Shown here: piece by piece, positions 1 through 64,000 of the stretch | Position numbering within the stretch: the first letter of the stretch is position 1 | Layout of the letters: each line of letters opens with the position of its first letter | Source: Pseudorhodoferax sp. Leaf267 | Lineage (GTDB): Bacteria > Pseudomonadota > Gammaproteobacteria > Burkholderiales > Burkholderiaceae_C | Reading direction: 5' to 3' | DNA: 64,000 nucleotides | Assembly: GCF_001422405.1 (NCBI RefSeq) | Contig: NZ_LMMV01000022.1 | Location: forward strand, 362,628-426,627 | Program-made: the position numbers and the translations under genes | Notes under the pieces: generated by a model | What the model was told of the DNA's origin: nothing | The model's database searches: none | The model's input: only the letters and a program-made list of their open reading frames with translations

Positions 1-233
1 GGACTCATGCCGAACCACGATACGGGATGACATCCCCACTTACGGCGACGATCCACAGGGCGCCCACAAGTTGTTCAGCCATTTGTCCCCGCAACTTGTG
101 GATAAACTGTATATAAGTTTCTTGTTGTGACCTTGCAACGACCGTTCTGTCCGGCTTTCTCGGCTATGCAGGTAGGCCTTTTTGCCTACAATGAAGTTCC
201 AACTATCGCAGTTGCCAAAAGATTGTTGGTTCT
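1..233. other. Intergenic stretch upstream of lepA, no gene recognised
   Basis: I see no convincing protein gene here. The only long open frame, ending near base 130, resembles no family I know. The stretch holds a 10-bp inverted repeat (64-101), a short hairpin GTAGGC/GCCTAC (172-189) whose 3' arm overlaps a TACAAT -10-like hexamer (187-192), and a small CAACT/AGTTG hairpin (200-214). No good -35 lies at the right distance from TACAAT. The region may carry the lepA promoter, or a very short transcript ending at the terminator at 234-262. Confidence 0.4.
64..105. repeat. Inverted repeat with one DnaA-box-like site
   Basis: CCACAAGTTG (64-73) and CAACTTGTGG (92-101) form a perfect 10-bp inverted repeat separated by 18 bases. 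The right arm runs into TGTGGATAA (97-105), which is the reverse complement of a consensus DnaA box, and is followed by an AT-rich run. This could be a protein-binding site or a DnaA-responsive element. Only one full box match is present, so an origin is not supported. Confidence 0.35.
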
Positions 234-262
234 GGGCGCGTCGGTATCGACGCGCCCTTTTT
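234..262 (+). terminator. Rho-independent terminator
   Basis: A perfect 10-bp GC-rich stem (GGGCGCGTCG, 234-243, with CGACGCGCCC, 248-257) closes a four-base loop and is followed by five T residues. It would stop transcription arriving from the left before lepA, or end a short RNA begun near base 199. Its position only 45 bp before the lepA start means lepA must be read from a promoter after it or by read-through. Confidence 0.8.
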
Positions 263-307
263 CTTTTTGCGCGTCTTTCTAATTCAATTACTTAAAGCTT
301 CTCGTTG

Positions 308-2115
<1,808 letters not shown>

Positions 2116-2116
<1 letters not shown>

Positions 2117-3081
2117 TGGCAGTTCTCACCGCGGCGATCCTCGCGGCCTTCGTGGCTTACGCGGGCTCCTGGTACCTGGGTCGACTGGAAGGCAACTTCG
2201 CCTTGCTGCTCTTCATGGCCACGCTCGTGACCGGCCTGTACTGGCTGGCCGAGCGCTTGTACTTCCTGCCGCGCCGGCGCAAGGCTGTCGCCATGCTGGA
2301 GCAGCATACCGCGCAGCGGCGCACCGATCTGGCCAGCAAGGGCATCACGCAGGTCGACAACGACCTGGTCGAGACCAAGAGCCGCCTGCTGATGCAGCCC
2401 TGGTGGCTGGACTGGACGGCGGGCCTGTTCCCCGTGATCCTGATCGTGTTCCTGCTGCGCTCGTTCCTGTTCGAGCCGTTCAAGATCCCGTCGGGCTCGA
2501 TGATCCCGACCTTGCTGGTCGGCGACCTGATCCTGGTCAACAAATTCCACTATGGCGTGCGCCTACCGGTCATCAACGTGAAAGTGACCGAAGGCAACAA
2601 GCCGCAGCATGGCGACGTGATGGTGTTCCGCTATCCGCCCAAGCCCAGCCTGGACTACATCAAGCGTGTGGTCGGCGTGCCCGGCGACGAGGTGGCCTAT
2701 CTGAACAAGCGCTTGACTGTGAATGGTCAGCCCGTGCCGATCAGCTCAGTGCCCGAGTTCTTCGACCAGGACGCCATGCGCTACTTCAAGCAGTACGAAG
2801 AAAAGCTGGGCGACAAGACCCATCGGCTGCTGATCGACGACGACCGGCCCGCGTTCATTCCGGGTGTGGAGGACTTCGCCTTCAAGCAGAACTGCCGATA
2901 CAGTGTGGAGGGCGTGACCTGCAAGGTGCCCGAGGGCCAGTACTTCATGATGGGCGACAACCGCGACAACTCGCTGGACTCGCGCTACTGGGGCTTTGTG
3001 CCGGACGCCAACATCGTCGGCAAGGCCTTCTTCATCTGGATGAATTTCGGCAACTTCAAGCGCATCGGCGCCTTCAACTGA
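2116..3081 (+). CDS. lepB: Signal peptidase I
   Basis: Inner-membrane protease that removes signal peptides from exported proteins. The N-terminus carries hydrophobic segments near residues 1-20 and 28-50, then a charged cytoplasmic loop, then a second anchor near 100-118. Catalytic Ser128 lies in PSGSMIPTL and the general-base Lys183 in YIKRVVGVPGD. Box E, GDNRDNSLDSRYWG, is at 280-293. The 321-residue length fits the betaproteobacterial form. The ATG overlaps the lepA stop (TGATG), indicating translational coupling. Confidence 0.97.
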
Positions 3082-3082
3082 C

Positions 3083-3457
3083 ATGGCAGGACGCACGGGA
3101 TTGGGCATGCATCACCACAGGTCCGCGCAGCGCGGCCTGTCCTTCTTCGGTGTGGTCATCGTCGGCGCGGTGCTGGTCTTCGGCTTCGTGGTCGGTGCCA
3201 AGGTCGCCCCCACCGTGATCGAGTACCAGGCCATCCGCAAGGCGGTCGACAAGTCCACGGCCGGCACCACGGTGGCCGAGGTGCGCGCCATATTCGACCG
3301 GGCGGCGGCCATCGACGACATCAGCTCGATCAAGGGCTCGGACCTGACCGTGGGCAAGGAGGGCGACAAGGTCGTCGTCTCGTTCGCCTACAACAAGGAA
3401 ATCGAACTGTTCCCGCCGGCGTATCTGCTGCTGAAGTACGTCGGCAAGTCCAAGTAG
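3083..3457 (+). CDS. DUF4845 family small membrane protein
   Basis: A 124-residue protein with a basic, His-containing N-terminus, one membrane segment near residues 19-42 (FFGVVIVGAVLVFGFVVGA) and a small soluble domain. Size, sequence character and position between lepB and rnc match the DUF4845 proteins found at this place in Betaproteobacteria. Their function is not established; the location suggests a link to membrane protein processing, but that is inference. An alternative start is the ATG at 3107. The gene starts two bases after the lepB stop and ends one base before rnc. Confidence 0.8.
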   Translation: MAGRTGLGMHHHRSAQRGLSFFGVVIVGAVLVFGFVVGAKVAPTVIEYQAIRKAVDKSTAGTTVAEVRAIFDRAAAIDDISSIKGSDLTVGKEGDKVVVSFAYNKEIELFPPAYLLLKYVGKSK

Positions 3458-3458
3458 C

Positions 3459-4142
3459 GTGAACCATGAACTGACGGCTCTGCAGCAACGCCTGCAACAC
3501 CGTTTTGCAGACGAGCGGCTGCTGCTGCGCGCCGTCACCCACCGCAGCTTTTCGGCCGACCACAACGAGCGGCTGGAGTTTCTGGGCGACTCCGTCCTGA
3601 ACCTGTCGGTCTCCAGCTTGCTTTACAAGCGCTTGGCGGACCAGGCCGAGGGCGACCTCTCACGGGTGCGCGCCAACCTGGTCAAGCAGGAGACGCTGCA
3701 CCAGATCGCGTTGACGCTGGGCGTGCCCACCGTGCTGCGCCTGGGCGAGGGCGAGGCCAAGTCCGGTGGCCACAAGCGTCCCTCCATCCTGGCCGACGCG
3801 CTGGAGGCGCTGATCGGCGCGGTCTACCTGGACGGTGGCTTCGCGGCCGGCGAGGCGCTGGTGCACCGGCTGTTCGCGTCGGTGGCCATCAATCCGCAGA
3901 TGCAGGCCATCGGCAAGGACGCCAAGACCGAGTTGCAGGAATGGCTGCAGGGCCGCAAGATGAAGCTGCCCGCCTACCGCGTGGTCAGCACGCTGGGCGC
4001 GGCGCACCGCCAGACCTTCGATGTGGAATGCGCGATCGAGGAGCTGAGCCTGGTCGAGCGCGGCATCGGCGGCTCCCGCCGCGCCGGCGAGCAGGCGGCG
4101 GCTGCCGCCATGCTGGCCAAACTGAAAGCGAACAACGCATGA
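3459..4142 (+). CDS. rnc: Ribonuclease III
   Basis: Double-strand-specific endoribonuclease that processes rRNA precursors and structured mRNAs. The RNase III signature [13 protein letters not shown] is at residues 36-48, with Glu40 and Asp44 as metal ligands; the second acidic cluster DALEALIG (Asp113, Glu116) is also present. The C-terminal third (about 150-225) is a double-stranded RNA-binding domain ending in the usual Ala-rich helix. Length 227 residues against 226 in E. coli. The start is the GTG directly after the DUF4845 stop. The stop overlaps the era ATG in an ATGA junction, the standard rnc-era arrangement. Confidence 0.97.
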
Positions 4143-5128
4143 ACCACGACACGACCCCGCCGGACCAACAGGATCCGACCTCTGACGCCCCTGAACTGCC
4201 CGAGGCGCCCGAGGCATCGGAAGATGCGGCCGGCCAGCGCTGTGGCTTGATCGCCATCGTCGGCAAGCCCAACGTGGGCAAGTCCACGCTGCTCAACGCG
4301 CTCGTGGGCCAGAAGATCAGCATCACCTCGCGCAAGGCGCAGACCACGCGCCACCGCATCACCGGCATGCGCACGCGCGAGCAGACGCAGTTCGTGTTCG
4401 TGGACACGCCGGGCTTCCAGACCCGGCACGACAACGCACTGAACCGCTCGCTGAACAAGACCGTGCTGGGCGCGGTCGGCGATGTGGACCTGGTGCTGTT
4501 CGTGGTCGAGGCCGGCAGCTTCACGCTGGCCGATGCCAAGGTGCTGTCCTTGCTCAAGCCTGGCATTCCCGTCGTGCTGCTGGCCAACAAGCTGGACAAC
4601 ATCCACCGCCGCGCCGAGATCGCGCCATGGCTCAAGTCCATGCAGGAGCGCCACGCCTTCGCCGAGTTCGTGCCCATGTCGGCCAAGAATGCCAAGGACA
4701 TCGAGCGCCTGTTCGCCATCTGCGAGAAGTACCTGCCCGAGCAGCCCTGGTTCTATGCCGAGGACGAGCTGACCGACCGCAGCGAGAAATTTCTCGTCAG
4801 CGAAACCGTGCGCGAGAAGCTGTTCCGCCTGACTGGCGACGAGCTGCCTTACACATCCACGGTCATCATCGACCAGTACAGCGAGGAGCCCGGCCGCGGC
4901 GCCAACAAGCGCCTGGTGCGCATCGCCGCCACCATCGTCGTCGAGCGCGATGGGCACAAGGCCATGGTGATCGGCGACAAGGGCGAGCGCATCAAGCGCA
5001 TCGGCACTGAGACGCGGGTCGACCTGGAGCGGCTCATGGACGCCAAGGTGTTCATCGAGCTGTGGGTCAAGGTGCGCTCGGGCTGGGCCGACGACGAAGC
5101 GCGCGTGCGCTCGTTCGGCTACGAATAA
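4139..5128 (+). CDS. era: GTPase Era, ribosome assembly factor
   Basis: Era binds the 3' end of 16S rRNA and helps mature the small ribosomal subunit. The P-loop GKPNVGKST is at residues 42-50, DTPGF at 89-93 and NKLD at 150-153. The C-terminal KH domain contains the GxxG-type loop [12 protein letters not shown]. At 329 residues it is about 28 longer than E. coli Era because of an N-terminal tail rich in Pro, Glu, Asp and Ala. The ATG lies inside the rnc stop (ATGA), so it is likely translationally coupled to rnc. Confidence 0.96.
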
Positions 5129-5135
5129 AGCCGTC

Positions 5136-5885
5136 GTGGCGACCAGGCGCACGCTCGACGAGCCGGCCTATGTGCTGCACCGCTACGACTGGAGCGAGTC
5201 CAGCCTGATCCTGGACGTGTTCACGCGCCGCTACGGCCGCGTGGCGTTGGTGGCCAAGGGCGCCAAGCGGCCCAGCTCCAATTTCCGCCCCGTGCTGCTG
5301 CCGTTGCAGGCGCTGCGCGTGAGCTTCGGCGGCGACGCCGAGATCCGCACGCTCAAGGGCGCGGAGTGGGGCGGCGGCCATGTGATGCCGACCGGCGATG
5401 CGCTGCTGTCGGGGTACTACCTGAACGAGCTGTTGCTGCGCCTGCTGGCGCGCGACGACGCGCATCCCGAGCTGTTCGACGCCTATGGCCAGGCCGTGGA
5501 ACTGCTGGCCTCCGAGCACGGCGAGGTGCTGCAGGCCGCGTTGCGCAGCTTCGAGCTGCTGCTGCTGCGCGAGACCGGCGTGCTGCCGGTGCTGGACCTG
5601 CAGACCCAGACGCTGGCCCCGCTGGACGACGCCACACCGTACACGCTGGTGCCAGAGGGCGGCCTGCGCGAAAGCCACGATGACGACCGCGCCTGGCTGC
5701 TGGGCCGCCAGTGGGGTGCGCTGCAGGAGGCCCTGCAGGACAGCGCGCCTTTCCACGCCACGCTGCAGGCCTGCGCCCACGACGCGGCGGCGCTCAAGCC
5801 CCAGCTGCGCAGCCTGCTGCACTACCATTGCGGCGGTGCCATGCTGCACACCCGGCAGCTCATGATGGACCTGCAAGCCCTATGA
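5136..5885 (+). CDS. recO: DNA repair protein RecO
   Basis: RecO loads RecA at gaps together with RecF and RecR. The protein is 249 residues, with the typical N-terminal OB-fold beginning ([18 protein letters not shown], then [15 protein letters not shown]) and a helical C-terminal part. The start used is a GTG seven bases after the era stop; no in-frame ATG lies nearby and the N-terminal homology begins directly after it. The stop overlaps the pdxJ ATG. Its place downstream of era is conserved in Proteobacteria. Confidence 0.95.
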
Positions 5886-6643
5886 ACACTCCCCCTTCGC
5901 GCACGGCGCTGTCCGTCAACGTCAACAAGGTCGCGCTGGTGCGCAACACGCGCCACCTGGGCATCCCCAGCGTGCTGCGCGCCGCCGAGCTGTGCCTGGC
6001 CGCCGGCGCCCATGGCATCACCGTGCACCCCCGGCCGGACGCACGCCACATTCGCACCGACGACGTGCACGCGCTGGCGGCGCTGATGCAGGCCTGGCCC
6101 GAGCGTGAATACAACATCGAAGGCAACCCGTTCCAGAACCTGATGGACTTCGTACGCCAGGTGCGGCCCACGCAGTGCACCTTCGTGCCCGACAGCGAAG
6201 AACAGTTCACGAGCGACCACGGCTGGAACCTGGCGCAGGACGGCGAGCGCCTGCGCCCGCTGATCGCCGAAGCCCGGGCGCTGGGCGTGCGCGTGAGCCT
6301 GTTCATGGACCCGGATGCGTCCGCCATGGCCGCCGCCCGCGACCTCGGGGCTGACCGCGTGGAGCTCTACACCGAGCCCTACGCCGCCGCGTTCGGTCGG
6401 CCCCAGGGTGCCAGCGTGCTGCAGGCCTTCGCGCAGGCCTCCCGCGCCGGGGCCGCGGCCGGCCTGGGCGTGAACGCGGGCCACGACCTGAACCGCGACA
6501 ACCTCACCGCCTTCCTCGCGGCCTGCCCCGACGTGCAGGAGGTCTCCATCGGCCACGCCCTGGTCGCCGACGCGCTCGAGCTGGGCTACGAGGCCACCGT
6601 CAAGGCCTACCTGGCCTGCATTGCCGACGCGGCTGGGCGCTGA
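5882..6643 (+). CDS. pdxJ: Pyridoxine 5'-phosphate synthase
   Basis: PdxJ condenses 1-deoxyxylulose 5-phosphate with 3-amino-2-oxopropyl phosphate, the last ring-forming step of DXP-dependent vitamin B6 synthesis. The 253-residue TIM-barrel protein starts with [12 protein letters not shown] (residues 11-22), has the conserved [13 protein letters not shown] at 45-57, and a further active-site segment NIEGNPF around 78-84. The ATG sits within the recO stop codon and the TGA overlaps the acpS start. The pdxJ-acpS pair is a common proteobacterial arrangement. Confidence 0.96.
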
Positions 6644-7053
6644 TGGTCTACGGGATCGGCACAGACATCTGCGACGTGCGGCGCATCCGCACCAGCGTCG
6701 AACGCCATGGCGAGCGCTTTGCCGAGAAAGTGCTGTCGGACGCCGAGCTGGCGGTCTACCGCCGCCGCGGCGAGCGCTGGCCCGACCGCGGGCTGCGTTT
6801 TCTGGCCACGCGCTTCTCGGCCAAGGAGGCCTTCAGCAAGGCCATCGGCATGGGCATGCGCATGCCCATGACCTGGCGCGCCTGCGAGATCGCCAACCTG
6901 GCGAGCGGCCAGCCCGTCATCGTGCTGCACGGCGAACTGAAAGCCTGGTTCGAAGCCAAGGGCCTGCGCGCGCACGTGACCGTGACCGACGAGACCGACT
7001 ACGCCGCCAGCTTCGTGATCGTCGAAACCCTTGAACCTAGATCCGGCAGTTGA
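6643..7053 (+). CDS. acpS: Holo-[acyl-carrier-protein] synthase, 3' end supplied by a repeat
   Basis: AcpS transfers phosphopantetheine from CoA to apo-ACP. The Mg-binding residues are visible as Asp8 in GIGTDICDV and Glu62 in [12 protein letters not shown]. The 136-residue length is near the family norm. The last seven codons and the stop (from about 7030) lie inside the left terminal repeat of the element at 7033-7272, so the present C-terminus Leu-Glu-Pro-Arg-Ser-Gly-Ser is not native. Removing the element would let the frame continue into a stop beyond the nagZ start. The catalytic core is intact, so the enzyme is probably functional. Confidence 0.95.
7033..7052 (+). repeat. Left terminal inverted repeat of the MITE-like element
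   Basis: The 20 bases beginning GAACCTAGATC and ending GGCAGTTG are the exact reverse complement of 7253-7272. This copy encodes the last residues of AcpS and part of its TGA stop. Confidence 0.85.
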
Positions 7054-7252
7054 CCGCTTCGTTTGATTCGAAGACCCGCATGCCTATTGGCCATTTCTCT
7101 TCCGAATGCGCTCGCCTTCCCGGTGAGCGCGCTATGCACCCGATGGCACCGCGCTCGACGCGCCATGCGGCGTTGCTCGTCCTTGCGCACAGTAGTGCGC
7201 TGCGTCCTCACGCTTTGCCTGGCACGCCGATCACGGCACCCTCGAGCGCATC

Positions 7253-7272
7253 CAACTGCCGGATCTAGGTTC
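7253..7272 (-). repeat. Right terminal inverted repeat of the MITE-like element
   Basis: Exact reverse complement of 7033-7052. It ends seven bases before the nagZ ATG, so the sequence now in the nagZ ribosome-binding position comes from the element; only a weak AGG (7267-7269) is present there. Confidence 0.85.
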
Positions 7273-7279
7273 TGACCCC

Positions 7280-8362
7280 ATGCACCAGCACGCCCCCCTG
7301 ATCATCGACATCGCCGGCCTGGAATTGACTGCCGACGACCGCCACCGCCTGCGCCACCCACTGGTCGGTGGCCTGATCCTGTTCGCCCGCAACTGGCAGG
7401 ACCGTGCCCAGCTCACGGCGCTGTGCCGCGCCGTGAAGAAGCTGCGTCCCGACCTCTTGATCTGCGTGGACCACGAGGGCGGCCGCGTGCAGCGCTTCAG
7501 GACGGACGGCTTCACGCACCTGCCGACCATGCGTGCACTGGGCCGGATGTGGCTGCAGGGCCAGAGCAAGACCCCGGGCGAGGCCGCCATGCAGGCCATG
7601 GGCGCGGCCACGGCCTGCGGCTATGTGCTGGGCGCCGAACTGCGCGCCTGCGGCGTGGACTTCAGCTTCACACCCGTGCTGGACCTGGACCATGGCGAGA
7701 GCGGCGTGATCGGCGATCGCGCCTTCGCGCGCGACCCGCGCGTGGTGACGGTGCTGGCACGCTGCCTGATGCAGGGCCTGCTGCAGGCCGGCATGGGGAA
7801 CTGCGGCAAGCACTTCCCCGGCCACGGCTTCGTACGCGCCGACTCGCACACCGACATGCCGGTCGACCGCCGCAGCCTCAAGGCCATCCTGGCCGACGAC
7901 GCCCAACCCTACCGCTGGCTCGACACGGTGCTGACGGCCGTGATGCCGGCCCACGTGGTCTACCCCAAGGTCGACAGCCGGCCGGCCGGCTTCTCGCAAC
8001 GCTGGCTGCAGGAGATCCTGCGCGGGCAGCTGGGCTTCGACGGTGCGATCTTCAGCGACGACCTGAGCATGGCCGGTGCGCGCGTGATCGACGGCCAGGC
8101 CGTGGGCTACGCCGAGGCTGCGCTCGCCGCGTTGCAGGCCGGCTGTGACCTGGCGCTGCTGTGCAACCAGTCGCTGGACGGCGGCGCTGCACTCGATGAG
8201 CTCGTCGATGGCTTGGCACAAGCGCAGATCGAGGGCCGCTGGCAGCCCCGCGAGGCATCCGAGGCGCGCCGGCAGGCCCTGCTGCCTGCCACGCCGGCAT
8301 TGGAATGGGATGCGCTGATGACCGCGCCCGCCTACATGCAGGCGCTGTGGAAGCTGCCCTGA
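7280..8362 (+). CDS. nagZ: Beta-N-acetylhexosaminidase NagZ (glycoside hydrolase family 3)
   Basis: Cytoplasmic enzyme that removes N-acetylglucosamine from anhydromuropeptides in cell-wall recycling. The 360-residue protein has the substrate-binding segment VDHEGGRVQRF (residues 63-73), the KHFPGHG loop (177-183) carrying the catalytic His, and the nucleophile motif SDDLSM (259-264). Length agrees with the proteobacterial family (about 340-360). It closes the lepA-to-nagZ run, but the element at 7033-7272 now separates it from acpS and leaves a poor ribosome-binding site, so its expression may have changed. Confidence 0.96.
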   Translation: MHQHAPLIIDIAGLELTADDRHRLRHPLVGGLILFARNWQDRAQLTALCRAVKKLRPDLLICVDHEGGRVQRFRTDGFTHLPTMRALGRMWLQGQSKTPGEAAMQAMGAATACGYVLGAELRACGVDFSFTPVLDLDHGESGVIGDRAFARDPRVVTVLARCLMQGLLQAGMGNCGKHFPGHGFVRADSHTDMPVDRRSLKAILADDAQPYRWLDTVLTAVMPAHVVYPKVDSRPAGFSQRWLQEILRGQLGFDGAIFSDDLSMAGARVIDGQAVGYAEAALAALQAGCDLALLCNQSLDGGAALDELVDGLAQAQIEGRWQPREASEARRQALLPATPALEWDALMTAPAYMQALWKLP

Positions 8363-8368
8363 ACTGAA

Positions 8369-9637
8369 TCAGCCGCCGAAGCGCGCCTGCGCCGCATAGG
8401 CCAGCCCCGCGGCCACGCCGCCGAACAGATCGCCCTCGACCAGCGGAACGCCAGGAAAGCCGTCCCGCACCACCTGCTGGAAGGTGCGCAGCGCGGACGA
8501 TCCGCCCGTCAGGTAGATGGCGTCCAGTTGCGCCGGTGCCAGGCCCGCAGCGCTGACGCAATCGCGCGCGCAGTCCAACACACGCTGCAGCGCATCGGCC
8601 AGCTCCTGCGCCAGTTGCGCAGGCGTCAGCGGGATCTGCATGGCGGGATCGACGAACGACAGATCGAGGACGCTGTCTGCGTTGCGCACCGACACATCGA
8701 TCTTGCCCTGCTCCACGACCTGGGCGATGTGGTGGCCCTGGCCCTCGGCCAGCACGCGCATGAGCCGGTCGTGCAGTTGCGTGTCGCTGTAGTTCACGCG
8801 CAGGCCGCGCGCGTCGCGTTGGGCCTTGGGCGATGACAGCCAATGGATCAGGTGCCAGGACGACAGCTCGAAGAACACCTTGCTCGGCACCTCGCGGCCG
8901 TCGGGCCCCCGGTGGCGCAGGCCCAGCGCCGTCATCACGCGGGCCAGGTTCAGGCGCTGGTCGAAGTCCGTGCCGCCGATGTGCACGCCACGCGTGGCAA
9001 GCACGTCGCGCGTGCGGTCGGCGCCCACGTCGTGCCCGGGGGCGAGCCGCACGACCGTGAAGTCCGACGTGCCGCCGCCGATGTCGGCCACCAGTACCAG
9101 CGACTCTCTCGCGATGCGGCGTTCGTAGTCGAAAGCTGCGGCGATGGGCTCGAACTGGAACGCGATCTCGGTGAAGCCGGCCGTGGACGCGGCTGCACGC
9201 AGGCTGTCTTCGGCCAGTCGGTCGCGCGCCGCGTCGTCGTCGACGAAGTGCACGGGCCGGCCCAGCACCACACGGCGCGGTCGCGCGCCCAGCAGCGCTT
9301 GCGCGCGCCGGGCCACCTCGTCCAGGAAGATCGCCACGACGTCCTGGAAGCGCACGAGCTGGTCGCCGATGGCCGTGGTCTCCTGCATCAGCGTGCTGCC
9401 CAGCACGCTCTTGAGCGAGCGCATGAGCCGGCCCTCGACGCCGGCCAGGTACAGCGCCATGGCTTCGCGGCCGAAGTGCGTGCTGTGGTCTTCGGTATTG
9501 AAGAACACGGCGGTCGGCAGTGTCGTGGCGTCGCCTTCCAGCGGCAGCGCCCGTGCCAGGCCATCGGCCGCGACCCAGGCCGCCGCGGAATTGGAGGTGC
9601 CGAAATCGATGCCGAGCGCCGGCGCGGTCTGGCCCAC
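8369..9637 (-). CDS. Hsp70-like protein of the YegD type
   Basis: The protein has an actin/Hsp70-type ATPase fold: phosphate-1 motif GIDFGTSNS at residues 9-17, phosphate-2 motif IGGGTSDFT at 186-194, and an adenosine motif LTGGSSAL near 385. At 422 residues it ends after the nucleotide-binding region and has no room for a full DnaK substrate-binding domain, as in E. coli YegD. Its client and role are unknown. It is transcribed toward nagZ and starts four bases after the small MscS-like gene, so the two may form a unit. Confidence 0.88.
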   Translation of the reverse strand: MGQTAPALGIDFGTSNSAAAWVAADGLARALPLEGDATTLPTAVFFNTEDHSTHFGREAMALYLAGVEGRLMRSLKSVLGSTLMQETTAIGDQLVRFQDVVAIFLDEVARRAQALLGARPRRVVLGRPVHFVDDDAARDRLAEDSLRAAASTAGFTEIAFQFEPIAAAFDYERRIARESLVLVADIGGGTSDFTVVRLAPGHDVGADRTRDVLATRGVHIGGTDFDQRLNLARVMTALGLRHRGPDGREVPSKVFFELSSWHLIHWLSSPKAQRDARGLRVNYSDTQLHDRLMRVLAEGQGHHIAQVVEQGKIDVSVRNADSVLDLSFVDPAMQIPLTPAQLAQELADALQRVLDCARDCVSAAGLAPAQLDAIYLTGGSSALRTFQQVVRDGFPGVPLVEGDLFGGVAAGLAYAAQARFGG

Positions 9638-9641
9638 GGCG

Positions 9642-10226
9642 TCAGAGCCCCAGGATCGACGGGGCTGACGCTTCCGGCGCGCGCCAGCGGCGCAGTGCCT
9701 TCTGGAAGAACAGGCTGTTGGGCACCTGCAGCAGCGCGCCCTGGTGCTCGGGCGTCACGTCTTCCAGGGTGGTGTAGACCAGCCGGATGTCGACCACCCG
9801 GCCCTTCAGGCCGGGCTTGTCGCCCGAGTCGATCAGCTCCACGACATCGTGCAGCCAGAACGGCCGCGTGCTGAAGATCAGCACCGCGCAGAACAGGTTG
9901 GACAGCACGCTCCAGCCCGCGAAGAAGGCCACGGCGGCCACCGTCACGAAGCCCGTGAAGCCGGTCCACAGCACGGTCGCCGAGACGCCCAGGCGCTCCA
10001 TCACCAGCAGCAGCGCCGCGCCGTAGATGATCCAGCGCAGGCCGTTGCGCACCGGGCGCACCAGGTCCATGGGCAGCTGGTAGCGCTCGGCCGTGCGCCC
10101 CAGCACGCGGCGCACCAGCTGCAGCAGCAGCCAGGCGACGAGCACGATGCCCAGGATCTGCAGGCCGGGCACGAGGATCTCGATCCACTCGTGCGTCCAG
10201 GCGGGCAGGTAGGCGCGTAGCGTCAC
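9642..10226 (-). CDS. Small mechanosensitive-channel (MscS-like) protein
   Basis: A 194-residue inner-membrane protein with hydrophobic segments near residues 15-38, 62-80 and 85-118; the last, rich in Gly and Ala, resembles the pore helix of MscS. After it comes a short beta domain (FWLHDVVELIDSG, GRVVDIRLVYTTLED, QVPNSLFF) like the MscS middle domain. The large C-terminal vestibule of full MscS is missing, so it belongs with the short members of the family. It lies between lysS and the YegD-like gene on the same strand. Confidence 0.85.
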   Translation of the reverse strand: MTLRAYLPAWTHEWIEILVPGLQILGIVLVAWLLLQLVRRVLGRTAERYQLPMDLVRPVRNGLRWIIYGAALLLVMERLGVSATVLWTGFTGFVTVAAVAFFAGWSVLSNLFCAVLIFSTRPFWLHDVVELIDSGDKPGLKGRVVDIRLVYTTLEDVTPEHQGALLQVPNSLFFQKALRRWRAPEASAPSILGL

Positions 10227-10230
10227 GCGT

Positions 10231-11760
10231 TCAGATCTCTCGACGCAGCGCGGGGAACAGGATCACGTCGCGGATGCTGGGCGCGTCGGTCAACAGCATC
10301 ATCAGGCGGTCGACGCCGATGCCGCAGCCACCCGTGGGCGGCATGCCGTACTCGAGTGCGCGCACGAAGTCGTGGTCGTAGTACATCGCCTCGTCGTCCC
10401 CGCTGTCCTTGGCCGCCACCTGGGCCTGGAAGCGGGCGGCCTGTTCCTCCGCGTCGTTGAGTTCGGAAAAGCCGTTGCCGAACTCGCGGCCGGTGATGTA
10501 GAGCTCGAAGCGCTCGGTCACTTCGGGCCGCTCGTCGTTGGCGCGCGCCAGCGGCGAGATCTCGGTCGGGTGCTCCATGATGAACGTGGGCTGCCAGAGC
10601 TTCTCTTCGACGGTCTCCTCGAAGTACAGCACCTGCAGGCTGGCCAGGCTGCGCGTGGACAAACGGTTCTTTTCTTCCGACAGGCCCAGCTTGCGCAGCG
10701 CGGCGATCAGCCAGCCCGTGTCGTCCACATGGTCGCCGGCCTCGGTGTGGGCCAGGATGGCCTCGCGGATCGTGAGGCGCGCGAAGGGCTGCGTGAGGTC
10801 CACGGGCTTGCCGCCATACGTCAGCTGCTGGCCGCCGGCCACGGTCTGCGCGGCGTGGCGCACCAGCGCCTCGGTGAAGTCCATCAGGTCGCGGTAGTTC
10901 CAGTAGGCCGCGTAGAACTCCATCATCGTGAACTCGGGGTTGTGCCGGACCGAGATGCCTTCGTTGCGGAAGTTGCGGTTGATCTCGAACACGCGGTCGA
11001 AGCCGCCGACCACCAGGCGCTTCAAGTACAGCTCGGGCGCGATGCGCAGGAACATCTCCTGGTCCAGCGCGTTGTGGTGCGTCTTGAACGGCTTGGCGTT
11101 GGCGCCGCCGGGGATGGGGTGCAGCATCGGCGTCTCGACCTCCAGGAAGCCGTGCTCGACCATGAAGCCGCGAATCGCCGACACGCCCTGGCTGCGCGCC
11201 ATGAAGCGCTGGCGCGCCTCGGCGTCGGTGATCAGGTCCACATAGCGCTGGCGGTACTTCTGCTCCTGGTCGGTCATGCCGTGGAACTTGTCGGGCAGCG
11301 GCCGCAGCGACTTGGTGAGCAGGCGCACGCTGGTGGCCTTGACCGACAGCTCGCCGGTCTTGGTGCGGAACAGGGTGCCCTCGCAGCCGACGATGTCGCC
11401 CAGGTCCCAGTGCTTGAATGAGGCCAGCACCTCGGGGCCCACGGCGTCCTGCGTGATGTAGAGCTGGATGCGGCCGCTGGCATCCTGCAGCGTGGCGAAG
11501 CAGGCCTTGCCCATCACGCGCTTGAGCATCATGCGGCCGGCCACGACGGCGCGCACGGCCCGGGTTTCCAGTTCCTCGTTGGCCACGCCCTCATGCGCGG
11601 AATGCAGCGCAGCGGCCTTGTCCTGGGGCTTGAAGTCGTTCGGGAAGGCGACGCCCTGGCCCTGGCGCTGCTGCTCGCGCAGGGCCTTGAGCTTCTCGCG
11701 CCGCTCGGCGATCAGCTGGTTGTCGTCGAGGGGAGCGGGCGAAGGGGTGGGTTCGGACAT
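10231..11760 (-). CDS. lysS: Lysyl-tRNA synthetase, class II
   Basis: Charges tRNA-Lys. The 509-residue protein has an N-terminal OB anticodon-binding domain and a class II core, with motif 2 ([18 protein letters not shown]) and motif 3 ([15 protein letters not shown]) clearly visible, the latter near the C-terminus. The ATG at 11760 (Met-Ser-Glu-Pro-Thr) is chosen over an in-frame start at 11811, which adds residues unlike the family. A TAAAAT hexamer on the minus strand (11810-11815) may be the -10 of its promoter. The glycan genes upstream share its direction but are separated by 61 bp. Confidence 0.96.
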
Positions 11761-11821
11761 GAAGCAATGGCAATGGGCGCGCGGGCGGGCTGCCTGCGGC
11801 GAACCGCGCATTTTAGAAGGC

Positions 11822-12382
11822 TCAGTGCGCGACGCCCTCGCGCGCCAGCACCTTGTGCGCCGTGCGCCACAGGATGCGCAGGTCCAGCGCCAGGCTGCGG
11901 TGCTGCAGGTACCAATGGTCCAGCGCCACCTTGGCCGGGATCGGCAGCTCGTCGCGGCCGTTGACCTGGGCCCAGCCGGTCAGGCCGGGCAGCAGCGCGT
12001 CCACACCATGCTGCGTGCGCAGCGCGATCAGGTCGTCCTGGTTGAACAGGGCCGGGCGCGGGCCGACGAAGCTCATGTCGCCCTTGAGGATGCTCCACAG
12101 CTGCGGCAACTCGTCCAGGCTGCTGCGGCGCAGGAAGCTGCCGATGGGCGTCAGGTACTGCGCCGGTTGGTCCAGCAGATGCGTGGCCACGGCCGGCGTG
12201 TCGGTGCGCATGCTGCGGAACTTGGGCATGCGGAAGATCCTGTTGTGCCGGCCGACGCGGTCGGACCAGTAAAGCGCCGGGCCGGGCGAGGTCAGGCGCA
12301 CCAGCGTGGCGACGGCCAGCAGCGGCATGGCCAGCAGCGCCAGCAATGCCAGCGCCAGTGTGAGGTCAAGCAGGCGCTTCAT
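11822..12382 (-). CDS. Undecaprenyl-phosphate sugar phosphotransferase (short PglC/WcaJ-type)
   Basis: Monotopic phosphoglycosyl transferase that starts glycan synthesis by moving a sugar 1-phosphate from a UDP-sugar to undecaprenyl phosphate. The 186-residue protein has one N-terminal membrane-inserting segment (residues 7-30), KFRSM at 54-58, the catalytic Asp90-Glu91 pair in [10 protein letters not shown], and [10 protein letters not shown] at 101-110. It lacks the extra N-terminal membrane domain of WbaP/WcaJ. The start overlaps the stop of the reductase gene (ATGA). With that reductase and the dehydratase at 17762-19714 the likely substrate is UDP-QuiNAc, by analogy with Rhizobium WreU; this is inference. 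Confidence 0.88.
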
Positions 12383-13326
12383 GGCGCCATGCCCTGCGCG
12401 GCGCGGCGCAGGCCTTCGTCCACGCTGACCGGGGGCTGCCAGCCCAGCAGCGTGCGGGTTTTGGTGATGTCGACCTGCAGGTTGCCGCACAGGCGTTCGG
12501 CGGCAGCGCGGCGGCCCAGCAGCGCCGCGCTGGCCTCCAGCAGCGGCACAGGCAAGGGCCATAGCCGCGCCGGCTTGCCCATGGCGCGGCCCATGCGGCG
12601 CAGCAGGTCTGGCGTGGAGAGGTCTTCGCCATCGCTGACCAGAAAGGTCTGGTTCGCCGCGGCCGGATGCTCCAGGCACAGCAGCAGCAGGTCGACCAGG
12701 TTGTCGATGCCGACCAGGCTGCGGCGGTTGTGGATGCTTCCCAGCGGCAACGGCCAGCCGCGCGCGACGGCGCGCATCAGGGCGGCGAAGTTGGCTTTGA
12801 CGCCGGGGCCGTAGACCAGGGGGGGGCGGATGATGACGACCTGCATGCCGGTGGTCTCGGCGACTTCGCGCAAGCCTTGCTCAGCCTCGGCCTTGCTGGT
12901 AGCATAGTGGTCTACCGGCTGTGGCGAGATGTCCGCGGTGAAGGCTTGGCCCGGCGCGCTGGCCTCACCATGGACCTTGATCGTGCTCACAAACACGAAG
13001 CGCTGCACACCGGAGGCGGCGGCCTGCCGAGCCAACTGCAGGGCGCCGGCCGTGTTGGCCGCGCGGAACGCTGCCAGCGGCGATGCGGAGTCATCTTGCA
13101 TGACATGCACACGTGCCGCCAGGTGGAGCACGGCGTCGCAGCCGCGCAGTGCGGCCGAGACATTGGCCTGCGCGTTCAGCGCCCACGCCACCTCGCGTGT
13201 GTGGGCTGGCAATGGCCGACCCCAGGGCCGGCGCAGCGCCAGGTGCATGGGTTGATGGCGCGCAGCCAGTGCCCGCACCGCGGCCTGCCCCACGAAGCCG
13301 TGGCCACCGGTGACGAAATAGCGCAT
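12379..13326 (-). CDS. NAD-dependent epimerase/dehydratase, probable UDP-4-ketosugar reductase
   Basis: A short-chain dehydrogenase/reductase of the extended type. The nucleotide-binding motif TGGHGFVG is at residues 6-13 and the catalytic set is Ser114, Tyr141 and Lys145 (YATSK). Length is 315 residues from the ATG at 13326; upstream in-frame starts (13344, 13383) would precede the Rossmann motif with unrelated residues. Sequence type and genomic partners resemble WbpV/WreQ, which reduce the 4-keto group to give UDP-QuiNAc, but a 4-epimerase role cannot be excluded. It is translationally coupled to the phosphoglycosyl transferase and divergent from the first glycosyltransferase. Confidence 0.8.
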   Translation of the reverse strand: MRYFVTGGHGFVGQAAVRALAARHQPMHLALRRPWGRPLPAHTREVAWALNAQANVSAALRGCDAVLHLAARVHVMQDDSASPLAAFRAANTAGALQLARQAAASGVQRFVFVSTIKVHGEASAPGQAFTADISPQPVDHYATSKAEAEQGLREVAETTGMQVVIIRPPLVYGPGVKANFAALMRAVARGWPLPLGSIHNRRSLVGIDNLVDLLLLCLEHPAAANQTFLVSDGEDLSTPDLLRRMGRAMGKPARLWPLPVPLLEASAALLGRRAAAERLCGNLQVDITKTRTLLGWQPPVSVDEGLRRAAQGMAP

Positions 13327-13427
13327 CGTGGAATGGTCTGGCATGAAGGGGTGCGGCGCACAGCGCGCACAATGGTAGAGCACTGGTTTGTCGGCGCGAT
13401 GGTGCGTGCGGCGCCGTGACCGCCCCG

Positions 13428-14585
13428 ATGCCCAAACTGCTGTATTTCATCTCCGAGGACTGGTTCTTCTGCTCGCATTTTCTGGACCGCGCCAAGGCCG
13501 CTCAGCAGGCTGGCTACGAGGTCGTGGTGTTGACGCGCTTGCGCGAGCATGAGGGCCTGCTGCGCAACGCGGGATTTCGATTGATCCAGCTGCACATGGA
13601 ACGCGGCGGCACGAACCCACTGCGCGAACTCGGGGTGTTGCGCCAGGTTTGGCGCGTCTACCGGGCAGAGCGGCCCGACCTGGTGCACCACATCGCGTTG
13701 AAGCCTATCCTGTACGGCAGCCTAGTGGCCCGCTGGCTCGGGTCACGTGCCGTTGTCAATGCGCCGGTTGGCATGGGCTATGTGTTCACCGCGCAGGGAA
13801 GCCGTGGCCGCTTGCTGCGTGCGCTGGTGCGGCGCGCGCTGCAGGCGCTGCTGAACCCGCCGGGTAGCAAGGTGGTGTTCGAGAACGAAGAAGACCTGGC
13901 TGCCAGCGTCCGTTCTGGCAGCGTGGGCCAGCCGGACGCGGTGCTGATTCGCGGTGCCGGCGTCGATACCGAAGTCTTCGCCCCGGTGGCACCGCCCGCT
14001 GGCACGCCCATCGTCGTGCTCGCGGCGCGCATGCTGCGTGACAAGGGCGTCGTGGAGTTCGTGGAAGCTGCCGGGTTGCTGCGAGCGCGTGGCATCGATG
14101 TGTGCTGCTGGCTGGTCGGCGCGCCCGACCCGGCGAACCCCTCGTCGTTGACGACTACGCAGTTGCAGGCCTGGCAGCGCGAGGGTGTGGTGAGGTGGTG
14201 CGGGCATCGCGATCGGATGGAGCAGGTGCTGAGCCAATGCCACATTGCATGCCTGCCGTCGTACCGGGAGGGCCTGCCCAAGTTCCTGCTGGAGGCCATG
14301 GCCTGCGGCCTGCCTGTGGTGGCCACAGACGTGACGGGCTGCCGCGAAGCGGTGGAACGCGACCGCACGGGCTTGCTGGTGCCGCCGCGCGACGCGCATT
14401 CCCTGGCCGAGGCCATCCAGACGCTGGTGCAGAGCCCATCGCTGCGCGCCAGCCTGGGTGCCGAGGCGCGCACGCGCGTGCTGGCGCGGTTTGCTCGTAC
14501 GCGCATCGTGGGCGAGACGCTGGACCTGTATGCCCAAATGCTGGCAACCGGCCGCCGGGCTGCCGACGCGACGCGGGCATGCTGA
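13428..14585 (+). CDS. Glycosyltransferase, GT4 family
   Basis: A GT-B fold retaining glycosyltransferase of 385 residues. The C-terminal nucleotide-sugar domain has the EX7E-type motif EGLPKFLLE followed by AMACGLPVVATDVTG, and a VLAARMLRDKGV beginning typical of GT4 enzymes. The ATG at 13428 gives the usual N-terminus (MPKLLYFISEDW); a GTG at 13416 is the alternative. It probably adds the second sugar to the lipid-linked glycan, but its specificity cannot be read from the sequence. The 3' end overlaps the flippase gene by seven bases. Confidence 0.87.
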   Translation: MPKLLYFISEDWFFCSHFLDRAKAAQQAGYEVVVLTRLREHEGLLRNAGFRLIQLHMERGGTNPLRELGVLRQVWRVYRAERPDLVHHIALKPILYGSLVARWLGSRAVVNAPVGMGYVFTAQGSRGRLLRALVRRALQALLNPPGSKVVFENEEDLAASVRSGSVGQPDAVLIRGAGVDTEVFAPVAPPAGTPIVVLAARMLRDKGVVEFVEAAGLLRARGIDVCCWLVGAPDPANPSSLTTTQLQAWQREGVVRWCGHRDRMEQVLSQCHIACLPSYREGLPKFLLEAMACGLPVVATDVTGCREAVERDRTGLLVPPRDAHSLAEAIQTLVQSPSLRASLGAEARTRVLARFARTRIVGETLDLYAQMLATGRRAADATRAC

Positions 14586-15775
14586 CGGCTGTCCAGTCGG
14601 CCTCGGCGATGCACATGGCCAGCAGCGTGCTGCAGCGGCTGAGCGCCTTGGCACTCACGGTGATGATCGGCCAGGGTCACTCGCTGGAACGCATGGGCGA
14701 GTGGTTCATCGCGCAGACGCTGGCGCTGGCGGTCCAAGGGCCCGTGGGCATGGCGCTGGCGCAGCACCTGATCGCCGACGGCAGTGCGCCAGACGCGCCG
14801 CGGCGCCGCCATTTCCTGGAGGCCGTGAAGCTCGCCACGATGGCCACCGCACTGGCGTTCGGCCTCGTGCACCTGCTGCTTGCCAGCGGGGCGCTGCCGG
14901 CGGCCTGGGTGGTGCTCGGCCCGGGGGCGCTGGCCAGCGTGTGGCTCTATGCCACGGGCGGCGCGGTCTACCTGCTGGTCTCGGCATGGTTGTTGGTCGA
15001 GGGCGATGCTGCGCGGCTGCGGCGCCTCGTGGCGGTGGGCATGGCGGCCGTCGCGCTGCCCGCGCCGTTCGTGTGCGGCCCGCATCTGTGGGCCGGGGTC
15101 GCCATCGCGGGCGCGGTGCTGGGTGCCGGGGCTATGCTGTCCGCCGGACTGTCCGGCGCCGATCTGCGAGCCGCCTGGCAAGCCCGCATGGGCGCGGTGT
15201 TCGGGCGTGTCTTGCCATTGGCGCTCGGCAATGCGATGGTGAATCCCGCCCTGTTCGTTTCGGTTTATGTAGTGGGCGTGCTCGGTGGCGCATCGGCCGC
15301 CGCCGTGTACGGCATCGGCAATCAGGTCCGCAACTTGCTCATGCTGCCGGCGTCCCTGGTTCTGCCCCTGCATCTGCGGGCCCGCGCAGGCGGGCGCCGG
15401 TCGCGGGCGGCCCCGGTCACCTTGTGGTGCGCCGCGTTGGTGCTGCTGCCCTGCATGGCGTGGCCGGGCCTCGTGTTCCGCATTTTCAGTGCGCAGGCGA
15501 CCACTCCCGAGATCGACAGCGTGGTGCGCCTTGCACTGGCCTCCGTGCCCCTGGCACTGCTGGCCGCGTTTGCGGGCCAGACGCTGATCGCGAAGGGGCG
15601 CCGCTGGAGTTCGCCCCTGCTCAACGCGTGGTGGTGCGCGAGCCTGCTGCTGGCATATGTCGCATTGCCGCTGGTCGATTCGGCCGCCGTCAGAATGTCC
15701 GCGGCGCAGGTGCTCGCGTATGCCGCGCTGGCCGGCTTGGTTGCTGGCCTGCTCCGGCATGGCACGCGAACATGA
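14579..15775 (+). CDS. Wzx-like polysaccharide flippase
   Basis: A 398-residue integral membrane protein with roughly ten to twelve predicted hydrophobic helices and short charged loops, of the O-antigen or oligosaccharide translocase type. It is expected to flip the undecaprenyl-linked glycan across the inner membrane. Sequence conservation in this family is weak, so the call rests on topology, size and its place among glycosyltransferase genes. The ATG at 14579 lies inside the upstream gene and the stop overlaps the next ATG, so the four plus-strand genes appear to form one operon. Confidence 0.75.
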   Translation: MLTAVQSASAMHMASSVLQRLSALALTVMIGQGHSLERMGEWFIAQTLALAVQGPVGMALAQHLIADGSAPDAPRRRHFLEAVKLATMATALAFGLVHLLLASGALPAAWVVLGPGALASVWLYATGGAVYLLVSAWLLVEGDAARLRRLVAVGMAAVALPAPFVCGPHLWAGVAIAGAVLGAGAMLSAGLSGADLRAAWQARMGAVFGRVLPLALGNAMVNPALFVSVYVVGVLGGASAAAVYGIGNQVRNLLMLPASLVLPLHLRARAGGRRSRAAPVTLWCAALVLLPCMAWPGLVFRIFSAQATTPEIDSVVRLALASVPLALLAAFAGQTLIAKGRRWSSPLLNAWWCASLLLAYVALPLVDSAAVRMSAAQVLAYAALAGLVAGLLRHGTRT

Positions 15776-16914
15776 ACATAGCCTTCATCTGCAATGAATA
15801 TCCACCCGCCCAAGGTGGCGGCATCGGGCCGGCGGTGCGCGCGCTAGCCAGGGGCCTGGTTGCGGCCGGGCATGTGGCGATCGTGGTGGGCTTATATGAG
15901 CACGAGGCGGTCGAAGAAGACGAAGGCGTGATCGTCTACCGCCTCGCCTTTCCGATGGGTGCCGCCATTCGCCGCGTCTTGTTGGCGCGGCGGTTCCTGC
16001 ATGCGCGCTTGGCAGCCCTGTGCCGGCGCCATGCGATCGACGCGGTCGAGTGGCCAGACTTTCAAGGTCTGTTCCATGTGCCGACGCCCGGGGCGACCGA
16101 CATCGTGAAGCTGCATGGCACCACTCTGAGCCACCGCGTGCATGGCCTGATCAAGACTCACTGGATCGCGCAGCCCAGCTGGGAACATTTCGAACGCCGG
16201 ACCTTGCACCGGATTCCGTTCTGGGTCGGCGTGTCGCGCACCTTCCTGGAGGAATGGAAGGCGTACTTCCCGTGGGTGCCGCAAGTTGAAGGCGTGGTCC
16301 ACAACCCTGTGGATTCGCGGTTATTCGCGCCACCGCCCGCATCGGAGGCGCGGCAGCGCCAGGTGTTCTTCAGCGGCGCCTTCCGGGAGCGCAAGGGCAT
16401 TCGCACACTGGTGCAGGGTGCGCACCTGGCCATGCAGCGGGGCGTGGATTTCCGCCTCGTGCTGATGGGCTACGAGGCCGAGTACACCCAAGCCCAGCTG
16501 CGTGCCTTGGCACCAGGGGCCGGACACAGGCTGGCGTTCGTTCCGTTCGGGTCGCAGCGGGAAGTGGCCCGGTACATGCGCGCGAGCGCCGTGTTTGCCA
16601 TGCCTAGCCACTACGAATCCTGCGGCAATGGCTGGCTGGAGGCGGCCATGTGTGGCACGCCTGCCATCGGATCGACGGCCGCGTGCGGGCCCGAGATCGT
16701 GCGCCACGGCGTCGACGGGCTCAACGTTGCGCCTGGCGACGCGCGGGCCACGTCGGACGCCATCGAGACGCTGCTGTGCGACGCTGGCCGTTGGCACGGC
16801 ATGTCGCAGGCCGCCCAAACCGATGCGCCCCATCGGTTCGGCGTGGCAGCCTGCGTGCAGGCCAGCCTCAACTTCTATGCGCGGTGCCGGGATGCCGACC
16901 GGCAACGTGCCTGA
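15772..16914 (+). CDS. Glycosyltransferase, GT4 family
   Basis: A 380-residue GT-B glycosyltransferase. The N-terminal acceptor domain begins MNIAFICNEYPP and has the glycine-rich QGGGIGP loop; the C-terminal donor domain has FFSGAFRERKGI and the EX7E motif ESCGNGWLE, followed by AAMCGTPAIGS. This is the second GT4 enzyme of the locus. The start sits in the flippase stop codon. Donor and acceptor are unknown. Confidence 0.87.
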   Translation: MNIAFICNEYPPAQGGGIGPAVRALARGLVAAGHVAIVVGLYEHEAVEEDEGVIVYRLAFPMGAAIRRVLLARRFLHARLAALCRRHAIDAVEWPDFQGLFHVPTPGATDIVKLHGTTLSHRVHGLIKTHWIAQPSWEHFERRTLHRIPFWVGVSRTFLEEWKAYFPWVPQVEGVVHNPVDSRLFAPPPASEARQRQVFFSGAFRERKGIRTLVQGAHLAMQRGVDFRLVLMGYEAEYTQAQLRALAPGAGHRLAFVPFGSQREVARYMRASAVFAMPSHYESCGNGWLEAAMCGTPAIGSTAACGPEIVRHGVDGLNVAPGDARATSDAIETLLCDAGRWHGMSQAAQTDAPHRFGVAACVQASLNFYARCRDADRQRA

Positions 16915-16942
16915 TGCAGATCTGCGACGAGGAGGCAAGAGC

Positions 16943-17683
16943 GTGCTGTTCACCGTTTTGATGTGCGCGCACCGCGACGATGACTTTGTGATGCCGGCCG
17001 TGCAGAGCGTGCTGCAACAGACGGACGCGAACTTCGAGTTGCTGATCGTGCTCAACGGCTGCCCCGATAGCCTGCCTGCGCGGCTGCAAGCGCTCGGCGA
17101 TCCGCGCATCGTGCTGCACCGCACGGCGATTCGGCAGCTCGGCTTCAATCTGAATGTGGGGGCGCAACTGGCGCGCGGGCAGTATTTGGTGCGCTTCGAC
17201 GCAGACGATCTCTGTCACCCGGAACGTCTACAGCGAACGCGGGAAATTCTCGCGCAGCACCCGGACGCCGATCTCGTGGCCGGTTCCTGCAGACGTATCT
17301 CGGTGACGGGCGAGGTCATCGGCCATCTGGACGTCGGTGGGGACTGGCGACGCGCCTTGAACTGGAAGAACCCGTTCGTGCACCCGGCGGTCGCGATCCG
17401 GCGGGATTGCCTGCTGCGCATGCGTGGGTACGCCGGCGGCCTGCACAGTGAAGACTACGAACTGTGGCTGCGCATGGCGGAGGAACCGGACATTCGTGTG
17501 GTGACCTCCTCGTTCCCGATGATCGACTACCGCACATCGCCGCAGCAGGCCAGCGGCACCGTGCGGGGCTATGCCGAAGTGGCCGGCTACATGTGGACCA
17601 GCTTCCTGGCGCGGCCCAGGCCGGGCCGGTTGCTGGGCGTCATGGTCGCCGCGGGCAAGGTGGTCCGGGCCTGGCTGCGATGA
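16943..17683 (+). CDS. Glycosyltransferase, GT2 family
   Basis: A GT-A fold enzyme of 246 residues. The N-terminus (VLMCAHRDDDFVMPAVQSVL) is the typical GT2 entry, the metal-binding DxD is Asp86-Ala-Asp88 in VRFDADDL, and the catalytic-base region is HSEDYELWLRM. The GTG at 16943 is preferred because AGGAGG (16930-16935) lies seven bases upstream and the family homology starts immediately after it; an in-frame ATG at 16892 would overlap the previous gene. It is the last gene of the plus-strand glycan operon and converges on the dehydratase gene. Confidence 0.87.
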   Translation: MLFTVLMCAHRDDDFVMPAVQSVLQQTDANFELLIVLNGCPDSLPARLQALGDPRIVLHRTAIRQLGFNLNVGAQLARGQYLVRFDADDLCHPERLQRTREILAQHPDADLVAGSCRRISVTGEVIGHLDVGGDWRRALNWKNPFVHPAVAIRRDCLLRMRGYAGGLHSEDYELWLRMAEEPDIRVVTSSFPMIDYRTSPQQASGTVRGYAEVAGYMWTSFLARPRPGRLLGVMVAAGKVVRAWLR

Positions 17684-17761
17684 AGTCGCTATCGATAATC
17701 CACCGGCGCTCCGTCTCGAGGACCCCGGGCCGCGCACCGTACACCAGGAGAATGTTCTGGG

Positions 17762-19714
17762 TCAGGGCAGCGGTCTCTCCGCAGAACCCGCGAACCCTGG
17801 CACCAGCTCCTGCAGTAGCGTGAGCATCCTGGCACTCGCTCCATGCCGCGCAGCGTCCGTCAGTGCCTGCAGAGGGGCCTTCAGCGCTGGCCAGGTCAGG
17901 TGCTCTTCCCGCGCGCGCAGGATGCGCGGATGCTCGGTGGGCTCCGGGTTATCGCCAATCAGCAGTTCCTCGTACAGTTTCTCGCCAGGGCGCAGCCCGG
18001 TGATGGTGATGGCGATCTCCCCGTCCGGATGCGCCGCATCGCGCACGGTCAGGCCGGACAGATCGACCATGCGCAGCGCCAGGTCCAGGATCCTCACGGG
18101 CTGGCCCATCTCCAGCACGAACACATCACCACCACGCGCCATGGCGCCGGCCTGCAGCACCAGCTGTGCGGCCTCGGTGATGGTCATGAAGTAGCGCGTC
18201 ACCTCGGCGTGTGTCACGGTGAGGGGCCCGCCTGCCGCCAGCTGCCGCCGGAACAGCGGCACCACGCTGCCGCTGGAGCCCAGCACATTGCCGAAGCGCA
18301 CCATCGAGAACTGCGTGGCGTTGTCCAGTACCACGGCGCCGGCATCGGCCAGCGGGTCGAACGCGACCACGGGGCTGGCCGCCAGCGCCTGCAGGATCAG
18401 CTCGGCCACGCGCTTGCTGGCGCCCATCACGTTGGTCGGCCGCACGGCCTTGTCGGTGGAGACCAGCACGAAATGCGCGGCGCCGCTGGCCATGGCGGCA
18501 CGCGCCAGGTTCAGCGTGCCCAGCACGTTGTTCATCACGCCTTCGGCCGCGTTGTCTTCCACCAGCGGCACATGCTTGTAGGCGGCGGCATGGTAGATCG
18601 TGCTGGGGCGCCAGGTGCGGCACAGCGTGGCGAGCCGCGCGTAGTGCACCACGCTGCCCAGCACGGGCACCAGCGCGACCTGCCGACCCTGCATCTGGCA
18701 CAGGGCGCGCAGCTCCTCGTGGATGCTGTAGAGCGCGAATTCGCTGTGGTCCAGCAGCACCAGGGTCTGCGGCTGCTCGCGCACGATCTGTCGGCACAGC
18801 TCGCTGCCGATGCTGCCGCCCGCGCCCGTCACCAGCACCGTGCGCCCGGCCAGGTTGCGCGCCAGCAGCTCGGGCCGGGGCGGTACGGGTTCGCGGCCCA
18901 GCAGGTCTTCGATGTCCAGCTCGCGGATGTCCTGCACGCTGACGCGGCCGCTGGCCAGGTCGGACAGGCCAGGCAGGGTGCGCACGCGGGCGCCCAGGGG
19001 CTGCAGCCGCTGGATGATCTGGTTGCGCCGCTCGCGCGTGGCGCTGGGCAGGGCGAGCAGGATGTCGGTGATGCGCAGGCGTGGCACCAGGGCGGCGAGT
19101 TCGCGCGGCGCGTAGACCTTGGTGCCGTTGATGCTGCGGCCGGCCTTGCCCGGGTCGTCGTCGACGAAGCCCAGCAAGGCATAGGGCTGGCGCGCGCTGG
19201 CCAGCGCGGCGGCTGTCTGGGCACCGGCCGTGCCGGCGCCATAGATCAACAGGCGCATGTTGCTGCGGTGGCCGCGGCGCGCCAGGCCGTCGAGCCACGA
19301 GCGTGCCGTGGCGCGGCTCGTGACCACCAGCATCAGGAAGATCAGCGGCTGCAGGATGCCCAGGCTGCGCGGCACGACCGACAGGCCGGCCTTTTGCATG
19401 ACGAACAGCGCCGCCAGCAGCATCAGCCCATACACCGCCGTGGCCCGGGCCGTCGTGCTCAGCGCCGCCAGGCCGGTGTAGCGAAAGATCGCGCGGTACA
19501 GGCCGAAGCGCACAAACACCGGGACCGAGAGCAGCGGCCCGATGGCGTAGATGGCCCATTGCGCGTCCTGCGGCCAGTGCAGCTGGTCCAGGCGCAGCGT
19601 GAAGGCCAGCCACATGGCGGCCAGCGACAGCAGCACGTCGATGACGACCACGACCAGGCGCTTGACGGAGCGCGGCCAGGCGAGGATGTTGGGTGTGGCG
19701 CGGGGGACGTGCAT
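17762..19714 (-). CDS. Membrane-bound nucleotide-sugar 4,6-dehydratase (WbpM/CapD-like)
   Basis: A 650-residue protein with four hydrophobic segments in the first 140 residues, a first Rossmann domain (LLIYGAGTAGAQ from about 155) and a catalytic dehydratase domain (VTGAGGSIGSE, 295-305). The catalytic triad appears as Ser419, Met430 and Lys434, that is, Met replaces the usual Tyr, which is a known feature of WbpM. The enzyme makes the 4-keto-6-deoxy intermediate from UDP-GlcNAc at the inner membrane. It faces the glycan operon and is separated from it by 78 bp without a visible terminator. It likely feeds the reductase and phosphoglycosyl transferase at 11822-13326. Confidence 0.92.
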   Translation of the reverse strand: MHVPRATPNILAWPRSVKRLVVVVIDVLLSLAAMWLAFTLRLDQLHWPQDAQWAIYAIGPLLSVPVFVRFGLYRAIFRYTGLAALSTTARATAVYGLMLLAALFVMQKAGLSVVPRSLGILQPLIFLMLVVTSRATARSWLDGLARRGHRSNMRLLIYGAGTAGAQTAAALASARQPYALLGFVDDDPGKAGRSINGTKVYAPRELAALVPRLRITDILLALPSATRERRNQIIQRLQPLGARVRTLPGLSDLASGRVSVQDIRELDIEDLLGREPVPPRPELLARNLAGRTVLVTGAGGSIGSELCRQIVREQPQTLVLLDHSEFALYSIHEELRALCQMQGRQVALVPVLGSVVHYARLATLCRTWRPSTIYHAAAYKHVPLVEDNAAEGVMNNVLGTLNLARAAMASGAAHFVLVSTDKAVRPTNVMGASKRVAELILQALAASPVVAFDPLADAGAVVLDNATQFSMVRFGNVLGSSGSVVPLFRRQLAAGGPLTVTHAEVTRYFMTITEAAQLVLQAGAMARGGDVFVLEMGQPVRILDLALRMVDLSGLTVRDAAHPDGEIAITITGLRPGEKLYEELLIGDNPEPTEHPRILRAREEHLTWPALKAPLQALTDAARHGASARMLTLLQELVPGFAGSAERPLP

Positions 19715-19727
19715 CGGCGCCGGGACT

Positions 19728-20396
19728 TCAGCCGGCGGTGCCGTCGATGGAGTGCTGGGCCAGCAGGTCGCCGACCAGCTCCAGCCGGACCAGCGGGTTG
19801 TCCAGCTCCATCATCTGCTGCTTGAGCGGCAGCGGCAGGGGCAGCAGCTCGCACCAGCGGTTGGCCAGCCAGCCGCAGTCGTCGCGCTGCCAGGGCTTGG
19901 CCACGGGCCATTGCGCCTCGGGCAGGCCTTGCTCGGCGAAGCCCTGCAGCAGATGCTCCAGCGCGTCGCCGACATGCTGCAGGTCCTCGGGGATCGCCAC
20001 CGCCTGGTCGCCCGGCAGCAGCTCGGTGTCGGCGGTCCACAGGCCGTGCGGCAGCTGGCGGTGGTCCTGGATGCGAAAGCGTTGCGCGCCCTCGCAGGCA
20101 ATGGTCAGCAGGCCGGGCTGCGTGGCCTCGTACTGCACGATGCGGGCCAGCGTGCCCACGGCGTGGAACTTCTCGACCGCCGCACCGGCCCGGCGCACCT
20201 CGCGGCCCTGCTGCAGCGCCACCACGCCGAACGGCGTGCCATTGCGGTGGCACTGGCCGATCATGTCCAGGTAGCGGACCTCGAAGATGCGCAGCGGCAG
20301 CAGGCCGCCCGGGTATAGCACGGTGGACAGTGGGAACAGCGGCAGGGGCGGGCGGGTCAAGACGTTCGATCTGGGGGGTGGGCCAGCCGCTATCAT
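19728..20396 (-). CDS. LON substrate-binding domain protein (not a protease)
   Basis: A 222-residue protein whose N-terminal half matches the LON N-terminal domain: LPLFPLSTVLYPGGLLPLRIFEVRY is split here between residues about 18 and 42, followed by FGVVAL and a beta-rich stretch. There is no AAA or Ser-Lys protease domain, so it is a stand-alone LON-domain protein as found in many Proteobacteria; function unknown. The ATG at 20396 fits the length, though a TTG about 13 codons later is possible. It is divergent from yggT, with start codons only about 25 bp apart. Confidence 0.82.
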   Translation of the reverse strand: MIAAGPPPRSNVLTRPPLPLFPLSTVLYPGGLLPLRIFEVRYLDMIGQCHRNGTPFGVVALQQGREVRRAGAAVEKFHAVGTLARIVQYEATQPGLLTIACEGAQRFRIQDHRQLPHGLWTADTELLPGDQAVAIPEDLQHVGDALEHLLQGFAEQGLPEAQWPVAKPWQRDDCGWLANRWCELLPLPLPLKQQMMELDNPLVRLELVGDLLAQHSIDGTAG

Positions 20397-20420
20397 CCCA
20401 TGCCCTTTCCGACCGCTCGC

Positions 20421-20975
20421 ATGCTGTACCAAATCGTCGCTCTTTTGCTGGAAGTTGCAGCCGGTCTGCTGGGCAGCGCCTGCCTGTTGCGCCTGTACAT
20501 GCAACAGCAGCGCATTCCCTTTGGCAACCCCATCGGCAACCTCGTGTTCGCACTCACGGACTGGCTGGTGTTGCCGCTGCGCAAAGTGATCCCGCCCGTC
20601 GGCCGCTGGGACCTGGCCAGCCTGGTCGGCACCTTGCTGCTGAAACTGGCGCAATACGGCATCTTGTGGCTGATGACCGGCGGCGCCCTGATCGGGGTGC
20701 CCGTCATGGCCGTGTTCGGTGTGATCGGCCTTGTGATCTACGGGCTGACGGCGCTGGTGATCGTCTACGCCATCCTGTCCTGGGTGCAGGCGCGGTCGCC
20801 GCTGGCCGATGTGCTGAACCGCCTGGTGGCGCCGGTGCTGCGGCCGCTGCGCCGCATCGTGCCCATGGTGGGCGGTATGGACCTCACGCCGCTGGTGCTG
20901 CTGGTGCTGCTGCAGATCGCCGGCATCGTGCTGCAGCACGCCTTGCGCGGCGTGCTGGGCGGCATGGTGCTCTAG
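20421..20975 (+). CDS. YggT family integral membrane protein
   Basis: A 184-residue inner-membrane protein with two copies of the YGGT domain: hydrophobic helix, charged turn and a Pro-rich amphipathic stretch ([12 protein letters not shown] and then [14 protein letters not shown]). E. coli YggT is implicated in osmotic tolerance, but the molecular role is not settled. The ATG at 20421 gives the usual N-terminus [11 protein letters not shown]; the ATG at 20400 would leave only three bases to the divergent start codon. Its TAG stop shares a CTAG with the accD stop on the other strand. Confidence 0.85.
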
Positions 20976-21844
20976 CTCACTGCGTCGGCCGGCTGGCGCT
21001 GCAGCATGGCAAGCGTGCTGGCGATGGTGCGGCGCAGGTCCTTGCGGTTGCAGATCAGGTCGATCGCGCCTTTTTGCTGCAGGAACTCGGCGCGCTGGAA
21101 GCCCTCGGGCAGCGTCACGCGCACGGTGGACTCGATGACGCGCGGGCCGGCGAAGCCGATCAGCGCCTTGGGCTCGGCGATCACCACATCACCCACGAAC
21201 GCGAAGCCCGCGCTCACGCCGCCCATGGTCGGGTCGGTCAGCACGCTGATGTAGGGCAGGCCCTTCTTGGCCAGGCGCGTCAGGGAGGCATTGGTCTTGG
21301 CCATCTGCATTAGGCTCAGCAGGCCTTCCTGCATGCGCGCACCGCCCGTGGCCGTGAAGCAGATGAAGGGCACCTTCTGCTCGATGGCCGCGTGCACGCC
21401 ACGCACGAAGCGCTCGCCGACCACGCTGCCCATGCTGCCGCCCATGAATTCGAACTCGAAGCAGGCGACGACGACATTGAGCCCGTGCACGGCGCCGCCC
21501 ATGACCACCAGTGCGTCGGTCTCGTTGGTGTTCTCCAGCGCTTCCTTGAGCCGCTCGGGGTACTTGCGGCTGTCCTTGAACTTCAGCGGGTCGACCGGGA
21601 TGACTTCCTGGCCGATCTCGTAGCGGCCCTCCGGGTCCAGGAAGCCGTCGAGCCGGGCCCGCGCGCCGATGCGGTGGTGGTGGCCGCAGGTCGGGCAGAC
21701 GTTCAGGTTCTTCTCGAGATCGGTCTTGTAGAGCACGGTCTCGCAGCTGGGGCATTTGATCCAGAGCCCCTCGGGCACCTGCCGGCGGTCGGCCGGGTCG
21801 CTGGGCTGGATCTTGGCGGGGAGCAGTTTTTCGAGCCAGGACAT
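20972..21844 (-). CDS. accD: Acetyl-CoA carboxylase carboxyltransferase subunit beta
   Basis: Beta subunit of the carboxyltransferase that makes malonyl-CoA for fatty acid synthesis. The four-Cys zinc ribbon is complete (Cys31, Cys34, Cys50, Cys53), followed by the crotonase-like carboxyltransferase domain with [12 protein letters not shown] and [11 protein letters not shown]. Length 290 residues, as in E. coli AccD (304) and relatives. It ends the truA-trpF-trpB-trpA-accD series; trpA-accD adjacency is typical for Betaproteobacteria. Confidence 0.97.
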
Positions 21845-21880
21845 GGGTGTTGCAACTCCAAGAGGTCTGGGGGGTGGCGA

Positions 21881-22690
21881 TTATGCGCCGAGGGCCTGGC
21901 GGATCTCCCGCAGGAAGGATGCGGCCACGGGGGCCACCTGGTCGCGTGGCTGGTCTTCGATCAGCTGGATGATCCGGCTGCCGATGACCACCGCGTCGGC
22001 GACCCGGCCCACGGCCTGGGCCGAGGCCGCGTCGCGGATGCCGAAGCCCACGCCCACGGGCAGGCTCACGTGCGCGCGGATGCGCGGCAGCATGGCCTCG
22101 ACGGCGGCCGTGTCCAGCGTGCCGGCGCCGGTCACGCCCTTGAGCGACACGTAGTAGACGTAGCCGCTGGCGACCTTGGCCACCTGGCGCATGCGTTCCT
22201 CGGTGGAGGTGGGTGCCAGCAGGAAGATCAGGTCCATGCCGTTCTCGCGCAGCTTGGCCGCGAATTCCACGCATTCCTCGGGCGGGTAGTCCACGACGAG
22301 CACGCCGTCCACACCGGCCGCAGCCGCGTCGCGCACGAAGCTGTGTTCGCCATGGCGCTGGTCATAGCGCTCGACCGGGTTGGCATAGCCCATCAGCACG
22401 ACCGGGGTCTGGCTGTCGCGGCTGCGGAAGGCCTTCACCATCTCCAGCACCTGGGCCGTGCCGACGCCCATGGCCAGGGCCTTGTCGCCCGCTTTCTGGA
22501 TCACCGGGCCGTCAGCCATCGGGTCGGAAAAGGGCACGCCGAGCTCGATCACGTCGGCGCCGGCCTCCACCATGGCGTGCATGAGTTCTGGCGTGACGTC
22601 GGCGTAAGGGAAGCCGGCGGTCACGTATGGGATCAGCGCCTTGCGGTTCGCGGCCTTGAGCTTGTCAAAGGTGGTGGCGATGCGGTTCAT
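21881..22690 (-). CDS. trpA: Tryptophan synthase alpha subunit
   Basis: Cleaves indole-3-glycerol phosphate and channels indole to TrpB. The catalytic Glu49 ([11 protein letters not shown]) and Asp60 (MADGPVIQ) are in their standard places in a 269-residue TIM barrel. The ATG overlaps the trpB stop (ATGA), giving the usual translational coupling of the two subunits. A 36-bp gap follows before accD. Confidence 0.97.
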
Positions 22691-23955
22691 GCCCGGCCCC
22701 CTTTCACGGCGTGGCCGCGCATGGATGGTCGGTCATAGAAATCCTCGCCCGACAGATCGGCCACGGTGCCGATGTCCTTGTCGCCACGGCCCGAGAGGTT
22801 CACCAGGATGCTCTGGTCCGGCCGCATGGTCGGCGCCAGCTTGCGCGCGTAAGCAAACGCGTGAGCTGATTCGAGCGCGGGGATGATGCCCTCGGTGCGG
22901 CACAGGTAGTGGAACGCATCCAGCGCCTCGGCGTCGGTGGCACCCACGTATTCGGCGCGGCCGATGTCCTTGAGGAATGCATGCTCGGGGCCGACGCCGG
23001 GGTAGTCCAGCCCGGCGCTGATGCTGTGCGTCTCCGTCACCTGGCCGTTCTCGTCCTGCAGCAGGTAGGTGCGGTTGCCATGCAGCACGCCGGCACTGCC
23101 GCGCTGCAGCGAGGCAGCGTGCTTGCCGCTCTCCAGGCCCTCGCCCGTGGCTTCCACGCCGAACAGCCGAGTGCCCGCGTGCTTGATGTAGGGGTAGAAG
23201 ATGCCGATGGCATTGCTGCCGCCGCCCACGCAGGCCAGCACGGCATCGGGCTGCTCGCTCTTGCAGCCCGCCGCGGCCAGCATCTCGGGCATCTGCACCA
23301 GGCATTCGTTGCCGATCACGCTCTGGAAGTCACGCACCATCATGGGGTAGGGGTGCGGCCCGGCCACGGTGCCGATGATGTAGAAGGTGTTGTCCACGTT
23401 GGCCACCCAGTCGCGCATGGCCTCGTTCAGTGCGTCCTTCAGCGTCTTGCTGCCGCTTTCCACGGGCACCACGGTGGCGCCCAGCAGCTTCATGCGGAAC
23501 ACGTTGGGGCTCTGGCGCTTGACGTCCTCGCTGCCCATGTAGACCACGCATTCCAGGCCGTAGCGGGCGCAGATGGTGGCCGTGGCCACACCGTGCTGGC
23601 CGGCGCCGGTCTCCGCGATGATGCGTGGCTTGCCCATGCGCTTGGCCAACATGGCCTGGCCGATCACGTTGTTGATCTTGTGCGCGCCGGTGTGGTTGAG
23701 GTCTTCGCGCTTGAGGAAGATCTGCGCGCCGCCATGCTCCTGGCTGCTGCGCGCGGCGTGGTAGATCGGCGAGGGCCGGCCAACGAAGTGGGCCAGTTCG
23801 CTCTCGAACTCGGCGATGAACGCCGGGTCGTGCTGGTAGCGCGCGTAAGCGTGCTTCAGCTCTTCGATCGCATGGGTGAGCGTCTCGGAGACGAAGCTGC
23901 CGCCGTAGATGCCGAAATGGCCTGAAGCGTCAGGCTGCTGATAAAGGGTGGACAT
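22687..23955 (-). CDS. trpB: Tryptophan synthase beta subunit
   Basis: PLP enzyme that joins indole and serine. The PLP lysine is Lys93 in HTGAHKINN and the phosphate-binding loop GGGSNAIG is present. Length is 422 residues from the ATG at 23955; the longer frame from a GTG at 23988 adds non-homologous residues. The start lies 26 bases inside the trpF frame. It forms a complex with the TrpA encoded next. Confidence 0.97.
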
Positions 23956-24640
23956 GTTGAATCTTTGCAAGGTGTTCGTCGGCGGCACGCACGGCCGCCA
24001 CGAAGCGATTGATCTTGTCGGCGTCCTTGATCCCCTTGGAGACCTCGACGCCGGAGCTCACATCAACGGCCAGCGACAGGGCGCGCGGCCGCACTTGCAA
24101 GATGCCATCGGTCACGTTTGCAGGCGTGAGTCCACCACTCAAGACGAGGTGAGAGTCGACGTTTGGTGGAAGCAGTGACCAATTGAATGCCTTGCCGCCG
24201 CCGCCGTATCCCTCGACATGGGCGTCGAGCAGGATGGCTTGGGCTTGGGAGAAGTCGGCGGCGAATCTTACCAAGTCGAATTCGGCCGCGGGCGCGAGGG
24301 GGATGCGCGCGGCGCGCAGGAAGGGCCGGGCCGGGTGCGTCGTCGCAGCGAGGCACTGCGCGGGCGTCTCGTCGCCGTGGAACTGCACGATGGCGCCTGG
24401 CACCTGGTCGCAGGCTGCGATGACGTCTTCGGTGGTGGCATTCACGAAGAGCAGGACTGGCGTGACGAAGGGCGGCAGGCGGCGGGCCAGCGCGGCGGCG
24501 CGCTGCGGCGTCACGTAGCGCGGGCTCTTGGCGTACAGCACGAAGCCGACCGCATCGGCGCCCGCGCCTACGGCGGCGTCCAGGTCCTGCTCGCGGGTGA
24601 TGCCGCAGATCTTGATGCGCGTTCGTAGAGCAGTGTTCAT
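23930..24640 (-). CDS. trpF: Phosphoribosylanthranilate isomerase
   Basis: Catalyses the Amadori rearrangement of phosphoribosylanthranilate in tryptophan synthesis. The 236-residue TIM barrel has the catalytic Cys in [12 protein letters not shown] near the N-terminus and the catalytic Asp in [11 protein letters not shown], with the phosphate-binding [10 protein letters not shown] near 170-180. The ATG at 24640 overlaps the truA stop (ATGA); a TTG upstream at 24649 is unlikely. The C-terminus extends past the trpB start, an overlap of 26 bases. Confidence 0.96.
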
Positions 24641-25419
24641 GGCAGCCAATCATAGGCAGCCGTGCGGTCGGGCAGGCCCCAGTGGTCTTCGTAGCGCGGC
24701 CCCAGGAAGTACAGCCCGTCGGGCGAGAAGGTCGGCGCGGCCACCTTGCGGTCGCGCGCGGCCAGCACCTCGGCCATCCAGGACGCGGGCTGATCGCCCC
24801 GCCCGACCACCAGCAGGCAACCCATGAGGTTGCGGATCATGTGGTGCAGGAAGGCATTGGCCTCGAACTCGAAGCGCCAGTAGGCGCCGCGACGGTGGAT
24901 GTCCACGCGGTGCAAGGTCTTGACGGGGCTCTTGGCCTGGCATTGCGCGGCACGGAACGATGTGAAGTCGTGCTCGCCCAACACCAGCTGCGCGGCGGCC
25001 AGCATCGCCGCCTCGTCCAGCGGGCGGAACGCCCAGCCGGTGCGCCCGCGCTCCACGCTGGGCCGGACCGGCGATTCCAGCAGCACGTAGGCATAGCGCC
25101 GGGCGATGGCACTGCCGCGTGCGTGGAATTGGTCGGGAACGGGGCAGGCCCATTGCACGGCGATGTCGCCGGGCAGGTGGGCGTTCGTACCCCGCACCCA
25201 GGCTGTGGCTTCACGCGCACGCGCCGTATCGAAGTGCACGACCTGCATCAGCCCGTGGACGCCGGCGTCCGTGCGGCCGGCACAGATGGTGGACACGCGC
25301 TCCTGGGCGAGCAGGCCCAGTGCCGCTTCGAGCTTGTCCTGCACGGTCTTGCCCGAGGCCTGGCTCTGCCAGCCCTCGTACGCCTGGCCGGCATAGCTGA
25401 CTCCTAGTGCCCAACGCAC
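24637..25419 (-). CDS. truA: tRNA pseudouridine(38-40) synthase
   Basis: Modifies uridines in the anticodon arm of many tRNAs. The catalytic Asp51 is in the invariant CAGRTDAGVHG, and the C-terminal NAFLHHMIRNLMG motif is intact. Length 260 residues. The start is a GTG at 25419 with AAGGAG five bases upstream. The fimV-truA-trpF order is typical for Burkholderiales, and the ATGA overlap suggests co-expression with trpF. Confidence 0.96.
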   Translation of the reverse strand: MRWALGVSYAGQAYEGWQSQASGKTVQDKLEAALGLLAQERVSTICAGRTDAGVHGLMQVVHFDTARAREATAWVRGTNAHLPGDIAVQWACPVPDQFHARGSAIARRYAYVLLESPVRPSVERGRTGWAFRPLDEAAMLAAAQLVLGEHDFTSFRAAQCQAKSPVKTLHRVDIHRRGAYWRFEFEANAFLHHMIRNLMGCLLVVGRGDQPASWMAEVLAARDRKVAAPTFSPDGLYFLGPRYEDHWGLPDRTAAYDWLP

Positions 25420-25457
25420 CTGTGCTCCTTGTGCGACGACGCGGTCCGTGGGGGCGT

Positions 25458-27962
25458 TCAGCCCAGCGTGTCCAGAAAGCGCTGCGCCTGGGCCCGCAAC
25501 GGGCCGGTGGCCTCGGCCAGCACTTCTTCGGTCAAGGCGCGCGCCCCATCCACGTCGCCGATGGCATGGAACTCCTCGGCCAGCGCCAGCTTGGTCGCCA
25601 ACGGGTCATCGCCGGACGCTTCGGCGGCCGGCGCCGCGGGTGCGTCGGCCGTGCCGTCGTCGCCGAGGTCCAGGTTCAGGGAGCCGAGATCGAAGCCCGG
25701 TGGCTCGGGCGCCGGGTTGGCCGGGGCTGCGCCCTGCGCTGCGGGCCTGGCCTGCGGGTCCAGCTCCAGGTCTAGGTCGAGTGCGTCGACGTCGACGTCG
25801 GTGCCGGCAAGATCGGCATCCAGGTCTGCGTCATCGAGGTCCGCACGCGCCTGTGGGGTGGACGGCATAGGCGTGCCGGCCACGGGCGGCTTGTCGATGT
25901 CGAAATCCAGGTTCAGGTCCAGGTCGAAGTCGGGGTCGTCCTGCGTGGTGGCTGGCGCTGCCGGGGGCTGGGGCGCTGCGTCTGCAGGCGTAGTCTGCGC
26001 GCGAGCCACCGCAGCACCTGCCAGGCCTGCGCCCACGAGGGCGGCCGTGCCGGCCGGCGACGGATCGGACGGCGCGGCCCACAGCGGGTCGCCGGGCACC
26101 AGCGCTTCGCCCAGAGTGGCGATCTGGGCCCACTGCGGACCGGCGCCGGCTGTGACGGCATGCGCCTGCGCGGCCACGGCCAGGAAGGCGGTGCTGTCGC
26201 GGCGCTTGGCATGGATCTCGGCCAGCTTCGCGTGGATGGCAACGCGCGTGGGGTCGGTGCGCAGCGCCTCGTTCAGGATCTCTTCGGCCTGCAGGTCGCG
26301 CCCATACGCCAGGTAGACGTCAGCCTCGGCGATCGGGTCCACATCGCCTGCGGCATCGAGCGGGCCAGACGCATGGGCTGCCAGCGCACTGGCCGGGGTC
26401 AGTGCGTCGGCCGTGTCGACGCGCTGGCCGCCGCTGCTGCCGAAAAACGAGTCGGGTTGCGAACGATTGGTCAGGATGGCGTCGTCGGCCTCGGCCCTGC
26501 GGCGTTGGCGTGCGCGGTACAGGCCGAGCGCCGCCAGCAGCGCGAGCAAGATTGCGGCGGCCGCCAGCACCGTGCGGTTGGCCAGCAGAGCGCCGAGCCA
26601 GGTCGCGGGTTGGTCCGCTGGACGCGGGGCATCGGTCACGACTGCATCGGCGGACGCCGGCGCGGTCGGTGCGCTGGCCGTTGCCGTGGGCGGCGGTGCG
26701 GCAGGCGCGGGGCTGCTGGCGGGCTCGGCGGCCGATGCCGTGTTCGCGGGCGGCGGGCTGGCGCCCGGCGCCGAGGCCGGCACGGCCACGCCCAGGCGGT
26801 TCAGGTCGCTGATGTTGCGCGACAGTTCGGCCACACGTTCGTCGGCCTGCGCAGTGGCCTTCTCGCGCGCGATGCGCTCCTCGGTCGCGCGGGCCTGCAG
26901 GCCACCCTTGGACAGCGTCAGCTTGTCCGGGGCGCCGGCGGCGGCGCGGTTCTCGTCCACCTGGGTCTGGACCCGTCCGCTGGCCGAGCGGTCGGCGCCC
27001 TCGGTCTGCACCGGGGGCACATTGGCGGCCAGCCGGCCGCGGAACGCATTGAAGTCACGGCTCTGTGCAGTGACCAGGCGCGAGGCCTCGGGCGCCGGCA
27101 CGCTGGCCGCCTGCTCGGGCGTCGGCATGCTCAGCACGGAGCCGGAGCGCAGGCGGTTGACGTTGCCCTGGATGAAGGCGTCCGGATTGCTGCGCAGCAT
27201 CGCGACCAGCATCTGGTCCAGCGAAATGCTGGGGGCTTTGTTGGCGGCGGCGATGCGGCCGGCCGTGTCGCCCGGCCGCACGGTGACCGGCCCCGTGCCA
27301 GCGGGCGCAATCGCAGTGGGGCGTGCGGGTGCTGCGGCGGGCGTGGCCGGCCGCGCCGGAGCGGGCGCAGGCGCCGCGGCGGCCGGCGGTGGCGGAGCGG
27401 ACGGCTGCGCTTGCGGCGCAGCAGCGGATGGCGCAGCCGCTGCGGGTGGTGGCGACACCTGCGGCGCGGTCGCCGTGGCCGCTGGCGCCTGGCGCTGGGC
27501 TGGCGGGTCGAGCAGGATGGTGTAGTCGCGTACGACGCGGCCCGAGGCCCAGTTCACCTGCAGGATCACATCGACGAAGGGCACGTTGGCCGGCTGCTCG
27601 CTGGTGAGGCGCAGCACCGGGCGTCCGTCTGCGCGCCGCTGCTGGGTGATGCGCACGCCTTGCAGCGCGCTGTTGTATTCCAGGCCCGAGGCGCGAAAGG
27701 CCTCAGGGGCCGCGATCGATGCCTGCAGCGTGGCCGATTCCTCGGCGCTGATGTCGGGCAGATCGATCTCGGCCAGCAGCGGTTCACCCAGGGCCGACAA
27801 CACCGTGATGCGCCCCAGCGACAAGGCGTGGGCCGGTGGTGCCGACGCACACAGCACGGCCATGACTGCAGCGGCTACAGCCGTGGCCCTCCAACCCTGC
27901 AAAGCCTCCTTCACCAGTAGCGCGTCGGCGGCTCGTTCAACAGGGGTTCTGGGGTTCATCAT
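25458..27962 (-). CDS. fimV: FimV/HubP polar scaffold protein
   Basis: FimV-type proteins organise the cell pole and support type IV pilus assembly and motility. The 834-residue protein has a signal peptide cleaved after about Ala46 (PPAHA-LSLG), the conserved periplasmic FimV N-terminal domain, a Pro/Ala-rich linker (about 150-220), a LysM-like region (about 225-285), a single membrane helix near 455-480, an acidic Asp-rich cytoplasmic part and the TPR-like FimV C-terminal domain at the end. The low-complexity composition explains the long open frames on the other strand. It lies between truA and asd, as usual in Burkholderiales. Confidence 0.93.
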   Translation of the reverse strand: MMNPRTPVERAADALLVKEALQGWRATAVAAAVMAVLCASAPPAHALSLGRITVLSALGEPLLAEIDLPDISAEESATLQASIAAPEAFRASGLEYNSALQGVRITQQRRADGRPVLRLTSEQPANVPFVDVILQVNWASGRVVRDYTILLDPPAQRQAPAATATAPQVSPPPAAAAPSAAAPQAQPSAPPPPAAAAPAPAPARPATPAAAPARPTAIAPAGTGPVTVRPGDTAGRIAAANKAPSISLDQMLVAMLRSNPDAFIQGNVNRLRSGSVLSMPTPEQAASVPAPEASRLVTAQSRDFNAFRGRLAANVPPVQTEGADRSASGRVQTQVDENRAAAGAPDKLTLSKGGLQARATEERIAREKATAQADERVAELSRNISDLNRLGVAVPASAPGASPPPANTASAAEPASSPAPAAPPPTATASAPTAPASADAVVTDAPRPADQPATWLGALLANRTVLAAAAILLALLAALGLYRARQRRRAEADDAILTNRSQPDSFFGSSGGQRVDTADALTPASALAAHASGPLDAAGDVDPIAEADVYLAYGRDLQAEEILNEALRTDPTRVAIHAKLAEIHAKRRDSTAFLAVAAQAHAVTAGAGPQWAQIATLGEALVPGDPLWAAPSDPSPAGTAALVGAGLAGAAVARAQTTPADAAPQPPAAPATTQDDPDFDLDLNLDFDIDKPPVAGTPMPSTPQARADLDDADLDADLAGTDVDVDALDLDLELDPQARPAAQGAAPANPAPEPPGFDLGSLNLDLGDDGTADAPAAPAAEASGDDPLATKLALAEEFHAIGDVDGARALTEEVLAEATGPLRAQAQRFLDTLG

Positions 27963-28142
27963 GCAGCCGGGGAAAGATCCTCAATGTGGAAAAAGGACGG
28001 TAGCAGCAATGGCTTACGCTGACAAGCTGAGGCCAGGTGTAACTCCCGCACCCCCGTGGCGGGGATGGGCTGCCAAGTCCGCTGTTGCCCTTCGGCAATG
28101 CGCGGGCCACGCCCACCAGGGCGTGCGCGGCCCGGGTCGTGC

Positions 28143-29306
28143 TCAGCCTTGCAGCAGCACGCGCAGCGTACGGCGCAGCGGCTCGGCCGCGCCCCACAGC
28201 AGCTGGTCGCCGATCGTGAAGGCGCCGACGTATTCCGGCCCCATGGCCAGCTTGCGGATGCGGCCCACGGGGATCTGCAGCGTGCCGGTCACGGCCACGG
28301 GCGTCAGGCCCTTGAGCGTGTCCTCGCGCGTGTTCGGCACCACGCGCACCCAGTCGTTGTCCTGCGCCAGCATGGCTTCGATGTCGGCCAGCGGCACGTT
28401 CTTCTTGAGCTTGAACGTCAGCGCCTGGCTGTGGCAGCGCATGGCGCCCACGCGCACGCAGAAACCGTCGACGGGGATGCCGGGCGCGTCGAAGCCGGGG
28501 CCCTGGCCCAGGATCTTGTTGGTCTCGGCGCCGCCCTTCCACTCTTCCTTGGACATGCCCCATTCGGCATCATCTTGCGACTTGCCCAGGCCCAGGTCCT
28601 TGTCGATCCAGGGAATCAGGCTGCCGCCCAGCGGCACGCCGAAGTTGGCGGTTTCGTCCGCGCTGAGCGCCTTCTGCTTGGCCAGCACCTTGCGGTCGAT
28701 CTCCAGGATGGCGGACTTCGGGTCGTCCAGCAGCGACTTGACCTCGCCGTACACGCTTCCGAACTGCGTCAGCAGCTCGCGCATGTGCTGGGCGCCGCCG
28801 CCGGACGCGGCCTGGTAGGTCATGGTCGACATCCACTCCACGAGGCCGGCCTTGTACAGCGCGCCCACGCCCATCAGCATGCAGCTCACCGTGCAGTTGC
28901 CGCCGATCCAGTTCTTGCCGCCCTTGGCCAGGGCGCGCTGCATGACGGGCAGGTTCACCGGGTCGAGCACGATGACGGCGTCGTCCTTCATGCGCAGCGT
29001 GGAGGCGGCGTCGATCCAGTGGCCGTTCCAGCCCGCGGCACGCAACTTGGGGAAGACTTCGCTGGTGTAGTCGCCGCCTTGCGCGGTGACGATGATGTCG
29101 CAGCGCTTCAGGGCCTCGATGTCGTAGGCATCCTTCAGCGTGGTTTCGTTCCTGGCCTGCGCCGGGGCCTTGCCGCCCGCGTTGGAGGTGGAGAAGAACA
29201 CCGGCTCGATGAGCTCGAAATCGCCCTCGGCCTGCATGCGATCGATCAGCACCGAGCCGACCATGCCGCGCCAGCCGACGAGGCCGACCAGATTACCTAC
29301 CTTCAT
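28143..29306 (-). CDS. asd: Aspartate-semialdehyde dehydrogenase
   Basis: Reduces aspartyl phosphate to aspartate semialdehyde, the branch precursor for lysine, threonine, methionine and diaminopimelate. The 387-residue protein begins with the NADP-binding [12 protein letters not shown], has the catalytic Cys138 in GGNCTVSCM and a His in [11 protein letters not shown]. The ATG at 29306 is preferred over the GTG at 29309; an AAAGGG purine stretch precedes it. A leader peptide with six Thr codons and an Ile codon near its end lies about 100 bp upstream (29404-29499), suggesting amino-acid-responsive control. The 180-bp gap after the gene has hairpins but no U-run terminator. Confidence 0.97.
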
Positions 29307-29355
29307 CACATTGCCCTTTCAACGTAAAAAACAAACAGCGCTTTGCGGACTGCTC

Positions 29356-29399
29356 GCCTGGCTCGTCAGAGGCCAGGAAGGGCGCACGACGAACCAGGC
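29356..29399 (-). promoter_or_regulatory. Alternative RNA stem-loops in the asd leader
   Basis: On the minus-strand RNA the segment 29399-29388 (GCCTGGTTCGTC) can pair with 29367-29356 (GACGAGCCAGGC) over 12 positions with one G-U. The second arm can instead pair with CCTGGC at 29377-29372. The two foldings exclude each other, and both lie just after the stop of the Thr-rich peptide. A T-rich tract follows about 20 bases downstream (29337-29326), preceded by only a weak stem, so a classical terminator is not clear. Confidence 0.45.
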
Positions 29400-29403
29400 T
29401 GGA

Positions 29404-29499
29404 TCAGCCCTGAATGGTGGTCGTGGTTTTGGTGGTGGCGGCGCGCGCAACCACGCCGAGCGGCGTGGTGTGTGGGAAGCGGGGGCGGGCGGCCAACAT
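29404..29499 (-). CDS. Threonine-rich leader peptide upstream of asd
   Basis: A 31-codon open frame (ATG at 29499, TGA ending at 29404) whose last codons read Ala-Ala-Thr-Thr-Lys-Thr-Thr-Thr-Thr-Ile-Gln-Gly. Six Thr codons and one Ile codon in eight positions match the control region of thr-operon leader peptides (E. coli ThrL has a similar Thr/Ile run). It is directly upstream of asd, a gene of the threonine pathway, and is followed by mutually exclusive stems. The -10 hexamer at 29508-29513 would place the transcript start almost at the ATG; no ribosome-binding site is visible, so initiation may be leaderless or from the in-frame GTG at codon 16. Function is inferred. Confidence 0.5.
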   Translation of the reverse strand: MLAARPRFPHTTPLGVVARAATTKTTTTIQG

Positions 29500-29507
29500 G
29501 GGGCGCG

Positions 29508-29513
29508 ATTGTA
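29508..29513 (-). promoter_or_regulatory. Candidate -10 element for the asd leader transcript
   Basis: TACAAT on the minus strand in the context GGCTACAATCGC. No TTGACA-like -35 is found 16-18 bases upstream, so the promoter call is tentative. Confidence 0.35.
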
Positions 29514-29540
29514 GCCAAGCTTTTCGCGCCTCGGCGAGCG

Positions 29541-30611
29541 TCAGGCCAGCGCGTTCAGCACCGCATCGCCCATCTCGCGCGTGCCGACCTTGGTCGTGCC
29601 TTCGCTGTAGATGTCCGGCGTGCGCAGGCCTTGCGCCAGCACCTTCTGCACTGCGGCCTCGATGCGATCGGCGGCCTCGGCCTGGTTCAGCGAGAAGCGC
29701 AGCATCATCGCGGCCGACAGGATGGTGGCCAGCGGGTTGGCCACGCCCTTGCCCGCGATGTCGGGCGCGCTGCCGTGGCTGGGCTCGTACAGGCCCTGGT
29801 TGCTGCTGTTCAGGCTGGCCGACGGCAGCATGCCGATGGAGCCGGTCAGCATGGCGGCGGCGTCGGACAGGATGTCGCCGAACATGTTGCCGGTCACGAC
29901 CACGTCGAACTTCTTGGGCGCCTTCACGAGTTGCATGGCGGCGTTGTCCACGTACATGTGGTCCAGCGCCACGTCGGGGTATTCCTTGCCGATCTCGGTG
30001 ACCACGTCCTTCCAGAGCTGGAAGGTCTCCAGCACGTTGGCCTTGTCCACGCTGGTCACGCGCTTGTCGCGCTTGCGGGCCGCCTCGAAGGCCACGCGGG
30101 CGATACGCTCGATCTCCGGGCGCGTGTAGCGCATGGTGTCGAAGGCTTCCTCGGCGCCCGGGAAGTGGCCGTCGGGCGACACGCGGCGGCCACGCGGCTG
30201 GCCGAAGTAGATGTCGCCGGTCAGCTCGCGGATGATGAGGATGTCCAGGCCCGCGACCAGCTCGGGCTTGAGGCTGGAGGCACCCACGAGCTGCTCGTAG
30301 CAGATGGCGGGCCGGAAGTTGGCGAACAGGCCCAGGTTCTTGCGCAGGCCCAGGATGGCCTGCTCTGGGCGCAGCGGGCGGTCCAGCGTGTCGTACTTCC
30401 AGTCGCCGACGGCGCCGAACAGCACGGCGTCGGCGTCCTTGGCGAGCTTGAGCGTGGCCTCGGGCAGCGGGTGGCCATGGGCGTCGTAGGCGGCGCCGCC
30501 GACCAGGGCAGATTCCAGCTCGAACTTGAGGTCCAGCGCCTTCAGCACGCGCACGGCCTGCTCGACGATTTCGGTACCGATGCCGTCACCCGGCAGAACT
30601 GCGATTTTCAT
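29541..30611 (-). CDS. leuB: 3-isopropylmalate dehydrogenase
   Basis: Oxidatively decarboxylates 3-isopropylmalate to 2-oxoisocaproate in leucine synthesis. The 356-residue protein begins [15 protein letters not shown], has the substrate-arginine segment [13 protein letters not shown] and the adenine-binding [14 protein letters not shown] region near residue 280. It follows leuC and leuD on the same strand, 27 bp after leuD. The stop is 42 bp before the upstream leader region of asd, so read-through from leuB into asd is also possible. Confidence 0.97.
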
Positions 30612-30638
30612 AAGCGTTGTAGTGGAGGGTGAAAGGGG

Positions 30639-31292
30639 TCAGGACGCCAGCATGGTGTTGGCCAGCCAGGGCTTTTCGGCCAGGCGCTGGGCCTCGAAGG
30701 CGCGGATCTTGTCGGCATGGCGCAGCGTGAGGCCGATGTCGTCGAAGCCGTTCAGCAGACAGTACTTGCGGAACGCCTGCACCTCGAACGGCAGCTCTTC
30801 GCCCTGTGGCTTCACGATGACCTGGCGCTCCAGGTCGACCGTCAACTGGTAGCCCGGGAAAGCTGCGCACTCGTCGAACAACTGGGCCACCTGGGCCTCG
30901 GGCAGCACGATGGGCAACAGGCCGTTCTTGAAGCTGTTGTTGAAGAAGATGTCGGCGTAACTGGGCGCGATGATGGCGCGAAAGCCGAACTGGTCCAGCG
31001 CCCAGGGCGCATGCTCGCGCGAGGAGCCGCAGCCGAAGTTCTTGCGCGCCAGCAGCACCGAGGCGCCCGCGTAGCGCGGCTGGTTCAGCACGAAGTCGGG
31101 GTTGGGCTTGCGGCTGGCCGGGTCCATGCCGGGTTCGCCATGGTCCAGGTAGCGCCACTCGTCGAACAGGTTTTCGCCGAAGCCGGTCTTCTTGATGGAC
31201 TTCAAAAACTGCTTGGGGATGATGGCGTCGGTGTCGACGTTCTCGCGGTCCATGGGCGCCACGAGGCCCTGGTGCACGGTGAATTTCTGCAT
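30639..31292 (-). CDS. leuD: 3-isopropylmalate dehydratase small subunit
   Basis: Small (swivel) subunit of isopropylmalate isomerase. The 217-residue protein starts [26 protein letters not shown] and has the active-site segment [15 protein letters not shown] typical of the aconitase swivel domain. The ATG at 31292 is chosen by homology; the longer frame upstream lies in leuC sequence. Ten bases separate it from leuC, and the two subunits must assemble together. Confidence 0.97.
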
Positions 31293-31302
31293 GGCGGTGT
31301 CC

Positions 31303-32748
31303 TCAGGCGAATTGGCGGATGTCGACGAAATGGCCGTGCACGGCGGCGGCGGCGGCCATGGCGGGGCTGACGAGGTGGGTGCGGCCACCGGCGCCCTGGC
31401 GGCCTTCGAAGTTGCGGTTGCTGGTGGAGGCGCAGCGCTCGCCCGGCTCCAGCCGGTCCGCGTTCATGGCCAGGCACATGGAGCAGCCCGGCTCGCGCCA
31501 CTCGAAGCCGGCGGCCTTGAAGATCACGTCCAGCCCTTCGCGCTCGGCCTGGTCCTTCACGAGGCCGGAGCCCGGCACGACCATGGCCAGCTTCACGTTC
31601 TTGGCGACCTTCTGGCCCAGCTTCTTGACCACGGCCGCGGCCTCGCGCATGTCCTCGATGCGGCTGTTGGTGCACGAGCCGATGAACACCTTGTCGATGG
31701 TGATGTCGGCCAGCGGCTTTCCGGGTTGCAGGTTCATGTACGTCAGCGCGCGTTCGATGGCGCCGCGCTTGTTGGCGTCCTTTTCCTTGTCGGGGTCTGG
31801 CACGCGCGCGTCGATGCCGAGCACCATCTCGGGCGAGGTGCCCCAGGTCACCTGCGGCACGATCTGCGCGGCATCCAGCTCCACCACGCTGTCGAACTTG
31901 GCGCCCGGGTCGGACTGCAGCGTGCGCCAGTAGGCAATCGCTTGTTCCAGCGCCACGCCGGTGGGCGCCAGCGGGCGACCGCGCACGTAGTCGATGGTCT
32001 TCTCGTCCACGGCCACCAAGCCGGCACGCGCGCCGGCTTCGATCGCCATGTTGCAGACCGTCATGCGGCCTTCCATGCTCAGGCTGCGGATGGCCGAGCC
32101 CGCGAACTCGATGGTGTAGCCCGTGCCGCCGGCCGTGCCGATCTTGCCGATGATGGCCAGCACGATGTCCTTGGCCGTGATGCCGGGGGCCAGCTTGCCT
32201 TCGACCTTGACGAGCAGGTTCTTGGCCTTCTTGGCCAGCAGGGTCTGCGTGGCCATCACGTGCTCGACCTCGCTGGTGCCGATGCCGTGCGCCAGCGCGC
32301 CGAATGCGCCGTGCGTGGAGGTGTGCGAGTCGCCGCAGACCACCGTCATGCCGGGCAGCGTGGCGCCGTTTTCCGGCCCGATCACGTGCACGATGCCCTG
32401 GCGCTTGGACAGAAACGGGAAGTAGGCCGCCGCGCCGTACTGGCGCATGTTGTCGTCCAGCGTGGTGATCTGTTCCTTGCTGATCGGGTCGGCGATGCCG
32501 TCGTAGCCCTGTTCCCAATTGGTGGTGGGCGTGTTGTGGTCGGCCGTGGCCACGATGGAGCTCACGCGCCAGACCTTGCGGCCGGCCTGGCGGATGCCTT
32601 CGAAAGCCTGCGGGCTGGTGACCTCGTGCACCAGGTGGCGGTCGATGTACAGCACCGAGGTGCCGTCGTCCTCGGTGTGGACGACGTGCTCGTCCCAGAT
32701 CTTGTCGTACAGGGTGCGGGCACCCGTCTGGCTGGTGGTGATGCTCAT
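31303..32748 (-). CDS. leuC: 3-isopropylmalate dehydratase large subunit
   Basis: Large subunit carrying the [4Fe-4S] cluster. The cluster cysteines are visible in [13 protein letters not shown] and in [10 protein letters not shown], and the N-terminal DHNTPT and [13 protein letters not shown] segments are those of the aconitase superfamily. Length 481 residues, slightly longer than E. coli LeuC (466). It starts 25 bp after the LysR-type regulator gene, so it may be cotranscribed with it. leuA is not in the window. Confidence 0.97.
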
Positions 32749-32773
32749 GGCTCTTCTTTCGTGGGGGCGGAAA

Positions 32774-33757
32774 TCAGGCGGCAGCGCGCAGGGGAAGGGC
32801 TGCCAAGGGATGGGGTTCGGGTTCGGCGTCCGCGGCGCGGCCGGAGAGGTGTTCGACCAGCAAGCGCGCCGTGACGGGCAGGGTCGAGAAGTCGCGCGCC
32901 ACCATGCGGATCTGCCGCTCGGCCCAGGCGTCGCTCAGGTCCACGTGCGCCAGGTCGCCCACGCCGTGCATGAGCTCGAAGGCGCGCAGCGGCATCACGC
33001 CGATGCCCAGGCCGTTGTGGATCATGCGGCACATGGCGTCCAGCCCGGTGACCTGGATGCGCAGCTTGATGGTGTGGCCCAGCGCCACGGCGGCGCTGCG
33101 CATGGCCAGGTGGATGGAGCTGTTGCTGTGCAGGCCGACATGGTCGAAGGCCAGCGACTGCTCGAACGCGATCGGGCCCTGGCCGTCCAGCGCATGGCCG
33201 CGGGGCACGATCAGCACGAGGCGGTCGCGCTGGTAGGGGCGCGTCTGCAGTGGCTGGCCATTTGTGTCGGCCGCAGCGGCGTTGCAGATGCCCAGGTCGG
33301 CCGCGCCCTCCTGCACGGCGCGCACGACCTCGCTGGACAGATGTTCTTCCAGGTCGATCTTCACGCCGCCGTGCTGCCGGATGAAGGCGCCTAGGTCTTC
33401 CGGCAGGAACTGCACGATGGCCGAGATGCTGGCGTGCACGCGCACATGGCCGCGCACGCCGTCGGTGTACTCGCTGAGTTCACCCTGCATGCGGTCCAGG
33501 CTGAACAGCACCGAGCGCGCGTGGTGCAACAGGCTCTCGCCGGCCGGCGTCAGGTCCACACCGCGCGCGTGGCGGTACAGCAGCGTGGTCTGCAAGGTGG
33601 TTTCCAAGTCCGACAGGCGCTTGCTGACGGCCGAGGCGGCAATGAACTCGCGCTCGGCCGCCTTGCCGATGCTGCCCAGTTCGCAGACGGCCACGAACAG
33701 CTGCAACGACGTGAGGTCGATGCGGCGGGCGAAGTTGCGTTCGGAGGGCTTGTTCAT
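32774..33757 (-). CDS. LysR-type transcriptional regulator next to leuCDB
   Basis: A 327-residue regulator with an N-terminal winged helix-turn-helix (about residues 13-72: [20 protein letters not shown] and then [11 protein letters not shown]) and a C-terminal periplasmic-binding-like effector domain. The ATG at 33757 places the helix-turn-helix in its normal position; upstream in-frame codons are in the promoter region. It lies directly ahead of leuC in the same direction and may control leuCDB, itself, or an unrelated gene. Its ligand is unknown. A T-N11-A palindrome is at 33819-33833. Confidence 0.87.
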
Positions 33758-33818
33758 CGTGGGGCATCGCGGGTGGCGACGAGGGCAGCCATTTTCTCCC
33801 GTAATAGGGCGCCAAGGC

Positions 33819-33833
33819 ATCGCGATTGGCGAT
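33819..33833 (-). promoter_or_regulatory. Candidate LysR-type binding site
   Basis: ATCGC-N5-GCGAT, a 15-bp palindrome with the T-N11-A spacing used by LysR regulators, about 60 bp upstream of the regulator start. It could mediate autoregulation and, through co-transcription, leuCDB control. Confidence 0.4.
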
Positions 33834-33857
33834 GACCCTGTTGCCCGAACGCGCAAG

Positions 33858-33889
33858 AAAAAGCCCCGCGGGCCAGAGCCGGCGGGGCT
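33858..33889 (-). terminator. Rho-independent terminator of the sdh-gltA operon
   Basis: On the minus strand AGCCCCGC (33889-33882) pairs with GCGGGGCT (33869-33862), closing a 12-base loop, followed by a run of five T. It lies 21 bp after the gltA stop and separates the TCA operon from the LysR gene. Confidence 0.85.
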
Positions 33890-33909
33890 GGGCAGATCGC
33901 CTGGTGCGG

Positions 33910-35220
33910 TCAGCGCTTGGCGATGGGCTGCACGTCGCGCTTGGGCGAGCCGGAGAACAGCTGGCGTGGGCGGCCGATCTTGTACTCGGGGTCGCCGATC
34001 ATTTCATTGAGCTGGGCGATCCAGCCCACCGTGCGGGCCAGCGCGAAGATCGCGGTGAACAGCGGCACCGGGATGCCGATGGCGCGCTGCACGATGCCCG
34101 AGTAGAAGTCCACGTTCGGGTACAGCTTGCGCGACACGAAGTACTCGTCTTCCAGCGCGATCTTTTCCAGTTCCTTGGCGAGCTTGAACAACGGGTCCTG
34201 CTCCAGGCCCAGCTCGGTCAGCACTTCGTTGCAGGTTTCCTGCATCAGCTTGGCGCGCGGGTCGTAGTTCTTGTAGACGCGGTGACCGAAGCCCATCAGC
34301 TTGACGCTGGAGTTCTTGTCCTTCACCTTCTTGATGAACTCGCCGATCTTCTCGACGCCGCCTTCACGCTGGATGTCGTAGAGCATGTTCAGCGCCGCCT
34401 CGTTGGCGCCGCCGTGTGCCGGGCCCCACAGGCAGGCCACGCCAGCCGCGATCGCTGCGAACGGGTTGGTGCCGGAGGAGCCGCACAGGCGCACGGTAGA
34501 GGTAGAGGCGTTTTGCTCGTGGTCTGCGTGCAGGATGAAGATGCGGTCCAGCGCGCGTTCGAGCACCGGGTTGACCTTGTACTCCTCGCACGGCGTGGCG
34601 AACATCATGTGCAGGAAGTTGCCTGCATAGCTGAGGTCGTTCTTCGGGTACATGTAGGGCTGGCCCACGGTGTACTTGTAAGCCATCGCGACCAGCGTGG
34701 GCATCTTGGCAATCAAACGGATGGCTGAGATGTCGCGGTGCTGCGGATTGTTGATGTCCGTGCTGTCGTGGTAGAAGGCCGACAGAGCGCCCACCAGGCC
34801 GGTCATGATGGCCATCGGATGCGCATCACGGCGGAAGCCACGCAGGAAGAACTGCATCTGCTCGTTGACCATGGTGTGGTTGGTCACAAGCTTGGTGAAC
34901 TTCTGCTTGCCCTCGGCGTTCGGCAACTCGCCGTACAGCAGCAGATGGCAGGTTTCCAGGAAGTCGCAGTTGGTCGCGAGCTGCTCGATCGGGTAGCCGC
35001 GGTACAGCAGCTCGCCCTTGTCGCCGTCGATGTAGGTGATGGCGGACTGGCAGGCCGCGGTGGACAAGAAGCCCGGGTCGTAGGTGAACATGCCAGTCTG
35101 GGCGTACAGCTTGCGGATGTCCACGACATCGGGACCTACGCTGCCCTGGTACACCGGCAGCTCCACACTGGGGCTGCCATTGCTGAACGACAGTGTGGCT
35201 TTGTTTTCGGCTAGTTTCAT
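33910..35220 (-). CDS. gltA: Citrate synthase
   Basis: Condenses oxaloacetate and acetyl-CoA. The 436-residue protein is the hexameric type II form typical of Gram-negative bacteria. Active-site residues are visible: the His of [10 protein letters not shown], the His of [14 protein letters not shown] and the Asp of PNVDFYSG; the [13 protein letters not shown] segment is also intact. It is the last gene of the sdhC-sdhD-sdhA-sdhB-sdhE-gltA operon and is followed by a strong terminator. Confidence 0.98.
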
Positions 35221-35230
35221 GTTCGCCCTT

Positions 35231-35515
35231 TCAGCGGTTTTCTCTCAACAAACTCAAAACTTCGCGCGTGGGCGCGTCGTCCAGATGCGGACTGACCTGG
35301 TCAAGCGTCTTTCGTGCCAGTTGCAGGTCCAACAGATCGTGGTCCCCCAAATCCATGAGGCGGTTCAAGGCCTCCGCGTGTCGAACGGTCAGCGTGGCGC
35401 CACACCGTTCGAAGAACTTTTCGAGAAACAGGTCGTTCTCGAGCAGGCCGCGGCGGCAGCGCCAGCGCAGCAGGCTCAATGCGCGATCGTCGAGAACGTC
35501 CGTGGGCGCGGTCAT
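35231..35515 (-). CDS. sdhE: Succinate dehydrogenase flavin assembly factor SdhE
   Basis: Small factor that promotes covalent FAD attachment to SdhA. The 94-residue protein has the signature RGLLENDLF near residues 22-30 (the RGxxE motif) and the all-helical YgfY/CptB-type fold. It lies between sdhB and gltA, ten bases before gltA, the usual betaproteobacterial position. Confidence 0.94.
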
Positions 35516-35519
35516 GGGT

Positions 35520-36221
35520 TCAGATGGTGCGCAGCACCATCATTTCCTTGATCTTGCCGATGGCCTTGGTCGGGTTCAGGTGCTTCGGACACACGTCCAC
35601 GCAGTTCATGATGGTGTGGCAGCGGAACAGCCGGTACGGATCTTCCAGGTTGTCCAGGCGCTCTGCCGTGGCGTCGTCCCGGCTGTCGGCGATGAAGCGG
35701 TAGGCTTGCAGCAGACCGGCCGGGCCGACGAACTTGTCGGGGTTCCACCAGAAGCTGGGGCAGCTCGTCGAGCAGCTCGCGCACAGGATGCACTCGTACA
35801 GGCCGTTCAGCTCTTCGCGCTCCTCGGGCGACTGCAGGCGCTCCTTCTCCGGCGCGATGCCTTCGGTGATCAGGTAGGGCTTGATCGAGTTGTACTGCTT
35901 GAAGAACTGCGTCATGTCCACGATCAGGTCGCGGATCACGGGCAGGCCGGGCAGGGGCTTCAGGACCACCGGGTCCTTCAGCGTGTTCATGTTGGTCAGG
36001 CAGGCCAGGCCGTTCTTGCCGTTGATGTTCATCGCGTCGGAGCCGCAGACGCCTTCACGGCAGGAGCGGCGGAACGAGATGGACGGGTCCTGCTGCTTCA
36101 ACTTGACCAGGGCGTCCAGCAGCATGCGTTCGCTGCCGTCGAGCTCGATCTCGACGGTCTGCATGTAGGGCTTGGCGTCCTTGTCCGGGTCGTAGCGGTA
36201 GATCTGGAATGTGCGCTTCAT
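35520..36221 (-). CDS. sdhB: Succinate dehydrogenase iron-sulfur subunit
   Basis: Electron-transfer subunit of complex II. The N-terminal plant-type ferredoxin domain carries the [2Fe-2S] ligands (Cys54, Cys59, Asp62 and Cys74); the C-terminal domain has the CILCASCSTSCP and CHTIMNCVDVCPKHLNP motifs for the [4Fe-4S] and [3Fe-4S] clusters. Length 233 residues. It lies 13 bp after sdhA. Confidence 0.98.
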   Translation of the reverse strand: MKRTFQIYRYDPDKDAKPYMQTVEIELDGSERMLLDALVKLKQQDPSISFRRSCREGVCGSDAMNINGKNGLACLTNMNTLKDPVVLKPLPGLPVIRDLIVDMTQFFKQYNSIKPYLITEGIAPEKERLQSPEEREELNGLYECILCASCSTSCPSFWWNPDKFVGPAGLLQAYRFIADSRDDATAERLDNLEDPYRLFRCHTIMNCVDVCPKHLNPTKAIGKIKEMMVLRTI

Positions 36222-36234
36222 CGTGGTGACCTTG

Positions 36235-38040
36235 TTAGAACGTGCGGACCTTGGGCGGAATGGAGTCGACCGTCAGCGGCTTGAGGTTGACGGGCTTGTA
36301 GGTCAGGTTGTTGCCCTCGCTGTGCCACAGCGTGTGCTTCATCCATTCCTTGTCGTTACGGCCCAGCGGGAACTCGGCGTGGTCGGCCGGGTGCTCGTAG
36401 TCGTAAACCGTGTGGGCACCGCGGCATTCGCGGCGCGCCGCGGCCGAGGTCATCGTGGCCTGGGCCACTTCGATCAGGTTGTCCACTTCCAGCGCTTCCA
36501 TGCGGGCCGTGTTCCAGACCATGGACTTGTCCTTCATCGCGACGCTGGCGACACGGTCGCGGATGGCGTTGACCTTGGCCACGCCCTCGTCCATGCTGGC
36601 CTGCGTGCGGAAGACGCCGGCATGCTGCTGCATCGTGGTGCGGATGTCGCCCGCGATGGTCTGCGCGTACTCACCGTCCCTGGATTCCTGCAGCTGGTTC
36701 AGCCGCGCCAGCGAGCGGTCGGCGCCGTCTGCCGGCAGCGGCTTGTGTTCGCCGCTGTTCTTGACGAACTCGACGACGTGCTTGCCGGCCGACTTGCCGA
36801 ACACCAGCAGGTCCAGCAGCGAGTTCGTGCCCAGGCGGTTGGCGCCGTGCACCGACACGCAGGAGCATTCGCCCACGGCGTATAGCCCATTGACGATGTT
36901 GTTGCGCTGGCCGTCATGCGTGACCACTTGGCCGTGGATGTTGGTGGGGATGCCACCCATCTGGTAGTGGATGGTCGGCACCACGGGGATCGGTTCCTTG
37001 GTGATGTCGACGTTGGCGAAGTTGTGGCCGATCTCTTCCACCGAGGGCAGGCGCTTGCGGATGGTGTCGGCGCCCAGGTGGTCCAGCTTCATGAGGATGT
37101 AGTCCTTGTTGGGACCGCAGCCGCGACCTTCCTTGATTTCCTGGTCCATGGAGCGCGAGACGAAATCGCGCGGTGCCAGGTCCTTCAGCGTGGGCGCATA
37201 CCGCTCCATGAAGCGCTCGCCGTTGCTGTTGAGCAGGATCGCGCCTTCGCCGCGGCAGCCTTCGGTCAGCAGCACGCCGGCACCGGCCACGCCGGTGGGG
37301 TGGAACTGCCAGAACTCCATGTCCTGCAGCGGGATGCCGGCACGCGCCGCCATGCCCAGGCCGTCGCCGGTGTTGATGAAGGCGTTGGTCGATGCCGCGA
37401 AGATGCGGCCGGCACCGCCGGTGGCCAGCAGCACGGCCTTGGCCTGCAGCGCGTACAGCTCGCCGGTCTCCAGCTCCAGCGCGGTCACGCCGACCACGTC
37501 GCCGTCGGCGTCGCGGATCAGGTCCAGCGCCATCCATTCGACGAAGAAATTGGTCTTGGACTTGACGTTCTGCTGGTACAGCGTGTGCAGCATGGCGTGG
37601 CCGGTGCGGTCGGCCGCGGCGCAGGCGCGTTGCACGGGCTTCTCGCCGTAGTTGGCGGTGTGGCCGCCGAACGGGCGCTGGTAGATCGTGCCGTCGGGGT
37701 TGCGGTCGAACGGCATGCCGAAGTGTTCGAGCTCGATCACGACCTTGGGCGCTTCACGGCACATGAACTCGATGGCGTCCTGGTCGCCCAGCCAGTCCGA
37801 GCCCTTGATGGTGTCGTAGAAGTGGTAGTGCCAGTTGTCCTCGGACATGTTGCCCAGCGAGGCCGACACGCCGCCCTGCGCCGCCACGGTGTGCGAACGG
37901 GTCGGGAAGACCTTGGACAGCGAGGCCACGTTCAGGCCTGCGCGCGACAGTTCCAGCGCCGCGCGCATGCCGGAGCCGCCGGCCCCCACGATCACGACGT
38001 CGAACTTGCGCTTGTTGATGGCTTGCTTGGTGTAGCTCAT
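36235..38040 (-). CDS. sdhA: Succinate dehydrogenase flavoprotein subunit
   Basis: FAD-bearing catalytic subunit that oxidises succinate to fumarate at the inner membrane. The Rossmann motif VIVGAGGSGMRAALELS is at about residues 17-33 and the FAD-attachment His50 is in TRSHTVAAQGG; the substrate-side HPTGVAGAG and the RLGTNSLLDLLVFG segment are intact. The 601-residue start at 38040 fits the family; the longer open frame upstream lies within sdhD. The stop is two bases from the sdhB leader. Confidence 0.98.
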   Translation of the reverse strand: MSYTKQAINKRKFDVVIVGAGGSGMRAALELSRAGLNVASLSKVFPTRSHTVAAQGGVSASLGNMSEDNWHYHFYDTIKGSDWLGDQDAIEFMCREAPKVVIELEHFGMPFDRNPDGTIYQRPFGGHTANYGEKPVQRACAAADRTGHAMLHTLYQQNVKSKTNFFVEWMALDLIRDADGDVVGVTALELETGELYALQAKAVLLATGGAGRIFAASTNAFINTGDGLGMAARAGIPLQDMEFWQFHPTGVAGAGVLLTEGCRGEGAILLNSNGERFMERYAPTLKDLAPRDFVSRSMDQEIKEGRGCGPNKDYILMKLDHLGADTIRKRLPSVEEIGHNFANVDITKEPIPVVPTIHYQMGGIPTNIHGQVVTHDGQRNNIVNGLYAVGECSCVSVHGANRLGTNSLLDLLVFGKSAGKHVVEFVKNSGEHKPLPADGADRSLARLNQLQESRDGEYAQTIAGDIRTTMQQHAGVFRTQASMDEGVAKVNAIRDRVASVAMKDKSMVWNTARMEALEVDNLIEVAQATMTSAAARRECRGAHTVYDYEHPADHAEFPLGRNDKEWMKHTLWHSEGNNLTYKPVNLKPLTVDSIPPKVRTF

Positions 38041-38042
38041 GC

Positions 38043-38411
38043 TCAAAGTCTCCAGAGAACTTGGATGGCCCAGCCGGCACAGCCGACCAGCCAGACGATG
38101 GTGAAAATCTGGAGCACGAGACGGAGCCAGACAACCGAGGTGACGTAATCCATCCAGACGTCGCGCATGCCGACCCAGACGTGGTAGAGCAGGGCGATGA
38201 TCACGGAGAAGGTGAGCACCTTCATCCATTGGGCGGCGAAGATGCCCGCCCACAGGTCGTAGCCGATCGGGCCTTTGGCCAGCAGCAGCTGCGCCAGCAC
38301 GATGACGGTGAACAAGGCCATGAGGACGCCTGTGACGCGCTGGGCCAGCCAGTCGCGCAAGCCGTAATGCGCGCCGACGACGACGCGCTTGGAACCGTAA
38401 TTGACAGCCAT
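38043..38411 (-). CDS. sdhD: Succinate dehydrogenase membrane anchor subunit
   Basis: A 122-residue protein with three hydrophobic helices (about 27-46, 62-84, 95-118) that anchors complex II and, with SdhC, binds heme b and ubiquinone. The His in LLYHVWVGMRDVW is a candidate heme ligand. It lies between sdhC and sdhA, two bases from sdhA. Confidence 0.93.
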   Translation of the reverse strand: MAVNYGSKRVVVGAHYGLRDWLAQRVTGVLMALFTVIVLAQLLLAKGPIGYDLWAGIFAAQWMKVLTFSVIIALLYHVWVGMRDVWMDYVTSVVWLRLVLQIFTIVWLVGCAGWAIQVLWRL

Positions 38412-38434
38412 GGGAATGCTTTCCTTCTTGTGAT

Positions 38435-38881
38435 TCAGTACACGCCGAACAGCTTGAGGCCCAGCACGAAGGTCAGGCCCAGGCTCAGGGCCAGCGTGAC
38501 TTGCGCGGAGGTCTTGCCGAACTGCTTGCTCACAGCGTCATGGCTCACGTCCATCCACAGGTGGCGCACGCCGGCGATGAAATGGTGCAGGTAGGCCCAC
38601 ATCAGTGCCAGAGCCACGAGCTTGAAGAACCAACCTGGTGCCCAGCCCAGGCCCGAGTTGAAAGCGGCTTTGAACTTGGCGAAGGAGATCTCGGAAGACA
38701 CGGAGGTGTCGAACATCCAGATGATGAAGGGCATCAACAAAAACATCAGCACGCCGCTCACGCGGTGCAGGATGGACACCCAGCCCGCAGCCGGCAAGCG
38801 GTACGAAGGCAGGTCGGTCAGGGCATTGATGTTGCGGAACTCTGGGCGCTTGGCCCGTGCGGAAGAGGCTGTTTCTGTCAT
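38435..38881 (-). CDS. sdhC: Succinate dehydrogenase cytochrome b556 subunit
   Basis: A 148-residue three-helix membrane subunit. The SILHRVSGVLMF segment contains the conserved quinone-site Ser and Arg, and HHFIAGVRHLWMD contains the heme-ligating His. It is the first gene of the sdh-gltA operon; the 126-bp gap to the GntR gene must hold the promoter, but no convincing -35/-10 pair stood out. Confidence 0.95.
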   Translation of the reverse strand: MTETASSARAKRPEFRNINALTDLPSYRLPAAGWVSILHRVSGVLMFLLMPFIIWMFDTSVSSEISFAKFKAAFNSGLGWAPGWFFKLVALALMWAYLHHFIAGVRHLWMDVSHDAVSKQFGKTSAQVTLALSLGLTFVLGLKLFGVY

Positions 38882-39007
38882 GCGGGGCGCTTTCGTGGAT
38901 GTAACTGCCTTGTAATCGTTACGCGGGGGTCAACCCAAAATTCTATTGCAATGCAGCAAGCGAACTGCGACGAAGGTTTGCACCACCAGTCGCGCAAGTG
39001 ATTGCCG

Positions 39008-39853
39008 TCAGTTCAATTCGTTCCGGTAATGGTGCGTATCCGTCCGATACAGGCCGCGCCGCAACTCCATCGGGGCGTCGTTGTAGGTGTAGGCGACCCG
39101 TTCCACGCTGAGCAACGGCGTGCCGGGCGCAATGTGCAACAGCTTGCACTGGTCGTCGTCGGGCAGCACGGCGCGGATTTTTTCTTCCGCGCGCACCATG
39201 CGCACGCCGAATTCGGTTTCGAACAGCGCATAGGTCGGCCCGCGGAAGTCGGCCATGCGCTCGGCCGTCAGGCCCTTGAACGGTGCGCCCGGCAGCCACA
39301 GGTCTTCCAGGATGGTTGGCACCAGCGCGCCGCCATCGGCCGGAAACGACAGCACACGGCGCACCTGCATCACCGCGTCGCCGGTGCGCAACGCCAGCGC
39401 GCGCGCGATCTCGGCGTTGGCACGTGAGCGCCTGCATTCCAGGAACTGGCGCTGCGCCGGGCCTTCGCGGTCCACGTCGCCGGTGTCGGGCACCAGCTTG
39501 AGGAAGCGGTAGCGCACGTGCTGCTCGGTGTGGGTGGCGACGAACGTGCCCTTGCCCTGGCGGCGCACGACCAGGTTGTCACCGGCCAGCTCGTCCACCG
39601 CCTTGCGCACCGTGCCCTGGCTCACGCGAAAGCGAGCGGCCAGTTCGATTTCGCTGGGGATGAGTTCGCCAGGCTTCCATTCGCCAGCCTGCAGGCTTTG
39701 CAGGATCAGGCCTTTGATCTGCTGGTACAGCGGACTGAAGGCGGGCGTCGCGGGGCTGGCGGTGGTGTCGGACGACGGCCCGGAGACGGTGCTGCCCGAT
39801 GGCAGGCCGGGCGCGGTGCTGAGAGAGGAGGGCATCGTCGGAGGGCTCGTCAT
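39008..39853 (-). CDS. GntR/HutC-family transcriptional regulator
   Basis: A 281-residue regulator with a Ser/Thr/Pro-rich N-terminal tail (1-38), a GntR winged helix-turn-helix (about 41-106, with IPSEIELAARFRVSQGTVRKA as its core) and a UTRA ligand-binding domain (about 125-275). The effector is unknown. It lies between the sdh-gltA operon and mdh, divergent from mdh, and a palindrome at 39923-39947 sits next to the mdh promoter, so control of mdh and of itself is the simplest model. The start may be shorter, since the tail is low-complexity. Confidence 0.87.
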   Translation of the reverse strand: MTSPPTMPSSLSTAPGLPSGSTVSGPSSDTTASPATPAFSPLYQQIKGLILQSLQAGEWKPGELIPSEIELAARFRVSQGTVRKAVDELAGDNLVVRRQGKGTFVATHTEQHVRYRFLKLVPDTGDVDREGPAQRQFLECRRSRANAEIARALALRTGDAVMQVRRVLSFPADGGALVPTILEDLWLPGAPFKGLTAERMADFRGPTYALFETEFGVRMVRAEEKIRAVLPDDDQCKLLHIAPGTPLLSVERVAYTYNDAPMELRRGLYRTDTHHYRNELN

Positions 39854-39922
39854 GAGGGGTGGAAATCAGGCGCTGCGTGCCCATGGTCGGCGCGCGCGCC
39901 CCGCACGTCAGGCAAGGTGGAA

Positions 39923-39947
39923 TCTTATCTTATATAAGACATAAGAC
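39923..39947. promoter_or_regulatory. Palindromic operator candidate for the GntR regulator
   Basis: A perfect 10-bp palindrome CTTATATAAG (39929-39938) is flanked by TCTTAT on the left and ATAAGA on the right, forming a longer imperfect dyad. It is strongly AT-rich compared with its surroundings and lies just upstream of the mdh -35. GntR/HutC regulators commonly bind such dyads. Confidence 0.6.
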
Positions 39948-39950
39948 AAA

Positions 39951-39980
39951 TTGACCTAGCGCGTCGATCGCGGGTAAACT
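39951..39980 (+). promoter_or_regulatory. Sigma-70 promoter of mdh
   Basis: TTGACC (39951-39956) and TAAACT (39975-39980) with an 18-bp spacer. Transcription would start near 39987, giving a leader of about 75 bases before the mdh ATG, which has a GGAGC Shine-Dalgarno. Confidence 0.65.
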
Positions 39981-40062
39981 CCTAGGCTGTCCGTCGACCT
40001 CCGACCAGCAGCCTGCCGCTTGGGCGGAGTCTTTTTCTCCTTCTCTTTCCGGAGCTTTCCTC

Positions 40063-41049
40063 ATGAGCAAAACGCCTGTCCGCGTGGCCGTCACCGGTGC
40101 CGCTGGCCAAATCGGTTACGCCCTTCTGTTTCGCATTGCTTCGGGCGAAATGCTCGGCAAGGACCAGCCGGTCATCCTGCAACTGCTGGAGATCCCGGAC
40201 GAGAAGGCCCAGAAGGCGCTCAAGGGCGTGATGATGGAACTGGACGACTGCGCATTCCCGCTGCTGGTCGGGCTGGAAGCCCACAGCGACCCGATGACCG
40301 CGTTCAAGGACACCGACTACGCGCTGCTGGTCGGCTCGCGTCCGCGCGGCCCGGGCATGGAGCGCGCCGAGCTGCTCGCCGTCAACGGCGCCATCTTCAC
40401 GGCGCAAGGCAAGGCCCTGAACGCTGTCGCCAGCCGCAACGTCAAGGTGTTGGTGGTCGGCAACCCGGCCAACACCAATGCCTACATCGCGATGAAGTCC
40501 GCGCCCGACCTGCCGCGCAAGAACTTCACGGCCATGCTGCGCCTGGACCACAACCGCGCATTGAGCCAGATCGCCGCCAAGACCGGCACCAAGGTCGCCG
40601 ACATCGAGAAGCTCACCGTCTGGGGCAACCACTCGCCCACGATGTATGCGGACTACCGCTTCGCCACGGTCAACGGCAAGAAGGTCAAGGACATCATCGA
40701 TGACCAGGTCTGGAACGCCGACACCTTCCTGCCTACCGTGGGCAAGCGCGGCGCGGCCATCATCGAAGCGCGTGGCCTGTCGTCGGCCGCTTCGGCCGCC
40801 AATGCCGCCATCGACCACATGCGCGACTGGGCACTGGGCTCCAACGGCAAGTGGGTGACGATGGGCATCCCGTCGGACGGCCAGTACGGCATCCCCAAGG
40901 ATGTGATGTTCGGCTTCCCGGTCACCACCGAAAACGGCGAATACAAGCTGGTCGAAGGCCTGGAGATCGACGCCTTCAGCCAGGAACGCATCGACAAGAC
41001 GCTGGCCGAGCTGCAGGGCGAACAGGACGGCGTCAAGCACCTGCTTTAA
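40063..41049 (+). CDS. mdh: Malate dehydrogenase
   Basis: NAD-dependent interconversion of malate and oxaloacetate. The 328-residue protein is of the cytosolic-type MDH used by Betaproteobacteria: [15 protein letters not shown] at 8-22, the substrate arginines in [13 protein letters not shown], the catalytic Asp in RLDHNRAL and the proton-relay His in [11 protein letters not shown]. It is driven by a clear promoter and a candidate GntR operator upstream, and faces the sdh-gltA operon. Confidence 0.98.
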
Positions 41050-41062
41050 AGCGAAAGCCCGC

Positions 41063-41851
41063 ATGCTCGACTGGAACCCCGCGCTCTACCGTCGTTACGA
41101 GGACGAGCGCACGCGCCCCGCACAGGACCTGCTGGCGCGCGTGCCCCTGGCGCAGGCGGCCCATGTGGTCGACCTGGGCTGCGGGCCGGGCAATTCCACC
41201 GAGCTGCTAGTGCAGCGCTTTCCTGGCGCTGCCGTCACCGGGGTCGACAACTCCGAGCCCATGCTGGCCAGTGCACGGGAGCGTTTGCCGCAGGCGCGCT
41301 TCGCATGGGGTGACATCGCGACCTGGGCGCCGCGGGAGGCCGATGGCCCCGCGCCCGACCTGATTTATGCCAATGCCGCCTTGCAGTGGGTGCCGGGCCA
41401 CGAGACGTTGGTCCCGCGCCTGTTCTCGGCGCTGGCGCCCGGCGGCGTGCTGGCCATCCAGATGCCCGACAACCGGCAGGAGCCCACGCACCGGCTGATG
41501 CGCGAGGTGGCGGCCCAGGCGCCCTGGGCCGAGCCCATCGGCGATGCCGACAAGCTGCGCACCGAACTGCTGGGCATCAACGGCTACTACGACCTGCTGG
41601 CCCCGGTGGCCGCGCAGGTCGATGTCTGGCACACCATCTACCAACACCCCATGGCCTCGGCTGCGGCGATCGTCGAGTGGGTGCGCAGCACCGGACTCAA
41701 GCCCTACGTGGACCGCCTGCCGCCCAAGCTGCAGGCCAGCTACCTGGCCGAGTACGAGCGCCGTGTCGCCGCTGCCTATGCGCCGCGTGCCGATGGCAAG
41801 CGGCTGCTCGCCTTCCCGCGCCTGTTCATCGTGGCGCGCAAGACCGCATGA
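41063..41851 (+). CDS. tam: Trans-aconitate 2-methyltransferase
   Basis: SAM-dependent methyltransferase that esterifies trans-aconitate, an inhibitory by-product of aconitase. The 262-residue protein has SAM motif I VVDLGCGPGNST near residue 35, followed by GVDNSEPML and a Tam-type C-terminal half (WHTIYQHPM, STGLKPYVDRLP). It starts 13 bp after mdh and overlaps the lyase gene by an ATGA junction. Finding it within a block that also has acnB fits this detoxification role. Confidence 0.9.
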   Translation: MLDWNPALYRRYEDERTRPAQDLLARVPLAQAAHVVDLGCGPGNSTELLVQRFPGAAVTGVDNSEPMLASARERLPQARFAWGDIATWAPREADGPAPDLIYANAALQWVPGHETLVPRLFSALAPGGVLAIQMPDNRQEPTHRLMREVAAQAPWAEPIGDADKLRTELLGINGYYDLLAPVAAQVDVWHTIYQHPMASAAAIVEWVRSTGLKPYVDRLPPKLQASYLAEYERRVAAAYAPRADGKRLLAFPRLFIVARKTA

Positions 41852-42861
41852 AGACGACGACCGCCAACCATCCCGCCACTGTGCTGCTCGGAGCCCAGGC
41901 GGGGTCCGTGACGTTGCCGGTCTGCGACCACTACAGCGGTGTCGAGGCGCGCATGCGCAAGAGCCTGGCGCTGCAGTCCGAGATGGCCCAGGAATTCGGC
42001 GCCTGCGTGTTCGACGTCACGCTCGATTGCGAAGACGGCGCACCAGTGGGCGGTGAAACCGAGCACGCGGCCCTGGTCACCGAATTGGCGCTGGCCGCCG
42101 CGCCCGGCATGCGGGTCGGCGTGCGCGTGCATCCGGTCGACCATGCGGCCTTCGAAGGCGACGTGGCTTGCATCGCCGGTCGCGCCGGCGCTCGCCTGAG
42201 CCACTTGATGGTGCCCAAGGTCGAAAGCCTGGCCGATGTGGTGCGCGCGGTGCAGGCGCTCGATGCGGCCGGCGCGTCGCAGCTGCCGCTGCACGTGCTG
42301 ATCGAATCACCGCTGGCGGTGCGCAACGCCTTCGACATCGCGGCGCACGCGCGCGTGCAGTCGCTGAGCTTCGGGCTCATGGACTTCGTCTCGGCCCACG
42401 CTGGCGCCATTCCGGCCGATGGCATGGGCGTGGCTGGTCAGTTCGCCCACCCGCTGGTGGTGCGCGCCAAGCTCGAGATCGCCTCGGCTGCCCATGCGTT
42501 CGGCAAGGTGCCATCGCATTGCGTCGTGACCGAGTTCAGTGATGGCGAGGCCATGCGCATGGCGGCACGCCGCGCCGCGCGCGAATTCGGCTACACGCGC
42601 ATGTGGAGCATCCACCCGAGCCAGATCCGCCCCATCCTCGAAGCATTCGCGCCAGATGAGGAACAGATCCATACCGCCGCTCAGATCGTGGATGCGGCCA
42701 TCGAAGCGAACTGGGCCCCTGTCAGTTTCGAAGGCACATTGCACGATCGCGCGAGCTACCGCCATTTCTGGCAGGTGCTCGTGCGCGCGCACGCCACCGG
42801 GCGTGCATTGCCCCCACAGGCGCAGGCGTGGTTCGCGTCTGCACCCCAGCCTGCCCACTGA
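41848..42861 (+). CDS. HpcH/HpaI aldolase / citrate lyase beta-like protein
   Basis: A 337-residue TIM-barrel C-C lyase of the CitE-like family, which acts on CoA thioesters such as malyl- or citramalyl-CoA. The metal-binding acidic motif DCEDGAP is at 60-66, MVPKVES and LIESPLAVRN carry further conserved acidic and substrate residues, and FGLMDF follows. No citrate lyase alpha or gamma genes are nearby, so a true citrate lyase is unlikely. It is coupled to tam. The exact substrate is unknown. Confidence 0.85.
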   Translation: MKTTTANHPATVLLGAQAGSVTLPVCDHYSGVEARMRKSLALQSEMAQEFGACVFDVTLDCEDGAPVGGETEHAALVTELALAAAPGMRVGVRVHPVDHAAFEGDVACIAGRAGARLSHLMVPKVESLADVVRAVQALDAAGASQLPLHVLIESPLAVRNAFDIAAHARVQSLSFGLMDFVSAHAGAIPADGMGVAGQFAHPLVVRAKLEIASAAHAFGKVPSHCVVTEFSDGEAMRMAARRAAREFGYTRMWSIHPSQIRPILEAFAPDEEQIHTAAQIVDAAIEANWAPVSFEGTLHDRASYRHFWQVLVRAHATGRALPPQAQAWFASAPQPAH

Positions 42862-42892
42862 AGCCAAACATCTCGCCAAGGAAAGCCCATCC

Positions 42893-43492
42893 ATGAAAAA
42901 GCTCGCCCTCATCGCCGCCCTGTCGTTCGCACTGCCATTCGCGGCCTCGGCCCAGAGCAGTGCGTCCAAGGCCGCGGCCGAGCCCTCGACCAAGGCAGCA
43001 GCCAAACCTGCCGCCAAACCCGCGGCCAAGTCCACTGCGAAGGCGGAGCCGAAGAAGGCCCCCTTGCGCCGCAGCGCCGCCAAGGCCGTGGAAGAGGTCA
43101 CGCCGATCTCGGACGACCCCAACGTGGTCATCGGCGATGCCGAACTGGCGGTGGCGAACAAGGTGTTCACCGGCAAGATCCAGTGCGAACTGGGTGCCGA
43201 CGTGGTCGTCACCGCCGACGAGAAGAAAGCCGGCTTCTTCACGGTCTCCACCAAGGGGGCGCGCTACCGCATGCATCCGGTCGAAAGCCGGACCGGTGCG
43301 ATCCGCCTGGAAGACCCCAAGGCTGGCGCCATGTGGCTGCAGCTGGGCAACAAGTCCATGCTCATGAACCAGAAGCAGGGCATCCGCCTGGCGGACGAGT
43401 GCCAGGCACCTGCCCAGCTGGCGTTCGCCGATGAAATGAAGAAGAACCCGCCCCGTTCCATCTTCGAGAGCGCCGACGCTCCCAAGAATTAA
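42893..43492 (+). CDS. Secreted Ala/Lys-rich protein with small C-terminal domain, unknown function
   Basis: The 199-residue protein has a signal peptide cleaved after about residue 22 (AASA-Q), an Ala/Lys/Pro repeat linker (about 25-65) and a beta-rich domain with two cysteines (in KIQCELG and ADECQAP) that could form a disulfide. The spacing of Cys, a GARYRM stretch and a Trp is loosely reminiscent of MliC-type lysozyme inhibitors, but I do not claim membership. It lies between the CitE-like lyase and acnB, 31 bp after the former. Confidence 0.75.
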   Translation: MKKLALIAALSFALPFAASAQSSASKAAAEPSTKAAAKPAAKPAAKSTAKAEPKKAPLRRSAAKAVEEVTPISDDPNVVIGDAELAVANKVFTGKIQCELGADVVVTADEKKAGFFTVSTKGARYRMHPVESRTGAIRLEDPKAGAMWLQLGNKSMLMNQKQGIRLADECQAPAQLAFADEMKKNPPRSIFESADAPKN

Positions 43493-43567
43493 CCCGCCAT
43501 GTCGCCCCACGCCGACGGTGCGCTTCTTGCTTGTGCGTCTGTTGGCCCGTTCCCAGGAGAATAGAGA

Positions 43568-46174
43568 ATGTTGCAAGCCTACCGTGAACATGTTGCCGAG
43601 CGCGCCGCGCTGGGCATCCCGCCGCTGCCGCTGTCCGCAAAACAGACGGCCGAACTCATCGAGCTGTTGAAGGCGCCTCCGGCGGACGAGGGCGAATTCC
43701 TGCTGAACCTGATCACGCACCGTGTGCCCGCCGGCGTGGACGACGCCGCCAAGGTGAAGGCCAGCTACCTGGCCGCAGTGGCCCATGGCACCGAAAAGAG
43801 CCCGCTGATCAGCCGTGCCAAGGCCACCGAGCTGCTCGGCACCATGCTGGGCGGCTACAACATCGGCGCCATGGTCGATCTGCTGAAGGACACCGAGGTC
43901 AGTGCCGTCGCCGCCGCAGGCCTGAAGAAGACGCTGCTGATGTTCGACCAGTTCCATGACGTCAAGGAACTGGCCGACGCCGGCAATGCCAACGCCAAGT
44001 CGGTGCTGCAGAGTTGGGCCGATGCCGAGTGGTTCACGAGCCGCCCCGAGGTGCCCAAGAGCATCACCTTTACGGTGTTCAAGGTGCCTGGCGAGACCAA
44101 CACCGACGACCTGTCGCCCGCGCCCGACGCGACCACGCGCCCTGACATCCCGATGCATGCGCTGGCCATGCTCAAGAACAAGCGGGACGGCGCAGCCTTC
44201 ACGCCCGAGGAAGACGGCAAGCGCGGCCCGGTCAAGTTCATCGAAGACCTGGTCAAGCGCGGCCTGCCCGTGGCCTATGTGGGCGACGTGGTCGGCACCG
44301 GTTCCTCGCGCAAGTCGGCCACCAACTCGGTCCTGTGGTTCACGGGCGAAGACATTCCCTTCATCCCGAACAAGAAGTTCGGCGGTGTCTGCCTGGGCAC
44401 CAAGATCGCGCCCATCTTCTACAACACCATGGAAGACGCCGGCGCGTTGCCGATCGAGCTGGACGTGAGCCAGATGAACATGGGCGACACCATCGAATTG
44501 CGCCCCTACGAAGGCAAAGCCTTGAAGGACGGCCAGGTCATCGCCGAGTTCACGGTGAAGAGCGAGGTGCTGTTCGACGAAGTGCGCGCCGGTGGCCGCA
44601 TTCCGCTGATCATCGGCCGCGGCCTTACGGGCAAGGCGCGTGAAGCCTTGGGCCTGCCTGCTTCCACGCTGTTCCGCCTGCCGCAAGCGCCGGCAGACAG
44701 CGGCAAGGGCTTCTCGCTGGCGCAGAAGATGGTGGGCCGCGCCTGCGGCCTGCCGGAAGGCCAGGGCGTGCGCCCCGGCACCTACTGCGAGCCCAAGATG
44801 ACTTCAGTCGGCAGCCAGGACACCACTGGCCCGATGACCCGCGACGAGCTGAAGGACCTGGCCTGCCTGGGCTTCTCGGCCGATCTGGTCATGCAATCGT
44901 TCTGCCATACGGCCGCCTATCCGAAAAAGGTGGACGTGAAGATGCACCACGAGCTGCCGGACTTCATCAGCACCCGCGGCGGCATCTCGCTGCGCCCCGG
45001 TGACGGCGTGATCCACAGCTGGCTGAACCGTCTGCTGACGCCCGACACCGTGGGCACGGGTGGCGATTCGCACACGCGTTTCCCGATCGGCATCAGCTTC
45101 CCCGCAGGCTCCGGCCTGGTCGCGTTTGCGGCCGCCACGGGCGTGATGCCGCTGGACATGCCCGAGAGCGTGCTCGTCAAGTTCAAGGGCAAGAAGCAGC
45201 CCGGCGTCACGCTGCGCGACTTGGTCAACGCGATCCCGCTATACGCCATCAAGCAGGGCCTCTTGACGGTCGAGAAGAAGGGCAAGAAGAACATCTTCTC
45301 GGGCCGCATCCTGGAGATCGAAGGCCTGCCGGACCTGAAGGTCGAGCAAGCCTTCGAGCTGTCCGACGCGTCGGCCGAGCGCTCTGCCGCCGGCTGCACG
45401 GTGCACCTGAACAAGGAGCCGATCGCCGAGTACATCACCAGCAACATCACGTTGATGAAGTGGATGATCGCCGAGGGCTATGCCGACGCACGCACGCTGG
45501 CGCGCCGTATCGCCGCGCAGGAAGCCTGGCTCAAGGACCAGCAACTGCTCAAGGGCGACGCAGACGCCGAATACGCGGCCGTGATCGAGATCGACCTGGC
45601 CGACATCCACGAGCCCATCGTGGCCTGCCCGAACGACCCGGACGACGTGAAGACGCTGTCCGAAGTCGCCGGGGCCAAGATCGACGAGGTGTTCATCGGT
45701 TCGTGCATGACCAACATCGGCCACTTCCGCGCGGCGTCCAAGCTGCTCGAAGGCAAGCGTGACATCCCGGTCAAGCTGTGGATCGCGCCGCCGACCAAGA
45801 TGGACGCGCAGCAGCTGACCGAGGAGGGCCACTACGGCGTGTTCGGCAATGCCGGCGCGCGCACCGAAATGCCCGGCTGCTCGCTGTGCATGGGCAACCA
45901 GGCCCAGGTGCGCGAGGGTGCGACGGTCATGTCGACCAGCACGCGCAACTTCCCGAACCGCCTGGGCAAGAACACCAATGTGTATCTGGGCTCGGCCGAG
46001 CTGGCCTCCATCTGCTCCAAGCTGGGCCGCATTCCGACCAAGGCAGAGTACCTGGCCGACATGGGCGTGCTGACGGCCGCCAGCGGCCAGATCTACCAGT
46101 ACTTGAACTTCGACAAGGTGGCGGAGTATTCGGACGTGGCAGACACGGTCAAGGACGGTGTGGTCACGGCCTGA
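43568..46174 (+). CDS. acnB: Aconitate hydratase B
   Basis: Interconverts citrate and isocitrate. The 868-residue protein has the AcnB order: N-terminal HEAT-like domain, swivel domain ([15 protein letters not shown]), then the aconitase core, with cluster cysteines in [13 protein letters not shown] and [13 protein letters not shown]. The Shine-Dalgarno AGGAG lies a few bases upstream of the ATG. A bidirectional terminator follows. Together with gltA, sdh and mdh it completes a TCA cluster. Confidence 0.98.
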
Positions 46175-46211
46175 AGTGGCCAGCGGGCTGCGGCCCGCGC
46201 CGCCAAAAACG

Positions 46212-46236
46212 AAAGCCCGCACTGCGGGCTTTTTTT
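46212..46236. terminator. Bidirectional terminator between acnB and tolA
   Basis: AAAGCCCGC (46212-46220) and GCGGGCTTT (46224-46232) form a nine-base-pair stem with a three-base loop, followed by more T on the plus strand; the flanking A run gives a shorter U tract on the minus strand. It serves the convergent acnB and tolA genes. Confidence 0.88.
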
Positions 46237-46255
46237 CGTCTGGCTCTCCTGAGCG

Positions 46256-47299
46256 CTACTCCTTGGGCCGGAAGCTGATGACCAGCAGCGGAGGCACGCG
46301 TCCGTCGGTGTCGCGCGGCAGGGTCTCGGTCTTGTCGATCGCGCGCAGCACGGCATCGTCCCAGGCCTTAATGCCGCTGGACTTGACCAGGCGCTTGCCT
46401 GTGATCGTGCCATCGGGGGCGGCGCGCACCTCGACCTCTGCACTCGGGTTGCCCGGCACGCTGTCGGGGAACACGATGTTGGGCCGCACCCGGGCCGCCA
46501 CCCTGCCGCCGTAGCTGGCCGACGGGCCGCTGGACTGCATCGCGCTGCCGGTGGCCGTGGCACCGCCACTGGCGCCCGCGAAGCCCTGCATGCGGCGGAT
46601 GTTCTCCTCGCGCCGCGCGTTGGCGTCGCGCTCCTGCTGCGCCTTGATGGCCTGCTGGCGTTTGGCATCGGCTGCGGCCTTTTCGGCCTTTTCGATCTTT
46701 TCTGCCTTCTCGGCGCGTTCGGCTTTCTCGGCCTTTTCGCGCTCTGCCTTTTCGGCTTTGGCTGCCCTTTCGGCTTTCTCTGCCTTCTCGGCTCTTTCTG
46801 CTTTCTCCGCCTTCTCCTGCGCATCGCGCTTGGCCTGTGCCTGTTGCTCCTGCCGCTTTTTCTCCGCAGCCTTGCGCTGCTGCTCCTCACGCTGCTCGGC
46901 CAACTCCTTGGCGGCTTCTTCGCGCTTCTTCTTCTCGCGCTCGAGCGCGATCTGCGCGTCGCGCACGCTGGTGTCGGGCGGTGGTGGCGCCGGTGCTGCC
47001 TTGGGCGGTGCGGGTGGCGGTGGTAGTGGCTCGACCTTGGGCTGCGGCCGGGGCGGCTCAGGGACCGGTTGGGGGGTTGGCGGCTCGACCGCGCGCGGCG
47101 CCGCCTGCTGGCGCACCGAGGACCAGATCTCGGCCTCGACGGCCGGGCTCTCCTGCGACTTCCAGTTGACGCCCCAGGTCAGCGCTGCGATCAGCAACAC
47201 GTGGGCCAGCAGCGCCAGGCCCACGGCGCGCGGCAGGCCCGCCTGCGGTGGCGGCGCCAGGCTGGACGGGTCCATCGGGGCATGCTGCAGCGTGGCCAT
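46256..47299 (-). CDS. tolA: TolA, Tol-Pal envelope integrity protein
   Basis: TolA links the TolQR inner-membrane motor to the outer membrane through the periplasm. The 347-residue protein has one N-terminal membrane helix (about 25-44), a Pro-rich stretch (about 70-108), a long Lys/Glu/Ala coiled coil (about 110-235) built of repeated Glu-Lys-Ala units and a TonB-like C-terminal domain (about 255-347) containing VFPDSVPGNPSAEVEV. The coiled-coil repeats produce a long antisense open frame, which is not a gene. It follows tolR by eight bases. tolB and pal are outside the window. Confidence 0.93.
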   Translation of the reverse strand: MATLQHAPMDPSSLAPPPQAGLPRAVGLALLAHVLLIAALTWGVNWKSQESPAVEAEIWSSVRQQAAPRAVEPPTPQPVPEPPRPQPKVEPLPPPPAPPKAAPAPPPPDTSVRDAQIALEREKKKREEAAKELAEQREEQQRKAAEKKRQEQQAQAKRDAQEKAEKAERAEKAEKAERAAKAEKAEREKAEKAERAEKAEKIEKAEKAAADAKRQQAIKAQQERDANARREENIRRMQGFAGASGGATATGSAMQSSGPSASYGGRVAARVRPNIVFPDSVPGNPSAEVEVRAAPDGTITGKRLVKSSGIKAWDDAVLRAIDKTETLPRDTDGRVPPLLVISFRPKE

Positions 47300-47307
47300 C
47301 GATGCGG

Positions 47308-47727
<420 letters not shown>

Positions 47728-47728
47728 G

Positions 47729-48421
47729 TCAGTGCCCGGAGGGCGATTGCGTCGCCACGTTGCGCTGCAGGATGTTGCAAAACTCTTCGATGAAGGTCTC
47801 CAGCCGGATCGCCGTGCGGTCGATGTCGCGCGCGAAGCGGTTGTAGGCCACGACCGCCGGGATCGCCGCGAACAGGCCGATGGCCGTGGCCACCAGCGCC
47901 TCGGCGATGCCGGGTGCTACGGTGGCCAGCGTCACCTGCTGCATGCTGGCCAGGCCGGTGAAGGCGTGCATGATGCCCCAGACCGTGCCGAACAGGCCCA
48001 CGTAAGGCGAGACCGAGCCCACCGACGCCATGAACGAGAGGTTGGTCTCGATCACGTCCATCTCGCGCTGGAAGCTGGCGCGCATGGCGCGGCGCGCGCC
48101 GTCCATCAGCGTGCCGGCGTCGTTGATGCGGCGCTCGCGCAGCTTCTGGTATTCGCGCATGCCGCTGGCGAAGATGCGTTCCATCGGGCCGGCGCTCTTG
48201 GCGTTCTGCGTGGCGGCGGCGTGCAACTCGTTGAGGTTGCTGCCGGACCAGAAGTCGCGCTCGAATTCCTCGTTCAGCGCGTGCACCTTCTTGAGAGCGA
48301 ACAGCTTGCGAAAGATGGCAGCCCAGCTGGCGATGGAGACGATGATCAGCAGCAGCATCACGGCCTGCACGACGAAACTGGCGTTGAGGACCAGGTTCAG
48401 GATCGACATGTCCTGGTTCAT
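47729..48421 (-). CDS. tolQ: TolQ/ExbB-family motor protein
   Basis: A 230-residue protein with three membrane segments (about 13-38, 130-155, 172-195). The third-helix region LATVAPGIAEALVATAIGLFAAIPA is split by the conserved Pro and Thr residues that line the channel, and the second region contains VGLFGTVWGIM. It follows ybgC with a 40-bp gap. Confidence 0.95.
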   Translation of the reverse strand: MNQDMSILNLVLNASFVVQAVMLLLIIVSIASWAAIFRKLFALKKVHALNEEFERDFWSGSNLNELHAAATQNAKSAGPMERIFASGMREYQKLRERRINDAGTLMDGARRAMRASFQREMDVIETNLSFMASVGSVSPYVGLFGTVWGIMHAFTGLASMQQVTLATVAPGIAEALVATAIGLFAAIPAVVAYNRFARDIDRTAIRLETFIEEFCNILQRNVATQSPSGH

Positions 48422-48461
48422 GGCAGGCAGCTCCGCGCCACGGTCAGGCAGGTGTTCAAGG

Positions 48462-48890
48462 TCATTGCTCGAGGACTTCCAAAAGAGAGGGCGGGATTCT
48501 CGCAGGCCGTAGCGTGGCCGCGTCGACCCAGCCGATGCGGATCTGGCCTTCGCACAGCACGGCGCCTTCTACGCCTCCCGCCAGCACACGCTGCGCGAGT
48601 AGGAGCGAGGCCGAGCCGAAACGTTCCACGCGAACGGTGACCAGAAGTTGATCGTCCAGCCGCGCCGGCCGCAGGTAGCGCACCTGGGTGTCGCTCACGA
48701 CGAACATGCCACCGACATCGTCCTTCAGCTGGCGCTGGCCGATGCCGTGCGTGCGCAGCCATTCGGTGCGCGCGCGCTCGAAGAACTTAAGGTAGTTCAC
48801 ATAGAACACGATGCCGCCGGCGTCCGTGTCCTCCCAGTACACGCGTACCGGGAAGGTGAACGCGTCCTGCAGGGCGGGCGCGCGCGTCAC
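48462..48890 (-). CDS. ybgC: Tol-Pal associated acyl-CoA thioesterase YbgC
   Basis: A hotdog-fold thioesterase of 142 residues, normally the first gene of the tol-pal cluster. The motif YWEDTDAGGIVFYVNYLKF matches the family, with Asp21/Asp23, but the His found after GGVVY in E. coli YbgC is Tyr30 here. The start is a GTG that overlaps the aminotransferase stop (GTGA); no ATG is available at the right place. It precedes tolQ. Confidence 0.93.
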   Translation of the reverse strand: MTRAPALQDAFTFPVRVYWEDTDAGGIVFYVNYLKFFERARTEWLRTHGIGQRQLKDDVGGMFVVSDTQVRYLRPARLDDQLLVTVRVERFGSASLLLAQRVLAGGVEGAVLCEGQIRIGWVDAATLRPARIPPSLLEVLEQ

Positions 48891-50071
48891 GCGAGCAGGC
48901 CCCTGAGCCGCTGCACGGCCTCTTGCAGGTGCGCCATGGAACTGGCCGTGGAAAAGCGGATGAAGTTCGCGGTCGTCGCTTGGCCGAAGTCGCGGCCCGG
49001 CGTCACGGCCACGTGGGCGCGCCGCATGACCTCGAAGGCGAAATCCCAGCTGCCCTCGATGCCCAGCCTGCGGCAGGCGTCCGAGCAGTCGGCCCAGGCG
49101 TAGAACGCGCCATCGGGCATCACCGGCACGGCCAGGCCCAGGTCGTTCAGCGCGGGCACGAAGTAGTCGCGCCGGGCGCGAAACTCGGCGCGGCGCTGCT
49201 CGTACAGCGCCAGGCTTTCGTCCTCGAAGCAGGCCAGCGCCGCATGCTGGGCGACCGTGCTGGCGCAGATGAACAGGTTCTGCGCGATGCGCTCGACCAC
49301 GGGCACTAGCGCGTCGGGCACGACCAGCCAGCCCAGCCGCCAGCCCGTCATGTTGAAGTATTTGCTGAAGCTGTTGATGCTGACGATCTGGTCGTCCAGC
49401 GCCAAGGCGCTGCGGCCGAAAGCCGGGTCGTACGAAAGGCCCAGGTAGATCTCGTCGACCAGCGTGATGCCGCCACGGTGGCGCACATGGTCGTGGATGC
49501 GGCGCAGCTCCTCGGTGGCGATGGAGGTGCCCGTGGGGTTGGACGGCGAGGCCAGCAGCACGCCACGCGTATGCGTGTTCCAGGCAGCCGCGACCTTGTC
49601 GGCGCTGAGCTGGAAGCGCTCGGCCGCCGTGGTCGGCAGCAGCACGGAGCGGCCCTCGGCGGCACTCACGAAATGCCGGTTGCAGGGGTAGCTCGGGTCC
49701 GGCATCAGCATCTCGTCGCCGGCTTCGATCAGCGCCAGGCAGGCCAGCTGTAGCGCGGCCGAGGCGCCAGCCGTGATGACGATGCGGCGCGCCGGCACGT
49801 CGATGCCGAAGCGCGTGCGGTACCAGTCGCTGATGCGCTCGCGCAGTGCGGGCAGGCCGGTGGCCGGCGTGTACTGCGTGCGTCCATCGTGGATGGCGCG
49901 CTGGGCGGCCACCTGCACCAGCGGCGGCGCCGTGAAGTCGGGCTCGCCGATGTTCAGGAAGACCATGGGCCGGTCGCTGCGCTCCACCTCGCGCGCCAGT
50001 GCGGCGGCCTGCTTGGCGACTTCCATGACATAGAACGGCTCGATGGCCTGCGCGCGGCGCGAGATCCTCAT
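48887..50071 (-). CDS. PLP-dependent aminotransferase, class I/II
   Basis: A fold-type I aminotransferase of 394 residues. The PLP lysine is Lys237 in [16 protein letters not shown]; the [14 protein letters not shown] and IRFS segments are those of aspartate/aromatic/alanine-type enzymes. The substrate cannot be fixed from sequence. The ATG at 50071 overlaps the nusB stop (ATGA), and the 3' end overlaps ybgC. Confidence 0.9.
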
Positions 50072-50607
50072 GCGCGGGGCTTTCGGCTGCGGTCGGATGC
50101 GACCTCCGTGCCACGCAGCGTGGGCGCCAGGCCGTTCAGGATGCCGTTCACGTATTTGTGGCCGTCGGTGCCGCCGAATTCCTTGGCCAGCTCGATGCAT
50201 TCGTTGAGCACCACGCGCCAGGGCACGTCCAGGCAGTGGCGCATCTCGTAGATGCCGATCCACAGCACGGCGCGCTCGATCGGCGAGATGCGTTCCATCG
50301 TGCGGTCCAGCAGCGGCGCCATCAGCGCGTCGAGTTCCGCAGCCTCGGCGATGCAGCCGTGCAGCAGCGCGTCGTAGTGCACGGCGTCGGCCTTGTGGAA
50401 GCCGGACAGGTCGCGCGTGAAGGCGTCGATGGCCGTGGCCTCGTTGCCGCCCACCAGGTGCTGGTACAGCGCCTGCAGCGCGAACTCGCGGGCACGGCTG
50501 CGCGGGTTTTTGGCGGCCGCCTTGCGTGCGCCGGTTGCGGTGCGGCCGGTGCGGGTCTGGTGTTCGGGCGGGGTGGGCTGCTCGCCCTGGTCTTCGGCTT
50601 CGGTCAT
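50068..50607 (-). CDS. nusB: Transcription antitermination factor NusB
   Basis: RNA-binding all-helical protein that, with NusE, allows antitermination in rRNA operons. The 179-residue protein has a basic N-terminal extension of about 35 residues, then the NusB core ([45 protein letters not shown]). Linkage to ribH is conserved across Proteobacteria. It overlaps ribH at its 5' end. Confidence 0.96.
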
Positions 50608-51080
50608 TTGATGTGTTCCAGCAGCCGGGCCATCTCGACGGCGACGCGGGCCGCGTCGCGCCCCTTGTCGGTCTGGCGCGCGATGGCTTGTTCCATGTTT
50701 TCGGTGGTCAGGATCGCGTTGGCGATGGGGATGCGGTGGTCCAGCGCGATGCGGCTGACGCTGGCGCCGGATTCGTTGGCCACCAGTTCGAAGTGGTAGG
50801 TCTCGCCACGCACGATGCAGCCCAGCGCGATGAGCGCGTCGTAGCGGCGCGCGGCGGCCATGGCCTGCAGCGCGACCGGCACTTCGAGCGCGCCCGGCAC
50901 GGTGACGTGCTGGACCTGGGCGTCCGGCACGCCCAGGGCGCGCAGTTCGTCCTTGCAGGCCGTGGCCAGCGCGTCGGTGATGTCGGCGTTGAAGCGGGCC
51001 TGCACGATGCCGATGGACAGGCTGCGCCCGTCCAGCCGCGCGTCGTCGGCGGCGAGTTCGCCCTGGTTGGCGTGTTTCAT
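50604..51080 (-). CDS. ribH: 6,7-dimethyl-8-ribityllumazine synthase
   Basis: Makes the lumazine precursor of riboflavin. The 158-residue protein has the family segments [19 protein letters not shown] and [18 protein letters not shown] with the catalytic His. The ATG overlaps the ribBX stop and the 3' end overlaps nusB, so the rib and nusB genes look translationally coupled. Confidence 0.97.
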
Positions 51081-52213
51081 GTCGTTCCTTCGGCCGTGGG
51101 CGTGAGGTAGCCCGTGCTTTCCAATCCGTAGCCGACCATGCTGGGCATGCGGCGCGGGTTGCTCATGAGGCGCATCTTGTGGACGCCGCAGTCGCGCAGG
51201 ATCTGGGCGCCGATGCCGTAGGTGCGCAGGTCCATGCGACCGCGCTCGGGCGCCTGGGCCGCGCGGGCCGTGCCCTCGAACTGGGCCAGCAGCTCGCCCG
51301 CGCTCTCGCCGCAGTTGAGCAGCACGACCACGCCCCGGCCTTCGGACGCGATGTGGCGCAGGCTGGCCGGCAGGCTCCAGGAATGCATGGTGCGGTCGCA
51401 TTCCAGCAAGTCCAGCACCGACAAGGGCTCGTGCACGCGCACGGCGATGTCGTCCTCGGGCTGCCAGCTCCCTTTGACGAGCGCCAGGTGCACGCTGGCG
51501 CTGGGCTTGTCCTTGTAGGCGTGGGCCGTGAACGGGCCGAACGCGGTCTGCAACTCGCGGCTGCCCACGCGCTCGACCAGCGACTCGTGGCGGCTGCGGT
51601 GCTCGATGAGGTCGGCGATGGTGCCGATCTTCAGGCCATGCGCGGCGGCGAACAGTTGCAGGTCGGGCAGGCGCGCCATGGTGCCGTCTTCGTTCATGAC
51701 CTCGCAGATCACGGACGCCGGGCTGCAGCCGGCCATGGTGGCCAGGTCGCAGCCGGCCTCGGTATGGCCGGCGCGCATCAGCACGCCGCCGTCCACGGCC
51801 TGCAGCGGGAAGATGTGGCCGGGTTGCACCAGGTCTTCGGCACGCGCGTTCGCGGCGACGGCGGCCTGCACGGTGCGCGCGCGGTCGGCGGCCGAGATGC
51901 CGGTGGTCACGCCCTCGGCGGCCTCGATAGACACCGTGAAGGCGGTCGAATGCTTGGCGCCGTTGCGCGCGACCATGGGCGGCAGGCGCAGGCGCTCGCA
52001 CAGCTCGCGCGACAGGGTCAGGCAGATCAGGCCGCGCGCATGGCGGGCCATGAAGTTGATGGCCTCGGGCGTCACATGGTCGGCCGCGAGGACCAGGTCG
52101 CCCTCGTTCTCACGGTCTTCCTCGTCGACGAGGATCACCATGCGGCCGGCGCGCATGTCGGCGACGATGTCCTCGACCGGCGAGATCGGGACGGGTTGGA
52201 GCGGAGCGTTCAT
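51077..52213 (-). CDS. 3,4-dihydroxy-2-butanone 4-phosphate synthase fused to degenerate GTP cyclohydrolase II domain (RibBX type)
   Basis: The N-terminal part (residues 1-205) is a complete Rib[27 protein letters not shown] and [13 protein letters not shown] carry its metal and substrate residues. The C-terminal part (about 210-378) has the RibA fold but lacks the three zinc-binding cysteines: where RibA has an HSECLTGD...CDCG motif this protein reads [13 protein letters not shown]. Such RibBX proteins occur in Proteobacteria that have a separate RibA, so GTP cyclohydrolase II activity is not expected here. The start and stop overlap ribE and ribH. Confidence 0.9.
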
Positions 52214-52854
52214 GCAGTGGGTAGGGTGGTGGCCTGGGGTGCCAGGCGCAGCATGCGCTCGACATAGCGCGCGATGGTGTCGATTTCCAGGTTCACGGCC
52301 GAGCCGGGGCGCAGCAGGCCCAGTGTCGTGTGTTCCACCGTGTGCGGGATCAGGTTGATGCGGATCTCGCAGCCGTCCGTGCGGTCGACGACCTCGTTGA
52401 CCGTGAGGCTCACGCCCTGCACCGTGACCGAGCCCTTGTAGGCCAGGTAGCGCGCCAGCTCGGCAGGCGCCAGGATGTCGAGCGCCCAGCTTTCGCCGAC
52501 CTGTTCGAAGCGCGCCACGTGGCCCACGCCGTCGACATGGCCCGACACGATGTGACCGCCCAGGCGGTCATGCGCGCGCAGGGCTTTTTCGAGGTTGACG
52601 CTGCCCGTGGCGTCCAGCCCGTCGGTGCGGGCCAGCGATTCGGCCGAGACATCGACGGTGAATTGCAGGGTGGAAGGCGTCAGCGAGGTGACGGTCATGC
52701 AGGCCCCATTGAGCGCGATGCTGTCGCCCAGGCCCACATCGTCGAGGTAACCGGCGGGCACCTCGATGCTGAGGCGCTTGCCATAGGCCAAGGAGCTGCC
52801 GAGGTCGTGGACGGCGGCGATGCGCCCCACTGCGGTGATGATTCCCGTGAACAT
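52210..52854 (-). CDS. ribE: Riboflavin synthase alpha subunit
   Basis: Forms riboflavin from two lumazine molecules. The 214-residue protein begins [10 protein letters not shown] and contains two lumazine-binding repeats, the second around [21 protein letters not shown] and GVSLTVNEV are the paired active-site segments. The ATG at 52854 is fixed by the invariant N-terminus. It sits 55 bp after ribD, and its stop overlaps the next ATG. Named ribC in E. coli. Confidence 0.96.
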
Positions 52855-52909
52855 AGCCGCGCATTTTCGCAGGCTTTGTGTTCGCGGCCGGTCGCTGTGG
52901 CTTCTGGCC

Positions 52910-54052
52910 TCAGAACCGGTCGCGGCCGGGGATGCGGGCAAGTATGCGCAGGTCCGGGCCGACCGGCTCCACGGCCCGGTATTCGATGGCCTGCGCGTCG
53001 GCCAGGTCGGCGAGCGGCCCCAGCCGGGCCATGCCCATGCCGGCGCCGATCAGCTTGGGCGCCAGGTAGACCAGCAGTTCATCGACCAGCCCCTCGCGCA
53101 GCAGCGAGCCGTTGAGCTGGGTGCCGGCCTCCACGTGCAGCTCGTTGACCTCGCGCGTGGCCAGGTCGGCCAGCATGTCGGCCAGGTCGACCTTGGCGGC
53201 CGTTCCGGGCGTGCGCCCGGGCAGGCGAACCACGGTGGCGCCGCGCGCGCGCAATGCGTCGGCCTTGGCCGCGTCGTCGCTGGCGGTGTAGACCAGCAGC
53301 TGGCGTTGCGGGCCGAACAGGCGCGCCGTCAGCGGCAGTTGCAGGCGGCTGTCGACCAGCGCCAGGTGCGGCTGGCGCGTAGTGGGCGCCAGCCGAACGT
53401 CCAGCAAGGGGTCGTCCTGCAGCACGGTGCCGATGCCGGTCAGGACGGCGCAGGCGCGCGCGCGCCAGGCGTGGCCGTCCGTACGCGCGGGCGCGTCGGT
53501 GATCCACTGGCTGCGGCCGTCGTCCAGTGCCGTCCGCCCGTCGAGCGAGGCGGCGATCTTCATGCGCACCCAGGGCGTCCTGCGCAGCATGCGGCTGAAG
53601 AATCCGATGTTCAGCTCGCGCGCGGCCGGCGCACCGGCGCCGATGTCGACCACGACACCGGCCGCGGCCAGGCGCGCGAAGCCCTGGCCCGCCACCTGCG
53701 GGTTCGGGTCGGTGCAGGCGGCCACGACGCGGGCGATGCCGGCCTGCGCCAGCGCCTCGCAGCATGGGCCGGTGCGGCCATGGTGGGCGCAGGGTTCCAG
53801 CGTGACCCAGGCCGTCGCACCGGCGACGCTGAGCCCCTGCGCCTGCGCGTCGCGCAAGGCCATCACCTCGGCATGCGGGCCGCCGGCCTGCTGGGTGAAG
53901 CCGCGGCCCAGCACGTGGCCGTCCGCGTTGGCGATCACGCAGCCCACACGTGGATTGGGGTTGGACAACGTCAGCGCGCGTTCGGCGAGTGCGAGCGCCT
54001 CTGACATGAAGTCCGCAGGCGGGGGGGAGGGTGCAGCAGGAGAGGATGTCAC
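52910..54052 (-). CDS. ribD: Bifunctional riboflavin deaminase/reductase
   Basis: Catalyses the deamination and reduction steps after GTP cyclohydrolase II. The N-terminal deaminase domain has the zinc motif GGPHAEVMAL and LEPCAHHGRTGPCCEAL; the C-terminal reductase domain has MKIAASLDGRTALDDGRSQWIT. The GTG at 54052 gives a family-like length of 380 residues; the ATG at 54007 would remove 15 residues before the conserved helix. No FMN riboswitch-like sequence is visible upstream, where only 78 bp separate it from the pilin operon. Confidence 0.93.
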   Translation of the reverse strand: MTSSPAAPSPPPADFMSEALALAERALTLSNPNPRVGCVIANADGHVLGRGFTQQAGGPHAEVMALRDAQAQGLSVAGATAWVTLEPCAHHGRTGPCCEALAQAGIARVVAACTDPNPQVAGQGFARLAAAGVVVDIGAGAPAARELNIGFFSRMLRRTPWVRMKIAASLDGRTALDDGRSQWITDAPARTDGHAWRARACAVLTGIGTVLQDDPLLDVRLAPTTRQPHLALVDSRLQLPLTARLFGPQRQLLVYTASDDAAKADALRARGATVVRLPGRTPGTAAKVDLADMLADLATREVNELHVEAGTQLNGSLLREGLVDELLVYLAPKLIGAGMGMARLGPLADLADAQAIEYRAVEPVGPDLRILARIPGRDRF

Positions 54053-54130
54053 GGTGAGCGGAGCGCCAGACGCGGCGCGTGATCATGACACGGGGACGCA
54101 GCGCAGCCGGGGCGGCCTGTGCGGGCTGGC

Positions 54131-54547
54131 TCAGCGCGGCCAGCACTCCTGCACGGACAGCCGTGCATGGCGCACGCTTCGCTGCCCGGCCGGGGCCATC
54201 ACCAAGGTGCCGCATCCGTCGGCCGCCTGCGCGGCAGTGGGCGTGGCGAACAAGGTGTAGGTCTGGCCGTTTGCGCTGCTGGCGCTCAAGGTGTAGCGGT
54301 CACCCGGCAGCGCAACAGACTGCACGCGCGTGTTGGCCGTCGGGTAGGCCCCCGTGGCCGTTGCGACGCTCTCCATCCAGCGGGCTGCCTGCGCCAGCGC
54401 CACGCGGGCATGGGCGCGGTGGCTCCGGCGGATGTAGTCGTCGTAGACCGGGATGGCGGTGGCTGCGACCAGCGAGGCCGTGGTGGCCGTGACCAGGCAT
54501 CCGACCAGCGAATAGCCCCGTTGCGCAGTTGTGGCGCGGTGGCGCAT
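54131..54547 (-). CDS. Type IV pilin-like protein (PilE-like) lacking Glu5
   Basis: The 138-residue protein has a short basic leader, a prepilin-type cleavage Gly (Gly11) followed by YSLVGCLVTATTASLV, a hydrophobic helix and IPVYDDYIRRSHR, which matches PilE-type minor pilins. The C-terminal part has two cysteines (GCG and QEC) as in the pilin disulfide loop. Position +5 of the mature protein, almost always Glu in PilE proteins, is Gly, and +1 is Tyr rather than Phe. It is the last gene of the minor-pilin operon, 19 bp after pilY1. Confidence 0.8.
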   Translation of the reverse strand: MRHRATTAQRGYSLVGCLVTATTASLVAATAIPVYDDYIRRSHRAHARVALAQAARWMESVATATGAYPTANTRVQSVALPGDRYTLSASSANGQTYTLFATPTAAQAADGCGTLVMAPAGQRSVRHARLSVQECWPR

Positions 54548-54566
54548 GGGCTGCCTGTCGTGACGG

Positions 54567-56510
54567 TTAGGGGCGTTCGCGCCAGCCAGCGCGCGCACCG
54601 ACGGTCTTGCTGTTGCGCAGAACCATGGCCGGGCTCGCCGGGTGGCGCAGCTGTGTCTGCTCGGGCCTGCGAAAGAGCAGCGCCGGGCCCGGCGCGGTGC
54701 TCACCATGCCGATGGCCGACGCGTCAACGCCGGCATCTGCCACTGCGAATGCGGGCTGGGCCGCAGGCTGGCCGGTCAGCAGATTCAGCACCGAGAGATA
54801 CGCGGTGCCGGCGTTCCAGGGCACGGCCGGGCTCGCGGCAGCCCAAGGGGTGGGCACCACGGTGTGCACCAGGATCTTCTGGCCCTCGAAGCTGCGTGGA
54901 TGCAGCAGCACACGCTGGCCTGCGAGCGGCATGTCGATCCACCAGCCGCGGTGCCGGTCAGTTCCTGTATAGGAGACGGCTACGCGGCTGGCGCCGTAGT
55001 AGGCCGTGCCGTCGACCGTGGACTGGTGCGTGTAGCGCTGTTGCACGAGGGTCGCCGGGCGCGCTGCGGTGCCCACCAGGGGCTGCCCGTCGGTGATCTG
55101 GACCGCCCCGGCCCGCACGGCCAGGGCACTGTCGTCGTGCAGGCCGTAGATGGACTGCACGTTCCGGCTGGGCCCGTCGCTGCGCTGCAGGTTGCGCCCC
55201 GTGCCGACCGCCAGCATGACGCCGCCTTGCGGGTGCGGCATCCAGTAGGGCGCTGTGGTCATGGGCTGGCGCCTGCCTTCGGCATCGCGGGCGATGAAGA
55301 AGGGCTGGCCGTCGAAGGCGACACGCCAGGCGGCGCCGCCCTCGCCGTCGTTCCTGCCGCTGAGGTCGAATTTCCAGAGGTGGCCTTGCAGGTCGCCCGC
55401 GTAGGCGAGGTCAACCATGCCGTCGCCATTGACGTCGATCAGACGGGGCGCCGACAGGCCGTTGTCGCCAGCCACCGCGCAGGACGGCGCGGCCGCGCAG
55501 GGCGAGAGCCTGTGCAACTCACGCGCGCCGTCCAGGTACTGGATGAGCAGTACCGGCCGACCGCTGGCGCTGAAGTAGCCGTTGCCCATGACCGCGGCCC
55601 AGCGGCGGTTGTTCAGTTGCACGACTTGGCGGCTGCGGTTGGGGTCGGCCTCGTCGACCACGGGTGGGGCGAAGATCTGGCCCAGATCGGGGTCGGCGCT
55701 GTCCGTCAGGTCCACGAGCACGGTGCTCGCGGCATTGGCTGCGGTGAACCGTTCAGGATCGCTGATGTCGAGCAGATAAAAGCCATTGCCGCCTGCCCCC
55801 AGTGCGCCGACGAGCACGGTCTTTTTGGCGCCGTGCTCGCCGACGGGTGCATCGCCAGCGAACACCGGGCCGTCCACGGTGGGCCGGTCGGCGGCTGCCG
55901 CTGCCGTCAGCGCTGCCAGCCGTGGCAGCACGCCCCTGGGCACGTATGCGATCTTTTCTCTGCCGTCGTCGGCATCGAAGCCATGCAGCATCCCGTCGTT
56001 GGCGCCCACGAAGACCATGGCCTTGCGCGCGCTGCCGCGTCGGCCGACGAACCAGACGTTGGCATTGACGATGGCGCCGAGCCGCGATGCGCGCGGCCGA
56101 AAGCCATGCGCGCCTTCCGCGCGGCGGTCGCCACGCAGGTAGGCCAGCCCCTGCGCATCGAGCCCTTGCATGGACAGGGTCTCGCGCAAGCCGGGCGGCA
56201 GGTCGGCCCATTGCAACGCGGTGCCGACCTGCCCTGCATCGGCTGTCAGCACCAGGCGGTCTGCGATCTCGGCTTCGCTGCGCGTGTCGAGCATGCGCGC
56301 TGCACTCCATAGCGCTGTGTCGTCATCGGCTGCGCGCTGGGCCACCACGTCGCCGGCCCGGGTCTGTGGATCGTGGCGTGCGACGAAGACGCGCGGGTGG
56401 CCCAGCAGGCTGGAGCTCTCCGCGGCGATGGCAACGCTCAGCGGCTCGGCACCCGCCGAGGAGCAGGCGACGAGCAGCGCCAGCGCGTGGAGGAAGCGTG
56501 GCGCCGTCAT
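54567..56510 (-). CDS. Short PilY1-like pilus tip protein
   Basis: The 647-residue protein has a signal peptide (cleavage about residue 21) and the PilY1 C-terminal beta-propeller, including GANDGMLHGFD, the WKFDL and GNGYF repeats and a calcium-loop motif DVNGDGMVDLAYAGD near residue 360. Typical PilY1 proteins exceed 1000 residues and have an N-terminal von Willebrand-like region, which is missing here. PilY1 promotes pilus extension and surface sensing. It overlaps pilX by an ATGA junction. Confidence 0.88.
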   Translation of the reverse strand: MTAPRFLHALALLVACSSAGAEPLSVAIAAESSSLLGHPRVFVARHDPQTRAGDVVAQRAADDDTALWSAARMLDTRSEAEIADRLVLTADAGQVGTALQWADLPPGLRETLSMQGLDAQGLAYLRGDRRAEGAHGFRPRASRLGAIVNANVWFVGRRGSARKAMVFVGANDGMLHGFDADDGREKIAYVPRGVLPRLAALTAAAAADRPTVDGPVFAGDAPVGEHGAKKTVLVGALGAGGNGFYLLDISDPERFTAANAASTVLVDLTDSADPDLGQIFAPPVVDEADPNRSRQVVQLNNRRWAAVMGNGYFSASGRPVLLIQYLDGARELHRLSPCAAAPSCAVAGDNGLSAPRLIDVNGDGMVDLAYAGDLQGHLWKFDLSGRNDGEGGAAWRVAFDGQPFFIARDAEGRRQPMTTAPYWMPHPQGGVMLAVGTGRNLQRSDGPSRNVQSIYGLHDDSALAVRAGAVQITDGQPLVGTAARPATLVQQRYTHQSTVDGTAYYGASRVAVSYTGTDRHRGWWIDMPLAGQRVLLHPRSFEGQKILVHTVVPTPWAAASPAVPWNAGTAYLSVLNLLTGQPAAQPAFAVADAGVDASAIGMVSTAPGPALLFRRPEQTQLRHPASPAMVLRNSKTVGARAGWRERP

Positions 56511-57226
56511 TGCATCTGCTCGCTCGGGTAGGGAACGAACACGCTTTTGACGACGGCGCGCGTGCCCGGCTTGAGCCCGAGCGCCACGGCCGTGATGCGG
56601 TAGACAAAGGGGCGGACGGGGTCGGGCTGCAGGTGGCCGCGGGCCTTCAGGCTGTCCGGCCCGATGTCATAGAGGAAAGCCTCGATCCAATACCACGCGC
56701 GTGCAGGCGTCGGCGCAAGCAGCGGGTTGCCCGTAACGGCGCTGGCGGCGAGGCCGCTGCGCGTGAACTGACCGTAGTGCGCACCGACGGCCTGCATGGT
56801 GTCCAGTGCGTCTTCGATGTGTTCCAGCGCCTGCAGGCTGGCGGGGAAGCAGATGCCGTCGCGGCAGGGGATGGCAGCGCCCACCTGCACCAGTGCGCGG
56901 GCCTCCTCGAACTCGTCGATGCTGCTGGGGAAATACGGCGCGCCTGGCAGTGCCTCGCCCCCGCGCATCCGGCAGCCGATCGCGCCAGGCGCCAGCGGCT
57001 GGCAGGGGCTGCCGTCTGGCAGCACGCCGAGGATGTCGATCTCGGCGTCGCGCACCAGCGCCTCTGCCGCAGCCTGGGCGCGCAATTGGTCGCTCTGGTG
57101 GCCGACCAGCATCTCGTGCAGCAGGCCAGAACGCGTGTTCGCGGCGACGGCCAGGACGCACAGCACGAGCACGACCATGACCGTCAGCAAGGCGACACCG
57201 CGTTGAAGCTTTCGCATCGGGCGCAT
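56507..57226 (-). CDS. PilX-like minor pilin assembly protein
   Basis: A 239-residue protein with an N-terminal prepilin leader ending in QRG (Gly10), then VALLTVMVVLVLCVLAVAANTRSG as an anchor helix (written here only as a type). Mature position +5 is Thr, not Glu, which is normal for PilX/GspK-type tip subunits. The cysteines in the periplasmic part may form disulfides. The ATG at 57226 and the ATG at 57217 are both possible. It follows pilW by seven bases and overlaps pilY1. Confidence 0.82.
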   Translation of the reverse strand: MRPMRKLQRGVALLTVMVVLVLCVLAVAANTRSGLLHEMLVGHQSDQLRAQAAAEALVRDAEIDILGVLPDGSPCQPLAPGAIGCRMRGGEALPGAPYFPSSIDEFEEARALVQVGAAIPCRDGICFPASLQALEHIEDALDTMQAVGAHYGQFTRSGLAASAVTGNPLLAPTPARAWYWIEAFLYDIGPDSLKARGHLQPDPVRPFVYRITAVALGLKPGTRAVVKSVFVPYPSEQMQ

Positions 57227-57233
57227 GGCGAAT

Positions 57234-58001
57234 TCAGAGCGGAAGGTTGCGCAGGGTGAAGGTGGCCTGCGCGACGCGGCGCAGGCGGCCATCGGCCGGG
57301 ATCGTGCCGCCGTGGCAGTCGAGCAGGTTGGCAGCCGGGGTTGGCTGCAGGCTGCGCTCGCTGGCGATCTGCAGGCACACCTGGACGGCGCGGACGTCGG
57401 CCCAGCCCGTGCCCACGCTGGCGGCATCCACGAAACGGAAGCGCGGCCCCGATGTGGAGTCGGTCCGCAAGCCGTAGCGCACCTGGAAGTCCTCTACACG
57501 GTCCGCGATGGCCTGGCTGCCCGTCCCGCGGTGGGCGCCCAGGCAGCGCAGCACACCGGCGGCGACGCTGAAGCGACTGTCCACCCTAATCCCGGATTGT
57601 TCCGCGTCCGGGCGGTTGCCCAGGCAGTCCCGCGTGTCGGCTCCGTCCTGATGGCTCACGAGCAGGACGTCGGCCGCATGACCTCGGCCGTCTTCGCCGT
57701 ACACGGCATGGCCGCTGCCGGCATGGCCGTCGAAGGCGCTGCTGAAGCTGACAGCTGTGCCGTTCAGCGCCGGCTGCAGTTCGACCGCGCCGGCCTGACG
57801 CAGCTGCTGGCCGATGGTCTGCATCGCGACATCGATCTTCTGCTGCAGGCGAAATGCCTCACTCTGAACGACCGTGCTGGCCTGCATGAAGGCCAGCGTG
57901 CCCAAGGCGGTCAAGGTGACCATGAGCCCGATCAGCAGGCCCGTGAGCAACTCGACGAGCATGGCGCCACGCTGGCGCCGGCGCGATTCACGGTTGCACA
58001 T
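57234..58001 (-). CDS. PilW-like minor pilin
   Basis: A 255-residue pilin-like protein. The leader ends RQRG and the mature N-terminus AMLVELLTGLLIGLMV carries Glu at +5 (Glu17). The rest resembles PilW of the type IV pilus priming complex, with GQQLRQAGAVELQPAL in the conserved helix region. The ATG at 58001 overlaps the pilV stop by 14 bases. Works with PilV, PilX and PilY1 at the pilus tip. Confidence 0.86.
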   Translation of the reverse strand: MCNRESRRRQRGAMLVELLTGLLIGLMVTLTALGTLAFMQASTVVQSEAFRLQQKIDVAMQTIGQQLRQAGAVELQPALNGTAVSFSSAFDGHAGSGHAVYGEDGRGHAADVLLVSHQDGADTRDCLGNRPDAEQSGIRVDSRFSVAAGVLRCLGAHRGTGSQAIADRVEDFQVRYGLRTDSTSGPRFRFVDAASVGTGWADVRAVQVCLQIASERSLQPTPAANLLDCHGGTIPADGRLRRVAQATFTLRNLPL

Positions 58002-58533
58002 AGACGACGTGGCAATGCTGGCCTTCGGGGCAGTCCACGCCATGCGTGGCGGCCGTGACCGCAAACGGCGCGGTTTCCGCGTCTGTCGCCCTGCCATGGC
58101 CGCTGTGCAGCGACCAGGACACGGCAATGCCGATCTGACGCGGGTCGTCGCTGGAGCGGAACACCGAGGCATCGCCGGCCGGCAGCGCGCGCGCCAGCGC
58201 GGCACGCCAGGCGCCGAGGTCTGATTGCGCCAGCTCGCTTCCCGAGCAGCCGCTGGTGCAGTCCCGCACGGTCGGCATTTCGCCCCAGGCCAAGCGATAG
58301 CCACCGCTGGCCGCAGTGGCGTGGTTGAAGAGCATGCGATTGGACAGGTCGCCAATCAGCAAGATGGCGTTGGCCCGCGCGTTGGCATCGCGCCCGTCGA
58401 CGAGCAGCCTCGCCTGCGTCCACGCAAGGCCGGCCACACCCAGGGCCAGCACGACGATGGCGACCAGAGATTCGATCAAGGACAGGCCGGTTTGGAGATA
58501 CTGCCCACGCAAGGGGCGCCGGGATGTCAGCAT
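57988..58533 (-). CDS. Type IV pilus modification protein PilV-like
   Basis: A 181-residue minor pilin with leader ending QTG (Gly16) and mature start LSLIESLVAIVVLALG, with Glu at +5. The remainder has the Cys-containing C-terminus common to PilV proteins. The ATG at 58533 overlaps the fimT stop by seven bases. Part of the fimT-pilV-pilW-pilX-pilY1-pilE operon. Confidence 0.86.
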   Translation of the reverse strand: MLTSRRPLRGQYLQTGLSLIESLVAIVVLALGVAGLAWTQARLLVDGRDANARANAILLIGDLSNRMLFNHATAASGGYRLAWGEMPTVRDCTSGCSGSELAQSDLGAWRAALARALPAGDASVFRSSDDPRQIGIAVSWSLHSGHGRATDAETAPFAVTAATHGVDCPEGQHCHVVYVQP

Positions 58534-59096
58534 GTCGTGGTTCCTTCGAGGGTGCGAACCCTGCCGGTGCGGTTCATGCACAGAGTTGTGGCGTGGGGCG
58601 TGTCGGCCACACCCGTGCCGTCGTCGGCCGGCAGTCCGACGATGAATTTGTGGGCCACCAGCACGGGGTAGCCCGAACGTGCGAACTGCAGCAGCGGCCC
58701 GCCACCCGGGTGCGCCAGGCGTACGCCTTGAGGCAATCCAAAGGTTTGCAGGATGTCGGCGGGATCGATGACCGAGGTCTTGGTGATGTGCTGGCCGGCA
58801 ACCACGTGCCAACCGCAATGCCAGGCATCGCCGTGTGGCAGTGCAGTGGTGCAGTCCGTGCGGCGCACCAACGTGACCGTGGCGTTGCGGCGCAGTGCTT
58901 CCCAACGCGCCCACTGCAAAGCAGCGAGCAATTCCGTGCGTGTCGCTGCGATGCGCTGGCGTTCCAGCGCGGAGCGTAGAGGAATGGCCGCCAGGGAAGC
59001 GAGGATGCCGAGGATGGCGATGCAGACCAGCGCCTCGACGAGGCTGAACCCGAGCACCGTGCGCAGGTGCGGGGTAGGGGCTGATGGCGGATGCAT
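58527..59096 (-). CDS. GspH/FimT-family minor pilin
   Basis: A 189-residue minor pilin. The leader ends at Gly16, the mature protein begins FSLVEALVCIAILGILASLA with Glu21 as +5, and the domain ends in a Cys near the C-terminus with CMNRTGRVR typical of GspH/FimT. It is the first gene of the pilin operon; a TTGTGA-N17-TAGACA pair in the 111-bp gap upstream on the minus strand could be its promoter. Confidence 0.87.
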   Translation of the reverse strand: MHPPSAPTPHLRTVLGFSLVEALVCIAILGILASLAAIPLRSALERQRIAATRTELLAALQWARWEALRRNATVTLVRRTDCTTALPHGDAWHCGWHVVAGQHITKTSVIDPADILQTFGLPQGVRLAHPGGGPLLQFARSGYPVLVAHKFIVGLPADDGTGVADTPHATTLCMNRTGRVRTLEGTTTC

Positions 59097-59207
59097 GGAT
59101 TGCCTGGCAGATCAGAATCTGCGGGGCAGTCTATGGACTCACTTGTCTACATCCTGCATAACAAGTTCACAACAAAACTTACCTGCATGCAATAAATAAA
59201 GCTTCGA

Positions 59208-59657
59208 CTACTTTTTCACTTCGTCGACCAGTGTCTTGAATTCGTCGATGTCGGCGAAACTGCGGTAAACGCTCGCAAAGCGCACATACGCGACCTTGTC
59301 GAGCTTCTTCAGCTCACGCATGACAAGCTCGCCAATGCGATTGGATGGCACCTCGCGCACGCCGAGGTTCAGCAGCTTTTCCTCTACGCGGTCGATGGCA
59401 GCATCCATCTGCTCGGTGCTGACCGGCCGCTTGCGCAGCGCGAGCGCGAACGACGAGCGCAGCTTGGCGGTACTGAAGTCTGTGCGCCGGCCGTCTTTCT
59501 TGACGACTGCAGGGAAGCTGACTTCGGGCCGTTCGTAGGTCGTGAAGCGCTTGTCGCAGCCGCCGCATTGCCGGCGACGACGGATGAAGTCCCCGTCCTC
59601 GGCGATGCGGGTCTCCACCACCTGGGTTTCCGCATGGCCGCAGAAGGGGCACTTCAT
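59208..59657 (-). CDS. nrdR: Transcriptional repressor NrdR
   Basis: Zinc- and nucleotide-dependent repressor of ribonucleotide reductase genes. The zinc ribbon has Cys3, Cys6, Cys31 and Cys34; an ATP-cone domain follows ([16 protein letters not shown]). The 149-residue length matches the family. It lies 23 bp after glyA, an order conserved in Betaproteobacteria. Confidence 0.97.
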
Positions 59658-59680
59658 GGCAGGCGCTCGTCCTCGCGTGC

Positions 59681-60925
<1,245 letters not shown>

Positions 60926-60969
60926 GGCAGTCCTCAAAGGTATGGCCTTGTATCAGTACAAGGGCTGCC
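60926..60969 (-). promoter_or_regulatory. Hairpin covering the glyA ribosome-binding site
   Basis: On the minus-strand RNA, GGCAG (60969-60965) can pair with CTGCC (60930-60926), which touches the glyA ATG. Inside are a perfect seven-base-pair hairpin, CCTTGTA with TACAAGG (60946-60963), and the GAGGA Shine-Dalgarno (60935-60931). The leader back to a TACACT -10-like site (61112-61117) is about 180 bases, long enough for a riboswitch or other control, but I recognise no known class. Confidence 0.4.
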
Positions 60970-61130
60970 CAGGCGAACGGCTGAACGCGGTGGATCGGAG
61001 ATCTCGCGGTGCGCTTCCCAGTGGTTGTCCAGGAGCAGAAATGTCCTGCGGGCCCACGTCAGCAAAGGGTCTGCGTCGACCTCTGCCTATCGCCAGTTGC
61101 GCACGGGCGCTAGTGTAGCCCAGGCCCCAC

Positions 61131-61955
61131 TCAGGAGCTGGACATGGACACCAGCGTGTCTGGCGTGGGCTCCGGCGTCTCTGCCGGAGCCACGGCGGGG
61201 ACGGTCTGCGGCACCGGCGGCGGCAACGCGCGACCGGTCGCCACCTGGAACAGGCGCGCATGTTCGGCCAGGACCTTCATGGCGTAGTTCTGGCCGATGT
61301 CGCTGTTGCCCGCACCCACGTAATGCTGCAGCCCACCCTCGACCGAGCCTGCGCGCGCGATGCATTCCTGCAGGATCTTCACGCCCACCTTGAGATTGGT
61401 CAGCGGGTCGAAGGCCGCCATGGCGCCGCCGAAGCTTTCGTACTTGGCAGTGTGCACGCGCGTCATGACCTGCATCAGGCCCTGGGCGCCGACCGTGCTC
61501 TGCGCGAACGGGTTGAAGCCCGATTCAATGGCCATCACGGCCAGAATCAACGTCGGATCCAGCTTGGCGAGGCGGCCGACCTCATAGGCCTCGGCGACCA
61601 GGGCACTCACAGGTTCGGGCGCCACGCGGTACTTCTTGCTGAGCCAGAACGCAACGGCTGCCTGCTGCTTGGGCAGATGGGCCGGGTCGCTGGCCGTGGC
61701 GCGTTCCACTGCGCCAGGTTCCGACGGTTGCCAGACGGGTTCCGCCACGGCGACCACATTGCGCTGCTGCAGCCAGCCCATCAGTTCGACCTCGACCGAC
61801 TGGCGCAAATCGGGACGCGCGATCGCAGCCCCTGCGCACAGGACGACGGCAAGCCCTACCAATGCAAAGCCGTTGTGGGTGATCTCGAAGAATCCCTGCG
61901 CGACGTCGGAGCCGAAGGTGCGCAGGCCGCGCACAAAATTCCGTAAAACTTCCAT
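61131..61955 (-). CDS. Membrane-anchored lytic transglycosylase, SLT domain
   Basis: Cleaves peptidoglycan glycan strands. The protein has one N-terminal membrane helix (about 31-47), a linker, an SLT domain with the catalytic Glu144 in AIESGFNPFAQS followed by GAQGLMQVM and HYVGAGNSDIG, and a Pro/Thr-rich tail. The ATG at 61955 is chosen because GAGGA lies five bases upstream (274 residues); an ATG at 61967 would add four residues but lacks a ribosome-binding site. The SLT fold and the membrane anchor place it in the periplasm. Confidence 0.87.
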   Translation of the reverse strand: MEVLRNFVRGLRTFGSDVAQGFFEITHNGFALVGLAVVLCAGAAIARPDLRQSVEVELMGWLQQRNVVAVAEPVWQPSEPGAVERATASDPAHLPKQQAAVAFWLSKKYRVAPEPVSALVAEAYEVGRLAKLDPTLILAVMAIESGFNPFAQSTVGAQGLMQVMTRVHTAKYESFGGAMAAFDPLTNLKVGVKILQECIARAGSVEGGLQHYVGAGNSDIGQNYAMKVLAEHARLFQVATGRALPPPVPQTVPAVAPAETPEPTPDTLVSMSSS

Positions 61956-62035
61956 AGCCTTCCTCATCTCAGCAGCCGGGACCCACAGCGATTTGCTGAG
62001 GCGCTCGGCTTGGCGATTGGGTGGGGTCTGTTCCG

Positions 62036-62116
62036 GAATCGCAGCAGTCCACTGCGCGGACGCGATTCACCTGCCAGGCGGCAGTACGGGTAAACCCCAA
62101 GTCCCCGTAAGGGGGT
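62036..62116 (-). promoter_or_regulatory. Structured 5' leader of the lytic transglycosylase gene
   Basis: Downstream of the promoter at 62124-62152 the minus-strand leader contains ACCCC/GGGGT and CCCC/GGGG hairpins (62094-62116), a CTGCC/GGCAG hairpin (62071-62084) and a longer stem GAATCGC/GCGATTC (62036-62068) with GTCC/GGAC inside. The leader is about 160 bases before the ATG. No known riboswitch class is recognised. Confidence 0.4.
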
Positions 62117-62123
62117 CGGGCGG

Positions 62124-62152
62124 ATTGTGAAGTGGCTTTAATATCAAGTCAA
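62124..62152 (-). promoter_or_regulatory. Sigma-70 promoter for the lytic transglycosylase gene
   Basis: On the minus strand TTGACT (62152-62147) and CACAAT (62129-62124) with a 17-bp AT-rich spacer. Transcription would start near 62116. Confidence 0.6.
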
Positions 62153-62350
62153 GAATAACAAATAGACATGTAATTTCAAAAAGTGCTAACAAACCGCAAC
62201 CCTGACGGCGTCCGCCGACGCTAGCGCGTGCCTTAGTTGTCAACACAAACACTTCAATCACAGCGCTGCGCGCGATTGAGACAAGGGCTTTGAAATGCCC
62301 GGGACGCACCGCTAAAGTGAAGGCGCTTGCACGACGCGAGCATTCACTGG
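62153..62350. other. Intergenic stretch, no gene recognised
   Basis: This part of the 600-bp gap begins AT-rich and becomes GC-rich. I see no convincing ORF, RNA gene or strong promoter. A TTGTCA hexamer near 62235 could be a -35 for the plus-strand unit ending at 62532, but no matching -10 is clear. Confidence 0.35.
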
Positions 62351-62532
62351 AAGGAGCGATCAATGGCCTCGTTGCCAAGCGATCGCAAGCTCTGGTAACC
62401 CTCGAAGGCAATCTCTTGCCTTCACCGTATGGCAAGACATTGACCTCTTGCCTGCGAAACCGGTGGCAAACGACGATGAGTCGGCCACCCAGCCCGGTTG
62501 CAGGACTCGCTCTTGCGCCGGGCTTTCTGTTT
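62351..62532 (+). ncRNA. Candidate structured RNA or leader with terminator
   Basis: The plus strand shows, in order, a Shine-Dalgarno AAGGAG (62351-62356), an 11-codon ORF, a perfect hairpin AAGGCAA/TTGCCTT with a four-base loop (62405-62422), a second perfect seven-base-pair hairpin GGCAAGA/TCTTGCC (62431-62452), and a terminator-like stem AGCCCGG/CCGGGCT (62491-62524) followed by a T-rich run. The GGCAA and TTGCC arms of the first two hairpins can also pair with each other, so alternative foldings exist. The layout fits an attenuator, a small RNA or a leader for the DUF748 gene; I recognise no named family. Confidence 0.45.
62363..62398 (+). CDS. Eleven-codon mini-ORF with strong ribosome-binding site
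   Basis: ATG at 62363, TAA ending at 62398, encoding Met-Ala-Ser-Leu-Pro-Ser-Asp-Arg-Lys-Leu-Trp. AAGGAG lies six bases upstream, one of the best Shine-Dalgarno matches in the window, and hairpins follow directly after the stop. It could be a leader peptide; it may equally be chance. Confidence 0.3.
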   Translation: MASLPSDRKLW

Positions 62533-62569
62533 CAGGCCGCCGCCATCCGTGCCGATCCTGCGCAGTACC

Positions 62570-64000
62570 ATGCCGCCCATGCGCACAGGGCTTCTTCACC
62601 GCATTCCGGCCTGGCTTCGTCGCACAGGCTACGTGGTCTTGGGCCTGGCCTTCTTCTGGAGCATGGCGCTGTGGTGGCTGCCGGCACTGCTCAAGCCGCA
62701 AGCGGAGCGCGCGATCGAGCAGGCGCTCGGCCGCAGGGCCAGCATCGGCGCCGTGGAGTTCCGGCCCTGGACGCTGGAATTGACGCTGTCGGACTTCGTG
62801 CTGCACGGGCAGGACGGCCGCAGCGAGCAGGTTCGGGTGGGGCAGCTCTATGCGAACCTTGCGCTGCAGTCCGTGTTGCGTCTGGGGCCGGTGATCCAGG
62901 CGTTGCATGTCGGCCAGCCGCACGTCAATCTGACCCAGCAGTCCGCCGGCCACTACGACATCGACGATATCCTGGCCAGGCTGGCAGCACCGCAGAACAC
63001 CCCGCCCGGCAAGCCTTTACCGTTCGCAATCTCCAATGTGACGCTGTCGGGTGGCGAAGTCGATGTGCACGACGCGGTGGTTGGCAAGACGCACACCGTA
63101 CGCAGCCTGGAGCTCGGCATTCCATTCTTGAGCAACCTGCCAGCGTACGTCGAGACCGAGACGCAGCCGCGGCTGGCGTTCAGCTTGAATGGCAGCGCGT
63201 TCGATTCGGCTGCGCAGAGCACGCCGTTCGTCGACTCGCGTCGCACGCAGGCCAGTCTCAAGGTCGCGCGGCTGGACCTGCAGCCTTATCTTTCCTACCT
63301 GCCGTCCGGCTTGCCCATGCAGTTGCAGGCGGGCGTGGTGGACGCCGAGCTGCACCTGCGGTTCGTGCAGACGCCCAAGCCCTCCGTGGTGCTGGACGGG
63401 CATCTCGCGCTGCAGGATCTGCGAGCGGCCGACCCAGGCGGGAAAGACCTGCTGCAGATCGAGCACGTGGCGCTGGACATCGCCGAGCTGCGCCCGTTGG
63501 AACGCCTCGTGCGGCTGTCCTCGTTGGACGTCGTGGCGCCGCGCCTGCAGGTCCGGCGCGATGCGGCGGGCCGGCTGAACCTGGCACCCCGCGCCGCCGA
63601 GACCGCTCAGCCCGTACCGGCGCCAGAGGCCGCACCGGCCCCCGCCTGGACCGTGACGCTGGGCAAGGCTGGCTTGAAGGGCGGTCGGGTCGGCTGGACC
63701 GATGCCGCAGCATCGCCCTCCGGCGCCCCGGCCGAGCTGGCGTTGGACCAGCTGGAGCTCACGCTGGAAGACCTGCAATGGCCGTTCACGCGGCCGTTGC
63801 GGCTGAGCGGCTCCACACGCGTGGCGGGGGCCGGGACGGCGCAGCAAGCCGCGCCATCGCCTGCGGTGCTGACCTTCAGCGGCGGCGCCACCGACCGGTC
63901 GGCCGACGTGCAATTGACAGTGGAGCACGCCGGGCTGGATCTGGCCGCGCCGTATCTGGCGGGAGTGCTCAAGCCCGGTCTGCAGGGCGATCTGTCTGCC
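62570..64000 (+). CDS. DUF748/AsmA-like envelope protein, truncated by window end
   Basis: The frame is open from the ATG at 62570 to the last base (477 codons) without a stop, so the gene continues beyond the window. An N-terminal membrane helix (about residues 20-42) is followed by a beta-rich, repeat-like periplasmic region: FVLHGQDGRSEQVRVGQLYANLAL, the segment YDIDDILARL and LSGGEVDVHD are typical of DUF748 proteins of the AsmA-like superfamily, involved in envelope lipid or assembly functions. Other starts are the GTG at 62549 and the ATG at 62579. A second frame is also open here but is a shadow. Confidence 0.8.
   Translation, partial: MPPMRTGLLHRIPAWLRRTGYVVLGLAFFWSMALWWLPALLKPQAERAIEQALGRRASIGAVEFRPWTLELTLSDFVLHGQDGRSEQVRVGQLYANLALQSVLRLGPVIQALHVGQPHVNLTQQSAGHYDIDDILARLAAPQNTPPGKPLPFAISNVTLSGGEVDVHDAVVGKTHTVRSLELGIPFLSNLPAYVETETQPRLAFSLNGSAFDSAAQSTPFVDSRRTQASLKVARLDLQPYLSYLPSGLPMQLQAGVVDAELHLRFVQTPKPSVVLDGHLALQDLRAADPGGKDLLQIEHVALDIAELRPLERLVRLSSLDVVAPRLQVRRDAAGRLNLAPRAAETAQPVPAPEAAPAPAWTVTLGKAGLKGGRVGWTDAAASPSGAPAELALDQLELTLEDLQWPFTRPLRLSGSTRVAGAGTAQQAAPSPAVLTFSGGATDRSADVQLTVEHAGLDLAAPYLAGVLKPGLQGDLSA

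Follow-up and report, generated by a model that had tools for sequence, protein, structure and literature searches.

The window, a stretch of 64,000 nucleotides from Pseudorhodoferax sp. Leaf267, contains the genes acpS and nagZ on its plus strand, separated by a short segment bounded by inverted repeats. We assign the following features to this junction.

6643 to 7053, plus strand: acpS, 136 amino acids.
7031 to 7035, plus strand: left copy of the target duplication, TTGAA, which fits the pattern NTNAN taken from relatives.
7036 to 7269, no strand assigned: non-autonomous element (MITE), 234 bp, ends CC...GG, placed by its terminal repeats, by copies in the genome, and by duplications in relatives.
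7036 to 7052, plus strand: left terminal inverted repeat, CCTAGATCCGGCAGTTG, 17 bp.
7036 to 7269, minus strand: the strand with a conserved single-stranded fold (structured RNA or single-stranded DNA), from a z score of -11.2 and covariation.
7134 to 7163, minus strand: 3' arm of the long internal helix P2, alignment A1 columns 112-141.
7222 to 7251, minus strand: 5' arm of helix P2 in the minus-strand fold, alignment A1 columns 19-48.
7253 to 7269, minus strand: right terminal inverted repeat, 17 bp, the perfect complement of the left repeat.
7270 to 7274, plus strand: decayed right remnant of the target duplication, TTCTG, sharing two of five letters with the left copy.
7280 to 8362, plus strand: nagZ, 360 amino acids.

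The original prediction, made from the letters of the window, was that a 240-bp MITE-like segment had been inserted here. Its perfect 20-bp inverted repeats (7033-7052 and 7253-7272) are indeed complementary at 20 of 20 positions; ACCC is present two bases outside both of their ends, as stated, and seven bases lie between the right repeat and the nagZ ATG at 7280. The left repeat was said to encode the last AcpS residues together with the stop codon; it does encode the residues, but it holds only two of the three TGA bases, the A lying one base beyond it. Comparison with relatives moves the ends of the element inward from the 20-bp arms, to CC...GG at 7036-7269, and assigns the outer three bases of those arms (GAA and TTC) to the target-duplication stretch.

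In the present sequence, AcpS extends into the left repeat. Bases 7036-7053 encode the residues PRSGS and the stop codon TGA (7051-7053), so that the acpS frame runs through CTT GAA, then five element codons, then TGA. In five of five congeners, the junction is empty and consists of the acpS TGA, two nucleotides (AG), and the nagZ ATG. Because these sites are empty, we conclude that the segment between acpS and nagZ is an insertion. Congener AcpS (5/5) is 130 amino acids long and ends in EKN, which differs from the ending supplied by the element. The same comparison does not support the prediction that the ancestral genes overlapped, since acpS stops two nucleotides before nagZ in all five congeners. 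The empty site contains the 5-mer CTGAA, which fits the target pattern of the family and is centered on the acpS stop, and the TGA within the present left flank, TTGAA, is now one base out of the acpS frame. In a tblastn search over 20 loci, with approximately 1.5 kb fetched on each side, no element copies were found beside acpS or nagZ in congeners; the only loci matched were those of the acpS-nagZ copy itself. The element would have entered either exactly at the stop codon of acpS or next to it, after which AcpS would read into the left repeat and stop at its edge. The simplest reading of these junctions is that the element inserted at the stop and that the tail of acpS then underwent a change of one base, with the TGA of the element serving as the replacement stop codon; alternatively, the element may have landed beside the stop rather than at it.

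The genome that carries the window (6.53 Mb in 27 contigs) contains three copies of the element, including the one between acpS and nagZ, at 100, 84, and 79% identity. A scan for repeat ends with up to three mismatches returned three forward and three reverse ends, and the reversed control returned none. The two further copies, together with the empty sites in congeners, bear out the predicted MITE-like insertion that supplies the end of AcpS. Neither outcome that would have contradicted the original prediction was seen, be it the 240-bp segment at this junction in all relatives with no second copy elsewhere or a native AcpS C terminus in relatives that already ends in this sequence. By crude gene calls, a likely start codon also follows within about 12 bases of each of the two further copies (L002 1503-1736 and L003 1510-1743), and in L002 it belongs to a response-regulator-like gene. 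As expected of a MITE, the element is short and lacks a transposase gene (234 bp, with no frame clearly constrained as protein), the acpS-nagZ element has terminal inverted repeats, and copies are dispersed, with three in this genome and at least 40 aligned in one relative. Target-site duplication is seen at the level of the family; at the acpS-nagZ copy, TTCTG agrees with TTGAA at only two of five letters, and we therefore regard this duplication as decayed. Together, it is well supported that the acpS-nagZ segment is a MITE insertion of IS1380 type that has rewritten the end of AcpS, both for the insertion and for the family.

Four of the five congeners carry copies. By DNA similarity, with at most two candidates scored per genome, 85 of 399 genomes of the family contain element matches, and another repeat variant was found in 19 of 150 genomes with up to one mismatch. 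Named hosts among the matches listed include Roseateles, Paucibacter, Pelomonas, Herbaspirillum, Thiocapsa, Thiorhodococcus, and Thiocystis. Copy number is highly variable, with none found in many genomes and approximately 130 estimated in one family genome (G028), which has more repeat ends than any other genome seen (134 forward and 127 reverse, up to two mismatches; control 0); there, scoring 40 of 275 candidates gave 43 element matches. Among plasmid records, 2 of 72,556 matched (Caballeronia and Polaromonas), and none of 50,697 phage records did. A left-end scan of the named genomes gave at least 117 stretches, and in the 80 listed stretches that we examined, both ends were found in 62, while 18 were unpaired, several of them at contig ends. 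Among these 62 listed pairs, 27 were 234 bp long and 16 were 237 bp, and a 256-bp form also occurs among the listed length variants. Deletion derivatives with both ends (L185 and L228, 116 bp; L223, 122 bp) and expansion derivatives (L169 and L203, 264 bp; L199, 318 bp; L171, 422 bp) have duplications matching at four or five of five letters. In several cases (L084, L092, and L110 in G028, and L196), a copy is immediately next to the end repeat of a second copy or of a subfamily, for example with CCTAAATCCGGCAGTTG beside the insertion, and the elements apparently nest within or border one another. Flanks are shared among L087, L096, L101, and L111, and between L093 and L109, all in G028, from which the element has probably also inserted into another dispersed repeat.

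The 5-bp flanks are identical in 36 of the 62 listed pairs, agree at four of five letters in 14, and agree at three or fewer in 12, one of which is cut by a contig end. Relatives thus define a duplication of 5 bp with the pattern NTNAN. Our initial reading, a 3-bp TNA duplication, was replaced once the flanks of relatives had been compared, and the suggestion that ACCC is the target duplication gives way to the same 5-bp pattern, represented at the acpS-nagZ copy by TTGAA and TTCTG. For landing sites, we used 122 paired copies, of which 115 had 400 bp or more of flank on each side and 108 remained after copies with shared flanks were collapsed. According to gene calls by a crude codon-usage script trained on the window, 38 of the 108 duplications have a called stop codon at their center, 47 copies are noncoding, and 23 lie within called frames. 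Against a null of non-disruptive NTNAN sites for the 85 copies outside frames, the 38 stop codons compare with 23.5 expected from 1.5-kb flanks (P 2e-5), 30.4 from 400 bp (P 0.007), and 31.9 from 200 bp (P 0.02); a same-center null (84 copies) gave 24.7, 31.9, and 33.3 (P 8e-5, 0.02, and 0.06). With 38 observed and 23.5 to 33.3 expected, we therefore rejected the idea that insertion is aimed at stop codons and attribute the preference mostly to the NTNAN motif and selection. The gene that stops at such a site ends at the left end of the element in 32 of the 38 cases, as acpS does, so the folded strand lies opposite to the mRNA of that gene. Orientation is thus skewed 32 to 6 at stop codons (P 2.4e-5), compared to 27 to 19, with one undefined, at the other noncoding sites.

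Partner insertion sequences of IS1380-like type were found in relatives. We examined nine near-full-length partner transposases for ends (L126 being the same insertion as L118, and L133 the same as L116). Eight of the nine have CCT...CAGTT-type ends, 1630-1744 bp apart; the exception is L128, for which credible ends were not found. The end scores were 30 or more, compared to 26.5 for the best of 60 shuffled controls (three loci). A perfect 5-bp NTNAN duplication flanks five of the nine, and the other three partners with ends match at four, two, and one of five letters. Ends common to the element and to autonomous insertion sequences are thus found in relatives only (8/9), and both ends of IS1380-family type (the CCTAGATTC variant, ISEcp1-like) and duplications of approximately 5 bp are present. 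The ends of L132 are less element-like (13 and 12 of 17), while those of a Polaromonas plasmid insertion sequence (L125) agree with the element repeats at 16 and 14 of 17. On this plasmid (CP087967.1, Polaromonas sp. P1-6), an element copy and the complete insertion sequence, whose ends are nearly identical to those of the element, lie approximately 360 bp apart. The L118 and L125 transposases score above the cut-off of PF13701, and their best family is NF033539 (IS1380), at 156.8 and 155.5 bits, below its curated cut-off of 180; the L116 transposase reaches 140.6 bits against IS1380.

No IS1380 transposase was found in the five genomes of the window genus that were tested, and no L118-type transposase in any of the six, the genome that carries the window included. 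In G028, only fragments of a partner-type transposase were found (three of nine candidates scored), and its over-cut-off IS1380 transposase (L112) does not lie between such ends. Across the family, on the assumption that the element and transposase searches drew the same 399 genomes, element matches occur in 12 of the 19 that have a close transposase match (E 1e-50) compared to 73 of 380 without (P 6e-5), and at an element threshold of E 1e-10 in 9 of 19 compared to 46 of 380 (P 3e-4). The association is weak when all 41 transposase matches are counted (14 of 41 compared to 71 of 358; P 0.04), and 7 of the 19 genomes with a close transposase match lack an element match. Of note, one genome rich in the ends of this element has an IS1380 transposase over the cut-off (L115, G040:C32) whose ends are CCTGAATCCGTGA and which is flanked by AAAAT on each side; it apparently represents a different IS1380 group. 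Because its ends match those of the partner insertion sequences, the element is most likely mobilized in trans by an IS1380-like DDE transposase.

The element folds strongly, with a minimum of -141.9 kcal/mol on the minus strand (z -11.2) and -120.6 kcal/mol on the plus strand (z -7.7), each relative to 200 dinucleotide shuffles. To describe the fold, we aligned diverse copies on the minus strand; 68 of 113 passed a similarity filter, and with L197 and L230 left out, 66 make up alignment A1. The fold comprises 65 pairs, with 18 in the terminal repeats, 28 in the long internal helix, and the remainder in smaller helices; 95.2% of cells are paired, and 45 of the 65 pairs show two-sided changes. 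Covariation was 0.437 compared to 0.163 in shuffled alignments, with 0 of 500 shuffles as high, and slid registers gave at most 0.095. This structure was derived from the A1 copies themselves, and hence we assembled an independent, distant set of 24 copies, found with the A1 model in genomes drawn across the class and the phylum. These copies range from 40 to 65% GC, have a mean identity of 57%, and in 22 of 24 cases are 233-239 bp long. Their covariation is 0.540 compared to 0.202 when shuffled, measured on copies aligned to the model, an alignment that leans toward the structure.

Mismatch types distinguish the two strands. On the minus strand, at 60 pairs, we counted 461 G-T and 40 A-C cells compared to column expectations of 465 and 145, while slid registers gave 328-529 G-T and 273-491 A-C; the distant set, at 65 pairs, gave 164 and 26. 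Relative to column make-up, G-T is thus not depleted, in contrast to A-C and the other mismatches. The pair 75-83 runs opposite to the trend, with eight A-C and no G-T. Because A-C here is G-T on the other strand, the constraint acts on the minus strand as a single strand, which fits RNA or single-stranded DNA but not a symmetric DNA palindrome. Rfam gave two weak matches in 6600-7700, both below the gathering score and outside the element, with none on the element itself, and no match on seven further loci (five with distant copies, L118, and L125).

Searches with the fold model, in which at most five candidates were scored per genome, matched 66 of 369 genomes of the class at E 0.001 or better, and by our count from the listing, 22 of the 369, in 19 families, exceeded 100 bits. 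In the phylum draw of 398 genomes, 25 passed E 1e-10; four exceeded 100 bits, all in the same class, and outside the class none did, the best match reaching 60.3 bits. Anything scoring under 100 bits, which covers all matches found outside the class in this draw, could be a generic hairpin, and we excluded such matches from the members. The model R1 also matches elements of approximately 150 to 165 nt at 60 to 73 bits (L296-L300, L302, L305, and L306), several of which have perfect inverted repeats of other sequence and are possibly a different repeat class with a similar hairpin.

Two explanations would make the segment something other than a non-autonomous transposable element with a noncoding interior. 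If acpS and nagZ shared a native, vertically inherited attenuator or RNA element in their operon, a strong fold exactly between two operon genes would be accounted for, but this reading is refuted by the empty site in every congener, by copies at other loci, and by target duplications, and we give it essentially no weight. The other is a small protein of approximately 62 amino acids whose frame would close with the TAG in the right repeat: 61 of 68 nonredundant copies have no stop in this frame, compared to 7 to 38 of 68 for the other frames, an ATG stands at the same place in many copies, 234 and 237 are multiples of three, and third codon positions are the most variable in the conserved part (98-217). 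However, over 187 pairs from 43 copies of 234 bp, its nonsynonymous-to-synonymous ratio is 0.90 to 0.99 compared to 0.72 to 1.13 for the other frames, the two lowest ratios belong to minus-strand frames, and third positions are the least variable in the variable part (47-98). With a ratio near that of the other frames and a third-position pattern inconsistent between the two parts, we rejected the small protein as very improbable.

The remaining alternatives concern what the fold is. An ordinary MITE would have a functionless palindromic interior derived from its founder and kept symmetric by gene conversion or by a need for matched ends. MITEs with palindromic interiors are common, the placement at stop codons is mostly explained by NTNAN and the loss of disruptive insertions, and the G-T count alone equals the column expectation. 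Gene conversion or a cruciform requirement is strand-symmetric, yet A-C is depleted while G-T is not (461:40 and 164:26); in addition, the two-sided changes extend over 45 of 65 pairs, and the length has been held at 233-239 bp in 22 of 24 distant copies despite a mean identity of 57%. We consider this explanation improbable. Less easily set aside, though still unlikely in our judgment, is that the conserved fold works as single-stranded DNA, on the lagging strand or as a transposition intermediate, and not as RNA. Conservation specific to one strand fits one strand of DNA equally well, G-T pairs are tolerated in single-stranded DNA too, and no sigma-70-like promoter site was found in 6900-7400. 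Against a role as single-stranded DNA, covariation spans the interior and not the ends alone, and IS1380-type DDE transposases are thought to use double-stranded ends.

We conclude that the segment is probably a non-autonomous IS1380-type transposable element whose minus-strand fold is most likely a structured RNA that helps the element to persist. Such an RNA would arise when the element is transcribed on the minus strand, and it may help the element to persist, for example through a role in transcript processing, in transcript insulation, or in transposition. A role inside the mRNA of the genes that end at the element is not favored because, in 32 of 38 cases, that mRNA carries the other strand. 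We tentatively put forward a stronger proposal, which is possible but which we would not yet favor: that these elements constitute a family of mobile noncoding RNAs that extends over Burkholderiales, Chromatiaceae, and other Gammaproteobacteria, in which the minus strand encodes a structured RNA of approximately 234 nt that spans the element with its repeats and on which the spread of the element depends. This RNA would then be the conserved core, and the letters of the repeats would drift jointly in both arms, perhaps tracking local IS1380-type transposases.

Short dispersed bacterial repeats that are folded and lie near genes include ERIC, RUP, BOX, and NEMIS/Correia, which have other sequences, hosts, and duplications. 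We recognized no description of the present element in the open-licence literature. The closest likeness in the ends is to ISEcp1, for which the accessible part of one source gives the IRL as CCTAGATTCTACGT and 5-bp direct repeats such as TCATA (PMC7864471). The first nine letters of this IRL are the CCTAGATTC variant of the end of our element, whereas the direct repeat TCATA given in that text does not fit NTNAN (PMC7864471). In contrast to ISEcp1, the element has no transposase gene, is 234 bp long, differs in the inner half of the repeat, and carries a conserved fold. In the fold, the likeness is to the MRSC candidates, which, in the accessible part of their source, are multi-copy and covarying, sometimes lie near a transposase, and are suspected to be selfish, with the choice of RNA or DNA left open (PMC11109978). 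The candidate MRSC-65-2 is described there as a single long covarying stem that carries a conserved UYCCGG repeat, with more than 20,000 representatives (PMC11109978). Compared by description only, our element is unlike it in that the repeats form a closing stem, inside which lie a long helix, smaller hairpins, and a stretch that varies, although the two may be related. The effect on AcpS has precedent in QMITE2 of Coxiella burnetii, which lies mainly in 3' untranslated and intergenic positions, because one in-frame copy of QMITE2 supplies the C terminus of a protein (PMC5896051). QMITE2 is 150-190 bp long with duplications of 7-11 nt, and the accessible part of its source states no fold that is conserved across families (PMC5896051).

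MITEs are usually seen as decayed transposons without content. The interior of this one bears signatures by which functional RNAs are recognized, namely heavy two-sided covariation and wobble pairs tolerated on one strand only, both seen in distant copies that differ by 43% on average. For annotation, the element accounts for odd C termini and stop codons at operon junctions. If the fold is an RNA, this would be a transposable element family defined by the noncoding RNA that it carries between matched ends, and it would become testable whether a structured RNA aids the spread of a DNA transposon or its tolerance at the ends of genes.
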